Origin: Siphonodentalium dalli
Taxonomy: Eukaryota > Mollusca > Scaphopoda > Gadilida > Siphonodentaliidae
NCBI GenBank assembly: GCA_032622095.1
Contig: CP136067.1
Span: forward strand, 94,354,707 to 94,418,706
DNA: 64,000 nucleotides
Direction: 5' to 3'
Shown here: piece by piece, positions 1 to 64,000 of the stretch
Layout: the number at the start of each line of letters is the position of its first letter
Position numbering within the stretch: the first letter of the stretch is position 1
Notes under the pieces: model-generated
What the model was told of the DNA's origin: nothing
Databases searched by the model: none
Seen by the model: only the letters and a program-made list of their open reading frames with translations
Made by a program: the position numbers and the translations under genes

Positions 1-139
1 TGTAGCAGTACATTTTAGATTTTAGTAATTAATGGTGTCAAAAGCTTTTTCAAAATGCAATATAAAAATATCAGTTTGAAGAGTTTTGTGCAGGTATAAG
101 GCACAATTGTCTATGGCAGTGACCTGCCGAATAATAGTG

Positions 140-285
140 CATGCATGATTATTTAATTTCAGTCAAAAATACAACCCTGCACTATATTATAAGCAATGAG
201 ACGTATAGTGAAATTGCCTGCATTATTATTAATTTCAGCCGAAAATACAGCCCTGCACAATAATTTGGCCTGCACTAGTATTTGG
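140..285. repeat. Two imperfect tandem copies of a ~95-bp unit
   Basis: ATTTCAGTC/CCGAAAATACAGCCCTGCAC-type sequence occurs twice (about 158-184 and 232-260) in direct order. The rest of 1-448 shows no gene. Confidence 0.5.
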
Positions 286-448
286 CAGTATATCATCTAC
301 AGCAAAAGAATTATCCTATTTCTTCAAAGGAGGTGTAGCCTGAGAGTCTGTACATTTGCCATTTATATTTCCAAAAAGGCTTGGGGTCCTTTTTTATGTT
401 GCCGATCATATTATCCACATAAGATTGGTGGGCAATTTACAAACTTAT

Positions 449-634
449 GGGTGAACATCACCCGAACTTCAATAGGGGCACTTCAATCTGATCCTAGGTC
501 TCCCATAGCAGTTGAGGCCTAAGGCAGAATGAGGATTGGATTTGGTGATGCTAGTCCACAATGCAGGATATCATCACTAATTCACTCTCTGGGGACCTCA
601 TTCTGCAAATGCCAGACACACTAAATCCAGGCTT
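449..634. mobile_element. Family A foldback element, right-hand part
   Basis: Carries the family core GGTGATGCTAG...ATCATCACTAA, GGGGACCTCATTCTGC and the terminal GCCAGACACACTAAATCCAGGCTT. The inner part (GGTGAACATCACCCGAACTTC, CTGATCCTAGGTCTCCCATA) matches the middle of the full copies at 13.1 and 29.3 kb. Confidence 0.8.
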
Positions 635-734
635 GCATTAATCATAACTGTAGTTCAGACATTTGTACATCAGAACCAGTGTATCGATGTATTAAACTGT
701 GTATGATGGTCCAGGATTGTGTATGATATAAAGG

Positions 735-1279
735 TAAAATGAAACAAACTTTCTGATTGGCTGCTTAAAATAATCTCCCTCTGTGTGTATGATTTTACTA
801 GTTATTGAATTTCACTGGTTAGAACATATGGAAAGCCATGTGCTTATAAACCATATAAGGATACCACACAATAGAAAACACAGTAAGTGATGCATAAAAT
901 TATACAGTAGAATATTAATGTATTGACTACTCGCTCTTCCATATTTATTCTTCTCTTAATGGCAGATCAGTCACTTTCGACAAACGATTTCTTGTATTGG
1001 ATGCCAGCTATTTATCCAATCGGACAAGAAGTTATAACCATGCAAGTGTCCCCTTCAGAAATACATTCCAGGTAAATTCATATGCAGAAGTGACAGTTTC
1101 GAACACAATTTCGTAAGTTCGATAAGAAGCTTAAACAATCTTCAAAAAGTGTTATTAAAATCCCTTTTATCACACCGAAGCTGTTAATTGAAAATTAGTT
1201 GAACCGAAGGTGTTTCTGTGAGTGTGAAGCTCTATAAGTATAAATGAAAGTTAATTCCTGTAGCCATACATATAATTCG
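735..1279. repeat. Repeat block shared with 14.5-14.9 kb and 17.5-17.6 kb
   Basis: AATTTCACTGGTTAGAA...GGAAAGCCA..TGCTT and ACACAGTAAGTGATGCATAA recur at 14590-14680; ACCGAAGGTGTTTCTGTGA and ATAATTCGCGG recur at 17540-17615. It continues at 2300-2395. Confidence 0.75.
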
Positions 1280-2299
1280 CGGATCCGGGCCAGCTCGTCC
1301 CAGGGCCCACTCGGTCCAGACGGTTTTTGGGAAGAGCTGGCCCGGCTTTTGTGGCCGAGTTAGCCCGGGAATTAAATTTGTGGATATGAATTTCTTAAGT
1401 TAAGATTATGATATATTTCAGGATGTTGTCTATCAATTTTGACATTTTGATTACTTTAGCAGTTTAGGCATGTTTGTTTACAAAGATAATAGCCACTAAT
1501 AGTCGATTTGAATGAGAAACCGGCAAATTCATGAAAAATCAATATACATGTATTGTACTGTTTTCACATTCTGAATAAATTTCTCTGATTCTCTATCAGT
1601 TCAATCATCTCACTATCACTGGGTTAATTTTGGAAGAAGCCATCATTGTCCCCACTCCTATCAAAACAATATAAGCATATTGTTTACACAGTAACCAGTC
1701 ACGGTCGGCTCATCACAATTTATCACACTTCGATCAGAGGGTGAGATGGCTTCAGAACGTGTGACAGAACTTGTGGTAAGAACTTGTATACTGAATCATT
1801 TGATACAGATCAAGAATCCAGCGCTGGCAAGAGATATTACAGTGCTGGAAACTGAACTTGGTCTGTGTACGTCATCAAGTAAAAGGAACAGTAAGCCATA
1901 ATTAAGAGATCACTGCAATGGGGTTTTGGGTTATTTAGTCAAAATACCCCCGGTGTAGAAAGATGCTATGACATGTGGCATACCGGTACTTGTATAAAAT
2001 GGTATAGATATGTGTATTATTACCAATAAATAATCTAATCTAATGTTCTATGTGTAAACCCAGGTGAGAATTCGTATCCACGGCATTTCAAAGTTTCCTT
2101 TCGTATATTCATATACATGTATTTCTCGTCCGTTTTCCATTCTATTCCATTGCTCATCCACACGGCAGAAGAACTTATCACAGGTTGTTTCCTGAAGAAA
2201 TGCTCTGCATTATTCCTGAAGAATTCGTCGAGGAGTGCCGGCCAACTAACTCAAGAATTCGTCAAACACATATGTGTTATTTTTTATATAAATGTTCGT
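1280..2299. other. About 1.02-kb segment inserted into the 0.7-2.4 kb repeat
   Basis: In the related copy at 17.6 kb the words AATTCGCGG and GTTGAACTGAGG are almost adjacent, whereas here they are about 1 kb apart. The inserted DNA begins with a GC-rich imperfect palindrome (1283-1370, GGGCCAGCTC...GAGCTGGCCC) and holds the doubtful ORF at 1746. No terminal repeats were seen. Confidence 0.6.
1746..1901 (+). CDS. Doubtful 51-aa ORF within a 1-kb inserted segment
   Basis: The ORF starts MASERVTELVVRTCILNHLI and ends with SKRNSKP. It contains two possible splice donors (after 1775, GTG|GTAAGA; and at 1889-1890), so it may instead be a first exon. An AATAAA at 2025-2030 follows about 125 bases behind the stop, then TAATCTAATCTAATG, a pattern also seen at 3' ends of non-LTR elements. 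Not recognised. Confidence 0.2.
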   Translation: MASERVTELVVRTCILNHLIQIKNPALARDITVLETELGLCTSSSKRNSKP

Positions 2300-2395
2300 A
2301 TGTTGAACTGAGGAAACGGGCTTAAATCACATTAAAAATTTAGCTATGTGAGCTCAAATGAGCTATTATCTAATGTGTCACCTGTGCCCGACTTG
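2300..2395. repeat. Right part of the 0.7-kb repeat
   Basis: GTTGAACTGAGGAAA and ATCACATTAAAAATTTAGCT, then GTGACCTGT-like and CCCGACT, match 17618-17720. Confidence 0.75.
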
Positions 2396-2439
2396 CAATC
2401 TTACTGTGTTCACCAGTGTTGATCACTGAAAGGAAACAA

Positions 2440-2764
2440 GACGATTGGTACCTTGGACGATTGGTACCTGGACGTTTCGTACCCACGGGACGATTGGTAC
2501 CAGTCTGGTTTGGACGGTTGGTACCAAGTCAGGGAAGACGATTGGTACCAGACAATTTATTTAATGTTTTACGAAGATATATGTATATATGATGATGTTG
2601 TATATCAGTAGTTTGACTTACTGTAGACATTTGGACCTTTAAAGGTCATTTTTTGGAGCAGATTTAAGTGAAAAATAGCCTTAGATAATTATGACTATAA
2701 CGTCCAGGTAATCGACCCGTGGGTACGAAACGTCCAGGTACCAAACGTACAAGGTACCAATCGT
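2440..2764. mobile_element. GGTACC-rich foldback
   Basis: The left arm (2440-2490: GACGATTGGTACCTTGGACG, ACGTTTCGTACCCACGGG) is the reverse complement of 2700-2764. GGTACC occurs about six times. The right end abuts the next element with no spacer. Confidence 0.75.
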
Positions 2765-5700
2765 CTATATATCAGGTCAGGGAGAACCCAAAATCGGTGT
2801 ACTAAACCTCGATTTGTGTAAATAACCTCGATCGAGGTTCTTCGAGAACATGTGACCACTGGTGATATCCCAGACAGCACAACGACGTCGGCCCGACGTC
2901 GGGTTCCAGACGTCGGCCCAACCGTCGGTATGTCTGTCGGGGCGACGTCGGCCCGACGTCGTTGTGAAATAGAGCTGGTCGGCAACAGGTCGGCACCCGA
3001 CGTTCACTAGATCTCGCCAGAACTGGAGGTCGACATATGGTCGCCTGCCGACGGGAAACTGACCAGTGATAAATAAATCGCGGAATATTTATATATCACG
3101 TACCATATTGATGCCCGAAGTCGTATATTAATCTTTGCTACATAAATTCCACCCTTGAAGGTTTATTGCACGTTCCATGCTTGTATAGTAGTTTTTGAAT
3201 TGATTGTTGTTGTTTTCATACATTGGTCGGTAACACGTCGGTTGCCGACGGATTGCTGACCGAAAAACGTCATTGTCGCTAATATGACGTCGGTGTACGT
3301 CTCGTCTGCTGCGTCAATTTGAAAGCTTCGGTCACATTATTTTCGACTTTAAATTCGTTGCTGATTGGAGCCTAACATTATTATTTCTTCTCTGATGTGG
3401 AAAATTAATCACAATCGGTGTTAATGATTACGCAGAGGACCATGGATACATGGATACATTTCCAGGGCGGAATAATAAAGGTAAGTTTAATATTTATCCA
3501 AAATATATTGCACACTCATGGAAATCATCTGAAGTTCCGGGCTTGATTGGTACCCCTAAATAAAACAGCTTAATATATATAGCCACATTTGTCTCTATTG
3601 TATAGAGTTTCTCATTGTATCAAACAGATTGTTACGTTTTAGACTTTTAGTATGTTAACACGCCAACATTTATTTAATGTTGGTCTATTGTCAGCGCAGT
3701 CGGCAACCCGACGTCGGCCCGACGTTGGTCCGACGTCGGCAATCGACGGTGTCGTATTTATTAATTATTATCTATTGTCAGGTACATACTTACATGTACC
3801 GGTATGTAATGTCTCAAATGTACTTGAATGTCAATTGAAGGTCCAAATTATGTTCTATTTTGTTACATCGCGGCCCAGTTCTGGAGGGATCAACCAATTA
3901 GGTCTACACATTATGCTTAACATTAACGTTATATTCGCCCTCTTTATGCCACAACAAGATTAATATTAGTGATATAATTGAGAACGTTTGGGCCCAGAAC
4001 TTTCTTCGGCATTGATCAATGAAGCGTTTCTTCAATTTCCTTGTTACGATCTAGTCTTCACATCGTATATGTATAAATAAAGGGCACACATGTGCGAAAA
4101 TTCAATGTAGATTGAACCTAGTTCTGACATTAACAGGATTGTCCATGCCATAGGCAGTAACTGTTGATATGGCGTATGGATCAACATAGTGTCACCTTCT
4201 TCCAAATCACGTCAACAAAGTTAACGTTAAAAGTTCTAATGAGCCATGTCCGTTTAAATTGTTGTAATGTATTCTATTTATATAACCGTTACATGCATAT
4301 TCCTGGATTGGATATTAGGGCAACAGTCTCTTTTGTTAAAAAAAAATGCATGTTAAAATTTAATATATGCATGATGAAAGCGAAGAGCGTTTAGCAAGCG
4401 CTATTATGAATTGCACGAATATACTATTGGCAAAAACAATTGTTTCTATTGACATGCCACATCGGTCCTCCCGCCCGTCTGTCCCAAGAGATAACTCGGC
4501 CATATATTAGTATTATAGGTCATCAGATATCTTTAAACATTGAAAGGTATGTTGGTCAGCATTGGGGTCGATCGGGTACTTTCAAGTGTGCAAGTGTGTT
4601 TAGTAGTTCCCTCTATATCTTTACAGGACCACTGTTGGATATGGTAATAACAGCGTATAACGCCCGTGAATGGAGATGTTGGTGTGTGCATGGGACATCG
4701 ATGTAAATGGTTGTCTCAAGGGAGCAATGTCGGTCGTCTTAAAACTTGCTGCATGATGGTGACAAATTAATTGTATGTTAGAAGCAGGATACATGTATCA
4801 GAGAATTAAATGGAGACACGGACCCAGTGTATATGAGTGTTAATGATTGCTTCAAATGCGCTTGCTTCAGTGAGTGAACACATTCTCATTTCTTATCGAC
4901 ATGGCTATGCATGTATCGATCGTAATGGCACATTGAGATGTCCCTCAACTCGGATCAACCTTGAAAATCGATCCTGATTTTCGCATATATCGGGGTTCAA
5001 ATCGTGACAACCTAATCTAGCCCAGATTGCGATGATCTAGGAATCGTTCACGATACATATGGGAGATTTCCGTGTGCTGCATGGTGTTTATCATTCTGCA
5101 CGTTGTTCCCCGAAGAGGAGTATATCACATTACGTATACGTATGTGACATGAGGTGTGAATCCAGAGTCCCTACATGCATGTGAAAAATCCCACCATGCA
5201 GACTGAACTCTCGGTCGAACTATATACTAGTATGCGTAGATATATATGATGTGAACTGGAAAGTTTATCGGAATTTCGGAGTATTGGAGCTTCGTGTTAC
5301 AGAGTTTTGGACCTTCAGGCAATCGAACCCAAGAAGATTAGGCCGGAAAAATCTTAGTACAGGAAACTCTGGGATATAAAATTTCAATTTCAAAATTCCA
5401 GACATTATGTCTAAAGCAAGTCTGACAAATTTCACAGAGAACTATATACATGCGGGCTGATTTATTAGAGACAAGTTAAGCACCATTTCGGACACCGTTG
5501 TGTAAATATTTAACACTACTGATCGATCCACTATGAGTATATACATAATAAATACCGTTATACGTGTTTTTGCGTTGATTTTTAACATTATAAATTGTTG
5601 GCAGCTATTTGCGGTCTGGGTCGTATATACGCAATCCTATAATTTTCCACTTGAATTATATATATCCCTATCAATATCAGTAGCTTTGTTTGATTTGTAA

Positions 5701-5994
5701 TGTATAATTATATCAACACGATTAAACATTGACAATTAGCCATTTTTCTTCTGGCATTTATAACCGTTTCAAAATTTGTTTTGTGACTTGTTGGTTAACC
5801 GGAAATTCACAGAGAATTACAATCGTTTTAGTCTTGTTAGTTTAGTTTGCAATTATAGTAAATAGAGCTCAGTAGTTCAATTGACCACAAACTGGATCAC
5901 CGACAATTATTTACTCCATATCTACTAGTATGCCCGTGTCGTAGCTATTGAGTAGATATTCATGCATGGCATGATCAAGACCACGAAAAGCCTT

Positions 5995-6255
5995 TGTGCC
6001 GACTGTGGTCGGCATGGCGTCGGCTGCCAGCCATTTGCCAACGTCGGCTGCCGACGTCATAGCCTACGGCCACGCCGACGGTCGGGCCGACGTCGGCAAA
6101 TTACATCAAACCGACGTTGGTCGGCATGACGTCGACTGCCAACCATATGCCGACGTCGACTGCCGACGTCGGACCGACGTCATAGCCGACAGCCACACCG
6201 ACCGTCGGACCGACGTCGGCAGCCAACGTCGGGCTGCCGTCGCTGCCGACGTCGG
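5995..6255. repeat. ACGTCGG/CCGACGT cluster, right subterminal
   Basis: About 20 overlapping copies of GCCGACGTCGGC-like palindromes, strikingly CpG-rich against AT-rich flanks; apparent open frames here are repeat artefacts. Confidence 0.85.
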
Positions 6256-6292
6256 GTGGCTATCTGGGATAGTGTGTAGTATATTTGATCTT

Positions 6293-6395
6293 ACACCTAT
6301 GGGAGGCCAATTTCACATTTAATAATTAATTGTGCTTGATTGCACTCAAGCACAATTAATTATTAAATGTGAATTTGGCCTCCCATAGGTGTAAG
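6293..6395. repeat. Near-perfect 100-bp hairpin
   Basis: CACCTATGGGAGGCCAA...TTAATTGTGCTTGA is followed at once by its reverse complement, with a very short loop around ATTGCA. It looks like a small MITE inserted in the 3.85-kb element. Confidence 0.85.
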
Positions 6396-7129
6396 ATGAA
6401 ACACTGTGAAATACTCCACACTACCGTAGCCTATATCACTTACACTACATTACTTCCATTAGTATCATATTTGGTTTAGAGTGTTTCCCCTTATATCAGG
6501 GGTGTATGTTTTGACCAGTGGTCACATGGTCTCGAAGAACCTCGATCAAGGTTTTTAACACAAATCGAGGTTTAGTACATCGATTTTGGGTTCTCCCTGA
6601 CCTGTATATATAGAAGCCCACTGAAATTGTGAATTTATTTAGTGGGGCAGTGTAGAATTTAGAAAGTTTTGGGGAAGGGTGTCACTTAGGTTTTCCAACA
6701 GAACCTGCCACTTGCACTACACAAATACATGTCATATGTATCGAACCTACCAACACTCAATAAATCGACTTTTTCCCATGAAGTTGATGGAATCGATTTT
6801 GTTCCTGAAGTTCCACTTGATTGTTTTTAATCGGGTTTCACAGAACAACACTTATTATTGAACGGAGTATCAAAACATAGTTTGGTGTTACATGAACAAC
6901 AGCGGCTACTAGCGAAATATAACATGACGATAGTTATAGTATAAATGTCGATGATTGTACATGTATAAGGCACCGAGTCATAGTATCACAAACCGTTATA
7001 CCGAGCGGAAGTAACCACAAAACAACCAAAATTATATCGATCGACCTATGATATGCCCCGTTTTGGGAGACCTGAATAATTTTTGCCGAAACATAATCAT
7101 AAAGAAGGAGTCACGTTTTTAGTTAAATC

Positions 7130-7214
7130 ATGAGTGCAAAAACTCAAATTAGGACAGACAAAAGAAAATCCAAGGCCAATAAGTTTAAAACGTTTATTGG
7201 CAGTAAGACAGAAG
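7130..7214 (+). CDS. CCDC59: CCDC59 exon 1 (coding part)
   Basis: The ATG at 7130-7132 opens MSAKTQIRTDKRKSK, then NKFKTFIGSKTE. The donor reads GAAG|GTAAAT and ends in phase 1, so the split codon completes to glycine with exon 2. The 5' leader upstream is not delimited; no TATA box is evident. Confidence 0.88.
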
Positions 7215-10200
7215 GTAAATTATTCTACATATGTGAAACGGAGTTGTTTTAATATTCTTGTCACCAAATTTCGAATTATAATTTCCAATCCAAGTTCCGG
7301 TCCGACGACTTGCAATACCAGGACCCGATTTACGGAGTTACCATATCTATAAGAGTACGTTCAGACGTAAGTGGAGGAATCGGTGCGACGAAATCGTGGA
7401 TAGTTTGTTCAGACGATTGCGATGTCGTCGTGCATTATGATATCGTAGGTTGTTCCTAAAGCATGTGATTGACTACCCTACGGTCATTTCCAGCTACGAC
7501 TTTTACGTACACACGACTGCGATTACGTCGCAAGTGGAGGTAACCAAGGATACGCCACGATTTCCCATCTAAAATCAAACAGCGCTTGATATTATTTTAT
7601 GACCTACGATTTTGACGTGAGCATTCCAACTACAGGTTACTTCCTACGACGGAAATCTTGCCACTTACGATTGTATCGTGGTCGTCTGAACGTTCACTAA
7701 CAGGTCAGGAATATCCTGAATTTACATTTGAAGTTGTATTCAAGTATAATATGGATCTAAATTTGTCAGTGGGAATTAAAGCCACTACTTCCTGTTTTAA
7801 TTGGTGGAAATTATGTGATCGTCCATCCCAGTGTGCATGTACAGCCTGTTGGCTAAGTGTACCTTCAGACGACCACGATACAATTGTAAGTGGAAAGATT
7901 TCCGTCGTAGGAAGTAACCGGTAGCTGGACTGCGCATGCGCACGTCAAAATCGTAGGTCATAAAATAATATCAGGCACTGTTTGATTTTAGATGCGAAAT
8001 CGTGGCGTATCCTTGGATACCTCCACTTGCGACGTAATCGCAGCCGTGTGTACGTAAAAATCGTAGCTGGGAATGATCGTAGGGTAGTCAATCACATGCT
8101 TTAGAACAACCTACGATATCATAATGCACATGACATCGCAATCGTCTGAACAAACTATCTACGATCTCGTCGGGCCCGATTCCTCCACTTACGATTGTAT
8201 CGTGGTCGTCTGAAGTTACACTAAGTTTTGCACCAACTGTTACCTGTATCTTTATGAGTACGTCCCGTGACCAGTTTCGCTTTTATGGAATGGTGGATAA
8301 TACGATTTATTTAATAATCACTGTTCACACAAGTATACACTTCCAAATGAAATTGACATGGGTACACTTTCGTATGGGAGACCTTTTTTGCATTTATTAA
8401 CCAATTGCGCTTAAGTCTAATTGATTTACGCTTAAGCTGTACATTTTGGCGGTGTTACGACACTGTAAAAATGGCTAATGAGTATGGGAGGTTACTCTTT
8501 GTGGCCAAAAACATATTGGTAGTCTTTGCATGTGGGGGAAAACAAAAAAATTAAAACATCATTTATGGGTACGGTATGCCTTATGGTTATATTGCACTGG
8601 AGTGCATGGGTGGCAATTCACACCTGATTGTGTTTGTTATGATGACCTTAATAGTGTTTGAATGTGTATCCATTCATTCACCGGTATGCCGTGACCAGGC
8701 ATCTGATTGGACGCATAAGCGTGACAATAAAATTGTGTGTGCTGAGAGCGGGTCCCTATCATTTCTATTTCAACAGCCGAGGGCATCGGTGGCCAAAATC
8801 TTAAGTGTAATAGAATTATTATGCTTAAGCATAATTCATTTACACTTAAGCGTAATTCATTTATGCTTAAGCGTAATTCATTTATGCTTAAGCGTAATTC
8901 ATTTTAATTATGCTTAAGCGTTAATGAGTTATGCTTGTTCTGAGAATTTTCAACATACAAATATCGTTCCCGCCAGTCAAAAATAAATTTTAATGGGATG
9001 TGTAATCTTTATTCAGTTCATCATCTTGCCATAGATAGTTCATTTTATGTTGACTACTTCACACAGAGAATGATAATAAGTTCGTTATGGATGTCAAAGT
9101 ACATGTTGACCTCCTTAGCAAAATATCAGTAAGCTCCGCTCACAACAATCCAGATCCAACGGAGAATAAAATCTCCCAAACCAATCCTCGATGACTGACA
9201 GGTGTGCATGCGCTGATGAGATAGCACGAGATACATGACTTTGTTTTTTTTATATTGCCAGCAGAGTTCCATTTAAAATCTGCATTATCCTTGAAATATT
9301 GTGGTCATATACAAATGTGGTTAGGCATAATAGCCGTGAATTCGAGATTATATACGGACAATTTATATTATTAAAAATCCTTGAATTAAATAAACTTACC
9401 TGCATATATTAAATTTGTTTTAAACAAAAAAAAGGATGATACATATCAGCAATATCGGTACTTGACTGACTTGAAATTACAGGGACGATCTTATTCCAAA
9501 ATAAAATGAACATATGGCCAATTTCTTAATAAATTAATGCATTTTATAAGCCAACAAGACACTTGAAGACAGATAAAAAAATTGCCATTATATGACAAAA
9601 TATCTCACCGTCATATCGTTCGTAAAGATGTCCCGACGTATCGCCAGTGGAATCCAAGGCACCGTTCCGTTTTGTTTATGACCACCTCCACCATGTTATG
9701 TTGCGTTGGTGGTTATCTTGACCGGGTTTTGTTGCGTTGACAGCTACACCGATTGCATTATATTGCATCGATGGCTACCTTGACCGCGTTTAAAATTACA
9801 ACCGCTTTGGAGTAATGTTACGACCGCGTTCCATTAATGCTAGAACCATATTGATGGTCATTTTACAACATGGTCTCACAGCGGTTCCAACGCGGTTGAG
9901 AGGGACACTTATTTTGAGAATATGTGTACACTCTCATTGAACTCCCCTCAAGATGAAATGGATGCAACCACATTACTAATGCCGGTAACCTACATCAGAT
10001 TATACCAATATACCTGTCAGAGATAAGATAGTTGAAGAACCCAATTACTCTTAAGCATATCAATTAATATTGTTATGATATCATTAATTTCTTTTATAAT
10101 GCAATAATCAAGTGGGACATTTTTTCGTTACTATTTTCATATTGAGTTATCCTGCATGCTATGCTCAGAACGAACGCAAGCCGTTAAATTGATTGTATGT

Positions 10201-13200
10201 ATATTATGCCAGAAAATTTGAAATAAAATCAATATTAATTGATAGAAGCGTTTCCAGACAGGGGTCTTCGATTCATATTTATTATTTTATACCCAGGAAA
10301 CTATATAAAACTTGCTATAGGAAAAGTAAGGACCATCTTTAATAATAATCAACTGTTTTTTTTATTAAAAGGCTGGCACTGTAGCTACAATGTAGGCTTG
10401 TCATGATTATTCAATTAATCGACTAACCTTCGACAGGTGTGGTAGTCGACTGTTATTTACTTTCGTCGACGAATCGCCCCGGGGGAGGGGGGGTGTGGGT
10501 ATGGTCCTGTATGTGAGCAGGACTATGCATGCACTGATGGTCCAATGACGTGCCTGGAAGAAACATTTAACAGCTTATGCAGCACAATTTACCTCCTGGC
10601 CGCCTGTTCTCTCATCAGACTTGTCCCAATGCAGCTTCCTTTGCCTTTGATGTCGCAGCCGACATTTGGCGATCATCTTCAAAGAATTCTGTGTGCAACA
10701 TGTTCTCACAGTCCTTGTCAGGCCAGCGGCTTTCTTTGCTTTTGATGTCAGCGCTGACGCAACTTTTTATAGAAAATGTCCAGGTTATACATGGCAATAA
10801 ATGTGACTGCATCACCGTCACCCCCCCCACAAAAGATAAAATATCTGCCACTCTCTACATAAGTCCTTGTTAACTGCAGTGCAAGTGCATGCCTTTCGCT
10901 GCAGTTTCGCTCTTTTAGCGAACTTAATGCGAAGCACATGCTCTGCCGAAATACATATCGGTGACTCGTAGCTGAGATTAGCTTTACTTCATGCAATTTT
11001 GCACAGTTTCTGTCACGTCGTGTGTGAAGTTTGCAGAAACATCGGGCTCATCAGCAATTCTGGGCAGTGTTTAATAGTAAGGGCATGTTAATAACTAAAT
11101 CGAGACGAATGAGAGCATTAGTGTTTGTTATGAAAAAAAATAGGGAACACTGAAAGTTTATAACTGTGTTCAGAATGGATGTAAAGTAATCATCGTAATT
11201 TCGCATTGATCACTTGTTCATCTGGATGTAATATAGGGTGAATATATGAATGATTAATCGACTAACCGTTGACTATACCAGTTGATTACTTGATTCTGAA
11301 ATATTCGTGGCAACCCTAATTGTAACAGAAATGTTTACATAATAAAGGTTTTAGCATGCGGCGACTCATGATCAATAACAAAAATAAGAACAAGTTTTAT
11401 CTATTTTTTCATTTTCTTCTTAGTTGCAATGGTTGTACAATATTTCACATTTACCCAATAACAATAGTATGTCCCTTTCACTGAAGATCGCAGAACATGA
11501 CATGACCCTCTGACGATAATCACTTTCAAATTTCAGGACAGGGATTTGCAGATAAACGGAAAAATAAGGCAAAAAATGAATACCTCAATCTTCTTCGGAA
11601 AGAAAAGAAGAAAGAAGTGTATGAACAAAAGAGAACTGGAGAAACATCTCATAAAGAAACTGGGTCAAAACAGAAAGAAACGAAACAGAAAGAAATGAAA
11701 CAGAAGGATCATAAACAGAAAGAATATAAACAGAAAGAATATAAACAGAAAGAATATGTACAGAAAGAATATAAACAGAGAGCGGCACACTTCAAAGGCC
11801 AGAAAGGGTAAGGTATCACCAGGGTTTCCGCTAGATGGTCAGTGGGTCTCTAGCTCAGATTTTCCCTCCCACACATACTATACCCATACATGTCCCTTTC
11901 CAAAGATTAAATGATAACATATTTATACCAGTATCTCCCAATCATATTTGTACCAGTATCTCCCACAAAACCCAAATGGGAATTATGAACAAAAGTAGTT
12001 TTATTTGCCAGCTAAAGCTGACCACCAGAGAACAATTTCATTGAAAAAAAACTCTCCCATGATACATACATTGACAGTTATTACAGGATATACATATTTT
12101 ACATACAGTATCAATGTTATATATTTCCAATGAAAACACCCTTGCATTACTTAAAGGCCTATTTAATTTTCGAGTAACTGATTATTTCTGTAATAGTGCC
12201 TTTTTATACAGTTTTAATAACAATCTATGCCATAAAATATGATTAAAGTACTATAATTCATCACTATTTGGAACATCTGTGTCTCAGAGGGTGTCCATAG
12301 AATAATAGAAAATAGCCGAAATATAGAGAATTCAAACTATAGTTTATTTTCAATTGAAGGGGAATAACTCTATATCTTATTCCCCTTCCATTGAAAATGA
12401 AAGACTTTGCAGAAACTTGAGCACAGAACAGACTCCAGTATCTCAACAAAAACAACATATTCACAGTTTATTACATCAAATAAGTTGAAAATACAATGTT
12501 TTGGAGCTTCCTCTTTCAAATGGTATATAATATGACATATATTTTATATATTGTGAACTGGTGGTTCGAAAATTAAGTGGGCCTTTAACCTTTCAGTTTG
12601 TTTTAAAATAAAACTACAATTGCAATACCTTGAATTTGTATCCCTTAGGGAGCCTCGCATGCACTTATATATATTGATCTGGTCCATTCTCCATTTGATG
12701 GTTGTTTTGATAATAAATGTGCAGATGGCACTGGATCTATTCAATCAATATGAGGGAATATTGAGTCATCATAAGTTTAAACAGACATCGAAGCCTAAAG
12801 TTAAGCTGTGTCAGTATACACTCATATGGTCTATTATCCAATTGGATGGTTGTTTTGATCATAAACGTGCAGATGACACAGGTCAATTTGAGGGCATATT
12901 GAGTCGTCATAACTAATTTCAGCCACAATATACTGTAGATAACATCTTCATATTCATCATTGTGTTTGCATTCCAGAAGTGGTAAAGGATTGAACAAATT
13001 CTCAAAAGTCAAGAAAGAATTTGAGACCAAAAAAGAAAAATTACGTGAAAAATATGAGGTGAGTATAAATTTCAAGCGAATTAAAACGACTAATCTGTTC
13101 CAACCAAGCCTGCAAATAGTGTGTCTGTCATTGGCAGAATGAGGTCGCCAGAGGGTGAATATAGAGATGCTATCCCGCATGGTGGGCTAGCATCACCAAA

Positions 13201-16200
13201 TTCACCCTCTGGGGACCTCATTCTGCTTAGGTCTCAACTGCTATGGGAGACCTACATGTAGGATCAGATTGAATTTCCCCAGATGAAGTTGGTGTTCACC
13301 CATTGGTCACCTCGATTATGCATTTTATCTTCTGCAAATTAGAGGAAAAAGAAACTTCCCAGAAGGGAAAAAGTAATTAAAAACAATGTTAAATTGAGAC
13401 TATAGATACTTCTCAGAAGATAAGGCCAAAGCAGAATGAGGTCCCCAGAGGGTGAATTTGGTGATGCTAGCCCACTGCGGGATAGCATCACTAAATTTAC
13501 CCTCTTGTGGACCTCATTCTGCAAATGACAGACACACTATTTGCATGCAGGCTTTGTTCTGAGCCATCTGACGCAGTCTGAAGGACTCAAGTCATGAGAG
13601 ACCACTTCTATCCATTTAGTCTCTCAATGTCCGAGATCATGCCATGCATGTTTTTGAAGTTTGGAAACTTTATAACAGTAAAAGACAAATACTAATTTAA
13701 TAATGAATTACATAGTACATGTAGGTGAAGGTCGCAGCTCATGATTAATGTGAATTTTGTGAGCTGATTTCGCTTTGTGATACAATTCATGAGTTTCATA
13801 GATCATGGAATCACAAGCTGGAACCTTCAGCTACTATGAAGTGCGACGTCACGTGATCAGGTCTGGCACAGGTGCCATATGAGCTAAATTTTTAATGCGA
13901 CTTAAGTCCATTTCCAAATTTCAACACATGCATCTCATTATTATGAATGGATTTGACTTTTACTGGACCAACCTAACAATGAGCTTCACAAAAATAACTT
14001 TTGCTCATCTACTCACAATAGTCTTGATATCTTTTAAATGCTATTTGCTTAATGACATATTATGTACCTGTTCGGGTGCGTGAAACTGATCAGTTAGTAA
14101 CCAGACGCTATGCAAACTGGAGGAATGTAGCATTTTACTAACATCGCCGAAAATCTAAAGCAAATCGACCATACCACTCCATAGAAAACATTGTCTGAAC
14201 TACGCTCAATTGTAAATATTTACTATTAAATTCGGGACGCATCTATCGGCGCTAAACTAACGAAAACGATTTCGCTATCGAGAGTGACTGCATTTAGTAT
14301 TAATATATAAGAATGAAGGTGTGTGTTGTCAATTTGGATATAATATTTGTAAAAATTACTACTTTGATCAAGATTATACTCCATTTCTATTTGATCACAC
14401 AACCGGAGTGTTTCACATCACTTTAATGATTTATCCATATGTTTTCATTAAAATTCTTAAGAGAAAATAGTGTTTAATTGACTTTTCAGTCATCCCATCT
14501 TTAAGCTTATCCTAAAATAAAATGAAACAAACATTCTGTATGTCTGCTCCAAACAGGCTCCCTCTATGTGTTTATAAGTATGATTTTTAATTGAATTTCA
14601 CTGGTTAGAATGTATGGAAAGCCACATGCTTAACCATATCCACAAAATAGAAAACACAGTAAGTGATGCATAAAATTATACAGTGGAATACGACTTTATT
14701 GACCGCTCGTGCTTCCGTATTTCTTCCTCTCCTAATGGGAGTTCAGTCACTTTGGAAAATATATTTTTTGTAAATGGATGCCAGCGGTTTATCCAGTTGC
14801 ACAAGATGTTGTAACCTTGTGTCCTTAACCTTCAGAAATACATTCCAGGTAAATATATATGCAGAAGCGGCATTTTTATGTACACAATTCAAAAGCTTGA
14901 TAAGAAGTTTAATAAAATTCTTAAAAGTGTCAAGTGATGTGAAACACTCCGGTAGGGTGATAAAATAGAAATGGAGAATAATCTTGCTCAAAGTAGTTAT
15001 TTTTACAAATATAAATCCAAATTGACAACACACACCGTCATTCTTATATATTAATTACATGCAGTGAATCTTGTTGTCGACATCGTTTTCGTTAGTTTGT
15101 CGCTAATAGTTGCGTCCCGAATTGAGATGTAAATATTTATAATTGAGCATAGTTCAGATGATATTTTCTATGGAGTTTTCTATGGTCGATTTGGTTGAGA
15201 TTTTCGGCGATGTTAGTAGAATACTATATTCCTCCAGTTGGCATATAGTGTGGTCGTTGAAGCAGAATTTGGGGATCAACCCGGAATAAATTGGATACAA
15301 GCTGATTTTGGTGTCATTCGACGCGGAAAAGCCTCAGGAACAACATATCCAAAATCCGCAAAAATCCGCTGTGGGGAAACTTTGTTATCCAAGATGGCGT
15401 CCAACATGGTTGTCTATACTACATCAGTTCTCGAAACAAGTCATTATACGATATATTGTGGCATCGGAATTACGCCGTTATACCAGTTTGTGTTAAATTA
15501 TAGCACGGGAGCGAATAGAGTGACACGCACAGAAAATCATACAATCATGGCTGTCAAAATGGCCACAACTGCAAGCAATACAACAAAGAAAGCAACATAT
15601 TGGATAACCACATATGAGTGAAAATATGTATTGATAATATACAAGTCGGTTGTTGAATATATTTAAAGGTACACACACCATTAAACAGATCCATCTGAAG
15701 GATTTATTGGCCACTGCACCGCAAGTCAAACCCCAATGATTTGCGTCTTTAAAGTTTGGGTGTTCTGCTTATCCAACATCCAATTGTCGGGCCAAAAATA
15801 ATAATATCGGACATGCAACACACAAACTAATGTTTCGCCTCACAGTTCATGGTAGTTTCATTCGGCATGATGATTAATTTTTTAATGTAACTCCGAAATT
15901 TAAGTGCACACTCTAGCAGTCTAAATGTTAGTTATATTTCCGGAATTGTCAACACTCCCGGTGATATTAAACAATACATATTTGTAGCAATGCTTATTAT
16001 ACTGTAAAGAAACACTCATATCTTCAATAGATTAGCACCGCGTCTCACCAGATCAAAGAGACGATACAACACACAGTGTATGTAAGACTAATTTTCATGC
16101 TGCTAACAAACCGTGTTCTTTGTAGACAATTTTGTTCAAATTACTTCAATCACAACTTTACGACTGGAATATGCAGCTACGCAATGCACACTATTAGTTT

Positions 16201-19200
16201 TCAGTATATTTTTGTTTGAAAATATCTTACCATTACCACCCACATAATCATGCTAAATATCGAGTGATCACCGTTTAAGATGTTATTTCAACGTTAAACA
16301 TTCACGCAATAGTATTCATTGTGGTTCTGTGTGCAGCAGCTATGTGTAACATTAGGGAGAAGGAGTAAACGGGGTGATGCGGTTGAAGAAAACGTAGTAA
16401 GTTTCGCGTAGATGTGGCCTTGGTGAATTCAACCAAATATAATTTCCAGGTATAAACACAGTCTTTGTCACAGAGTATGTAGGCAATTTTGGTCAAGTTT
16501 ATAATTTATTGACGATAGTCTATGGTACTCCTTCGTGTTTTAATAAATTTAGTTCATGGTATACCACCATGCATTCTTCTGATAAAAGCGAAATATTCGT
16601 GTTTTATCACTTGATCTGAGGCAACTATGACCACTATTTTGAGACACGGACAATGGAATATACCATTTTACCCAGTACTATATGAATATCTTTCATACCG
16701 TTTTATATCAGTTAATTTTGAAAGGTTTCATGCTGTAGATATCAAAATAAATGATGATCGGTCACATTCATGAGACTGCTCGGAGTACACATTTTTCTGC
16801 TTCTAGAAAAAGGTCTCATAGTCAATACATCTCTACTAAATCCAATTTAGCTGTTTAATTACACATATATCACACGATTCAAGATAAGCAGTACAGAAAA
16901 AACTGCGTTATTTTTCCGTTTCTGGGCGTACAAAAGTCAAGATTTAACCGTTTCATAAGACCCTGGTTTCGCTTGCTCTCTCGTGAGATACATCAGAGTT
17001 ATTTTGTACATCTCTAATCAAAAGTTTCTCTTATACTCTGCAATCATTCTTAATCGCATAATTCAAGAGTTTGTTCACTCGTATAGGACTAGCTCTTCAA
17101 TTTTGCACAACATGTAAATTTCATTCGATTTTGTCCATTTTGGCGGCCATTTTGGGAAATACATTCTACAGATATGGTTTACGACAAAGCATTGTTTGTA
17201 TATATTTCAATTTATTATGAATTTTGCATTAATTGGAGCACCTACCGCAGAAATTCAGTATTTTGCGATAACAACAGACATTATGGACGCCATCTTGGAT
17301 CCTGAATTTTCCCATGAGCAGATTTTTGCGGATTTTGGATATGTTGTTCCTGATGTTTTTCCACGTCGAATAACACAAAAATCAGCTTGTATCCAATTTA
17401 TTCCGGGTTCAACTCTCCAACGACCACACTAATAGCACCTGAATACTAACTTATAAGTTTCACGCACCCGAACAAGTCCATAATATACCTTTAATCAAAT
17501 CGCCTTTAATCGCACCATGGCTGTTTTAATTAGTTGTACCGAAGGTGTTTCTGTGAAGCATGATGTGGAGTCAAACTAATGAAAGTCAGTTTGCATCGCA
17601 ATAATTCGCGGCATGTGTTGAACTGAGGAAATGGACTGAAATCACATTAAAAATTTAGCTTGATTTAACTACGTGAGATCAAATGAGCTATTTAGCTCAT
17701 TTGTGACCTGTACCCGACCTGGTGATATCATTTCGACTAATCAACTAAGTTTAACTTTCTGCATTCATGTTCCACGGTGATAATGCATGTTTGAATGTAT
17801 ACATATTACACACACACATCACAGTTGAATAGTGCAATGTTCTTAAAATAGACACACACACATCACAGTTAAAGGTACTCAATCCGATCAGAGGGTCCCC
17901 ATCTCAACAGATTCCAACAACAACAATCCGATCAGAGGGTCCTATATTACTATTTCTTTGGCTTTGGGGGTAAAACATATTTGATTCGAGTCGAGGAACC
18001 CATCAAACAAAGCTCAGAGTTATTAGATATTGATTTTTGAAATTTGTTATTTTCTCGAGATGAGTACTAATAATTGCCTTCAACTGCGTAATCTGCTCGA
18101 GATATGTACACCAAAACACTATTCAAACAAACAAGGATGGATAACTCTAAAATCAAGTGGTAATAATAACGCAATTTTGACTGTGTTCTGGGCCAGAAAG
18201 TATTCCCGATAATGAAAAATAATAGATTTCTAAAATCGATATCTACAAAATCTGAGCTTTGATGGGTGGCTTCCTCGACTCGAATCAAATATTTTTGACC
18301 CCCGAAGCCATTGAAATAGTAATTGAGAGGAGTTTTATCGGATTGAGTACCTTTAAATAGTCAAATATTCCTAAAATAGCCATATTTTTCTGTCCCAGTT
18401 TGTGGAAGAACATTTTGGAAACAAAATTATTCTTTAGTTATAAATGTTTCTACTTACTGGATTGACTTTGTTGAGTTTGTCCGTCTATCTGTCCAGGCAT
18501 ATACATTGTATCTCAGCCATAGGTTATAGGATCTAGATGAAAGCAGCTAAGAGGTTTGCCTCTTAACTGCTTTCAAAAGAGAGACAAATGATGTTATTTG
18601 CATTTTTGATTCTAGAGTTATCCTTCTTTGTCTGCAGATACAGTAATGTCCTAAGTAATCGACTCCTTAACCACATCAGAATTATGGGTAATTTTTCAGG
18701 ATTTAGTCGGAAATATGGCTTGTTGCCATTCATCGGAAAGCTCTCAGTGTGAGAGCTTTCCGATGAATGGCAACAAGCCATATTTCCGACTAAATCCTGA
18801 AAAATTACCCATAATTCTGCTGTGGTTAAGGAGTCGATTATTTAGGGCAATACTGTATCTTGGCCATGGGTTATCAGATCTGAATACAATCATTTTCCAG
18901 CACACACCTAACATAATGTTGAGATTCTTGAAACAGTATTGAACTCAATCAGTTTGTCATTCAAGCCAATTGAACTAGTTCAGATCATGTACTTTTTATG
19001 GCAGTCATTCATTTCCACTCAATTGGATACTGGCTGAGAATGGTCTTCCCAAAATTTACTTTCTAAAACTATGATTAAAGTCATCTTTTTGACATGACGT
19101 GGCAACAAGTAGAATATAACAAGCCACAGCATATTAAATTTAACGGTGGACATTTTTCAAGGAAGAGATACATGTACCATTAAAATCCAGCTCCTTTTAT

Positions 19201-21438
19201 TTGTTCTATCTCAAACTTATATTTTCCGAATGTTCACTTCATCGATTGTTCGTGTCAGTAACGAGTCCCCCCCCCCCCCCACTGAGACCTCTTACAGAGA
19301 TCTAGTGTGGATCACTCTATCTACAATAAACTACATTTGCATAGTGCTTATAATACATAATTCATTTGGATTTATCACTGTGTTACAGAAACCATAATAA
19401 TAGAGTACCATACAGAATGCGAGCTTGAATAATATGATGAATTCGGAGTTCGTGTCAACAAATATTTTATACATATATGTGCCCAAAAAGTTTCTTTTTA
19501 TCTTTTAGTTTAGTTGTCCATGGTAGCATGACTAAATTCACCCCAAAATCACAGAGGACTTCAAGTCTGAGTTTAGTGTGCCTGTCATATTCAGAATTAG
19601 GACCCCAGAGGGTGAAACTTTAGTGACGCTATCCCGCATAGTGAGCTAGCATAACTAATTTCACCCTCTGGGGACCTCATTCTGCTTAGGCCTCATCTTC
19701 TCTGGAAAGTTTCTTTATTGTCAATTTTCTATAGAAACTTCTTCACATAGATTCTATTTCTTTTTTAGTTAAGTTTCTCTATATCCCCAAATTGGCAGAT
19801 GCCACATTGCATAATCGAGGTTCCCAATGGGTGTACATCACAATATTCACCATTTGGGAACCTCAATCTGAGTCTATGTTTCCCATAGCAGATGAGGCCA
19901 TGCAGAATGAGGTTCCCAGAGGGTGAATTTGGTGATGCTAGCCCACTATGCGGGATATCGTCACTAAATTCACCTTCTGGGGACCTCATTCTGCAAATGT
20001 CTGGCAACATATTTTCAGACCTTGTTGAAGTTAAAGGGTTGTTTTTTGTTTTTTTTTAATTGTCATCAATGGTTATCCCTGATGTGCCCAAATTAACCCA
20101 TTATGGGACCGGAACTGGTGCAGCATTAAAAACCATGTGCAAGTGCATTCTCTAAAATATGTAAGTCTCCCATAGGCTTACAAGGTCACGGTAAATTATT
20201 GTTAGGCCAATGTATTCTCTTATATATGTGAGACTCATTTAATCATATTTTATGTCATAGATTATTAATAAAACTGTATATCAAGGCACTATAAACAAAA
20301 TAATCAGTGATTCGAAAATTAAATGGGCCTTTAACTCTTTCTACCCATGACATAGACCACATGCTATCAGTGCAACAAGCAGGTGAATATACATGACGTT
20401 CCAAATGGTGATGAAATTCATCAGATGAATTATAGTATTTTAATCATATTTTATGTCATAGATTATTATTAAAACTGTATATCAAGGCACTATAAACAAA
20501 ATAATCAGTGATTCGAAAATTAAATGGGCCTTAAACTCTTTCTTTACTAAATACTCATTCATGTAGATCCCTTTGGAAATGTTCAGATAATAAGTTCATT
20601 ATGATATGTTCAATAAGAACTTATTATCTAAACATTGCCAATAAATATGAATTCTTCTGCACTTGTATTATCATTTCATCTGGCTGTCATATATCCATAC
20701 TGTATACACCCGTCAGTAAGCCCGGGGGCTCGTGCACGTTTTTGCTCAAAAAGTGGGTACTGGGCTTACTCACGAGGACTCCCCTGTGCAAAAATTATGT
20801 TAGCCTTTTTTTTTTTTTTTTTAAGTAAGTAAGTAATGCTTTATTCTCAGCCATTATAATACATGGTACATGTATACAGTAATATTTTTCCAATTGAATA
20901 ATAGACCATTCCAGTGTATATGTTTATTACTGAGTGGGATATATATATTTAGTATAGATAGGAATAATGATTGTGTCTCATTTTAGCATCCAGGAACATC
21001 ATGTATCCTATTTTATTTAACCCTTCCATGACTGTAGCTTCCTGAAATTTTGTGAAAACCCTGTGCCAAGTATTCTCTTATATATTTGAGTCTCCCATAG
21101 GGAGCCTCGCATTTATAATATAATACATTGGTCTAACAATATTTACCTTGACCTTGTAAGCCAGTGCATTCTCTTATATATGCGAAGCTCCCTATGCACT
21201 GCACTGGCACATGATCTTTAATGCTGTCCCAGCGCATGAAAAGGTTAATATAAAAAATATATTTTTTCAGGAATACTGCACAAAGAAAGAGGGAAGAGAT
21301 GATGCGCTCAAAAAGTATGGAAACCAAAAGAAATCTAATTTCAAGAAATTATGCAAGAAAAACTATAAAGGGCAGCCAATCATGAAATTTCAGATGGAAT
21401 ATCTCCTGGAAAAAATTCAGAAACAAGTGAATGACTGA
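7130..21438 (+). CDS. CCDC59: CCDC59/TAP26-like rRNA-processing protein, 4 exons, 201 aa
   Basis: Exons 7130-7214, 11537-11807, 12977-13058 and 21271-21438 join in phases 1, 2 and 0 at GT-AG sites and give 606 nt, 201 codons plus stop. The product is very basic. Residues 29-34 (GQGFAD) followed by KRKNKAK and LLRKEKKK, and the C-terminal block GQP...QMEYLLEKIQ (180-196), match the two conserved blocks of human CCDC59 (TTF-1-associated protein 26, Pfam rRNA_processing, related to yeast Fyv7). The family is nucleolar and acts in small-subunit rRNA processing; mammalian CCDC59 also binds TTF-1/NKX2-1. The protein is shorter than human (241 aa). Lys/Gln/Glu pentapeptide repeats (residues 73-109) fill the middle. 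The start was chosen because it is the first in-frame ATG before the conserved FIGSKTEGQGF junction. Introns are packed with transposons. Assignment by recognition, not by search. Confidence 0.92.
7353..8222. mobile_element. 870-bp foldback in CCDC59 intron 1
   Basis: Left arm 7353-7690 and right arm 7865-8222 are inverted copies (CGTAAGTGGAGGAATCGG against CCGATTCCTCCACTTACG; ACCTACGATTTTGACGTG against CACGTCAAAATCGTAGGT), with a loop of about 170 bp. CpG-containing ACGATT words are frequent. It starts about 140 bp past exon 1. Confidence 0.85.
8821..8920. repeat. 21-bp tandem repeat (CTTAAGCGTAATTCATTTATG)
   Basis: Four to five units with the palindrome CTTAAG in each. The flanks 8223-8820 and 8926-10390 (intron 1) show no gene; 9660-9900 has several TTGACCGCGTT-like words. 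Confidence 0.85.
10400..11325. repeat. Segment bounded by two ATTAATCGACTAACC words
   Basis: AATTAATCGACTAACC occurs near 10415 and again near 11255 in the same orientation; the right edge ends CGTGGCAACCCTAA, reminiscent of hAT element ends. Between them is a repeated CTTTGCTTTTGATGTC block and a G run. No transposase recognised. Confidence 0.35.
11537..11807 (+). CDS. CCDC59: CCDC59 exon 2, with in-frame KQKEY repeat
   Basis: The acceptor is AAATTTCAG|GA and the donor AGAAAGG|GTAAGG (phase 2). The exon encodes GQGFADKRK and LLRKEKKKEVYEQK, then about seven tandem five-residue units of KQKE plus Y, T, M or a variant. A 15-bp DNA repeat (CAGAAAGAATATAAA type) underlies them, so the coding length is probably variable between alleles. 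Confidence 0.92.
12155..12584. mobile_element. Family D MITE (AGGCCCACTTAATTTTCGAA), complete
   Basis: TIRs AGGCCTATTTAATTTTCGA and inverted TTCGAAAATTAAGTGGGCCT, flanked by TTAA on both sides (12151-12154, 12585-12588). It lies in CCDC59 intron 2. Related pieces are at 20240-20335, 20436-20538, 50971-51130 and 61325-61421. Confidence 0.85.
12661..12920. repeat. Two tandem copies of a ~160-bp unit
   Basis: GATGGTTGTTTTGAT.ATAAA.GTGCAGATG and GAGGG.ATATTGAGTC.TCATAA occur twice, just upstream of CCDC59 exon 3. Confidence 0.75.
12977..13058 (+). CDS. CCDC59: CCDC59 exon 3
   Basis: The acceptor TTTGCATTCCAG and donor TATGAG|GTGAGT bound 82 nt that encode SGKGLNKFSKVKKEFETKKE and LREKYE, a charged helical segment. 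Phase 2 in and phase 0 out fit both neighbours. Confidence 0.9.
13106..13554. mobile_element. Family A composite foldback, complete
   Basis: Outer TIRs AAGCCTGCAAATAGTGTGTC and its inverse at 13526-13554. Each end has its own hairpin (GCAGAATGAGGT...ACCTCATTCTGC) and the spacer holds TGGTGTTCACCCATTGGTC. Flanks TGTTCCAACC/TGTTCTGAGC could be an old 9-bp target duplication. It begins 48 bp after CCDC59 exon 3. Confidence 0.85.
14053..17490. mobile_element. 3.4-kb nested palindromic element flanked by TTAA
   Basis: Outer TIRs contain CATATTATG and TTCGGGTGCGTGAAACT, inverted at 17450-17490; TTAA lies at 14049-14052 and 17491-17494. Inside, 14105-14430 is inverted at 14930-15243 (CAAACTGGAGGAATGTAG...), and 15245-15420 is inverted at 17270-17435. 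The centre 15430-17150 shows no coding sequence. A partial copy lies at 55336-55693. Confidence 0.8.
17505..17720. repeat. Repeat block shared with 1.2 kb and 2.3 kb
   Basis: Here ATAATTCGCGG is followed almost at once by GTTGAACTGAGGAAA, showing the uninterrupted form of the repeat seen at 735-2395. Confidence 0.7.
17873..18352. mobile_element. Family C MITE (AGGTACTCAATCCGAT), 480 bp, TTAA-flanked
   Basis: TIRs AGGTACTCAATCCGATCAGA and inverted ...ATCGGATTGAGTACCT, with TTAA at both sides (17869-17872, 18353-18356). Internal GTCGAGGAACCCATCAAA and its inverse make a larger foldback. Same length and nearly the same sequence as 53674-54153. Confidence 0.9.
18641..18855. mobile_element. Family B MITE (CAGTAATG...), TA-flanked near-perfect palindrome
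   Basis: TIR CAGTAATGTCCTAAGTAATC pairs with GATTATTTAGGGCAATACTG; the arms meet at CTCTCAGTGTGAGAG. TA dinucleotides flank both ends, as for Tc1/mariner MITEs. Confidence 0.88.
19562..20024. mobile_element. Family A composite foldback
   Basis: Same order as the 13.1-kb copy: hairpin, spacer with CCTCAATCTGAGTC and TTTCCCATAGCAGATGAGGCC, second hairpin, terminal CTGCAAATGTCTGGCAACA. Confidence 0.8.
20097..20640. repeat. Cluster of broken J, D and K MITE pieces
   Basis: 20097-20235 resembles the CCCTTTCATG family (TGCATTCTCT, GTCTCCCATAG). 20240-20335 and 20436-20538 are two copies of a family D end (AATCAGTGATTCGAAAATTAAATGGGCC). 20540-20640 resembles the CTTTCTTTACTAAATACTC family with an ATAATAAGTTC hairpin. 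Confidence 0.65.
21021..21244. mobile_element. Family J MITE (CCCTTTCATGACTGGAGC), TTAA-flanked, next to CCDC59 exon 4
   Basis: TTAA at 21017-21020 and 21245-21248. Termini CCCTTCCATGACTGTAGCTT and inverted GCGCATGAAAAGG. Inside, TTCTCTTATATATTTGAG-type words face each other. Confidence 0.75.
21271..21438 (+). CDS. CCDC59: CCDC59 exon 4 (C-terminal, most conserved)
   Basis: The acceptor ATATTTTTTCAG precedes 55 codons and TGA. It carries the family C-terminal signature KGQP...FQMEYLLEKIQ. A TTAA-flanked MITE ends only 22 bp before the acceptor AG. No AATAAA lies close behind the stop; a run containing AATAAA occurs near 21767 but I cannot tell whether it is used. Confidence 0.93.
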   Translation, partial: EYCTKKEGRDDALKKYGNQKKSNFKKLCKKNYKGQPIMKFQMEYLLEKIQKQVND

Positions 21439-21759
21439 CATTGTTCTGATTCATATAGACCGGAGTGTCTCAATTTAGAGACGTCTGACAAGAACGAATT
21501 TTACCGCCCAGAAAACCTCCGTGACAGGCTGAGTCGATGGGAGTAAATAACTGTCATTATACATTTTACAACATAAATACACATTATGTGGAACTTAAGG
21601 TGCATGGTTGCACAAATTACAATGCAAAAGGAAGGCAAAACTTCTCATAAAATTCAGGAAGTTCTCAATTCAGAGATGAGACAGGATATTACGGCCCAGT
21701 AAATCACCATCTTTGGGTGACAATGTTACAGATGGGAGTTAATCATCTTAGTTTATCAT

Positions 21760-22104
21760 AAGGCCAAAATAAAAAAGACCTATGTTTCTGGTGACCTGCC
21801 CACCCCTATTCCGGCGTCCCGAACGTTTTAATTTTATTGATTTTGCAAAATTAGTAAGCATCCGTTTTAATATATTCTAATATTATGTACTTAGTTTTAT
21901 TATTTTATAGTACATTACAAACAAGGAGAAGTAGTCGGGGGGGGGGGGGGGGGGGGGGGGGGGCTATTCTTATTTATTTTGAGCAAAGTTGAAAATAAAA
22001 TGAAAAAATAACATAAAATGAAAAGCCACTACCCCGGCCGCCCTCCGCACCTATTTTTTTTCTTGCATGTCACCAGAAACACAGGTATATATTTTTTTGG
22101 CCTA
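21760..22104. mobile_element. 345-bp foldback with a 27-base G run in its loop
   Basis: AGGCCAAAATAAAAAAGACC and GTTTCTGGTGAC are inverted at 22065-22104 (GTCACCAGAAACACAGGTAT...GGCCT). The loop contains about 27 G (21937-21963). Confidence 0.8.
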
Positions 22105-22261
22105 AAATAAATGGACACATTAATCTTCATGTTACAATTGCATGAACTGCGAAACCAACATCGAGAGCATAATCAATTTATTATCTAATTTCAAGTTCAG
22201 AGATGAGAATAATGTTACCATGCAGCATATCTTTGTCCAATGCCGATTTTATAGGAGTTAA

Positions 22262-22726
22262 CCCTTTCATGACTGGAGCTTCCTGAATTTTTGCGAAAAC
22301 CCTGTGACAATGCATTCTCTAATATATGCGAGTCGACCATATGTCACCTCACATATATAAGAGAATGCACTGGCTTAACAAATTTTATATTATAATTGTT
22401 AAAAAATGTAAGAAAAAATGAAAAAAATGATAATAAATTGTTAAAGTATGTAAGAAATTATGATAAAAAATTATAACAATTGTTAAAGAATGTAAGAAAA
22501 ATGAAAAAAATTTATAAAATTGTTAAAGAATGTAAGAAAAAATGATAAAAAAATGGCAATTTCTTTTAATGATGTAAGAAAAATGGATTAAAAATGATTT
22601 AAAATTGTGAGGACAATGCATTCTCTTATATATGCGCGGCAACCTATGGTTGACTCGCATATATAAGAGAATGCATTGGCACAGGGTCTTTAATTTTGCG
22701 CCAACACAGCTCCCATCATGAAAGGG
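22262..22726. mobile_element. Family J MITE, TTAA-flanked, with ATGTAAGAAAAA subrepeats
   Basis: CCCTTTCATGACTGGAGC pairs with GCTCCCATCATGAAAGGG; TTAA on both sides (22258-22261, 22727-22730). The interior 22385-22600 has AT-rich units TTGTTAAAGAATGTAAGAAA. Confidence 0.85.
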
Positions 22727-23258
22727 TTAACAACTATCGTTATAAGGCTGATTAGATTGGAGTGAATAAGTCAGGGTTATCGATCGAGTGACTGGACATT
22801 TGGAATGATCATGGCAAGGCCTCACCAGATCTGAATGTTCAGTCGTGACTACATTAACTGACTTAAAAAACAGTTAAAATAAACAGGAAGAAATTACTTT
22901 TTAAAAATGGAAAATTCAGATAAATATTGGTAATTTGGAAATGAACAAACATGGTCCTGGACTGACAATGAAATCACGCCCTCTTGACATGGCTCAAGTT
23001 CAAGTGGGGTGCATGCTTACTCTAATTGAATTAGTTTTCTCTTTAGTCACATTCTATGAGTAAATTGCATATTTGCTCACCAAACGAAGACACCCTTATA
23101 ACAGGTTATTATCTTGAAAGTTTTTTTTATGAATTATTGTTCCATGGCATATTGAATTTATGAAACCTGTAAAATACTTTTAAAAAGATGTGAAAATAGA
23201 TGAAATTTATTGTTTGTTTTCCATATTTTCCTGATATGCAGTTATCTCTGTATATTAA

Positions 23259-23512
23259 CCCTTTCTTTACTAAATGGATTCCCCAATCCAGTTATAAATG
23301 CATACATTGGAATGGTCTATTATTCATTGGGCGATGTTTATGTAGTAAAAGCAGACGACAGACAGATGAAAAGCAAGAATGATTCATATTCTTTTGTGGG
23401 AAATCTTCAGATAATAAGTTCAACAAACGACCTATGGTTCTTTGTTGAACTTATTATCTTAACATTTCCTATTGGAACACTACTCGTCAATGAGTATTGA
23501 GTAAAGAAAGGG
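23259..23512. mobile_element. Family K MITE (CCCTTTCTTTAC), TTAA-flanked, 254 bp
   Basis: CCCTTTCTTTAC pairs with GTAAAGAAAGGG; TTAA at 23255-23258 and 23513-23516. An internal hairpin AGATAATAAGTTCAACAAA / TTTGTTGAACTTATTATCT is near perfect. Pieces also at 20540-20640 and 39985-40089. Confidence 0.85.
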
Positions 23513-23589
23513 TTAATTCAAGCCACGTCACTGAAGTCTCATTCAAATTATCCCTTATATGATGAACTGGCTATCTTCTATATCTATAT

Positions 23590-25080
23590 TTGCTAATGTC
23601 TGTCTGTCTGTGTTCTGTATAAATTCACGGGGGTACCATTTGGACGAGAGATTGGGGGCACTACATTTGATAAGAATTTGTTTAGTCACTGATTAACACC
23701 AAATTTATACAAAATCATCTCCATGATATTAGGAGTCTAATGCTGTGGCTTGGAGCTGTCAAAGGTGGCGTCATTCGAGCTAGGGGAGCATGGAGAGGGG
23801 GTGGCACCAAACTTGATAAAACATATTTTAGCACTGATTTGCGCCAATTTGTGCTCATCTCCATGATACAAGGAATATAATCTTGTGATTTAAAGATGCC
23901 AAATTGGTGCTGTTTGGGTGAGAGATGGGGGCACTAAATTTGATAACAATTTGTTTTGTTGCTGATTACCACCAAACTTATACATAATAATTTCCATGAT
24001 ATCAGGACTCAGGAGTCTAATTGTGTTGTTTAAAGATGTCAAAAGTGGGACCGTTCGAGTCAGAGGTTCATCGAGTGGGGATAATAGAACCAGACTTTAT
24101 AACAAATATTTTTAACCCTGATTTATACTGAATGTTACACATTCTTCTCCGTGATACGTGGAATCTAATTGTACACTAAATTTGATATGAATATGTTTAG
24201 TCGCCAATTTCTACCAAATTTATATATAGTAATCTTCATAGGGAGCCTAATTGTGCGGTTTTAAGATGTCAAAAGTGGTGCCGCTTGAGTCAGGGATAGG
24301 GAGGGTAGGGTCACAAAAACTAATACAATTATGCAAAGCACAAATTTCCACCAAATTCATACAATTCTTCTCCAATGATACAAGGAATCAAATCATGTGT
24401 CTATCTGTGTTCTATATAACTTCACACGGACCATCTAGATAGCACCAAAGGGTCCAATAGGGGTAACTTTTTACATGGAAGATAGTGATGTGCGTTAGAA
24501 TTTTCTAAAGTGATGCTGTCAGTGTCAGCAGCAGAAAAAGGGGAGGGGCAAAAAAATTATGAAATATTTTTGTTGCCGTTTTCCACCAAACTTATACATA
24601 ATCATCTCCATGATATGGCGCCGTTCAAGTCAGGGGTGCACAGAGGGGGAGGGACACAAAATGATACATATTCTTCTCCATGATATGAGGAATCTATAAT
24701 CGTGTGATTTAAAGACGGCAAATTTGTGCCGTTTGGATGAGAGATGGAGGGACACTAAATTTTATAAGAATTTGTTTAGTTGCTGATTATCACCAAACTT
24801 ATAAATAATCATCATCATGATATCAGGAGTCTAAAGAATGCGGTTTAAATATGTCAAAAGTGGCACCGTTCAAGTCATGAATAGGGAGGTGAAGGGCCCC
24901 AAAACTGACACAGATTGTTTAGCACTAATTCCCACCAATTTCATACACGTTCCTGTCCAATGATACGAAGAATCAAATCATGTGGGTTAAAGACACCACA
25001 TTTGGGTCAGGGATGGAGAGGGGAGAGGCACTAATATTGATAAGAATGTTTTAGTCACCAATATTCGTAAAAGTCATATA
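23590..25080. repeat. Degenerate tandem repeat, ~230-bp unit
   Basis: TTTGATAAGAATTTGTTTAGT, CACCAAATTTATAC, CATCTCCATGATAT and AGGAGTCTAAT recur about every 230 bp in the same order, with heavy divergence. No reading frame is conserved between units. Confidence 0.75.
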
Positions 25081-25619
25081 TAGTAATTCTCCATAATTCA
25101 TTTTAAGGAGTTTTTGGCTTTCAAATTTCACAACCTCGACAAATGGTGACCGAATTATGTCATTCGAACAAATATATCTAATCAACTGTCATATTTATAT
25201 GGGGACGGTAATCAGGGCATTCATATAGTGAGCTATCAAAAACAGATACATAGAAGAAAGCAATAAAAGTATTCTTATTATATTCTTACAAAATGAGGGA
25301 CCTTAAACTGTCAGAGGATGGCATGTTGGGATGGCTCATGCATTTAACACAATTGAGTCTATCTCATTCAAAATATTTTCCACAAAAAAGATAAAATTTG
25401 TCAAGAGAGATAGAAGTGTATAGAAGTCCTGTTCAAAATAGTAGTCACAGTGTGCAGACAAATATAGTTTCTTCTGAGATAAAATACACAGTCAGTAGCA
25501 CATGGCTTTTCATGATCCTCCAATACTGACATCTGATAAGGGTACATCTGCCGATACAGAGAATTTCTTTAATTTCTTATGTGTACCCATACCATGTATG
25601 GTACACATAATGTTGACGT

Positions 25620-27350
25620 CTGGATCAACCATCCGTCGTTCGTCTGTCTGTCTGTCCATCCATCTGTCCGTAGACACTTGCTATCCGATTCGATTACTCA
25701 AATAATTTTTATCAGATCGTGTTCAAATTTTATGTGCATGTTTATGATGACACACTCCTCACCTGTATCATTTTTGGTATCAATCGGTTGATCAGTTTAG
25801 AAATTATTAACACTTTGCATCCACACATAGGCTTGAGCTATCCGATGCTGTAACCAAAGTATGTTTTGTCCGATTGTGTTCCTATTTGATATGTAGGTAT
25901 ATGATGACACACACCTCACCTGTATAGTTTTTGGTATTGATTGGTTGATCGTTTTAGAAAATAATTAACCCTGCACACAAATGCTATCTGATGCATCTAA
26001 GTCTAACAGTTTTCGTCTGATATGCCTCATATTCTTACCTAGGTCTTTCTTAGCACGTTCTTCAACTGTATGGATTTTGGTATTGTTTAGTTAACCCTTT
26101 CCGCTCTTGTTTTTAAATAGAATTCATCCAAGCTGTGATGACTTAAATATTTTTCATCTGATCAGCACCAAATTTGGTACATATGGTCCTCACCCCGAAA
26201 TACAGATCAAGTTTGAATATTTTAACAAGAGTTATGGCCATTTAAAATTCAAGTAACTGATAATGTAATTAATACCTGTTAGCTGCTGTGAGCCTAGAAG
26301 AGAACTTCTCATCACACAGAGACTGTATTATTGGCATTGAGTTATATTTAGCTGGACACTAGATAGATAGATAGCATGGCTAGCAGAGTCTGTTGATAAA
26401 ATCTGTCAAAAATATGATTAATGGGTGGCTCTCTATTAGTTTTCTGTGCAATATTAAGTTAACCCCTTTGTTGAAACAGGTTCATTAATGTACACTAAAA
26501 AAGACACCTATTCTAAAAGATTAAATTGGAATGGTCCATTGTTTATTTGTAGGGATGTTTTACAGACATTGCTGTTTATAGACATTGTTGTTTACAGACA
26601 CTGTATCTTAGAAATAAATTAACCCACCCATTCTGTAGTTCCATCATATGATGTCATTGAAAATGATTAACCCTTTCCACACATCATATGGTCTTGTGAT
26701 GTTTTTCATCTGATCATTCTCCTATTTTATGCCCAGGTTGATGGTGATCCACTTTTCACTTACATGGATTTTGGGATTAAAATTAACCCATTCCATAGGC
26801 AGATATTAAATTATCTCTTTCACCTTGAGCCAAGTTCAGTAAGGATTTCTATAAGCCACCAATTGAATATTCATCATGAGAGGAAATATCTTATTTAGAA
26901 ATTCCCTCAATTGCATTTGGGCTTCAGGATAATAATAATGGTGCTGGTATTCTTGAGACTGACTTATTGGTTAATATTGTTCTACCCGATCACTTTTATA
27001 ATCTCATTCAGGTTAATCATGACACATTCTTCACCTGCATAGAGTTTGGTATTGATTGAATGGTTTTGAAAATATTAACCCTACATTTAATAATATTTCT
27101 GCAGTTTACAGACATTGTGTCTTTCCAATGATCAGCTTAGAATAAAATTAACCATTGATATACTGTATGCGAATCAATGTTATAACTCTAATATTTTCAA
27201 TCTGACCATTCTCATATCTCACCTTTAGTTATCTGATAATTCTGCATTAAAATATTTTATATCCAGGTCTATACACCCCTCACTTGTATAGATGTTCAGG
27301 TATTGATTGGTCTCTGACCCAATGATCCCATATCTTTTTAATATGCAGCT
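25620..27350. repeat. Degenerate tandem repeat, ~150-200-bp unit
   Basis: Begins with GTCTGTCTGTCTGTCC. ATGATGACACAC, CTCACCTGTATA, TTTTGGTATTGATTGGTTGAT and AAAATATTAACCCT recur with strong divergence. 27360-28470 shows no gene or clear repeat beyond a CCTGGGCAACGCCGGGTA word at 28350. Confidence 0.65.
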
Positions 27351-28479
27351 AACACAACAACATAATATGTTATGACTCAGGTTCCAATGTAAGAAGTAGA
27401 TAAATAGAGTTATTATGATGTTATTTACTTAATTTCGTAACTATTATATCTTTAACAGCTGCGAATGTCTGACTGTGGTTGGGCTTAATTAGCTTTATCA
27501 CTCTATAACACATACATGTGGCTGTGTTGGAGTGACCTAATAGGTTGAAATCGAATGACATATCCATGTTCCTATTGTGTTTATGTGAGCAAGTTGCCCA
27601 ATAAGTCTGATTCCACTTGGGAACTATTAATTAATAGTAAGCTATGAATTGTTGAAAGTCTTGCAATAAAAAAAAGGTTGGTGTAAAGATTTATGAAAAT
27701 AGCTAATCACTATCGCCAAGGATATGGGTTAAACATCTGCCAATCGTGATCGGCCTCTCGTTTTAAGAACAGACTCATAGCCTAACATAATCAACTTAAA
27801 ATCTCGCTCTCTGTCAGGCACATACATAGCTGATATAGAGCAACATTTCTTTTAAACAAAGAATAATTAGCCAGTATATAGCACCATGAACAGAGGAGCA
27901 CCTGGACATGTCTTTAAAACATATGCATCCTCATAGAGATATGATAAACAGGTGCCCTCAAAATCTTAGTCTAACCTATGCACTAGATTGATTTATACAT
28001 CTTTCTATGAAAAACCCAATTTTCGTCTTTTATTTTTGCAAAGAATTATTTTTTTTTTAAAACAAACGTCAATTTGAATCACGGCGACTGTATGATTTAA
28101 ACTGATAGCATCTGAAGTATGCGCAGTCATAAATAAATGAATACTACTTTATTGGTGAGACAAATTAATCGGAATAAAAAAATGGCAATCACTCAGGTAA
28201 GGTGAATCCCTATACTTATAATCCATATATATAATAGAATGACGTTTTGTGATTCCATTTACAATTTATGAGAATATGTGTAACACTTTGAGCAAGAATA
28301 TTCTCTATTCCCACCAAATGTCCACAGCAGAGGGTTTCACATCACTTTAACCTGGGCAACGCCGGGTATAACCCTGGTAGTATCCTTATATGCTGGACCC
28401 GACAGAAGTCACCAATTATCTATACCCTTATATGATGAACTGCTTATAAAACATATATAGCAAAAAGTTATGGGGTATA

Positions 28480-28745
28480 TTTCTGTAGAATGTCTGGGAA
28501 AACCATGACAAGTGTTACACAAGCTTATTAGATATTTTAGTCTTTATTTGTGTCACAGTAGAAACTAGGGACAAACCATGACAATCGCTATAAATTCTTT
28601 TGAAAGAGATTTCTATTTTTAATCTTTATCTGTGCCCCAGTAGAATCTCATGGGACAAACCGTGATAAGCGTTACAGATGATTATAGATGATATTTGTAT
28701 TTCTCATCTCTATCAGTGTCGCATTAGAAACCCTTGGGACAAACA
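28480..28745. repeat. Three tandem copies of a ~95-bp unit
   Basis: GTAGAA..T...GGGACAAACC.TGA.AA..GTTA recurs three times, with TTTATCTGTG in each. Confidence 0.65.
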
Positions 28746-28842
28746 TACCCCCATAACTTTCTGCTCACGGTTCTTGCCATATCTATGATAAAACAACTAC
28801 AGGACTGGGGATTTTTTTTCAGAGTTTACATCCCACTATATA

Positions 28843-29249
28843 CAGTAATGCCCTAAGTAATCGACCCCATAACCACAGCAGAATTATGGGTAACTTTTCA
28901 GGATTTAGTTGGAAATATGGCTTGTTGCCATTCATCGGAAAGCTCTCACTACCTCGTGCTCAAACAGACAAATTCCGGGTGTAAGATGGATAACTCTAAA
29001 ATCAAGTGGTTATTATTGTTAATAGTAACCACATCTCCAAAAATTAACAAACTTCAAAAATCGATATATGATCACTCTGAGCTTTGATGGGTGGGTTCCT
29101 CGACTCGAATCAAATATTTTTTACCCCCAAAGCCAAAGAAATAGTAATCTAGGAGCATGAATGGCAACAAGCCATATTTCCGACTAAATCCTGAAAAGTT
29201 ACCCATAATTCTGCTGTGGTTATGGAGTCGATTAATTAGGGCATTACTG
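28843..29249. mobile_element. Family B element with a family C piece inside
   Basis: TA-flanked CAGTAATGCCCTAAGTAATC...GGGCATTACTG. The hairpin tip is replaced by family C sequence (28952-29157, CTCGACTCGAATCAAATA, CCCCCAAAGCCAAAGAAATA). Confidence 0.8.
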
Positions 29250-29320
29250 TACCTGTTTATATCTCCCTAAAGGAAAACACTAATCATTATACAGCTACAT
29301 ACAGTACTACACACTCAGGC

Positions 29321-29829
29321 CAAGCCTGAAATAGTGTGTCTGTCATTTGCAGAAAGGGGTCTCCAGAGGGTGAATTTAGTGATGCTACCTCGCACAGCAG
29401 GCTAGCATCACCAATTTCACCCTATGTGGACCTCATTCTGCTTAGGCCTCATCTTCTGGGAAGTATTTATGGTCTCAATTAACATTGTTTTAGTTACTGT
29501 TTGCCTTCTGTTCAGTTTCTATATCCCCTAATTTGCAGGAGATAAAATGCATAATCGAGGTGACTAATGGGTGAACATCACCAACTTCAACTGGAGAACT
29601 TCATTCTGATCCTACAGTAATGCTCTAAGTAATCGACTTCTTAACCACAGCAGAATTATGGGTAACTTTTCAGGATTTAGTCGGAAATATGGCTTGTTGC
29701 CATTCATCGGAAAGCTCCCATAATTCTGCTGTGGTTAAGAAGTCGATTACTTAGAGCATTACTGTATCTCTCCCATAACAGTTGAAGCACCTCATTCTGC
29801 AAATATCAGACACACTATTTCCAGGCTTG
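29321..29829. mobile_element. Family A composite, interrupted by a family B insertion
   Basis: AAGCCTGAAATAGTGTGTCT to GACACACTATTTCCAGGCTT. The family B copy at 29615-29764 splits CTGATCCTA|TCTCCCATA of the spacer. Confidence 0.85.
29615..29764. mobile_element. Family B MITE, 150-bp short form, nested
   Basis: CAGTAATGCTCTAAGTAATC and the inverse, TA on both sides; a deletion of most of the right inner arm leaves GGAAAGCTCCCATAATTCTG. Confidence 0.88.
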
Positions 29830-29876
29830 ACCAAGGTCGCTATTATGAGATTTCCCCATTCCCTACCCAATGTTAA

Positions 29877-29968
29877 AGGTACTCAATCCAATTAGATGCT
29901 CCTAGATTACTATTTCTTTGGCGAAAGAAATGGTAATTTAGCTAGAGCATTAATTCGGATTATATATC
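29877..29968. mobile_element. Family C MITE, internally deleted
   Basis: TTAA|AGGTACTCAATCCAATTAGA... is cut short at TTTCTTTGGCGAAAGAAATG and rejoins the other end (AATTCGGATTATATATCTTT). 29970-30190 shows nothing clear. Confidence 0.65.
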
Positions 29969-30196
29969 TTTCAACAAATTTAAGATAACAACCACTTTTG
30001 ACATATTTTTCTTATTAAAGTTATCAGTATCTAATCTATAAAGAACTTAAACAGTGAACACACCATTATAATTGGATTGTAAGATAATGCATATATCTGA
30101 TATTATGGGATATCTAATATCGTCTAATGAAATTAAGGTTTAAAACGAATAAAGAAAAATATAATTGTCAGGTGAGTTACCTATCCAAACTGTTAA

Positions 30197-30530
30197 AGGT
30201 ACTCAATCCGATTAGACGCTCCTAGATTACTATTTCTTTGGCTTTGGGGGTAAAAATATTTGATTCGAGTCGAGGAACCCACCCATCAAAGCTCAGATTG
30301 ATCATATATCGATTTTTGAAGTTTGTTAATTTTTGGAGATGTGGTTACTATTAACAATAATAACCACTTGATTTTAGAGTTATTGCATCTTACACCGCAA
30401 TTTGTCTGTTTGAGCACGAGGTAGTGAGAGCTTTCCGATGAATGGCAACAAGCCATATTTCCGACTAAATCCTGAAAAATTAACCATAATTCTGCTGTGG
30501 TTAAGGAGTCGATTATTTAGGGCATTACTG
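30197..30530. mobile_element. Family C left half joined to family B right half
   Basis: Starts TTAA|AGGTACTCAATCCGATTAGA and ends TTTAGGGCATTACTG|TA. The junction is near 30420 (GAGCACGAGGTAGTGAGAGC), the same junction sequence as in 28843-29249, read inverted. Confidence 0.75.
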
Positions 30531-30785
30531 TACATTAGTCATGATTAGTGACGTAGGTTCTTGGCGTATAGGCAAAAACTGAATTTGCATCTGCATTTAC
30601 CAAGTATTACCCAGGCTGATTCCCAGGGTTTAAAGATTACATCAGTGATGTATGTTACTGATCCTGTTATTGCATGAGCTAGTGGGCCAGACGGATTGCT
30701 TTATTGCGGTTAATCATTTTTAAGTCATTATATAGGCAACTTATATGTAATTGTGTGTTAAGAGTTTAGGAGCATATTTTTTTTA

Positions 30786-31500
30786 TAAACAAGAACAAAG
30801 TTTTCTTTCCAGGCAAAATTAGTTTTCATATTTAGAAAATTATTCTCACATATTTTTCTTGGAAAGGTACATTCTTGAAATTAGAAAAGTACTTCCATGT
30901 TCTCATTTCAAGAATTTACCATTCAAGAAAAATATGTGAGAATAATTTTCTAATGAGAACTAAATTTACTTACTAAGAAAACTTTGTTCTTGTTTTCTAA
31001 GTTGACAACAAATTTGTCTTTATTTTAGAAATGGCTAGAAACACATTTTCTTATATTTATAGAAATTTTAGAATATTTTTCTTAATTTTGTCTAGAAAGT
31101 AAGAAATTGCCTTTCTTAACATAATAGAAATAAATTTTAGATTTAAGAATTTGTTTTTCTAGATATAAGATTAAGACAATTTTCTAAGTATACAGTTTCT
31201 AGTCTAGAAAACTTTTTCTTGACGTTTGAGAAAATATGTCTTATTTAGAAAAGTCGTTCTATGATGTGAGAAAATATTTCTTTCCTTTTCTATATATTGA
31301 GAAAATCATTTCTTACCTTTAAGAAAATATTAGATAAATAATCAGTCGGTTCTTAGAAAACGTTAAGAAAAATATTCTCATAAATAGAATTTAAATTTCT
31401 ATAAGAAATAATTTTTTTAAGCATTAGAAAATTTGATGTAAGAAAATTTTCTAGGTATACTCACAAGATAATATTTCTTGTTTTAAGTGTTTTCTCTCAT
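30786..31500. mobile_element. AGAAAA/TTTTCT-rich foldback
   Basis: AACAAGAACAAAGTTTTCTT is inverted at 30975-30998, and ATTATTCTCACATATTTTTC is inverted at 30928-30950. 31000-31500 continues with dense TTAGAAAATTTTCT words. 31500-33320 shows no gene. Confidence 0.7.
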
Positions 31501-33324
31501 ACGAACATCCTTTTGGCAGTGTAGGCCAGCACGAGGCTATGAGCTGTGATTTGGGGGAAAGCCACTACAGAGACTTAAATTTACAAGGAAATCAATCCGA
31601 TGTGCGCAAACAAACTATAACTCGGAGGGAAAAATTCCCCCTCCTGGTTCACTATTACCCCAGCCCCTCAAAGTCCCACCAATTTGCCTCTCCATTGGCT
31701 AGTCATCTCATGAAGACCAAGCTAACACTCAACATGTGGTGGGAGGGGTGTATTTTTTCCCCTCCGCAGCATCTTAAAAAGTTCACCTCCCCAGGAAGTG
31801 TGCATACAAACACATTTTTTATTTTGGCCTATAAATACTATAGATATATCACCGTGGCACGCGACCTTGTTTTTATCCATCCATTGATGATAACTGAAAC
31901 AAAACAAGTCATCGGTATTCAGCTGTTATCAGATGGAAGTCTCATCTGATATCTTTAGAAACATTAGCTTCCTTTATCATGACCTCACTAATTAACCCAT
32001 TCTCACGGGATGGGGGGGGGGGGGGGGTCATGGCTCATGCACGAGCTGATTCTTTGCGAGGAGTGCTACGGATAATTTGCAAGGAAGACTGACCGAATTG
32101 CACTTCATTCTGATTTAATGCTATTTTTGTCTAAAACAGAGTAAAAAAAAAAAACTCGCTTGGTTGATTTGGACAGAAAAATGTCCAAATGTAGCCGATA
32201 GACTGGGCGGTGCTGGGGGGTGACCGTCGCACATCAGGGGAATTTATGCGACCATCATTTTCTTATGGGAAAATTACTCTAGTTTTCGAATTCAGAGGGC
32301 GCCGAGCCGAAATAGGTGACAAAATATAAATTTTCACTATGTTTCATACGGTACCCTACCGAAAAATAGACACATTTTCAGCGGTTTGACAGGCAATAGA
32401 CAACCGGCTGACCGGGCATCAAAATGGGAAAGAATGAACACATATTTGCCATTTATGGGGCTAATGTTCACACTTAATCAGATTCGACATTGTTTTTTGC
32501 GTTCGTTCTGATTTCGTGACGTCATGGTAAAATATGTAGCGTGACGCGTCAAAACTTCATGGCGATTCAGACAAAGTGTCGTGCGTCAACTCTGTGCAAA
32601 TATAGCATATCTGTCGAATTCTTCCAAGTTATATATTTTTGGAAATGGAAGGGTATCCCTACAAAATGATGTTCCCATCTGTATTATAGATCTCCAATTG
32701 GTAAACTAATCGACAAAAACTTAACCCTCACCCCAATTTCACAAATATCCACTTAAATGCATCCATACAGGTTGTGCCCAATAAAACATCGACAATGCAC
32801 ATATTATAGTGTCATACAGTGTAGAACCATCCCGGAACTCGGAGAATGTAAGATTTCGTTCAAATCCTAGATTAGGAAGGTAATAAAATCCAAGATGGCG
32901 TCCAAGATGGCCGGCACGTTTTATATTGGCACTCTGTACACAACGAGTGTGCACACCGACTGGAAAATCGCAAGTGCTTTATTGTAACTTATCTTTATTA
33001 CATAGAGCTGTATCGTATAATATGTATAAGGCAATTGGTTACGTAAAACCGATGATGGAGACCAAAATGTCGGCCATAAAACCCAAAAATGTTCCGATAA
33101 AGTTACCGGCTTCTGAGTTGCAATAGCATCAGCCTGTTATGAGGTTTGTAGCTTGTTCGTTCGTGCATATATGTCTGCGGATAACGTGATCCGAATCCGT
33201 TAAAACTATTGGCATTGAGAAAGTAAATACTCATTTTTTTTCTCAAAATCGAAATGCAATGCCAAATTTCCACAATGGGACTGTTTCAACCTGATATCCA
33301 TTTTGTTGTATACAAGTCAAATTT

Positions 33325-33408
33325 GAACAGCTATCAAAGAGTCAGGAACAGCTATCAAAGAGTCAGGAACAGCTATCAAAGAGTCAGGAACAGCTATCAA
33401 AGAATCGG
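33325..33408. repeat. 21-bp tandem repeat x4 (GAACAGCTATCAAAGAGTCAG)
   Basis: Three identical units and one with two changes. It reads open as NSYQRVR repeats but no gene context supports coding. Confidence 0.9.
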
Positions 33409-34199
33409 AAGCAATTTAAGAAAAATACCCATAAATATTCCGCAGCTATTTAAAATCTTCTCAACGAATCCGCAGCGGCATTTTTTACTTTGTAAAACGC
33501 CAATAACTCGACGAAATATAAATGTGTTTCTGTTATTTTAAATATATTAAATTTGTTTATCAGCGTCTCCGTGAGGCTAGCCGCTGTCGACTCGCCTCGG
33601 AGGCCTGTGGGTCGCCGTGCATTGATCTCGGACTGGCGTCGGAGGCAACGTGGTGGCCATATGCGTTGTCACGAAAGCGAGGTGGTCCTCACAACTGAGA
33701 CCATATATCGCAAAAAATCAACATCATTGTAAATTATAAATAAGTACTTTCGTCTCCAATGGGATTTACTATAAAAGTGTCAGTAACATTCCAGCCTAAA
33801 TTACAATACTAGCTGATGACAAATTAGTAAACCACTGCATCTAAACTTGAGTATGGATTTGTTTTAATCTCCCAGATTATCGTCGGATAAACATTAATTG
33901 TCAGAAATTATTCAATGGGCGATAAATGTCATCCGCTTACTCGCAATTGTCCGTAGCATTCTTCGCAAAGAATCGGCATGTGCATGAGGAATTGTTACGG
34001 TCTACTCGATGTGGTGAAAATAGGTGACAAGAAAAAAATATCTAAATGTAAGATAAGACTTGAAAGCCTAAATTTAATTTGCACAACTTGAGCCAACTGG
34101 GATTTGGCGATATATATATTTATTATTAATCGTGTCACACAAACCACATTGGGATTACAGATGGATTGTTTCTTCATATAACAAATTTGAATTATGAAT

Positions 34200-34680
34200 T
34201 AAAGACTCCTATCTGGAAACGCTTCTATCAATTAATATTGATTTTATTTCGAATAGTGTCTGATATAATGCGATGATTAATAGGGACAATATTTGTTCTA
34301 TATTTAGAACAAACCGTTCAGGCGATATCAGGTAGCGATCGAGATTATTAGAATGCTCCCATATTGCTACGCACCGAAAGTCACATGTCTCAGATCGATT
34401 GTTTGGATTGTTATATTCTATAGTTACAAGCGATGACGAGTCTAATTAACGTTTATTTGTGACAAAATTACACAATAAACGTTCCGGTCTCTGTCAACAG
34501 TAACCACTATTGGTCGTTAGCTAAACGATCTCCCATGTTTATACCAGAAGATATTCGAAATATAATCAATATTAATCGATATAGAAGCATTCATATCTAA
34601 TATTATATACAGCTGAAACTATATAAAAATGTGCTTACAAAGAGATAAATCATCTTTAATATTATTTGTTCATCTTTTGT
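34200..34680. repeat. Repeat shared with 10.2-10.35 kb
   Basis: TGGAAACGCTTCTATCAATT at 34214 is the inverse of 10238-10257; AGCTGAAACTATATAAAA and CATCTTTAATATTATTTGTT resemble 10300-10350. 33410-34200 shows no gene. Confidence 0.6.
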
Positions 34681-34751
34681 GATAATGTTGATTCAGTGCT
34701 GTACCTTGACACTGATACATATAAAATATCTCTGTACTTTAACCCTTCCAC

Positions 34752-36379
34752 AGAGACGTGGCGATAGGGTGGGGTTTTTTGGGGGTGGGGGTGTCTCCAC
34801 CCCCCCCCCCCAACTTTGGTCAAAATTTTCAACAGTTGGAAATTTCATACCTGCCAAAACATTAGTTGGAAATTTCACACCAACAATAGTTTGAAAATGT
34901 TCTTGTAGTTTGATTATAAAACTATTTATTGGGGGAAATTTATTGTTTTTGGACCAATATTTGGATATGTTCCTATTTTTGGTAAAAAATTTGGACAGAA
35001 GTGGTCATCAGTTGGAAATTTTCCAACCTTAGGGGGGTGACAGGTTGGAAATTTCCAACACTTGGAAAGCTTGTGTCCTGGTCCCTCCCCCGTGGCCAGT
35101 CAAAAACTGCTAGTTAATTTAAGAAAACAATATTGTCATACATTTGGTCAACATTGTCATTGGAATTGTCATCAGTTGGAAATTTTCCAACCTAAGTGGG
35201 GGTGTAGGGTTTGAAATGTAGGAAGGCTTGAGGCTAGTCCAGATGCTAGGATTTTGCGAATTTCTTGTTCAGATTTCAAAATGTTCGCACACCGGGCCGA
35301 ACCTGTCGTTTCCTCTCCCCATGGCCAATCAAAACTGCTAATTAGTTTAACAAAACAATATTTCACTACATTTGGTCAAACTTGTGGACAGAAATGATCA
35401 TCAGTTGAAGAATTTTCAAACCTGATGATCGTAGTATGTTAACGGGAATGGGTCCGTGTGACGGACCCGCAGCCGGCCTGGCGGAAACCCTGAATATATA
35501 CCATCCATGTATATAAGAGTCCCTCTTATTTGTGGCAGGCAAGCTAGCACAAGCTAGCACAAGATACATGCATTTTTTGGTCAGATATAGGCACATATGT
35601 TCACAACTTGCCAAGAAGATATGCTATTTGCAATTGACAAGATCATGTTGTATCAAATAATCTGCAATGTGTATATCAAGTCACTATTGCATCACAGTCT
35701 TAATTATAAAGTAACCTGTGGGGTGCTTCGATTCCACATGTTCCAGTCCAACTTGGTCACGGATTATACTTAAATATAGACATGAGGCCTGTAACAAGAT
35801 GCCCTCGAAATTGAGTCATTTTAATTGACACATAACGCTCCAATTATGAGTGGTCAAACGTCATGATATTAGTTACGCTGAAAGGGTCACTCTCACCAAA
35901 AAAAGTGCTGAAGGGTAGACAGGGTTTGAAAATGTGCTGAAGGGAACACAGGGTTTGTGATCGGCACTATTTATATTATAACACCGGAAAGCTTCAGTTG
36001 AGGTCAGTCTAGATGCTAGGATTTGCGATTTTATTGTATAGTTTTCAACATTTTCTCACACCGGGCCAAACAACCATGATCGGCCCGGTTTGTCCTGGTC
36101 TCTTGTCCGTAGCCGTGTGATTTTGTCTGGAATTAGACCACTAGATGTTTTTTTTGTGCAATTTTCAGGTTAAAATATCTTAATGTTCTCATACCGGGAA
36201 TATAGAACTATGGCTTATGAATATATAGGAAATTAGGCGTGAGCACAGAGGTCCAAGGGGAGGGGGTGCAAATGATTTAGGCAAAACTTGTGTTTGGTCT
36301 GATTCTGATTCAAAGGGGGGGGGGGGTGCAGTTGGAATTTCCCCCCAACGGAGACCCTATACCTATAGCCACGTCCCTG
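34752..36379. mobile_element. Family Q poly-G/poly-C element, copy 1
   Basis: Termini AGAGACGTGGCGATAGGG and inverted TATAGCCACGTCCCTG. Contains AGTTGGAAATTTCCAAC-type palindromes, G/C runs, and a CCGGGCC...GGCCCGG hairpin. Long direct similarity to 38764-39947. Confidence 0.75.
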
Positions 36380-36544
36380 TCCTTCCATGACTGGAGCTTC
36401 CTGAAATGATTTGTATTTTTGAATATATATCCATGTGAAACTTTGGCAACAATGAAGCATAGTTTATAGTGTTTTAGAAATATGCTGAAATATTTTGGTA
36501 CATTTTCAGTTTTTCATTAGCTCTAAATATTAATGCACATGTTG

Positions 36545-37990
36545 CTGTTGACATTGACATGTATATGGGAACATGTCATTCTGGGGTTATTCGGCAAAAA
36601 CATGACCACCAGCGGCCATCTTGGATTTTAATCTTTCCATGACCAAATCCTTTGGCCCGTGCTACAGGTCATACCTTTGGTTGGATCATTATGAAATTTG
36701 TCATGGCTTTTGACATGTAGATGGGAACGAATCTTTTTGGGGTCATTCGGCAAAAAACATGGCCGACAGCGGCAATCTTTTATTTCAAAATTCAATCCAT
36801 TAGCACGGGCTACAGTCCGTACTGCTCGCCTGATCATTATTAAATTTGTCATGTATGTTAACATTGACATGTTGATGGAGACGAGTCATTTTGGGGTCAT
36901 TCGGCCATAAAACATGGTAGTCGGCAGCCATCTTGGAAATTACTCTTTGCATGACTAAATCCTTCCTTTGGCATACGGGCTATAGGTAGTACCTTTAGAT
37001 GGATCAATATGAAATTTGTCATGGCTTTTGACATTGACATGTAGATGGGAACGAGTTTTTTTTTTTTTGGGTCATTCGGCAAAAAAACATGGCCGACAGC
37101 GGCCATCTTTTATTTCAAAATTCAATCCATTAGCACGGGCTATATGCCGTACTTTTCACCTGATCATTATGAAATTTTCAATGGATGTTAACATTGACAT
37201 GTAGATGGGAACGAGTAATTTTGGGGTCATTCGACCATAAAACATGTCCGCCGGCAGCCATCTTGGAATTTACTCTTTGCATGACTAAATCCGTTGGCAC
37301 GGGATATAGGTCGTACCTTTGGATGGTTCATTATGAAATTTGTCATGACTGTTAACATTGACATGTAGATGGGAACGAGTGATTTTGAGGGTCAATCGGC
37401 AAAAAAAAAACAGCAGCCATCTTGGATTTCAAAATTCAATCCATTAGCACGGGCTACATGCATTTTTGTGGTCTGATCATCATAAAATGTGTCGTAGACA
37501 TTATCATTGACATGACTGTAGATGGGAACGAGTCGTTTTGGGGTCATTCGTCCATAAAACATGGCCACCGGCAGCCATCTTGGATTTTTGTATGACTAAA
37601 TCCTTCGGCACGCCCTACAGGCCACCTCCCTCATCCGCTCATCACCAATCTTGATATGGATCTTCGGTGTGACCTCTAGATGGCAGCCATATTTGATTTT
37701 ACTCTTTTGCATGACTAAATCCTTTGGCACACGTACCTACAGACCACATTCCTCGTCCGATCGTCACCAAACTTCATATCGATCTTTTGGGTGACCAACA
37801 GATGGGAGCCATCAATTATTTATTTTGAATTTCATTGGAAAACATGGCCGCCAGCGGTCATCTTGGATTCCACCGTATGGCTAAATCGTTTGGCACTCCC
37901 TATACAGACGACATCCCTTGTCCGATCGTCACTAAACTCCATATGGATGACCACTAGATGGGAGCCATCAATTGTGTTCATGTTGACATA
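36545..37990. repeat. ~160-bp tandem array with two alternating unit types
   Basis: TTGACATGTAGATGGGAACGAG and GGGGTCATTCGGC.A.AAAACATGG recur about seven times at 150-167-bp spacing. Units with CCGACAGCGGC alternate with units carrying CCGGCAGCCATCTTGG, so the higher-order period is about 320 bp. The last part (37620-37990) is degenerate. A stray inverted piece is at 47440-47515. Confidence 0.85.
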
Positions 37991-38059
37991 TAGTATTACT
38001 AAGACATTTCAACTTTCCGCACTCCATTGACTTTAACGCATGACATTATCTCCCCTCCA

Positions 38060-38750
38060 AGTTGAGCTAAATAAAGGGGGGATACTGTTTTGCATATGTC
38101 TGTGCATCCGTCGGTCCGTACGTCCATCCGATGTCTGTTCATGTCATAACTTTAACAGTAATGCTTGGATCTCAATGAAATGTTGTATTGATGTACACTA
38201 CTATGAGGACATTCAATGGAGTGTTCAATCGTTTTGTTCGAGTTTTCCTTTCTAGAATTACTCATCTTTGTTTATCTGGACATTTTGGCTTTTTGTCACT
38301 CAGAATGATATCTGTGCTGGTTCCAATTTGAACAGTAGTACTTGGATCTCAATGAAATTAGATGTGGATGTTCAAAATGACATCAAATTGAGTGTTTTGT
38401 TCGGGTTTTCCGTTTTAGAGCTATTCATCTTTGTTTATCTGGACATGCTGGATTTTTGTCTATCCGAGCAGATATATCCACCACCGGTTGTTTAGTCTCA
38501 ATGAAATTTTGTATCAATGTTTACTACAATGAGGACATTCAATGAAGTGTACAATCGTTTTGTTCGGGTTTTGCATTCTAGACTTATTCTTAACCACAAT
38601 TTGTTGGAACTTCGTGAAATTTGGTATGAATGTTGACCATTATGAGGATATTCAATGGAGTGTTCCATCGTTTTGTTCAGGTTTTTTTTATAGAGTTATT
38701 CATCTTTGTTTATCTGAAAATGCTGAGTTTTGGGTCCGTCTGCATGAGTA
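38060..38750. repeat. Degenerate tandem repeat, ~200-220-bp unit
   Basis: ATGAGGACATTCAATGGAGTGT, CGTTTTGTTC.GGTTTT, ATTCATCTTTGTTTATCTG and CTCAATGAAATT recur three to four times. Confidence 0.75.
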
Positions 38751-38763
38751 TCTTAGTCATAGG

Positions 38764-39947
38764 CAGGGATGTGGCTAGAGGGGGGGGGGGGGTGAGTGGG
38801 GGGGGGTGTCTCACCCCCCCCCCCCAGCAGAGAGCTATATTTTCAATAGTTGGAAATTTCTTACCTGCCACAACGAAATTTCACACCAACAATAGGTTGA
38901 AAATGTTCTTGTAGTTTGATTATAAAACAATTTATTGGGGGAATTTATTGTTTTTCGACCAATATTTGCATATGTTCCTATTTTTGGTCAAAAATTTTGA
39001 CAGAAATGGTCATCAGTTGGAAATTTTCCAACCTTAGGGGGGTGACCGGTTGGAAATTTCCAACACTTGGAAAACTTGTGTCCTGGTCTCTCCCCCGTGA
39101 CCAGTCAAAAACTTCTAGTTAATTTAAGAAAACAATATTGTCATACAATTGGTCAACATTGTCATTGGAATTGTCATCAGTTGGAAAATTTCCAACCTAA
39201 GTGGGGGTGTAGGGTTTGAAATTTCGAACAGTAGGAAGGCTTGAGGCTAGTCTAGATGTTAGGATTTTGCGATTTTCTTGTTCAGATTTCAAAATTTTCG
39301 CACACCGGGCCGAACCATGGTCGGCCCGGTGTGTCATTGCCCCATTCACATGGCCAATACAAAACTGCTAATTAGTTTAGCAAAACAATATTTTACTACA
39401 TTTGGTCAAACTTGTAGACATAAATGGTCATCAGTTGAAGAATTTTCCAACCTGAGGGGGAGTATGAGGTTTGAAATTTCCAACACTAGGAAAGCTTCAG
39501 TTGAGGCCAGTCTTGATGCTAGGATTTGCGATTTTCTTGTATAGTTTTCAAAATTTTCTCACACCGGGCCGAACAACCATGGTCGGCCCGGTGTTTCCTG
39601 GTCTGTTGTCGGTAGCTGTGTGCATTTGTCTGGAATTAGATCACTAGTTGTTTTTTTGGGGGCAATTTTCAGGTTAAAATATCTTAATGTTCTCATACTG
39701 GGAAAATAGAAGCATGGCTTATGAATATATAGGAAATTAGGCCTGAGCATGAGGTACAAGGGGGGGGGTGCAAATGGAAATATGCAAAAAGTTGTGTTGG
39801 TACGATTCCGACTCAAGGGGGGGGGGGGTGCAAATGGAATTATGCAAAAAGTTGTGTTGGTGTGATTGCGACTCAAGGGGGGGGGTGCAGTTTGGAAATT
39901 CCCAAGGTGGACACCCCCCAGCGGAGACCATCTAGCCACATTCCTGG
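38764..39947. mobile_element. Family Q poly-G/poly-C element, copy 2
   Basis: CAGGGATGTGGCTAGAGGGG and inverted TCTAGCCACATTCCTG. Two CACACCGGGCCGAAC...GGCCCGGTG hairpins (39299-39335, 39560-39596). G runs near both ends. Pieces of the family also at 50680-50830 and 52630-53180. Confidence 0.8.
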
Positions 39948-40140
39948 TCATAGGTTGTAGGTATGCCCACCCGTGGACAAGAATCAATCTCTTGTTTTGT
40001 TTCATGAAAACCCTCCTTGTGAATACCAGACCATTCCAATGTACGCTTTTGCAAATGACTGGGGAAATCATTTAGTATAGAAAGGGTTAACACTATACTG
40101 ATAATGTATATATGGAACATTGTATCCATCAGGTTGGTAG

Positions 40141-40172
40141 CCCCCCCCCCCCCCCCCCCACCCCCCCCCCCC
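40141..40172. repeat. C run of about 30 bases with one A
   Basis: A near-homopolymer tract. 40175-40980 otherwise shows no gene; a second C run is at 40879-40891. Confidence 0.9.
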
Positions 40173-40983
40173 ATGCACACTAACTGACTCTGTTATCAGT
40201 TTCATTCATTCATATTTCAGTTTGTTAGCCATTTGAACCTCGCATATATCCACAATGGTATAAATATATTCACGGGACGTACGCGATAACTATGTTACTA
40301 CCCATCCATTGATGCTGATGATAACGGAACAAAAAACAACGCAAGCAATCAGTATTGAGCTGTTATCAGTTGTAAAACATCACCGGGTATGTAAAGAAAC
40401 AATTACTTCCTATACAGGATGACCTCATACATTAACAAAATATTCAGAAGATATATATAACGATGTATTCCTCTGGTGTTGGCCCTCCCCCACACCACTG
40501 CCTCCGGTATCAGTTTCATACATTCATATTAACATAGTTCAGTTTCTTAACCATATTCATATTCTAACTATGAATAGATTGGAGACATCCCACTATTTTG
40601 GGATTCCCTTTGTAAGAATAGATATTTCTTACCTGTTATATAGTGTATATAAGCTAGGTTTATCGCTAATATGATCATTTCATAAAGAAGATTTATTCCG
40701 ACTTGATCAAGATCTTTTTAAATTTTCTATAAGCATAAGACAGTTAAAAATGAACCATCTTACCATAGTGAATCTTCTAGCAAGTAAGTTACTTGTCTGT
40801 AGTTACTCTGCCGTAACATAATTATGTCTCCCAAAATGTCAGACCTTTTGGATGAATTGTTTATTAATGACATTTGGTGCACCCCCCCCCCCCAAACCAT
40901 CTTTGGTTGGAATTATCCAACTGGTATCTAAAACTTGTGCAACTGTTAGATACTTCAAAGTAGGAAAATATTCTATTTTTGTC

Positions 40984-42131
40984 AAAAAAAACATTCATTT
41001 AGTGATATCACATATTCGATTTTTATGATATCACATTTTGTGATATCACTTATTCGAATTTGTGATATCATATATTTATTTTGTGATATCAATAATTCGG
41101 GGGGGACGTATTTATTGATATAACTAAATGCATTTAGTGATATCATAAAAATAATTACTGATATCATAATATGAATTTATGATATCACAAAATCGAATTA
41201 TTGATATCAATAAATGCTTCCTATTTTGTGATATCATATATTCGATTTTATTATATCTTAAATTCATTTTATGATATAATTAATTCGAATTAGTGATATC
41301 ATATATTTATTTAGTGATATCGATCAATACTAGCTATTTTATGATATCAGGTATTAGATTTTATTATATCACTAATTCACGGGGTGCCGTTCTTCAATTT
41401 ATCACCTATTTAGTAATATCAATAATTCATTTTATGACATTACTAAATGAATATGTTATATCACAAAATCGAATATATGATATCATTAAATATTTTTATT
41501 ATATCACAAAATGATTTTAAGATATCACTTATTCCAGTTTGTGATATCATAAATCCATTTTTTTAATATCATAACTTCGAATTATTGATATCACAAAATA
41601 GTAAGCATTTAGTAATATCAATAATTCGATTTTGTGATATAATAAAATGTTGAGGAATTATTGATATTACAAAAATAAATTCAAGATATCACAAAATGGA
41701 ATTAGTGATATCATAAATTAATTTGTGATGTCACAAATTCGAATATATGATATCACAGAATAAGTATAAGCAGTTAGTGATATCAATCATTCGATTTTAT
41801 GATGCCATAAAATGATTTAATGATATCACCAAATGTTGAAGGAATAGTAGTCTAGCTATGCGATTTTCTATTTATTGACATTACATAATTAATTAGTGAT
41901 ATCACAAATTAAATTTTATGATATTACATAGTTCAATTTTGTGATATAATTTTTTTTATTTATGATATCACAAATTGGAATTTTTGATATCTTTAAAATC
42001 ATTTTGTGATATCATAAAATATTAATGATATCATATATTTGATTTTGTGATATCATATATTCATTTAGTGATATAATTAATGAATTATTGATATCACAAA
42101 ATAGGTAATAAATATAAGAACGGCGCCCCAT
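40984..42131. repeat. GATATC array, ~22-bp spacing, with foldback ends
   Basis: TGATATCA or close variants recur every 15-23 bp about 50 times, with linkers such as AATTCGAATT and AAATGCATTT that are themselves palindromic. GGGGTGCCGTTCTT (41380) is inverted at 42118-42131 (AAGAACGGCGCCCC), suggesting a 750-bp foldback core inside the array. Confidence 0.85.
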
Positions 42132-42353
42132 AAATCTAATGTTGTGGCATGAAATTCCTAACTATTGACAATTTGGACCAAAATGGAGGGAGTTGAGGGA
42201 GCCCTCCTCGTGTCGCAACGTCTCTGTTGTTATATCAAATGCGCCCAACAAATATATTAACTCACCTTCTTATCTACAAGATGTTTTAGTCAGTCACAGG
42301 ACAGTGTTATCTTTGTATCCTTCGTGTTGAGCCAACAGATGGGACCCGAGATT

Positions 42354-42362
42354 GGATTTTCC
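42354..42362 (+). promoter_or_regulatory. Possible Rel/NF-kB-like site GGATTTTCC
   Basis: A nine-base word resembling insect Rel sites lies about 120 bp upstream of the predicted start of transcription of the cytokine-like gene. A 9-mer can arise by chance in AT-rich DNA. Confidence 0.25.
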
Positions 42363-42451
42363 ACCATAAATTTTATCTGAAAATAGCTGGGTGTTCTTCC
42401 ACTGAGCCAATAATATCAATTTAATTTTAATACCGATTCAAAAATGAATGT

Positions 42452-42457
42452 TATAAA
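42452..42457 (+). promoter_or_regulatory. Possible TATA box of the cytokine-like gene
   Basis: TATAAA lies 74 bases before the ATG. An initiator-like TTCATAAC about 30 bases downstream (near 42482) would give a 5' leader of about 45 nt. TATA promoters are common for inducible immune genes. No transcript evidence is available. Confidence 0.4.
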
Positions 42458-42525
42458 TTCATTTCCGCAGCTGCTTTTTATTCATAACGGACAATTCACG
42501 AAGGGAAAACATATCAAGTTTAAAG

Positions 42526-42547
42526 ATGGCAGAGCATACAGAACAAG
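42526..42547 (+). CDS. Cytokine-like gene exon 1 (coding part, MAEHTEQ)
   Basis: The ATG is in good context (A at -3, G at +4) and is followed by seven codons and the donor CAAG|GTAATT in phase 1. It joins exon 2 as g|tt, Val8. The peptide is not a signal sequence; an alternative first exon carrying one is possible and was not found. Confidence 0.7.
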
Positions 42548-45500
42548 GTAATTTTCACACTTGATTTGAATACATGTACGTAGGTTGGGAAAATAATTTG
42601 GGGCTTATTTATATCCTCTATAGAAATGACAGCACACTTGCCCGCACTACCCCTCTAGATTTACGACATTCATATGCATTCTCTCTTATTCCCCCATAAC
42701 GAGTTATGGGCGGTATAGAGGAATCAGATTAATTGTCCGTCCGTCCGTAGACGCAAATTTATCCGAGCTTTTATTCCTACATTTTTAAATAATTTTTTTT
42801 TAAACCTGAAACATGTATTTAGTGCCATGTGAACAAGTGCACCTGCGATTATGGGGTCTGTCCGACTTTTGTGTGTGGAGTTATCCCCCTTTTTCGACTT
42901 AAAATTGTTCACAACACTCCAATCAGTATGTCAGTCCATTTATGTGTTCGTCCGACTTACCTTTCCAGAGCATAACTTGAGTGAGTAAAACATTTTCCAC
43001 ATTGGCTACCATGAGGGTATTCTTAGTCGCATTGGAACAACCCACCTCAAGTTTAGGCTGTTTATATCCATTAGCGTGCAGTTTCGTTTATTTTTCTTTC
43101 AGTTGCGACTTTGCTGCCAGAAGGAACACATTGCTTTCGTCTGCCATACACAACAAATTCAACAACAGTAAAAACAACAATAACAACACCAACAAAAACA
43201 ACAGTGACTCTTCAACCTTCCATCGCAGACAACGAGAAGCTTAACACGCACGGTGAAGATGGAAACCCACACGTTGCTTCTGAAAAGCTTGCCCGTGATA
43301 TCACTTTCAAATATTTACCAAGAAAGTTCATCAAAACATTTACGGCAACCATGGCTGGCGGTTATCATAGTAACGAAACCACATCTACTACCAACGTACC
43401 TCGTTCCTCATTTCGGATTTCAACAGTTGGTTTCCAGGGTGTGACACCAGCGCCACCGCCAAGGGCAGAATCCATGGAAACATCCGAACCAAACGACAAT
43501 GGTCTGCCCCAGCAACATTCGTTGAGGTCCGGGTTGACATTGAACATTCTTAATAGTCTGACAACCCTGTGTAGAGAAATCGTTAATGTGGCTATTAACA
43601 AATATAAGGTAAGAAAAAAATACAAATAAATATATTCAGTTCATCTTAACCTAACGATATTGTGTTTCTTCCGGAACACAATTGCATCAATAACATATTG
43701 TTTTATCAAGCCCGATTAAGTATGGAGAATGGTACATATCATTTGATATGGTAAAGACCATTTTATTTTAGAGTTATTCATCTTCATCCGCAATTTGGTC
43801 CGAGACCCATTCTCGTCGACTTTTCACAAGTATCGGTGGTGAAAAATAATAGATTTCAAAAATCGATATCTGATCACTCTGAGCTTTGATGGGTGGGTTC
43901 CTCGACTCGAATTAAATATTTTTACCCCCCCCCCCCCTCCGAAGCCATAGAAATAGTTAATTCGGATTATTCATATGTAACCGTTCGGTAGTATTTTATC
44001 TTATCAATGTACTTACACAGTGTAGCCTTATCAGTGTACTTACACAGTGTATCCTTCTCAGTGTACTTACAAAGTGTAGCCTTATCAGTGTACTTACACA
44101 GTGTATCCGCATCAGTGTACTTACAGTTTAGCCTGATCAGTGTACTTACACAGTGTAGCCTGATCAGTGTATTTGTATAGTGTAGCCTGATCAGTGTACT
44201 TACACAGTGTAGCCTGATCAGTGTATTTGTATAGTGTAGCCTGATCAGTGTACTTACACAGTGTAGCCTGATCAGTGTATTTGTATAGTGTAGCCTGACC
44301 AGTGTACTTACACAGTGTACTTACACAGTGTAGCCTTACCAGTGTACTTACACAGTGTAGCATTATCAGTGTAGCCTTATCAGTGTACTTGTACAGTGTA
44401 GCATTCCCAGTGTACTTACACAGTGTAGCTTTATCAGTGTATTTACATAGTGTAGCCTTATCAGTGTACTTACACAGTGTAGCCTTATCATTGTACTTAC
44501 AGTGTAGCCTTTTCAGTGTACGTACACAGTGTTGCTTATTTTATGGTTTATCAGTGTACTTACACAGTGTATCCTGATCAGCGTACTTAACGGTGTAGCA
44601 TTATTAGTGTACTTACACAGTGTAGCCTTATCAGTGTACTTACAGTGTAGCACTGTGTAGCCTTATCAGTGTACTTACACAGTGTAGCCTTATCATTGTA
44701 CTTACACATTGTAGCCTTACCAGTGTATTTACACAATGTGGCCTTAGCAGTGTACTTACACAGTGTATCCTTTATATCAGTGTACTTACAAAGTGTAGCC
44801 TAATCAGTGTACTTACATAGTGTAGCTTTATCACTGTACTTACACAGTGTAGCATTATCAGTGTACTTACACAGTGCAGCCTTATCAGTGTACTTACACA
44901 GTGTAGCCTTATCAGTGTACTTACACAGTGTAGCTTATTTTACGGTATCATTTCAGTCGTATTCCGGACTTGATGAATATTTCATTGAGATGACATCACA
45001 GAAGTTAAACACATCTCTACCAAACCTGTATGCACAAAAAGGAGCGCGGGATACAACCAGGGAACCAAATATGGTATGTTGTTTGCATTAAAGTTGTTTA
45101 AAAATCAAAGCAATTATGCATCTCACCCACGCCACCATGCAGTCTCCGTGTATCGAAAACAACGTTAATATAAATTATTCCTAGTTTCTGTTTTAGTTAA
45201 TGTAAAGAAGTTGCATACAGTCAGCTGCAATACCACAATCCTTCACAGTTTGTTACGTCAGTGGTTGGAAGTTATTATCAAAATCAATCTTGAGGTACTC
45301 AATCAGTGTTCGCGCTGTTGGTAGCCAAATTAGCCAATGGCTAATCTTTTTCGAATTTGGCTAATAAAAATTTCATTTGGCTAAACTTTTTTTAACCCAA
45401 ATGGAGACTGAAAGCATGGGGCCAGAAAGCTAATTAATAAAAGCGCTCAATAGATCGACATTCAAGACGAAGTATAGGTGACGAAATTTTTTCTTTATTT

Positions 45501-48479
45501 TCGTATAAAGGGAAACCCGATCGACAACTCTATCAACCAAGCGATCACAAAGTGATATGCAATCATCTTTAGTTTTCACAAGACGGACATTCAAAGACGC
45601 ATGGACATAAAACCGATGAATTATGACAATGTGAAGAAAGCAATGTTTTGTAAAGTGCATTGACGCCGGTATATAAGCAATTTGTTCGTAACAGGCTGTT
45701 TTAATCTGGAGAAAGATTACGTCACTCTGCACTAAGCATTATTAATTTTTACATTTAATCCCCTAATCCCCCAGTCAGCCCATTGTCTGTCTGGTCACTC
45801 ATGCCGCTCCTGCACAATGCATGTTTATGATGACATTGTATTTATGACGGTCGAGGTTTATGAGCATCAAGTGTAAGACAACAGCTTAATCAGCCAAATG
45901 TGAATCACGACATATATATTTTGTGGCTATTTGTCGTCAAGACCGATACAGTCAAAATAATATGCATGCTTTTATGACAGATTGTAATTTGATAATGGCG
46001 TAACAATATTAAGAGTAACTCAATCCGATCAACAACAATATTTCCTCAAAATACGCTTTTATAGTTATCAAAATCGATTAATTACAACCAAATGATGCAA
46101 ACCGCTGTCAACTATGATAAAATAATCCCGAAAACGTGTTATTTATCAACATGTTGTTCAACGAAATATGGCCGTAAGATCACTTGATTATCACGAAATT
46201 TTTCCGTATTACCACTTGATATTAGAGTTATCCATCTTCGTCCGCATTTTTCCCGAGACGGTCACCGTGACGATTTTTTTCCAGGCCACAAATAAGTACA
46301 TATCTCGAGAAATAACAAATTAAAAAAATCGATATCTGATCACTCTGAGTTTGGTGGGTTCCTCGACTCGAATAAAATATTGTTTTACCCCCGAAGTCAA
46401 AGAAATAGTAATTTGGGATCATTAATTCGGATTATGCATCTTTAACGCGTATTGTTAGTGTAATAGATTGTCTAACAAATAAGCTCCAAATCATTTGTTC
46501 CGTTTGATATATATATATGCCAGTTGTTGAATATAATACCACATGTACTGCTGAACTTCTAGACAGAGAAACGCCCTGTCGTTTCCCATGTAGGCATCTT
46601 AAGATAAATAACCAGTCCAAATTTACGGGGAAAACATTCTTAACCAATCTTGAAATAAGCCATGCACCCCCTTGCATGTTACCATATAAAATAAAATACA
46701 TGTTACCATATTTGATTCCAGGATGTCTTGCGGAAATTAGCAGAATTTGTGAAGTCGCATCATTTATATTTGGTGAACATTTTGGAAATGTATCAGAGCG
46801 ACTGTCGACCAAGTGGCAGACGAGATAAATTCGGAGATTTTTGGTGCTCTTGTAACCAGGTTGCCGGAATTCTAGAGGCGATGGGAAGACAACTCCACGA
46901 TCAAATACAAAAACTGGTAAGTGTCACCAGATCTAGAGACAATACAAAAATATCCTTGAATCTTATAGACTACCCCTCAATATAATCTATTCCGTGCACA
47001 TGAATTACAGTTACTGCACCATTTATATGTCATAATAATATAGATATCGGGCATTATAACGCTATATATGAGACTCATAATATTGTGACTAATCGAAATA
47101 ATTGTAAAGGAGGCATATACATGTATACATGCATATATGATGAATCAAAACCAATATACGCCTTTCTACATTGCCCGTACATTTTGGTCCCGACAGCTTG
47201 TGTGAAAACTTCTTATGACAAATATGTCGTTTTTATTTTCTCCTTATTTGACCGGGGGGGGGGGGAATTCCGGCACGTATGCCGGGGTGGGTGGGTGGTC
47301 AAAGCCACCAACAAGCAATTTTTTTCGCAACTAGTGTTTTGGCAATGAGTTGGGCTTCAAAACCACTTTGAATGAGAGAAATAATGTAATTCATAGGTAA
47401 ACTGTTATCGTGTTGTATTTTGTTGCAAATTTTGAAATCCAAGATGGCCGCTGGCAGCCATGTTTTTTTGGCCGAATGACCTCAAAATTACTCATTCCTA
47501 TTTACATGTCCATGATAAATAGTATGCACAGAAATTCATATACAGCTGTTTACAGTGATTTCCCCCCGCAAATCTCTGTTTTAGTGTTAAAAAGGGGGTG
47601 GGTGTCAAAAAATGGTTGGAAAAAACTGCCGAAAACGGAAAAAAAATTGGCGGTGGGGGTGGGTGGGTACAACAAATGATCGAAAGGGAAAAAATGCCAT
47701 ACGTGCCTGAAATTGTTTTCCGACCCCCCCCCCCCCCCCGATTTGACTTTCAAAAAGGCTTTGGTCATCTTGCAAGGGCACTTCTCTGACTTGATTTCTG
47801 TCATTCTGGTGTGCTAGGTTTTGGCGCCCACACACCCTGGACTAGTGTTACCTGGTAGACAACAACTTACCAATTTTGGTTACCCATATATACACAGCAC
47901 GACACGACGTGTAAATGGGTTTGTCGATACGGCACGAGTGCTGTCGCGGAAGGATAGAACGAGAGGCGCTTGCGCCTCGAGTTCTATCATTCCGCGACAG
48001 CACGAGTGCCGTATCGACAAACCCATTTACACATCGTGTCGTTCTGTGTTTATTACACGCTTCGCATCCTAGAATCCGTGCATTAAAATACAGGATTAGA
48101 AGGTTTATTTAGGCTCATACAGGGCGTGTTAGTCATGTGTGATGATTCTTTTATTTAAATAGTTACATGCAGTTTCATGGTTGAGGCGAACGTCATGTAC
48201 GTCATTGTACGTCAACGAGAAGTGTATGGAACGTTCGTTCCATACGGATTTGTAAATATGGAACAGCAATAACACTGTACTTCTAGGAACAAGCGTGTAA
48301 TAAAAACAATATTCTATCCACAGAACGCACATCATGCAGGAGAGATTCCGTTCTCGCGAGAAACAGCCTTGATTCACAGCCACCAAGAATTCGGGCAGTA
48401 CGCCGTCACAGAACTGAAGGCTCTCGAGAAACAGTTACCGCTAATAGAACACACCCTGCACGCGATGGTCGAAGAATGA
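42526..48479 (+). CDS. Candidate long-chain four-helix cytokine (IL-6/G-CSF-like gene plan), 5 exons, 331 aa
   Basis: Exons 42526-42547, 43103-43608, 44957-45073, 46722-46916 and 48324-48479 join at good GT-AG sites in phases 1-0-0-0 for 996 nt. Residues 1-150 look disordered, Thr-rich at 25-45, with no signal peptide visible. Residues 150-331 are helical: about 152-185 (helix A, ending in exon 3), 216-240 (B, LRKLAEFVKSHHLYLVNIL), 254-281 (C), 296-329 (D), with Cys at 164, 243, 257 and 259. Phases 1-0-0-0, a tiny first exon, and A / AB loop / B+C / D on exons 2-5 are the plan of vertebrate IL-6, G-CSF, EPO and growth hormone genes. Similarity such as LP..YAQKGA before helix B is weak. The gene model is well supported; the cytokine assignment is inference. 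Alternative: an unrelated helical protein. Confidence 0.8.
43103..43608 (+). CDS. Cytokine-like gene exon 2 (disordered N-terminus plus helix A)
   Basis: The acceptor TTTTTCTTTCAG and donor AAATATAAG|GTAAGA bound 506 nt. The exon encodes a Thr/Ser/Asn-rich stretch (NSTTVKTTITTPTKTT), a Pro-rich patch (TPAPPPR), and ends with an amphipathic helix LNILNSLTTLCREIVNVAIN that I assign to helix A. The long disordered stretch is unusual for this family. Confidence 0.85.
43760..43972. mobile_element. Family C fragment in cytokine-like gene intron 2
   Basis: GAGTTATTCATCTTCATCCG, GGGTGGGTTCCTCGACTCGA and GAAGCCATAGAAATAGT are family C words; the ends are lost. Confidence 0.7.
44001..44944. repeat. 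27-bp VNTR (CAGTGTACTTACACAGTGTAGCCTTAT)
   Basis: About 33 units, some shortened or carrying ATTTGTATAG variants. It fills most of intron 2 of the cytokine-like gene and ends about 12 bp before exon 3. Apparent ORFs here are repeat artefacts. Confidence 0.95.
44957..45073 (+). CDS. Cytokine-like gene exon 3 (AB-loop equivalent)
   Basis: 39 codons, phase 0 on both sides, acceptor TATCATTTCAG and donor AATATG|GTATGT. The sequence SYSGLDEYFIEM then LNTSLPNLYAQKGA resembles the loop exon of IL-6/G-CSF in size and position. A 27-bp VNTR ends about 12 bp before the exon. Confidence 0.82.
46013..46441. mobile_element. Family C MITE in cytokine-like gene intron 3
   Basis: TTAA|GAGTAACTCAATCCGATC... 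to ...ATTCGGATTATGCATC|TTTAA; central GGTTCCTCGACTCGAATAAA. Diverged. Confidence 0.7.
46722..46916 (+). CDS. Cytokine-like gene exon 4 (helices B and C)
   Basis: 65 codons, phase 0 on both sides, acceptor TTTGATTCCAG and donor AAACTG|GTAAGT. Two predicted helices are separated by a short loop CRPSGRRDKFGD, then FWCSCNQVAGILEAMGRQLH. The loop and GDF before helix C recall CNTF/IL-6 family layout, by eye only. Confidence 0.88.
47260..47800. repeat. Poly-G/C foldback-like pieces in intron 4
   Basis: AAAGGGGGTGGGTGTCAAAAAA and GGCGGTGGGGGTGGGTGGGT resemble 60990-61100 and 59745-59805 (GGGGGTGGGTGTCAAAAAAT; CGCGGTGGGTGGGTGG). G and C runs of 10-17 occur. Confidence 0.6.
47892..48048. repeat. 157-bp near-perfect hairpin in intron 4
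   Basis: Arms of about 70 bp: CACGACACGACGTGTAAATG / CATTTACACATCGTGTCGTT, then GTCGATACGGCACGAGTGCT / AGCACGAGTGCCGTATCGAC. The tip is GAGGCGCTTGCGCCTC. CpG-rich. Probably a MITE; transcribed it would fold as a long hairpin. Confidence 0.9.
48324..48479 (+). CDS. Cytokine-like gene exon 5 (helix D)
   Basis: Acceptor TTCTATCCACAG, then 51 codons and TGA. Hydrophobic positions F303, V308, L311, L314, L318, I321, L325 and M328 make a long amphipathic C-terminal helix, the receptor-binding helix in class I cytokines. Pro319 inside it is atypical. The FxxK motif of LIF/CNTF is not present (FGQY instead). Confidence 0.87.
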   Translation, partial: NAHHAGEIPFSRETALIHSHQEFGQYAVTELKALEKQLPLIEHTLHAMVEE

Positions 48480-48716
48480 TGATCGAACTCCAGAAGTGAT
48501 TGGAAATAGATCTGTAATTCATTGCCTCATTCCAACCCTCATACATCCCGCTACCGTATATGGTTATACTGCATGGCCTTCCTGTCCTCCTTCAATTGGG
48601 GGGGGGGGTGTCCACTCTTCATTGAATGGCAGATTATGGCAAGAAATACCTCACCATGTGTATATGAGTCAAAACAGCATGGTTATATATTGCCTATACT
48701 CGTTGCAGTATCTTAA

Positions 48717-49165
48717 AGTACTCAATCCGATTAAACACCCCTAAATTACTATTTCTTTGGCTTTGGGGGTAAACAATATTTGATTCGAGTCGAGGAACCT
48801 ACCCATCAACGCTCAGAGTGATCAGATATCGATTTTTGAAGTTTGGTATTGTTGTGGCCCAGAAACACGCCGTCAAAAGGATGGTCTCGGTCAAAATTGC
48901 GGATGAAGATGGATAACTCTAAAACAAGTGGTAATACGGCAACATTTCATGAATACTCAAGTGATAATACGGCGATATTTCGTTGAACAAAATGTTGATA
49001 AATAACGAGTTTTGGGAGTTTTGATACCACAGTTGACAGTGGTTAACATTATTTTAATCGATTTTAATCGATTCTGATAACTAAAGCGTATTTTAAAGAA
49101 ATGTTGTTGTTGTTGTTGTTGTATCTTGATGATATAAGGAGACCCTCTGATCGGATTGAGTACCT
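48717..49165. mobile_element. Family C MITE just downstream of the cytokine-like gene
   Basis: TTAA|AGTACTCAATCCGATTAAAC ... ATCGGATTGAGTACCT|TTAA, starting about 240 bp after the stop codon. The upstream gap 48480-48715 may be 3' UTR; no AATAAA seen. Confidence 0.85.
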
Positions 49166-49258
49166 TTAATATGATCTTGGTCCTGGAAATTACTTTATAA
49201 TGCTGTAATTTACCAAAAGACTGCCTATTCAGCATTTCTGTCAATACTTCTGACCAAT

Positions 49259-49375
49259 CCTGAGTTTAGTGTGTCTGTCATTTGCAGAATGGTCCCCAGA
49301 AGGTGATTTTAGTGATGCTATCCCGCATAGCGGGCTAGCATCACTAAATTCGCCCTCTGGGGACCTCATTTTGCA
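49259..49375. mobile_element. Family A single hairpin
   Basis: TTTAGTGTGTCTGTCATTTG then GCAGAATGGTCCCCAGAAGG and its inverse; only one of the two hairpins of the composite form is present. Confidence 0.8.
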
Positions 49376-49479
49376 TGTAAAATAAACAAACGATACATAT
49401 GTCGAAGATTGACGCGTGACATTGATTCAGTTACCTCCTCCAATCTAAACCTCTCCAATACCCGTTGTTCTACCGACAT

Positions 49480-50540
49480 TCTACCCGAATATCACCACGA
49501 CAACCATGTCTACCCGTATATCACCGTGTCACCCATGTATACCCGATACACTCTATACTACTGCTTGAAAACATTCACATGTATATATCATCGTATCTTC
49601 CATGTGTATATCACCGAGTCACCTATGTCAACCGGATAGACTACTTCATGGCAACCATCACATGTATATATCATCGTATCATCTATGTTAACCCTATACA
49701 CTACAACGTCATGGCAACCATCACATGTGTACATCGTGTCATCCATGTATACCCAATATAATGCAACTTCGTGGCAACATTCACATGTATATATCATCGT
49801 ATCATCTATGTTAACCCTATACACTACAACGTCATGGCAACCGCCACATGTATATATCATCGTATCATCTATGTTAACCCTATACACTACAACGTCATGT
49901 GCATACACATGTGCATATCACCGTGTCATCTATTTGTCTACCCGATACACTACAACTTCATGGCAACCATCACATGTGTACATCGTGTCATCCATGTATA
50001 CCCAATATAATGCAACTTCGTGGCAACATTCACATGTATATATCATCGTATCATCCATGTTAACCAGATACACTACAACTTCATGGCAACCCTCACATGT
50101 GCATATCATCGAGTCATCCAAGTCTACCCAATACACTACAACTGCATGGCAACCCTGACACATGCATACCATCATATCATCTAATGTCTACCCGATACAC
50201 TACAACTTCATGGCAATCCTCAAATGTATATATATCATCGTGTCATCCATGTCTACCGGATACATAACAACTTCATGGCAACCCTCACATGTGCATATCA
50301 TCGTATCATATATATCTACCCGATATTATATACTATACTGCGTGACAACTTGCACATCTATATATCATCGTATCATCCATGAATACACGATACACTACAA
50401 CTTCATGGCAACCTTCACATGCAAATATCACCGTGTCATCCATGTCGACCTGAAACACACAACTTCATGGCAGCCTTCACTTGTGTGTACCATCGTGTCA
50501 TCCAAGTCTCCGTTAGCACTTACATATCATCCATTCACGC
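49480..50540. repeat. ~63-bp VNTR (CATGTATATATCATCGTATCAT...)
   Basis: About 16 units of 58-66 bp built from ATCATCGTGTCATCCATGT, ACCCGATACACTACAAC and TTCATGGCAACC. Open frames on both strands are repeat artefacts. Confidence 0.92.
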
Positions 50541-50970
50541 ATGTGTGCATAGTTTCAACCATTTAATTTATTCCTGTTGATGTGCATTAAATTATGTTTT
50601 CTATTAACATTGTACATCTGTTGTTATCTTGTCATGGTGGCGAAGTGCACGGAATCAGGGAGAAGCCAATGGGGGCTGTTTTGGAGGGATGAAGTGCATG
50701 GAATCAGGCACAAGACTAGAGGGTTCAGCTTAGATTTTCCAAATGCACCCACTCTTTGTATACCATAATCTCCAACTGTGAAAAACTTCATTTGCACCCC
50801 TTGAGTTTGGAGGATTTTCAACTGATTCGGTGTAGAATGTTGACTGTATAGGTTTTAAATTATTCGAACATTGGTCTAAAACGACATAGTTTACATTAGA
50901 TATACTGGCTGCAACCTAACAGTATTGGAACTCTCCTAACATAATGTAATCACTCTTTTTTTTCATTTAA

Positions 50971-51130
50971 AGGCCCACTTAATTTTCCAGGAACCGATTA
51001 TTTTTTTGATATTTTTTTTATATACGGTTTTAATAACAAATCTATGCCATGAAATATGATTAAAATACTATAATTCATCACCATTTGAAACATCTCAGAA
51101 GGTGCCCATAGAGAAATAGAAAACTAGAAA
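50971..51130. mobile_element. Family D left end, truncated
   Basis: TTAA|AGGCCCACTTAATTTTCCAG, then TATACGGTTTTAATAACAAA as in the 12.1-kb copy, cut off by the next foldback. Confidence 0.75.
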
Positions 51131-51152
51131 GATTCCCCCGTTTTGACTCCTC

Positions 51153-52490
51153 ATTCGTATGGAGGGTTATTAGGGTCACAAACCTAACTTCACATTTTAA
51201 TTCTAACTTAACATTTTAATTCTTATATTTTAATTCTAACTTAACAATTTAATTCTAACTTAACATTTTAATTATTATATTTTAATTCTATTTTACATTC
51301 TATTTACATTCTATTTACATTCTATTTACATTCTAGAAACATTATAGAAATATTCTAGAAACATTCTATTAGCTCTAACTTAATCTTTTAATTCTTACAT
51401 AATATTTTAATTCTAACTTAACATTTTAATTCTTATATTTTAATTCTAACTTGATATTTTAATTATAACTTCATATTTTAATTCTTACTTAATATTTTAA
51501 TTCTTATATTTTAATGGTAACTCTAACTTTATATTTCAATTCTTACTTAATAGTTTTATTTTAATATTTTAAATCTACTACAAAAAGGTCTAATGTTGGA
51601 ATTAAAATATAAAATATCAAGTTAGAATTAAAATGTAAAGTTAGAATTAAAATGTAAGAATTAAAATGTTAAGTTAGAATTAAAATATTAAGTAAGAATT
51701 AAAAGATTAAGTTAGAGTTAATAGAATGTTTCTAGAATGTTTCTAAATGTAAATAGAATGTTTCTAGAATGTAAATAGAATGTAAATAGAATTAAAATAT
51801 ATGAATTAAACTATTAAGTAAGAATTAAATTGTTAAAGGGGTACTGTACGCCACATGTTGTTGTTGGTTTCTATAGTCTCCGAGTCGGAGAATAAGGTAA
51901 CAATTTTTCCATTATTTGAAAGTCTGTTGAGTACGAAGTCATGTTACGGATGACAAATTTACCGGAATGCAAAAATACAAATTGTCGTTGTCGAGTAATT
52001 TTTGTAAAGTTTTCAACCAAATGAATCAAATAAAAGTTATATTATATGCATACTAGTCCCATATAATCATTTAAGTTATTGTATCGTCGCTAGTCAGTGA
52101 GTGGCTTGAGTGTTCTCCCCGTATCATCATAATATTTTAAGCAATCGTGTGTGCGATCGGTTTAAAAATCCAGTATCCCTCAATTACTATTTTTGATTAC
52201 GGTAATTCGTAATTTAATTGACGCCATTTTATGGCTCCAGTCATAAATTCAATTTATATCAAATTATTAACTTTTAAATTATTAAATTTTAAGATAGCCT
52301 ATTAACCTGAGCGTTTACAGAATACATCTTCGACTCAAATTACTTATGTTTCTATATATTATCGATATTAGATCGTTGTTGTCACCGGAAATTTAATGAA
52401 AATGGCGTACAGTACCCCTTTAAGTTAGAATTAAAATGTGAAGTTAGGATTGTGACCCTAATAACCCTCCATACATTCGGAGGGTCGGGA
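51153..52490. mobile_element. Large TTTTAATTCTAACTTA foldback, interrupted
   Basis: CATTCGTATGGAGGGTTATTAGGGTCAC at the left is inverted at 52450-52480. The arms are low-complexity ATTTTAATTCTAACTTAACA units with TACATTCTATT / TTTCTAGAATG. The right arm is split by a 583-bp element at 51837-52419. Confidence 0.88.
51837..52419 (+). mobile_element. Family E MITE (AGGGGTACTGTACGCCA), 583 bp, TTAA-flanked
   Basis: TIRs AGGGGTACTGTACGCCA / TGGCGTACAGTACCCCT with TTAA at 51833-51836 and 52420-52423 (sharing the junction). Non-coding. About four substitutions were noticed against the copy at 58523-59105. Confidence 0.93.
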
Positions 52491-52629
52491 TGCATAACAA
52501 ATGCCAGACACGACACCAGTTGGACATTTCAATCTAACAGTTTGATTATACAACCAGAATTATTTAGTGTGAAATTTGTCGTTTTTAGAACGCAATTCGC
52601 ATATTTTCTCAGCTTATGTCAATTTTTTG

Positions 52630-53190
52630 GACTGATATATGGACTTTCAGTTGGAAATTTCCAACCTATGGAGGTGTCAGGTTGGAAAATTCCATCACAA
52701 CGAGGGGGTGATGGAATTGCAACCTCCCGGATTTGGATATTAGGTCTGGTTCAGGGCGGGGTGCAGTTGGAAATTCGTAAGTTTACACCACCATCCCACA
52801 ACGGAAACCCTCTATCCACGTCCCTGGTTTCTTACCCTACCCGTGTGCTTGGTTCATATTGGCATCACTATTAGTGTTATCATGCATGCATTGGGCGTAA
52901 TCAAGGGCGTAGCTAGAGGGTCTCAGTTGGGGGTGGAGGTTGCACCTTGGATTTTCCAACTGCAACCCCGCCATAGAAACAGTTCAATCATTTTGGCACC
53001 CGCTCCCTTGGGTTGGAACTAACCAACTGGCACCTAGAACCTTTCAACTGTTGGAAATCTGCACCCCGACACCCTCCTTCCATTTGATGGCCATTTCGGA
53101 CCAAAAGTGGGAAAATAATGTGCAAATTATATTAAGCTAGCCACATTTGGTCAAAAACAACAAATTCCCCACCAAACACCCGCCCCCCCC
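52630..53190. repeat. Family Q fragments
   Basis: CAGTTGGAAATTTCCAACCT, TCCACGTCCCTGG (right end) and AGGGCGTAGCTAGAGGG (left end) with a C run at 53164-53175. Confidence 0.65.
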
Positions 53191-53561
53191 CCCCGGTCGC
53201 CGCGTGTCCATATACAGTGTACATGCCATATAATATTAATTATCAAACAAATTATGCCGAATATACATTTGCATGGAAATCCCCATTCAAAATCGATCAC
53301 TTGACCTCCCCCGGATATATATCAGCGTCATTTCACCCCGCCTTCCTGGATTAACTCCACCCAACCGGATCAAGATGACATGCATGTCGTCACGCTAACT
53401 TCATGCGATCATCCAGTGAGTCCTTTGTTGAGTCGGGATCACAGTTCAGCTCATCACACCGCCAACGACTTTATCCCGGGATCACAGTTTATCTGTCACA
53501 CCGCCGTCGACTTTATCCTCTCCTAGTTGTTATATCGATACGGAAGTGCAACTGAAACACT

Positions 53562-53607
53562 ATGGTTTATTATTCGGACGAGTACGGGCAACACTGGGAA
53601 AACATAG
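53562..53607 (+). CDS. Possible first coding exon of a gene running out to the right
   Basis: An ATG opens 15 codons (MVYYSDEYGQHWENI) and one base before a strong donor ATAG|GTGAGT (phase 1). The upstream 53330-53560 is less AT-rich than its surroundings, free of recognised transposons, and holds two copies of a TCACACCGCCRNCGACTTTATCC motif, so it could be a promoter/5' UTR. I found no matching downstream exon within the window; the gene, if real, may extend beyond 64000. The phase-1 short first exon parallels the cytokine-like gene, but nothing else ties them. Confidence 0.3.
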
Positions 53608-53673
53608 GTGAGTTAATCGAGAGACGTGGACATGTCCGTAATTAAGTGATTTGAATTGAATTTAATTGTTTAA

Positions 53674-54153
53674 AGGTACTTAATCCGTACAGAGGGTCCC
53701 CATCTCAACAGATTCCAACAACAACAATCCGATCAGAGGGTCCTATATTACTATTTCTTTGGCTTTGGGGGTGAAAAATATTTGATTCGAGTCGAGGAAC
53801 CCATCAAACAAAGTTCAGAGTTATTAGATATTGATTTTTGAAATTTGTTATTTACTCGAGATGAGTACTAATAATTGCCTCCAACTGCCGTAATCTGCTC
53901 GGGATGTGTACACCAAAATCTATTCAAACAGACAAGGATGGATAACTCTAAAATCAAGTGGTAATAATAACGCAATTTTGACTGAGTTCTGGGCCAGAAA
54001 GTATTCCCGATAATGAAAAATAATAGATTTCTAAAATCGATGTCTAACAAATCTGAGCTTTGATGGGTGACTTCCTCGACTCGAATCAAATATTTTTGAC
54101 CCCCGAAGCCATTGAAATAGTAATTGAGAGGAGTTTTATCGGATTGAGTACCT
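53674..54153. mobile_element. Family C MITE, 480 bp, TTAA-flanked
   Basis: AGGTACTTAATCCGTACAGA ... ATCGGATTGAGTACCT, TTAA at 53670-53673 and 54154-54157; nearly identical to 17873-18352. 54160-54385 shows no gene. Confidence 0.9.
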
Positions 54154-54385
54154 TTAATGCATAAAGCCACCATTTAAGGTGGAACATACATGAACATATA
54201 TACACTATGTACATAAGATATTCAATGAGCATTTTGGCATCATATTACATATGGATTATATTAGTAATATATTCATTATTAAAATCACAAATCTATCTGT
54301 CGATCGACTCACACAAATAGTGATATATATAATAACTTGAGTAATTACATATAGATGCTGTCAATGCCAGATCATCAGTAAGTTA

Positions 54386-54900
54386 TTATCTCAATTTTCT
54401 GAAGGCTAATTTTAGAAATATACTCACCTTCTTCAGGAGCGATATATTAGCTATAGATATCAAACCATAAAACTTTTCTCGCGTTGGAGATAGCCAATAG
54501 TATTTTGGAATGTACTGTTCACGGATATCTCTAAATTCGTCGCATATCAGTAGGAGATGATACTCGTCCCCTATCCCGTTACCGCACTGTTCACATGTAT
54601 TACAAGGTATACTGTTTCGCCACCGCCCTTTTTCAACAGGGAGTCGGTGGTTTGCTGTTGTAAATTTCACCATATAAGGGATCAGATGATCTGGCAACTG
54701 AAGCAAATACCGGCTAATACAGGGGCTGGTTTTAATATTTCTGTAAAAAGTTGCTCTTGATGAATCAGATAATTCTAAATCGATAAAAAGTTTAGCCCAA
54801 TGCTGCTCTTGGGAAAGGTCTTAAATGGTGAATGTCCTGTTTAGATAAAGCGGACTGTGACTCCCATGTAGAACATAGATCAAGTTCATTCAGGGTGTTT
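54386..54900 (-). mobile_element. 3' fragment of a non-LTR retrotransposon (LINE) ORF2
   Basis: Read on the minus strand, an open frame from about 54810 to 54386 encodes the C-terminal tail of a reverse-transcriptase polyprotein. It has a zinc-binding C-x2-C...H-x4-C pattern in CEQCGNGIGDEYHLLLICDE, followed by a region with RDIREQYIPKYY, typical of the part downstream of the RT domain in animal LINEs. A frameshift near 54805 separates it from further matching sequence (LNELDLCSTW, HHLRPFPRAAL) up to about 54900. RT and endonuclease domains are absent, so it is a dead 5'-truncated copy. It abuts the 36-bp satellite. Confidence 0.8.
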
Positions 54901-54945
54901 GTCACAAAGTTAAGCCATTTTGACTTGCGTGTTAACTTGAGATCG

Positions 54946-55334
54946 TTGGCGTGTAATTGCTTTACAATAAGATACTCCGTTGGCGTGTAATTGCTTTACA
55001 ATAAGATACACTCCGTTGGCGTGTAATTGCTTTACAATAAGATATTCTCCGTTGGCGTGTAATTGCTTTACAATAAGATACACTCCGTTGGCGTGTAATT
55101 GCTTTACAATAAGATACACTCCGTTGGCGTGTAATTGCTTTACAATAAGATACTCCGTTGGCGTGTAATTGCTTTACAATAAGATACACTCCGTTGGCGT
55201 GTAATTGCTTTACAATAAGATATACTCCGTTGGCATGTAATTGCTTTACAATAAGATATACTCCGTTGGCGTGTAATTGCATTACAATAAGATATTCTCC
55301 GTTGGCGTGTAATTGCATTACAATAAGAAATACT
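54946..55334. repeat. 36-bp satellite (GTTGGCGTGTAATTGCTTTACAATAAGATACACTCC)
   Basis: About 11 units of 32-36 bp with few changes, abutting the LINE fragment. Reads open on both strands (CKAITRQRS / ACNCFTIRYTPL) as an artefact. Confidence 0.95.
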
Positions 55335-55335
55335 C

Positions 55336-55693
55336 CGGCAGGATGAGCAAATATAAATGTAGAATAATCTTAGTCAAAGTTGTTTTGTTTTTTTTTACGA
55401 ATATTAATCCAAATTGACAACACACGCCGTCATTCTTATATATTGATTAAATGCAATGACGCTAGATTGCAAAATCGTTTGCGTTCGTTTATCGCCGATT
55501 GTTGCGTCCCGAATTGAGATGTAAATATTTACTAAATTGAGCGTAGTTCAGACGATGTTTTCTATGGTGTGGTATGGTCGATTTCTTTGAAATTTTCTGT
55601 AATGTTAGTAGAATGATACATCCCCCAGATTGGCATAGAGCCTGAGAACTAACTCATAAATTTATCGCACTCGAACATGTCCATAATATGTCT
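55336..55693. mobile_element. Partial copy of the 3.4-kb palindromic element end
   Basis: CAAATTGACAACACACGCCG, GTTGCGTCCCGAATTGAGAT and the terminus TCGCACTCGAACATGTCCAT match the 14.05-15.24 kb element; TTAA follows at 55694. Confidence 0.8.
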
Positions 55694-55802
55694 TTAAATA
55701 CTTCTCAATAATTCGATTTGGAGATATCTCAATTTAATTTGGAGGGATATCTCTAAATATTTGGAGGTAACTCCAAATAATTGGATTTATCTCCAAATGA
55801 AC

Positions 55803-56731
55803 AGGTCTGGCAATTCCCAAATATAGCTGCAATAGCCATATGTAGCTATTGTAGCTACATAATATTATTATGGCTATTGCATGGTGATGGATGAATCTGA
55901 TTGAAGAGAGATAACCCAATCGAACAATCATTTAAATATACAAGAACATGATTTGATTATACTCTTAGTAAATTAATATTGTTTGCCGTGTTCATGTATA
56001 ATTAACAAAATATTCCAATATTGTTACTTTTTCTTGACAACTGTACCTAAATATAAGAAGAGAATATATCATATACGGATGGATGGATGGATGTGAGTCC
56101 CATATCACATAGCATAACCGATATCTACACGGATGCATGTGCTTATAGCTATGCTTCTCTGCTGGTGCAACCGAAATGTCAACGGTAGTGATTTCACAAG
56201 TTGTAACAATATAATACCCATCACCCTTAGTTGCAACAGCAAGCCTTGAAATAGGGTGCCTGTCATTGGCAGAATGAGGTCCCCAGAGGGTGAATTTAGT
56301 GATGCTAATCCGCATAGTGGGCTAGCATCACCAACTTCACCCTCTGGGAACATCATTCTGCTGAGGTGCAAGCAGAATGAGGTCCCCAGAGGGTGAATTT
56401 GGTGATGCTAGCCCGCTAATCCGCATAGCGGGCTAGCATCACCAACTTCACCCTCTGAGGACATCATTCTGCTGAGGTGTAAGCAGAATGAGGTCCCCAG
56501 AGGGTGAATTTGGTGATGCTAGCCCGCTATGCGGGGTAGCATCACTAAATTCACCCTCTGGGGACCTCATTCTGCAAATGACAGACACCCTTATTTCAAG
56601 GCTTGTGCAACAGCTCGCGGTATTGCATGCAATGCAAAGCAAATTGGTAAAATATTGTTTTACGATAGTCAAGTGTAGCTACAATAGATACATAAAGCTA
56701 TTGTAGCTATAATTGGGAATTGCCAGACCTA
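55803..56731. mobile_element. 930-bp TIR element (AGGTCTGGCAATTCCCAA), carrying family A
   Basis: AGGTCTGGCAATTCCCAA and CTACAATAG words are inverted at 56690-56731; AATGAA flanks both ends (55796-55801, 56732-56737). The family A cluster lies inside. Confidence 0.8.
56241..56604. mobile_element. Family A, three hairpins in a row
   Basis: AAGCCTTGAAATAGGGTGCC to GGTGTCTGTCATTTGC inverted; three GCAGAATGAGGTCCCCAGAG hairpins. TGCAACAGC flanks both outer ends, consistent with a 9-bp target duplication. Confidence 0.85.
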
Positions 56732-56739
56732 ATGAATAC

Positions 56740-58520
56740 GAGTTATCTCTATTAGCGATTTGGAGATATCTCCAAAAAGAATTAGAGATAAATATCTCTA
56801 CATCGACATATTCACAATTCAAATTTAAAATGAACATCTCTGTAAATAATCTACTGCAGATTGTAATTTTGTTGATAAATAACAAGTTTTGGACCGTTTT
56901 ACGACCTTGTTGATTGTGGTTAGCATTATTTTTGGGCAATTAATCGATTCTGATAACTGAAAGGTATGGGCAGCCGTTTGGTCGGAAAATACGTCAAATA
57001 AAAATTAATAGTGGATTGTTTAACTAATTGCATGCATCAAGCATTCAATATACAGTGTAGTGATATTCCATATTAATAGCAATCTTTTCGAAATCAGTAA
57101 TATTATTTCCCAACCAACGGTGTTCATTTCCAAACCAAAAGTCTTAAAGACACGGTTGGCCTTGGCGGTGGGTATCCTGTGAAAATATCTCCACCCGTCA
57201 AAAACCGCCACAAACAGAAAGAACATCAAAATGTAGATAAACTTTGTCCGTATACAAATAAGAAATATCGCATAAACAGTATGTTATGGTCATATCTTTG
57301 ACCATTGTTATGTAAACAAAAGCGTAAAAAGTTACTTTTCTGGTGTTTGTTTATATTATGATGGTAAACACAAAGAGCGTTCTTTGTTGGTGAATACCTG
57401 ATATGGAACTAATAAAGAGCGTTTATGCCATTTGTGTGTGATTAGCCAGTAGCATTGTGTTGTCTTCTGTAACACAATCAGGCTCCTGCTTAGGTAAAAT
57501 ATTGTAGGTCTTTATGATAACATGCTGTTTACGCGATGGTCATGGTATATATGAACGGAACTGTATGCGTCTTGCTGTTTTTCTGTTTACGGTGTTTGGA
57601 ACAAATATGAATATTTTCGACAATTAAGGCCGCACGTGCCTTTAAATTCAATATGAGACAATTTCATTCTAATATATATCGTTTTCTAATCAATGTTGAT
57701 AGATGCACAATTGATGTTCTATTTCAATTCAAATAGTTCTCCAACCAATATATAAAACTAATTCTAATACAGCAATTATAAGTCAATTTTCTTTCAATGG
57801 CATTTCTATCAATAAACAACAATACGAAACTAACAGCAGTCCATGAAAATCTAACAGTCAAATCCCGAACTGATATGAGTCGATTAATAACCAATAGACA
57901 AAACCAAACAGACGCAAGATGGTGCTGCGTTGAACTTCCTGCGGTTGTGGGAACCACAAATTATATATAGATTATGTGGAGGACTTCGGTTCACGTGACG
58001 TCAGGAATATAGAAATAGACTAAATAGATCTGTGGTTCCCACTACGAGTATATCTTACGTCACATGAATCAAGTATCTCCAACGTCCCTGGTTGCCCCCT
58101 AGCGTTAATTCGAGAATTGGTTATTGGTTTGTAAGCGGTAGTTATTAAAATGTCAACTGCGATCATTGAATATTACCGGAAATAGATAATTGATTTTGAA
58201 GTTAGATACTGATTGGAATGCGCAACATATTGAATTGAAATGTGAATTTGATATCTATTAAATATAAGAATGACGAGGTCTATCGATTTGGAAATGAACA
58301 TCGTTGATTGGGGAATTCTATATTGATTAGGAAAATGTCTATTGGTTTGAAAATGAACATCGTTGATTGGGGAAATCTATATTGATTAGGAAAATATGGC
58401 TATTGAAACGGAATATACATATATTGAATATGCGATAGCTGTACTAATTGTTTGTTACTAGATATTGGTTGAAGAATGAATAACATTAATTTGAAATAGA
58501 ACATTAATTTTGCATCGGTT
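56740..58520. other. No gene seen
   Basis: AT-rich, without convincing splice-bounded frames. Contains TTGGAGATATCTCCAA words (56758-56775) and ATTGATTAGGAAAAT.T.TATTG subrepeats at 58310-58400. Confidence 0.5.
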
Positions 58521-58522
58521 AA

Positions 58523-59105
58523 AGGGGTACTGTACGCCATTTTCATTAAATTTCCGGTGACAACAACGATCTAATATCGATAATATATAGAAACATAAGT
58601 AATTTGAGTCGAAGATGTATTCTGTAAACGCTCAGGTTAATAGGCTATCTTAAAATTTAATAATTTAAAAGTTAATAATTTGATATAAATTGAATTTATG
58701 ACTGGAGCCATAAAATGGCGTCAATTAAATTACGAATTACCGTAATCAAAAATAGTAATTGAGGGATACTGGATTTTTAAACCGATCGCACACACGATTG
58801 CTTATAATATTATGATGATACGGGGAGAACCCTCAAGCCACTCACTGACTAGCGACGATACAATAACTTAAATGATTATATGGGACTAGTATGCATATAA
58901 TATAACTTTTATTTGATTCATTTGGTTGAAAACTTTACAAAAATTACTCGACAACGACAATTTGTATTTTTGCATTCCGGTAAATTTGTCATCTGTAACA
59001 TGACTTCGTACTCAACAGACTTTCAAATAATGGAAAAATTGTTACCTTATTCTCCTACTCGGAGACTATAGAAACCAACAACAACATGTGGCGTACAGTA
59101 CCCCT
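58523..59105 (-). mobile_element. Family E MITE, second copy, inverted
   Basis: Same 583-bp length and TIRs as 51837-52419, opposite orientation, TTAA at 58519-58522 and 59106-59109. Confidence 0.93.
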
Positions 59106-59109
59106 TTAA

Positions 59110-61320
59110 CATTGATTATGAACGACAGATATTAAAATTGAATTGTCTCCTATTGAATATAAGAACGACTATTGGTTTGAAAATGGACACCATTGGTTTG
59201 AAAGACTTCTATTAAAAACCAGACTTATATTGAATTTGCGTTTCATGTAATTGTTTAAACAAACCGTGCATCATTAACTTTTATTTCATGTAATTTCCGA
59301 CCCAACGACCGCCCATAGAAAGGGCATTTCAAAAAATGTTGTGTTGGAATCTGATGATATGGGGACCAATGAATGGGATTGAGTACCTTGTATAGTTGGG
59401 GATGTTGTTGTTGTTGTTGCTGCTGTTTTTAAGACAAATCTCTGCAACGAGTTGCAACAAAATCCGCGTGCGTTTTGGAACAATTTGGAAATTAGAATGG
59501 TATATTAATGTACTATGTGAATACTATTGTTATATAGTATTTTGTATTCCACGTGTGGGGGGGGGGGGTGGGTGGGCATGTTAATGTTGATGCATTTCTT
59601 TAAATACTAAATACGCCCAGAATAGGAAACCTTCGGAGGAGCGAACCTTCGGAATATAGAAACTTCGGAATGGAGAACATTCGGAATAGAGAACCCTACC
59701 CGCGTGACCCATCAGCTCTGGCGGGCGATATTTTAGACGCCGAAATCAGGGGGGGGGTGTAATTAAAAAATTTGCAGGAAGGTATACCGCGGTGGGTGGG
59801 TGGCCCGAGGGGCAAAAAAAAAAACGCGTTTTTTACAACCTCATGCAAAGTTTTTACTATAAGACCTTTTGTGCCTTATTTGACATTTGTAACAGTTTAA
59901 AACATATAAGAATTTATAACAGCAAAAACACCATATTTATGTTAATGGGACCTCATATGGGCCTCAGTGGAGATGACATTAAGCATATAGGACAGTGCAT
60001 GGGTGAAAAAATTCCTTCATGACACCCTTTGGAAAGAAGCTTTGAGAAATGTAAAACTTAAATAAATAAACTTGTCTTGATGTAACTAAAGCCTAGATCA
60101 TTGTGTGCATGAAAAAAGAGCCAACAACTGTCTCAAACATAAATGTGACTATAATTGGCTAGAATAACTGTCATCACATTGTTCATCAGTGCATCAAGCC
60201 AATCGGTGAAATATTTGCATGTCTATCAACTCATATGATCTGTTACTCTCACAACACCTAAAATATCCAAGTCTGGCATATATGACTGTTTGTCATTTAT
60301 TATCACAAGACCTAAAGTATCTTAAATCTGGTATATATATAGTGCTGTGACTGCTTGTCATCTATATATATAAACGAGTAAGATCTGTCCAGATTTTTCT
60401 CTCAGACTCATGGATCGAGTTCAACCAAATTTGGAGTGGTGACTCGATGTACCCGTGTGGATGTTATAATGGTTTTTCAAAATTTTGAATTGAATAAAAT
60501 TGGTTTTGTTAAATTGAGCAAGGAATTCAATCTGAAAAAACATATATTAAAACAATATATATAAATCAAAATGTTTCAATGATAAAAATGTGCATGAAGG
60601 GGCCGCCGCGAAATAAAGGCTCTGTCTAAGATCCAAATGTGTGCGAAGTCTCACAAAGGGGGCCACAGGTATCGCCGACGTTGACTATAGGCTGTTTCGG
60701 TTAGTTTAGTATAATAGAAGTATGTTGTTACAGTAGACTAACATAAGTGGTATGGAATATGTTAGATAATGGGCTGGTTGACAGACTAATAAGGAAATAG
60801 TTAGAAATTATGAAATTATGTGTATCCTGCACAATGACCTAGGTTTACAGATGATCAGCAATTTATAAAACTTTTTTTTCAATTAAAACCGCTTCTGAAA
60901 CTGAAATTGAACTAATTGAGATCTGATTGAGATCATATGAGTGATATCAGTAGAGTTTTATGCGGTTTAAACCAAATTTTAGTGAAATTTGGGGGTGGGT
61001 GTCAAAAAATTGGGAGTAAAATTTTGTGTGTGTGCATGTTTGGCGGTGGTGGGTCACCGAAAATGCCAGATGCAAAATAACGGCATACCTTCCTGCAAAT
61101 TTGTTACTACCCCCTCCCCCGCCGAAATTACACAAAATGAGTCGCTACGCGTTCGTCAATTATACCGTTGGTGTACGTAACACAATCGTGGAAAAGTGGC
61201 AAAGCAAGTTGTAATACTATTAACACGTTCAGTGCCGACTACGAATTATTCCGACAACGAGTCATATGTTTGCATGCAGTTGAATGTGTGTCGGCAGTGA
61301 ACGTACTTTGTGTTGAGTTA
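59110..61320. other. No gene seen; poly-G pieces and a small foldback
   Basis: CTTCGGAATAGAGAAC subrepeats at 59628-59690, G runs at 59558 and 59749, a 47-kb-like poly-G piece at 60990-61130, and TTAACACGTTCAGTGCCGAC (61220) facing GTCGGCAGTGAACG (61293-61306). Confidence 0.5.
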
Positions 61321-61324
61321 TTAA

Positions 61325-61421
61325 AGGCCCACTTAATTTTCGAACCACAAGATCAGATATATAAAATATATGCATATTATAAACCATTTGAAAGAAGAAG
61401 CTCCAAAACATTGTATTAACT
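61325..61421. mobile_element. Family D terminal fragment
   Basis: TTAA|AGGCCCACTTAATTTTCGAA ... CCATTTGAAAGAAGAAGCTC matches the inverse of the right end of 12155-12584. Confidence 0.8.
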
Positions 61422-61518
61422 TATCCGGTGTATGAAACTGAACACATGTTGTTTTTGTTGAGTTACCAACGTTTTTTTCCTCATTTAGATTGTTGTAAAA
61501 AGTTTATTTATTGTCAAC

Positions 61519-62349
61519 GCAAAGGTTAAATAGTGTGCCACCTGTTTGTGGCAAAAACGGAACCCCTCGTCCCAGATGGCCGCCAAAATGGCGGCCTAAA
61601 CTCAGAACAGTTGAAGTTTTTGCCTAATATCTTAAAAGATCAATTCCTGTTGTTGATAATGGTTCAGACTGGCGACTTTGATTCGGCCTATTCATGTTAA
61701 TTCAGCATTGGAGCAATGAAAGATACCATAAATGGGGTCCCAGACTCATCTACACCCTCAAAAATTCGATTTTACAAAACGCGGTATAAAATTCCACAAA
61801 ACTCGCCATTGTGATTACAGTCATATATCAACAAGAAATGGACAGAACTGTACAATGTAAGTTGACCATACCAATATCTATAAATACTCCAATTCAATGA
61901 AACCCAAATTGGCGCTTTGTCTCAAAATGGCTGCCAAAATGGCGGTCAAAATATGGAAAATGGCGGATATTGATCACAGTGTCATTCAATGCATTATAAG
62001 TAGTGGTTGATGAATAAAATTGACTAAATAAATACGAATGTATACCTCTTTATGATGCCATTATGCTAGCTCTATGTAAAAACTTAAAAATCAGTACCAA
62101 AAATGGCTGCCAAAATGGCCACCCGATGTGAAAAATACTATTTTCTATCACTTCTGTTTATCACTTGTTGCTCTCTGAACTGGGAAACAATGGGTATATT
62201 CTTTCAATGATCGTGTCAACTGATCATTCCAGCAATGACATGTCTAATAGATTAGATCATAGTTTACTCCGGTCCTTCACTAATAAGTTATAACGAATGC
62301 GGTATGAAATTTAACCAAAATCGACTTTGGGGTTCTGGTCACATTTTAT
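61519..62349 (+). repeat. Direct duplication, copy 1 (831 bp or more)
   Basis: Repeats at 63169-64000 with a 1650/1651-bp offset; the only difference I saw is one extra T in copy 2 (GTTGTTTGATAA). Contains several CCAAAATGGC words and no gene. Spacer 62350-63168 shows no gene. Confidence 0.95.
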
Positions 62350-63168
62350 ATTTAGGGATGAGCAGATCTTGTCAACAAAATAATTGATCGTTTCTTTTAT
62401 TTGTGAACATTCCATCTCAAATAGACCAAAAGAAACAATAAATTTTATCTAATATGGCTTCCAAAACGAAAATGGTAGACTCTGCCCAGCTTATCACATA
62501 ATGGAAGTTGTGAGTGGTGGATGCAGTTGATAGTGTTGGCTAATATACATGTATGTGGCTCATATACATCAAAACTATTTATTTTCAATCTTTTGGTGGC
62601 TTCCCGCGGGTTGACAAAATATCGACGCATCAGTGCTATAATGTCGTAACTCCATTATGGCGGGAAATGAGTATTTGATACCATTCGAATCGTGAGAAAA
62701 AATCCAATCCGATGGGCCAAACTGTCTTTGCAGTGGATCACAAATATTCGCACAAACCAGTGAAGCAAATGTCGTATCTCCAGCGATCTTTACAATTATT
62801 CGTGCTATGAGGTCGTATGTCAAACAGCAGCCAATCGGACGCTTCAGGTTGTCCACGTGACTTCTGTTTTGTGTTTGTGAATTCTAAAATGTGTGCTATT
62901 TGGTAGTATCTCCATGTTAGTTACGTGATCATTTGGTGATTTAAATTTGTGATTGTTCCACACATTTCTGTATGATGATGCACATGGGGGAATTTTCATA
63001 GTGTAGAATAGGCACTTTTTAGTTCATAGACACATGCGATTTCCACCATATTTAGCTTAATCTGCATTTATTAGCACAACTTCATTATAGCACGGAAACT
63101 CTGACTGAGATTAATTCGATAATAGTGAGAACAAATGTTGTCATATGTATACAAATGTATACATTTTT

Positions 63169-64000
63169 GCAAAGGTTAAATAGTGTGCCACCTGTTTGTG
63201 GCAAAAACGGAACCCCTCGTCCCAGATGGCCGCCAAAATGGCGGCCTAAACTCAGAACAGTTGAAGTTTTTGCCTAATATCTTAAAAGATCAATTCCTGT
63301 TGTTTGATAATGGTTCAGACTGGCGACTTTGATTCGGCCTATTCATGTTAATTCAGCATTGGAGCAATGAAAGATACCATAAATGGGGTCCCAGACTCAT
63401 CTACACCCTCAAAAATTCGATTTTACAAAACGCGGTATAAAATTCCACAAAACTCGCCATTGTGATTACAGTCATATATCAACAAGAAATGGACAGAACT
63501 GTACAATGTAAGTTGACCATACCAATATCTATAAATACTCCAATTCAATGAAACCCAAATTGGCGCTTTGTCTCAAAATGGCTGCCAAAATGGCGGTCAA
63601 AATATGGAAAATGGCGGATATTGATCACAGTGTCATTCAATGCATTATAAGTAGTGGTTGATGAATAAAATTGACTAAATAAATACGAATGTATACCTCT
63701 TTATGATGCCATTATGCTAGCTCTATGTAAAAACTTAAAAATCAGTACCAAAAATGGCTGCCAAAATGGCCACCCGATGTGAAAAATACTATTTTCTATC
63801 ACTTCTGTTTATCACTTGTTGCTCTCTGAACTGGGAAACAATGGGTATATTCTTTCAATGATCGTGTCAACTGATCATTCCAGCAATGACATGTCTAATA
63901 GATTAGATCATAGTTTACTCCGGTCCTTCACTAATAAGTTATAACGAATGCGGTATGAAATTTAACCAAAATCGACTTTGGGGTTCTGGTCACATTTTAT
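63169..64000 (+). repeat. Direct duplication, copy 2, runs off the window
   Basis: Near-identical to 61519-62349; true end beyond the window. Confidence 0.95.

Follow-up and report, generated by a model that had tools for sequence, protein, structure and literature searches.

A 64-kb window (C7:94354707-94418706, the whole stretch of DNA analysed, within a 2.23-Gb assembly of nine contigs) contains what is probably a real gene of five coding exons, and the chances appear evenly balanced that this gene, for which no second copy was found, encodes a secreted signalling protein, a helical bundle of the long-chain class I cytokine type. The resemblance to the vertebrate IL-6/GH proteins lies in gene plan and helices only, and kinship is plausible. 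Whether the product would fold as a cytokine-like helical bundle is about an even call; shared ancestry with the vertebrate cytokines, which would place it by descent in the long-chain class I superfamily, is distinctly less probable, and it is equally tentatively that we propose a non-chordate invertebrate long-chain class I helical cytokine that keeps the vertebrate exon plan.

Gene structure and first exon

The features of the gene are listed in Table 1. An earlier note on this DNA had put forward a five-exon model, of which exons 2–5 stand: they have GT-AG borders, introns 2–4 are in phase 0, and a single open frame runs to a TGA stop. The donors of exons 2–4 lie in the top 0.14–0.95% among all GT sites in the window. 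The first exon of that model is doubtful, as it provides no signal peptide. In the corrected model the first intron stays in phase 1. This model has five coding exons of 34, 506, 117, 195 and 156 nt with intron phases 1-0-0-0, for a total of 1008 nt and 335 residues.

Table 1. Features of the candidate cytokine gene (positions within the window).
Feature	Position	Strand	Remarks
Rel/kappa-B-like 9-mer GGGATTCCC	40600..40608	.	37 nt before TATA box
TATA box TATATAAG	40646..40653	+	starts 104 nt before ATG
Corrected coding exon 1	40750..40783	+	34 nt; MNHLTIVNLLA plus first base of codon 12; ends in phase 1, then GTAAGT
Earlier exon 1 (MAEHTEQ)	42526..42547	+	probably not an exon, or an alternative one
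Exon 2	43103..43608	+	506 nt; rest of signal peptide, Thr/Ser/Pro-rich N-terminal region of ~120 residues, putative helix A at end
Exon 3	44957..45073	+	117 nt, 39 aa; long A-B connection
Exon 4	46722..46916	+	195 nt, 65 aa; predicted helices B and C
Exon 5	48324..48479	+	156 nt, 51 aa plus TGA; C-D connection, predicted helix D
Possible polyadenylation signal ATTAAA	48730..48735	+	pattern only

The corrected first exon comes from a scan of the 23 kb upstream for short phase-1 exons, with two acceptors tested, which yielded eight joined candidates. Of these, 40750-40783 joined to the 43103 acceptor has the best donor (exon end GCAA/GTAAGT); it shifts the gene start 1.8 kb upstream while keeping the same phase 1 and acceptor, and joined to exon 2 it gives the hydrophobic N-terminus MNHLTIVNLLAIATLLPEGTHC. 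Hydrophobicity at this acceptor (Kyte-Doolittle, 11 residues) is 2.53, compared with 0.55 for MAEHTEQ, which was rejected as the start of a signal peptide for having no hydrophobic core. On both strands of the window this exon is the only candidate combining a hydrophobicity of at least 2 with a TATA box 40–150 nt upstream, and such candidates occur at 0.0016 per kb in 30 Markov sequences; these criteria were chosen after the exon had been seen, so that they offer support and no proof. The window has 60 occurrences of the TATA pattern on its + strand. The kappa-B-like 9-mer is the window's sole match to GGGAWTCCC, where 0.36 would be expected; since at least one match is present in 29 of 100 shuffles, only its position is noteworthy.

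Two other starts were considered. Acceptor 43082, which would give a hydrophobic start with MAEHTEQ, is disfavoured by its weaker pyrimidine tract (0.60 versus 0.85), and the hydrophobic run stems mostly from translation of the pyrimidine tract at the 43103 acceptor. A first exon at 20797-20824 is more hydrophobic (2.87), but has a weaker donor (4.0) and no TATA box, and is 22 kb away. Judging from the hydrophobic N-terminus of the corrected model, the encoded protein is probably secreted.

Coding signal and copy number

Codon usage was scored with a small model trained on 13 items from this genome (its held-out training items fall between 79% and 100%); six of the 17 loci matching a human gp130 fragment were left out of training, namely those with stops (L033, L034 and L044), near-duplicates (L042 and L049) and a short one (L035). 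Against stop-free non-coding windows, three overlapping 195-nt pieces of exon 2 rank in the top 0.2%, 4.3% and 5.2%, exon 3 in the top 7.6% and exon 5 in the top 1.2%. Exon 4 has no codon signal, ranking at 43% among these windows (above 57% only). Read in frame, the joined exons reach 0.054 bits per codon; the two shifted frames give 0.008 and 0.019, so that the contrast is modest. The genome search for a second copy returned, beyond four self-matches, five more matches, the best with an E of 0.6 and three stops.

Exon plan

The human genes for IL-6 (coding exons of 19/191/114/147/168 nt), GH1 (10/161/120/165/198 nt) and EPO (13/146/87/180/156 nt) all have intron phases 1-0-0-0; in each, exon 3 encodes the A-B connection, exon 4 helices B and C, and exon 5 helix D, and class I cytokines have long A-B and short B-C connections. 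As an arithmetic check, the sums of these human lengths equal the coding lengths. The gene described here is like them in its five coding exons, its 1-0-0-0 phases and the sizes of exons 3–5, as well as in a signal peptide split by a phase-1 intron. The match in phase and exon size to IL-6, GH and EPO that had been claimed for this gene holds against these lengths with checked sums, and the long-chain class I plan of five exons, phases 1-0-0-0 and introns at the borders of predicted helices is what is found. The gene differs from the vertebrate long-chain class I genes in an extra Thr/Ser/Pro-rich arm of ~120 residues before helix A, because of which exon 2 is larger here. Betts et al. (2001), cited in PMC9465101, reportedly treat exon structure that is conserved where sequence similarity is low. 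With the corrected signal-peptide exon the gene comes closer to the long-chain class I plan than the earlier model did, which strengthens the cytokine reading.

Predicted helices

The 335-residue protein has three N-glycosylation sequons, and its cysteines are only at positions 22, 168, 247, 261 and 263. AlphaFold2, run in single-sequence mode on isolated exons, predicts helices B and C at residues 2-28 and 36-64 of exon 4, separated by a 7-residue turn (mean pLDDT 71, pTM 0.41), and helix D at residues 12-50 of exon 5 (mean pLDDT 86, pTM 0.53), giving lengths of 27, 29 and 39 residues. These helices lie inside the exon borders, with B and C filling exon 4 and D filling most of exon 5. Putative helix A, at the close of exon 2, is a stretch that comes 56th of 710 stop-free segments by a simple amphipathic score. 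Non-coding frames often hold amphipathic 24-mers: the exon helices take ranks 14, 52 and 56 among the 710 segments, and with such a rank the score alone proves little. The layout of A, A-B loop, B plus C, and D over the exons that was initially described holds for B, C and D as predicted on isolated exons; A is placed by the amphipathic score.

The modelled order is A, ~39 residues, B, 7 residues, C, ~11 residues and D. Long helices B, C and D and a short B-C turn are as in the vertebrate long-chain class I cytokines, from which the predicted protein differs in its short C-D connection and in having no significant sequence similarity to them. At ~11 residues, modelled from exon 5 alone, the C-D connection would be short for a crossover, unless helix D begins further along once the protein is folded. 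A Foldseek search with the hairpin of exon 4 gave 152 matches, none at E<=0.001, with no cytokine among the best 50 of the 152; a query of two helices only could hardly decide the fold.

Sequence and profile comparisons

No Pfam family was found at E<=10 for the whole protein, the domain or single exons 2–5, and a phmmer search of the PDB gave two matches (best E 0.22), neither of them a cytokine. The cysteine signature in helix B of the IL-6/G-CSF/MGF family is also absent, and membership in the IL-6/G-CSF family, as at first proposed, is not borne out by these Pfam, PDB and cysteine comparisons. In the CNTF/LIF group helix D opens with an FxxK motif; it is absent here, where exon 5 reads IPFSRETALIHSHQEF.

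A profile of eight human IL-6-type cytokines was compared using hhalign. The query scores 14.8, a value reached by 20 of 200 shuffles, and a separate set of 60 shuffles has a median of 11.5 and a maximum of 16.9. Among controls left out of the profile, CNTF, CLCF1, CTF1 and OSM are recovered (40–57) and LIF, G-CSF and IL-11 weakly so (26), but IL-6 fails (16.0, P 0.1); non-members fail on this profile too (EPO 17.4; GH 11.4, P 0.48; leptin 13.1, P 0.24). A test that misses real IL-6 and GH is a weak one and can miss true members, and it is in this light that the profile search against long-chain cytokines, recommended in the earlier note, yielded no significant match. The best profile alignment is near-diagonal, placing query residues 72-128 (within exon 4) on columns 76-126; none of the 200 shuffles did this by a criterion set afterwards, and the 60 other shuffles include at least one such alignment (76-121 on 81-124, score 14.8).

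Pairwise tests against 11 cytokines in two modes gave p values of 0.007–0.97, the best being leptin (0.007) and EPO (0.017), not significant after correction. Exon-by-exon Z scores are mixed, and the highest (4.5) comes from a mismatched pair, query exon 4 on EPO exon 5. A by-eye likeness between exon 3 of IL-6 and the query is not significant when scored, and the local likeness to IL-6 and CNTF noted earlier likewise fails to reach significance in pairwise, profile and exon-by-exon scoring.

Receptor searches and STAT loci

At least two STAT loci are present in the genome; vertebrates have six or more. The lower number suits an invertebrate without proving it. A gp130-like receptor had been suggested as something to look for in the same genome, and no convincing one was found in searches that, run exon by exon in 2.2 Gb, have low power. 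The EpoR_lig-bind profile gave no match over the cut-off; a match on contig C3 (E 3.3) falls within an open frame which, by eye, looks like a GLIS/Zic-type zinc-finger protein. The IL6Ra-bind profile gave four matches, one of them over the cut-off by 0.4 bits (on contig C2, with three stops inside); the 60 kb around it holds the loose motifs FSPWT, FSRWS and FSHWG and no WSxWS, and the three matches below the cut-off have stops inside and read by eye as non-coding or repeat. A human gp130 fragment gave 17 matches (best E 0.1), none of them with a WSXWS-like motif; most look by eye like ordinary fn3 domains, and a near-identical pair (L039/L042) reads QSDWS.

Alternative explanations and possible role

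Counted for a long-chain class I cytokine are the 1-0-0-0 plan, the split signal peptide, the first exon behind its TATA box, the predicted exon-bounded helices, the A-B and B-C lengths, a genome search that found no paralogue, the STAT loci and the near-diagonal alignment; counted against it are the lack of a significant sequence match, the short C-D connection, receptor searches of low power that found no class I receptor, the missing codon signal in exon 4, the more hydrophobic rival first exon at 20797 and a Foldseek result without a cytokine among the best 50 matches. Some of these points would equally suit an unrelated kind of secreted helical protein, such as a lineage-specific effector or an up-down-up-down bundle, with an exon plan that matches by coincidence. 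The protein has no significant sequence match, its predicted C-D connection is short, amphipathic 24-mers often turn up in non-coding frames and, phase 0 introns being common, the 1-0-0-0 pattern by itself is estimated to be an event of a few per cent. Such a coincidence would also have to produce long A-B and short B-C connections that agree with the cytokine plan, intron sites that coincide with helix borders and a phase-1 intron that splits the signal peptide, and we regard it as a serious if somewhat doubtful explanation.

The remaining alternatives are much less probable. If the open frames were a chance chain or the remains of a decayed copy, with no functional gene as modelled, this would account for the missing codon signal in exon 4 and for the modest overall one, but hardly for four in-frame junctions with good donors, 335 codons without a stop, the codon signal in exons 2, 3 and 5, the confident single-sequence helix in exon 5 and a signal-peptide exon behind a TATA box; we consider it very improbable. 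Only slightly better is the prospect of a class II (interferon/IL-10-like) or short-chain (IL-2/IL-4-like) helical cytokine, in whose genes the first intron is in phase 0, as against phase 1 here, and whose helices would not be expected to be of the long-chain size predicted for B, C and D. It would suit a protein that is probably secreted and helical, and an oyster interferon-like protein with a class II-like structure has been reported (PMC9756803).

Were the gene to encode a long-chain class I cytokine, it would be transcribed from the TATA promoter, possibly under a Rel/NF-kappa-B factor, and the signal peptide would be removed around residue 22, leaving a Thr/Ser-rich N-terminal arm, probably glycosylated, and a C-terminal bundle of ~180 residues in the order A, long A-B connection, B, short turn, C and D, putatively up-up-down-down as in long-chain class I cytokines. 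On binding, this bundle would pair a gp130/Domeless-like class I receptor, leading to JAK and STAT activation. The protein would then supply the ligand missing from the invertebrate gp130-like receptor/JAK/STAT module, and both ligand and gene plan would be older than the vertebrates, sequence divergence having concealed them from BLAST. Provided that the fold is right, many genomes could be searched for ligands of this sort by exon plan together with structure, and the question of how helical cytokines arose would become testable.

Relation to known ligands and receptors

A 2026 survey records class I receptors, JAK and STAT in molluscs and IL-6-type ligands only in vertebrates (PMC13203501); it relied on BLAST with E<=1e-5 and identity>=30%, thresholds at which a gene like the present one is not expected to be found. 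Elsewhere, gp130-like receptors are described in sea squirt and insects (PMC1963337), and the origin of the IL-12 receptor is placed before the mollusc era (PMC12162339). Among the literature matches listed, which covered few subscription papers and no bioRxiv preprints, none reports a protostome class I cytokine other than Unpaired. The statement that class I cytokines are poorly documented outside vertebrates except for Unpaired is incomplete, as a GH-like class I cytokine with further related genes has been published for amphioxus (PMC9010856); that hormone is a class I helical cytokine outside vertebrates, but a chordate one. The Unpaired proteins of Drosophila are secreted ligands of the gp130-like receptor Domeless, and Upd2 has been modelled on leptin; in the same source, Upd2 homologues are reported only in Drosophila species and a motif BLAST over 54 invertebrate genomes found no leptin-system homologues (PMC5385356). 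In shrimp, a C-type lectin and peroxiredoxin 4 are described as Domeless ligands in two reports, filling the ligand role in invertebrate JAK/STAT signalling and belonging to other protein families (PMC5645147, PMC9195186).

Repeated sequences and other features

Both introns of the candidate cytokine-like gene listed in the table contain tandem repeats, and the array in intron 2 ends just 18 nt upstream of exon 3. The 330-bp unit is probably dispersed, because its translated motif, WGHS..KHGHW, is found again at a weak match to the receptor profile IL6Ra-bind on contig C5 (L018). The peptide AFTEYIFDSNYLCFYILSILDRCCHRKFNENGVQYPF is common to two open frames in opposite orientations and about 6 kb apart, and this repeated frame is perhaps a mobile element.

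Features in the window (plain positions) and elsewhere in the same assembly (G000)
Position	Strand	Feature
36546-37588		330-bp unit, tandem array
40996-42102		Corrected intron 1: tandem repeats rich in GATATC (periods 21-23, 43, 63 and 113 bp)
44000-44938		Intron 2: about 35 tandem copies of 27-bp unit CTTATCAGTGTACTTACACAGTGTAGC
52311-52874	+	Open frame, shared peptide
54386-54820	-	Open frame similar to the final part of a LINE reverse transcriptase (sub-threshold match to zf-RVT, E 0.16)
58458-58631	-	Open frame, shared peptide
C2:172234162-172234374		IL6Ra-bind match (L017, L022)
C7:358681		STAT locus (L012)
C5:248239415		STAT locus (L013)

The IL6Ra-bind match on C2, which lies 0.4 bits above the cut-off and has three internal stops, may reflect either chance or a decayed receptor fragment. 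The two STAT loci are on different chromosomes and contain an identical 46-residue peptide, consistent with either recent duplication or strong conservation.
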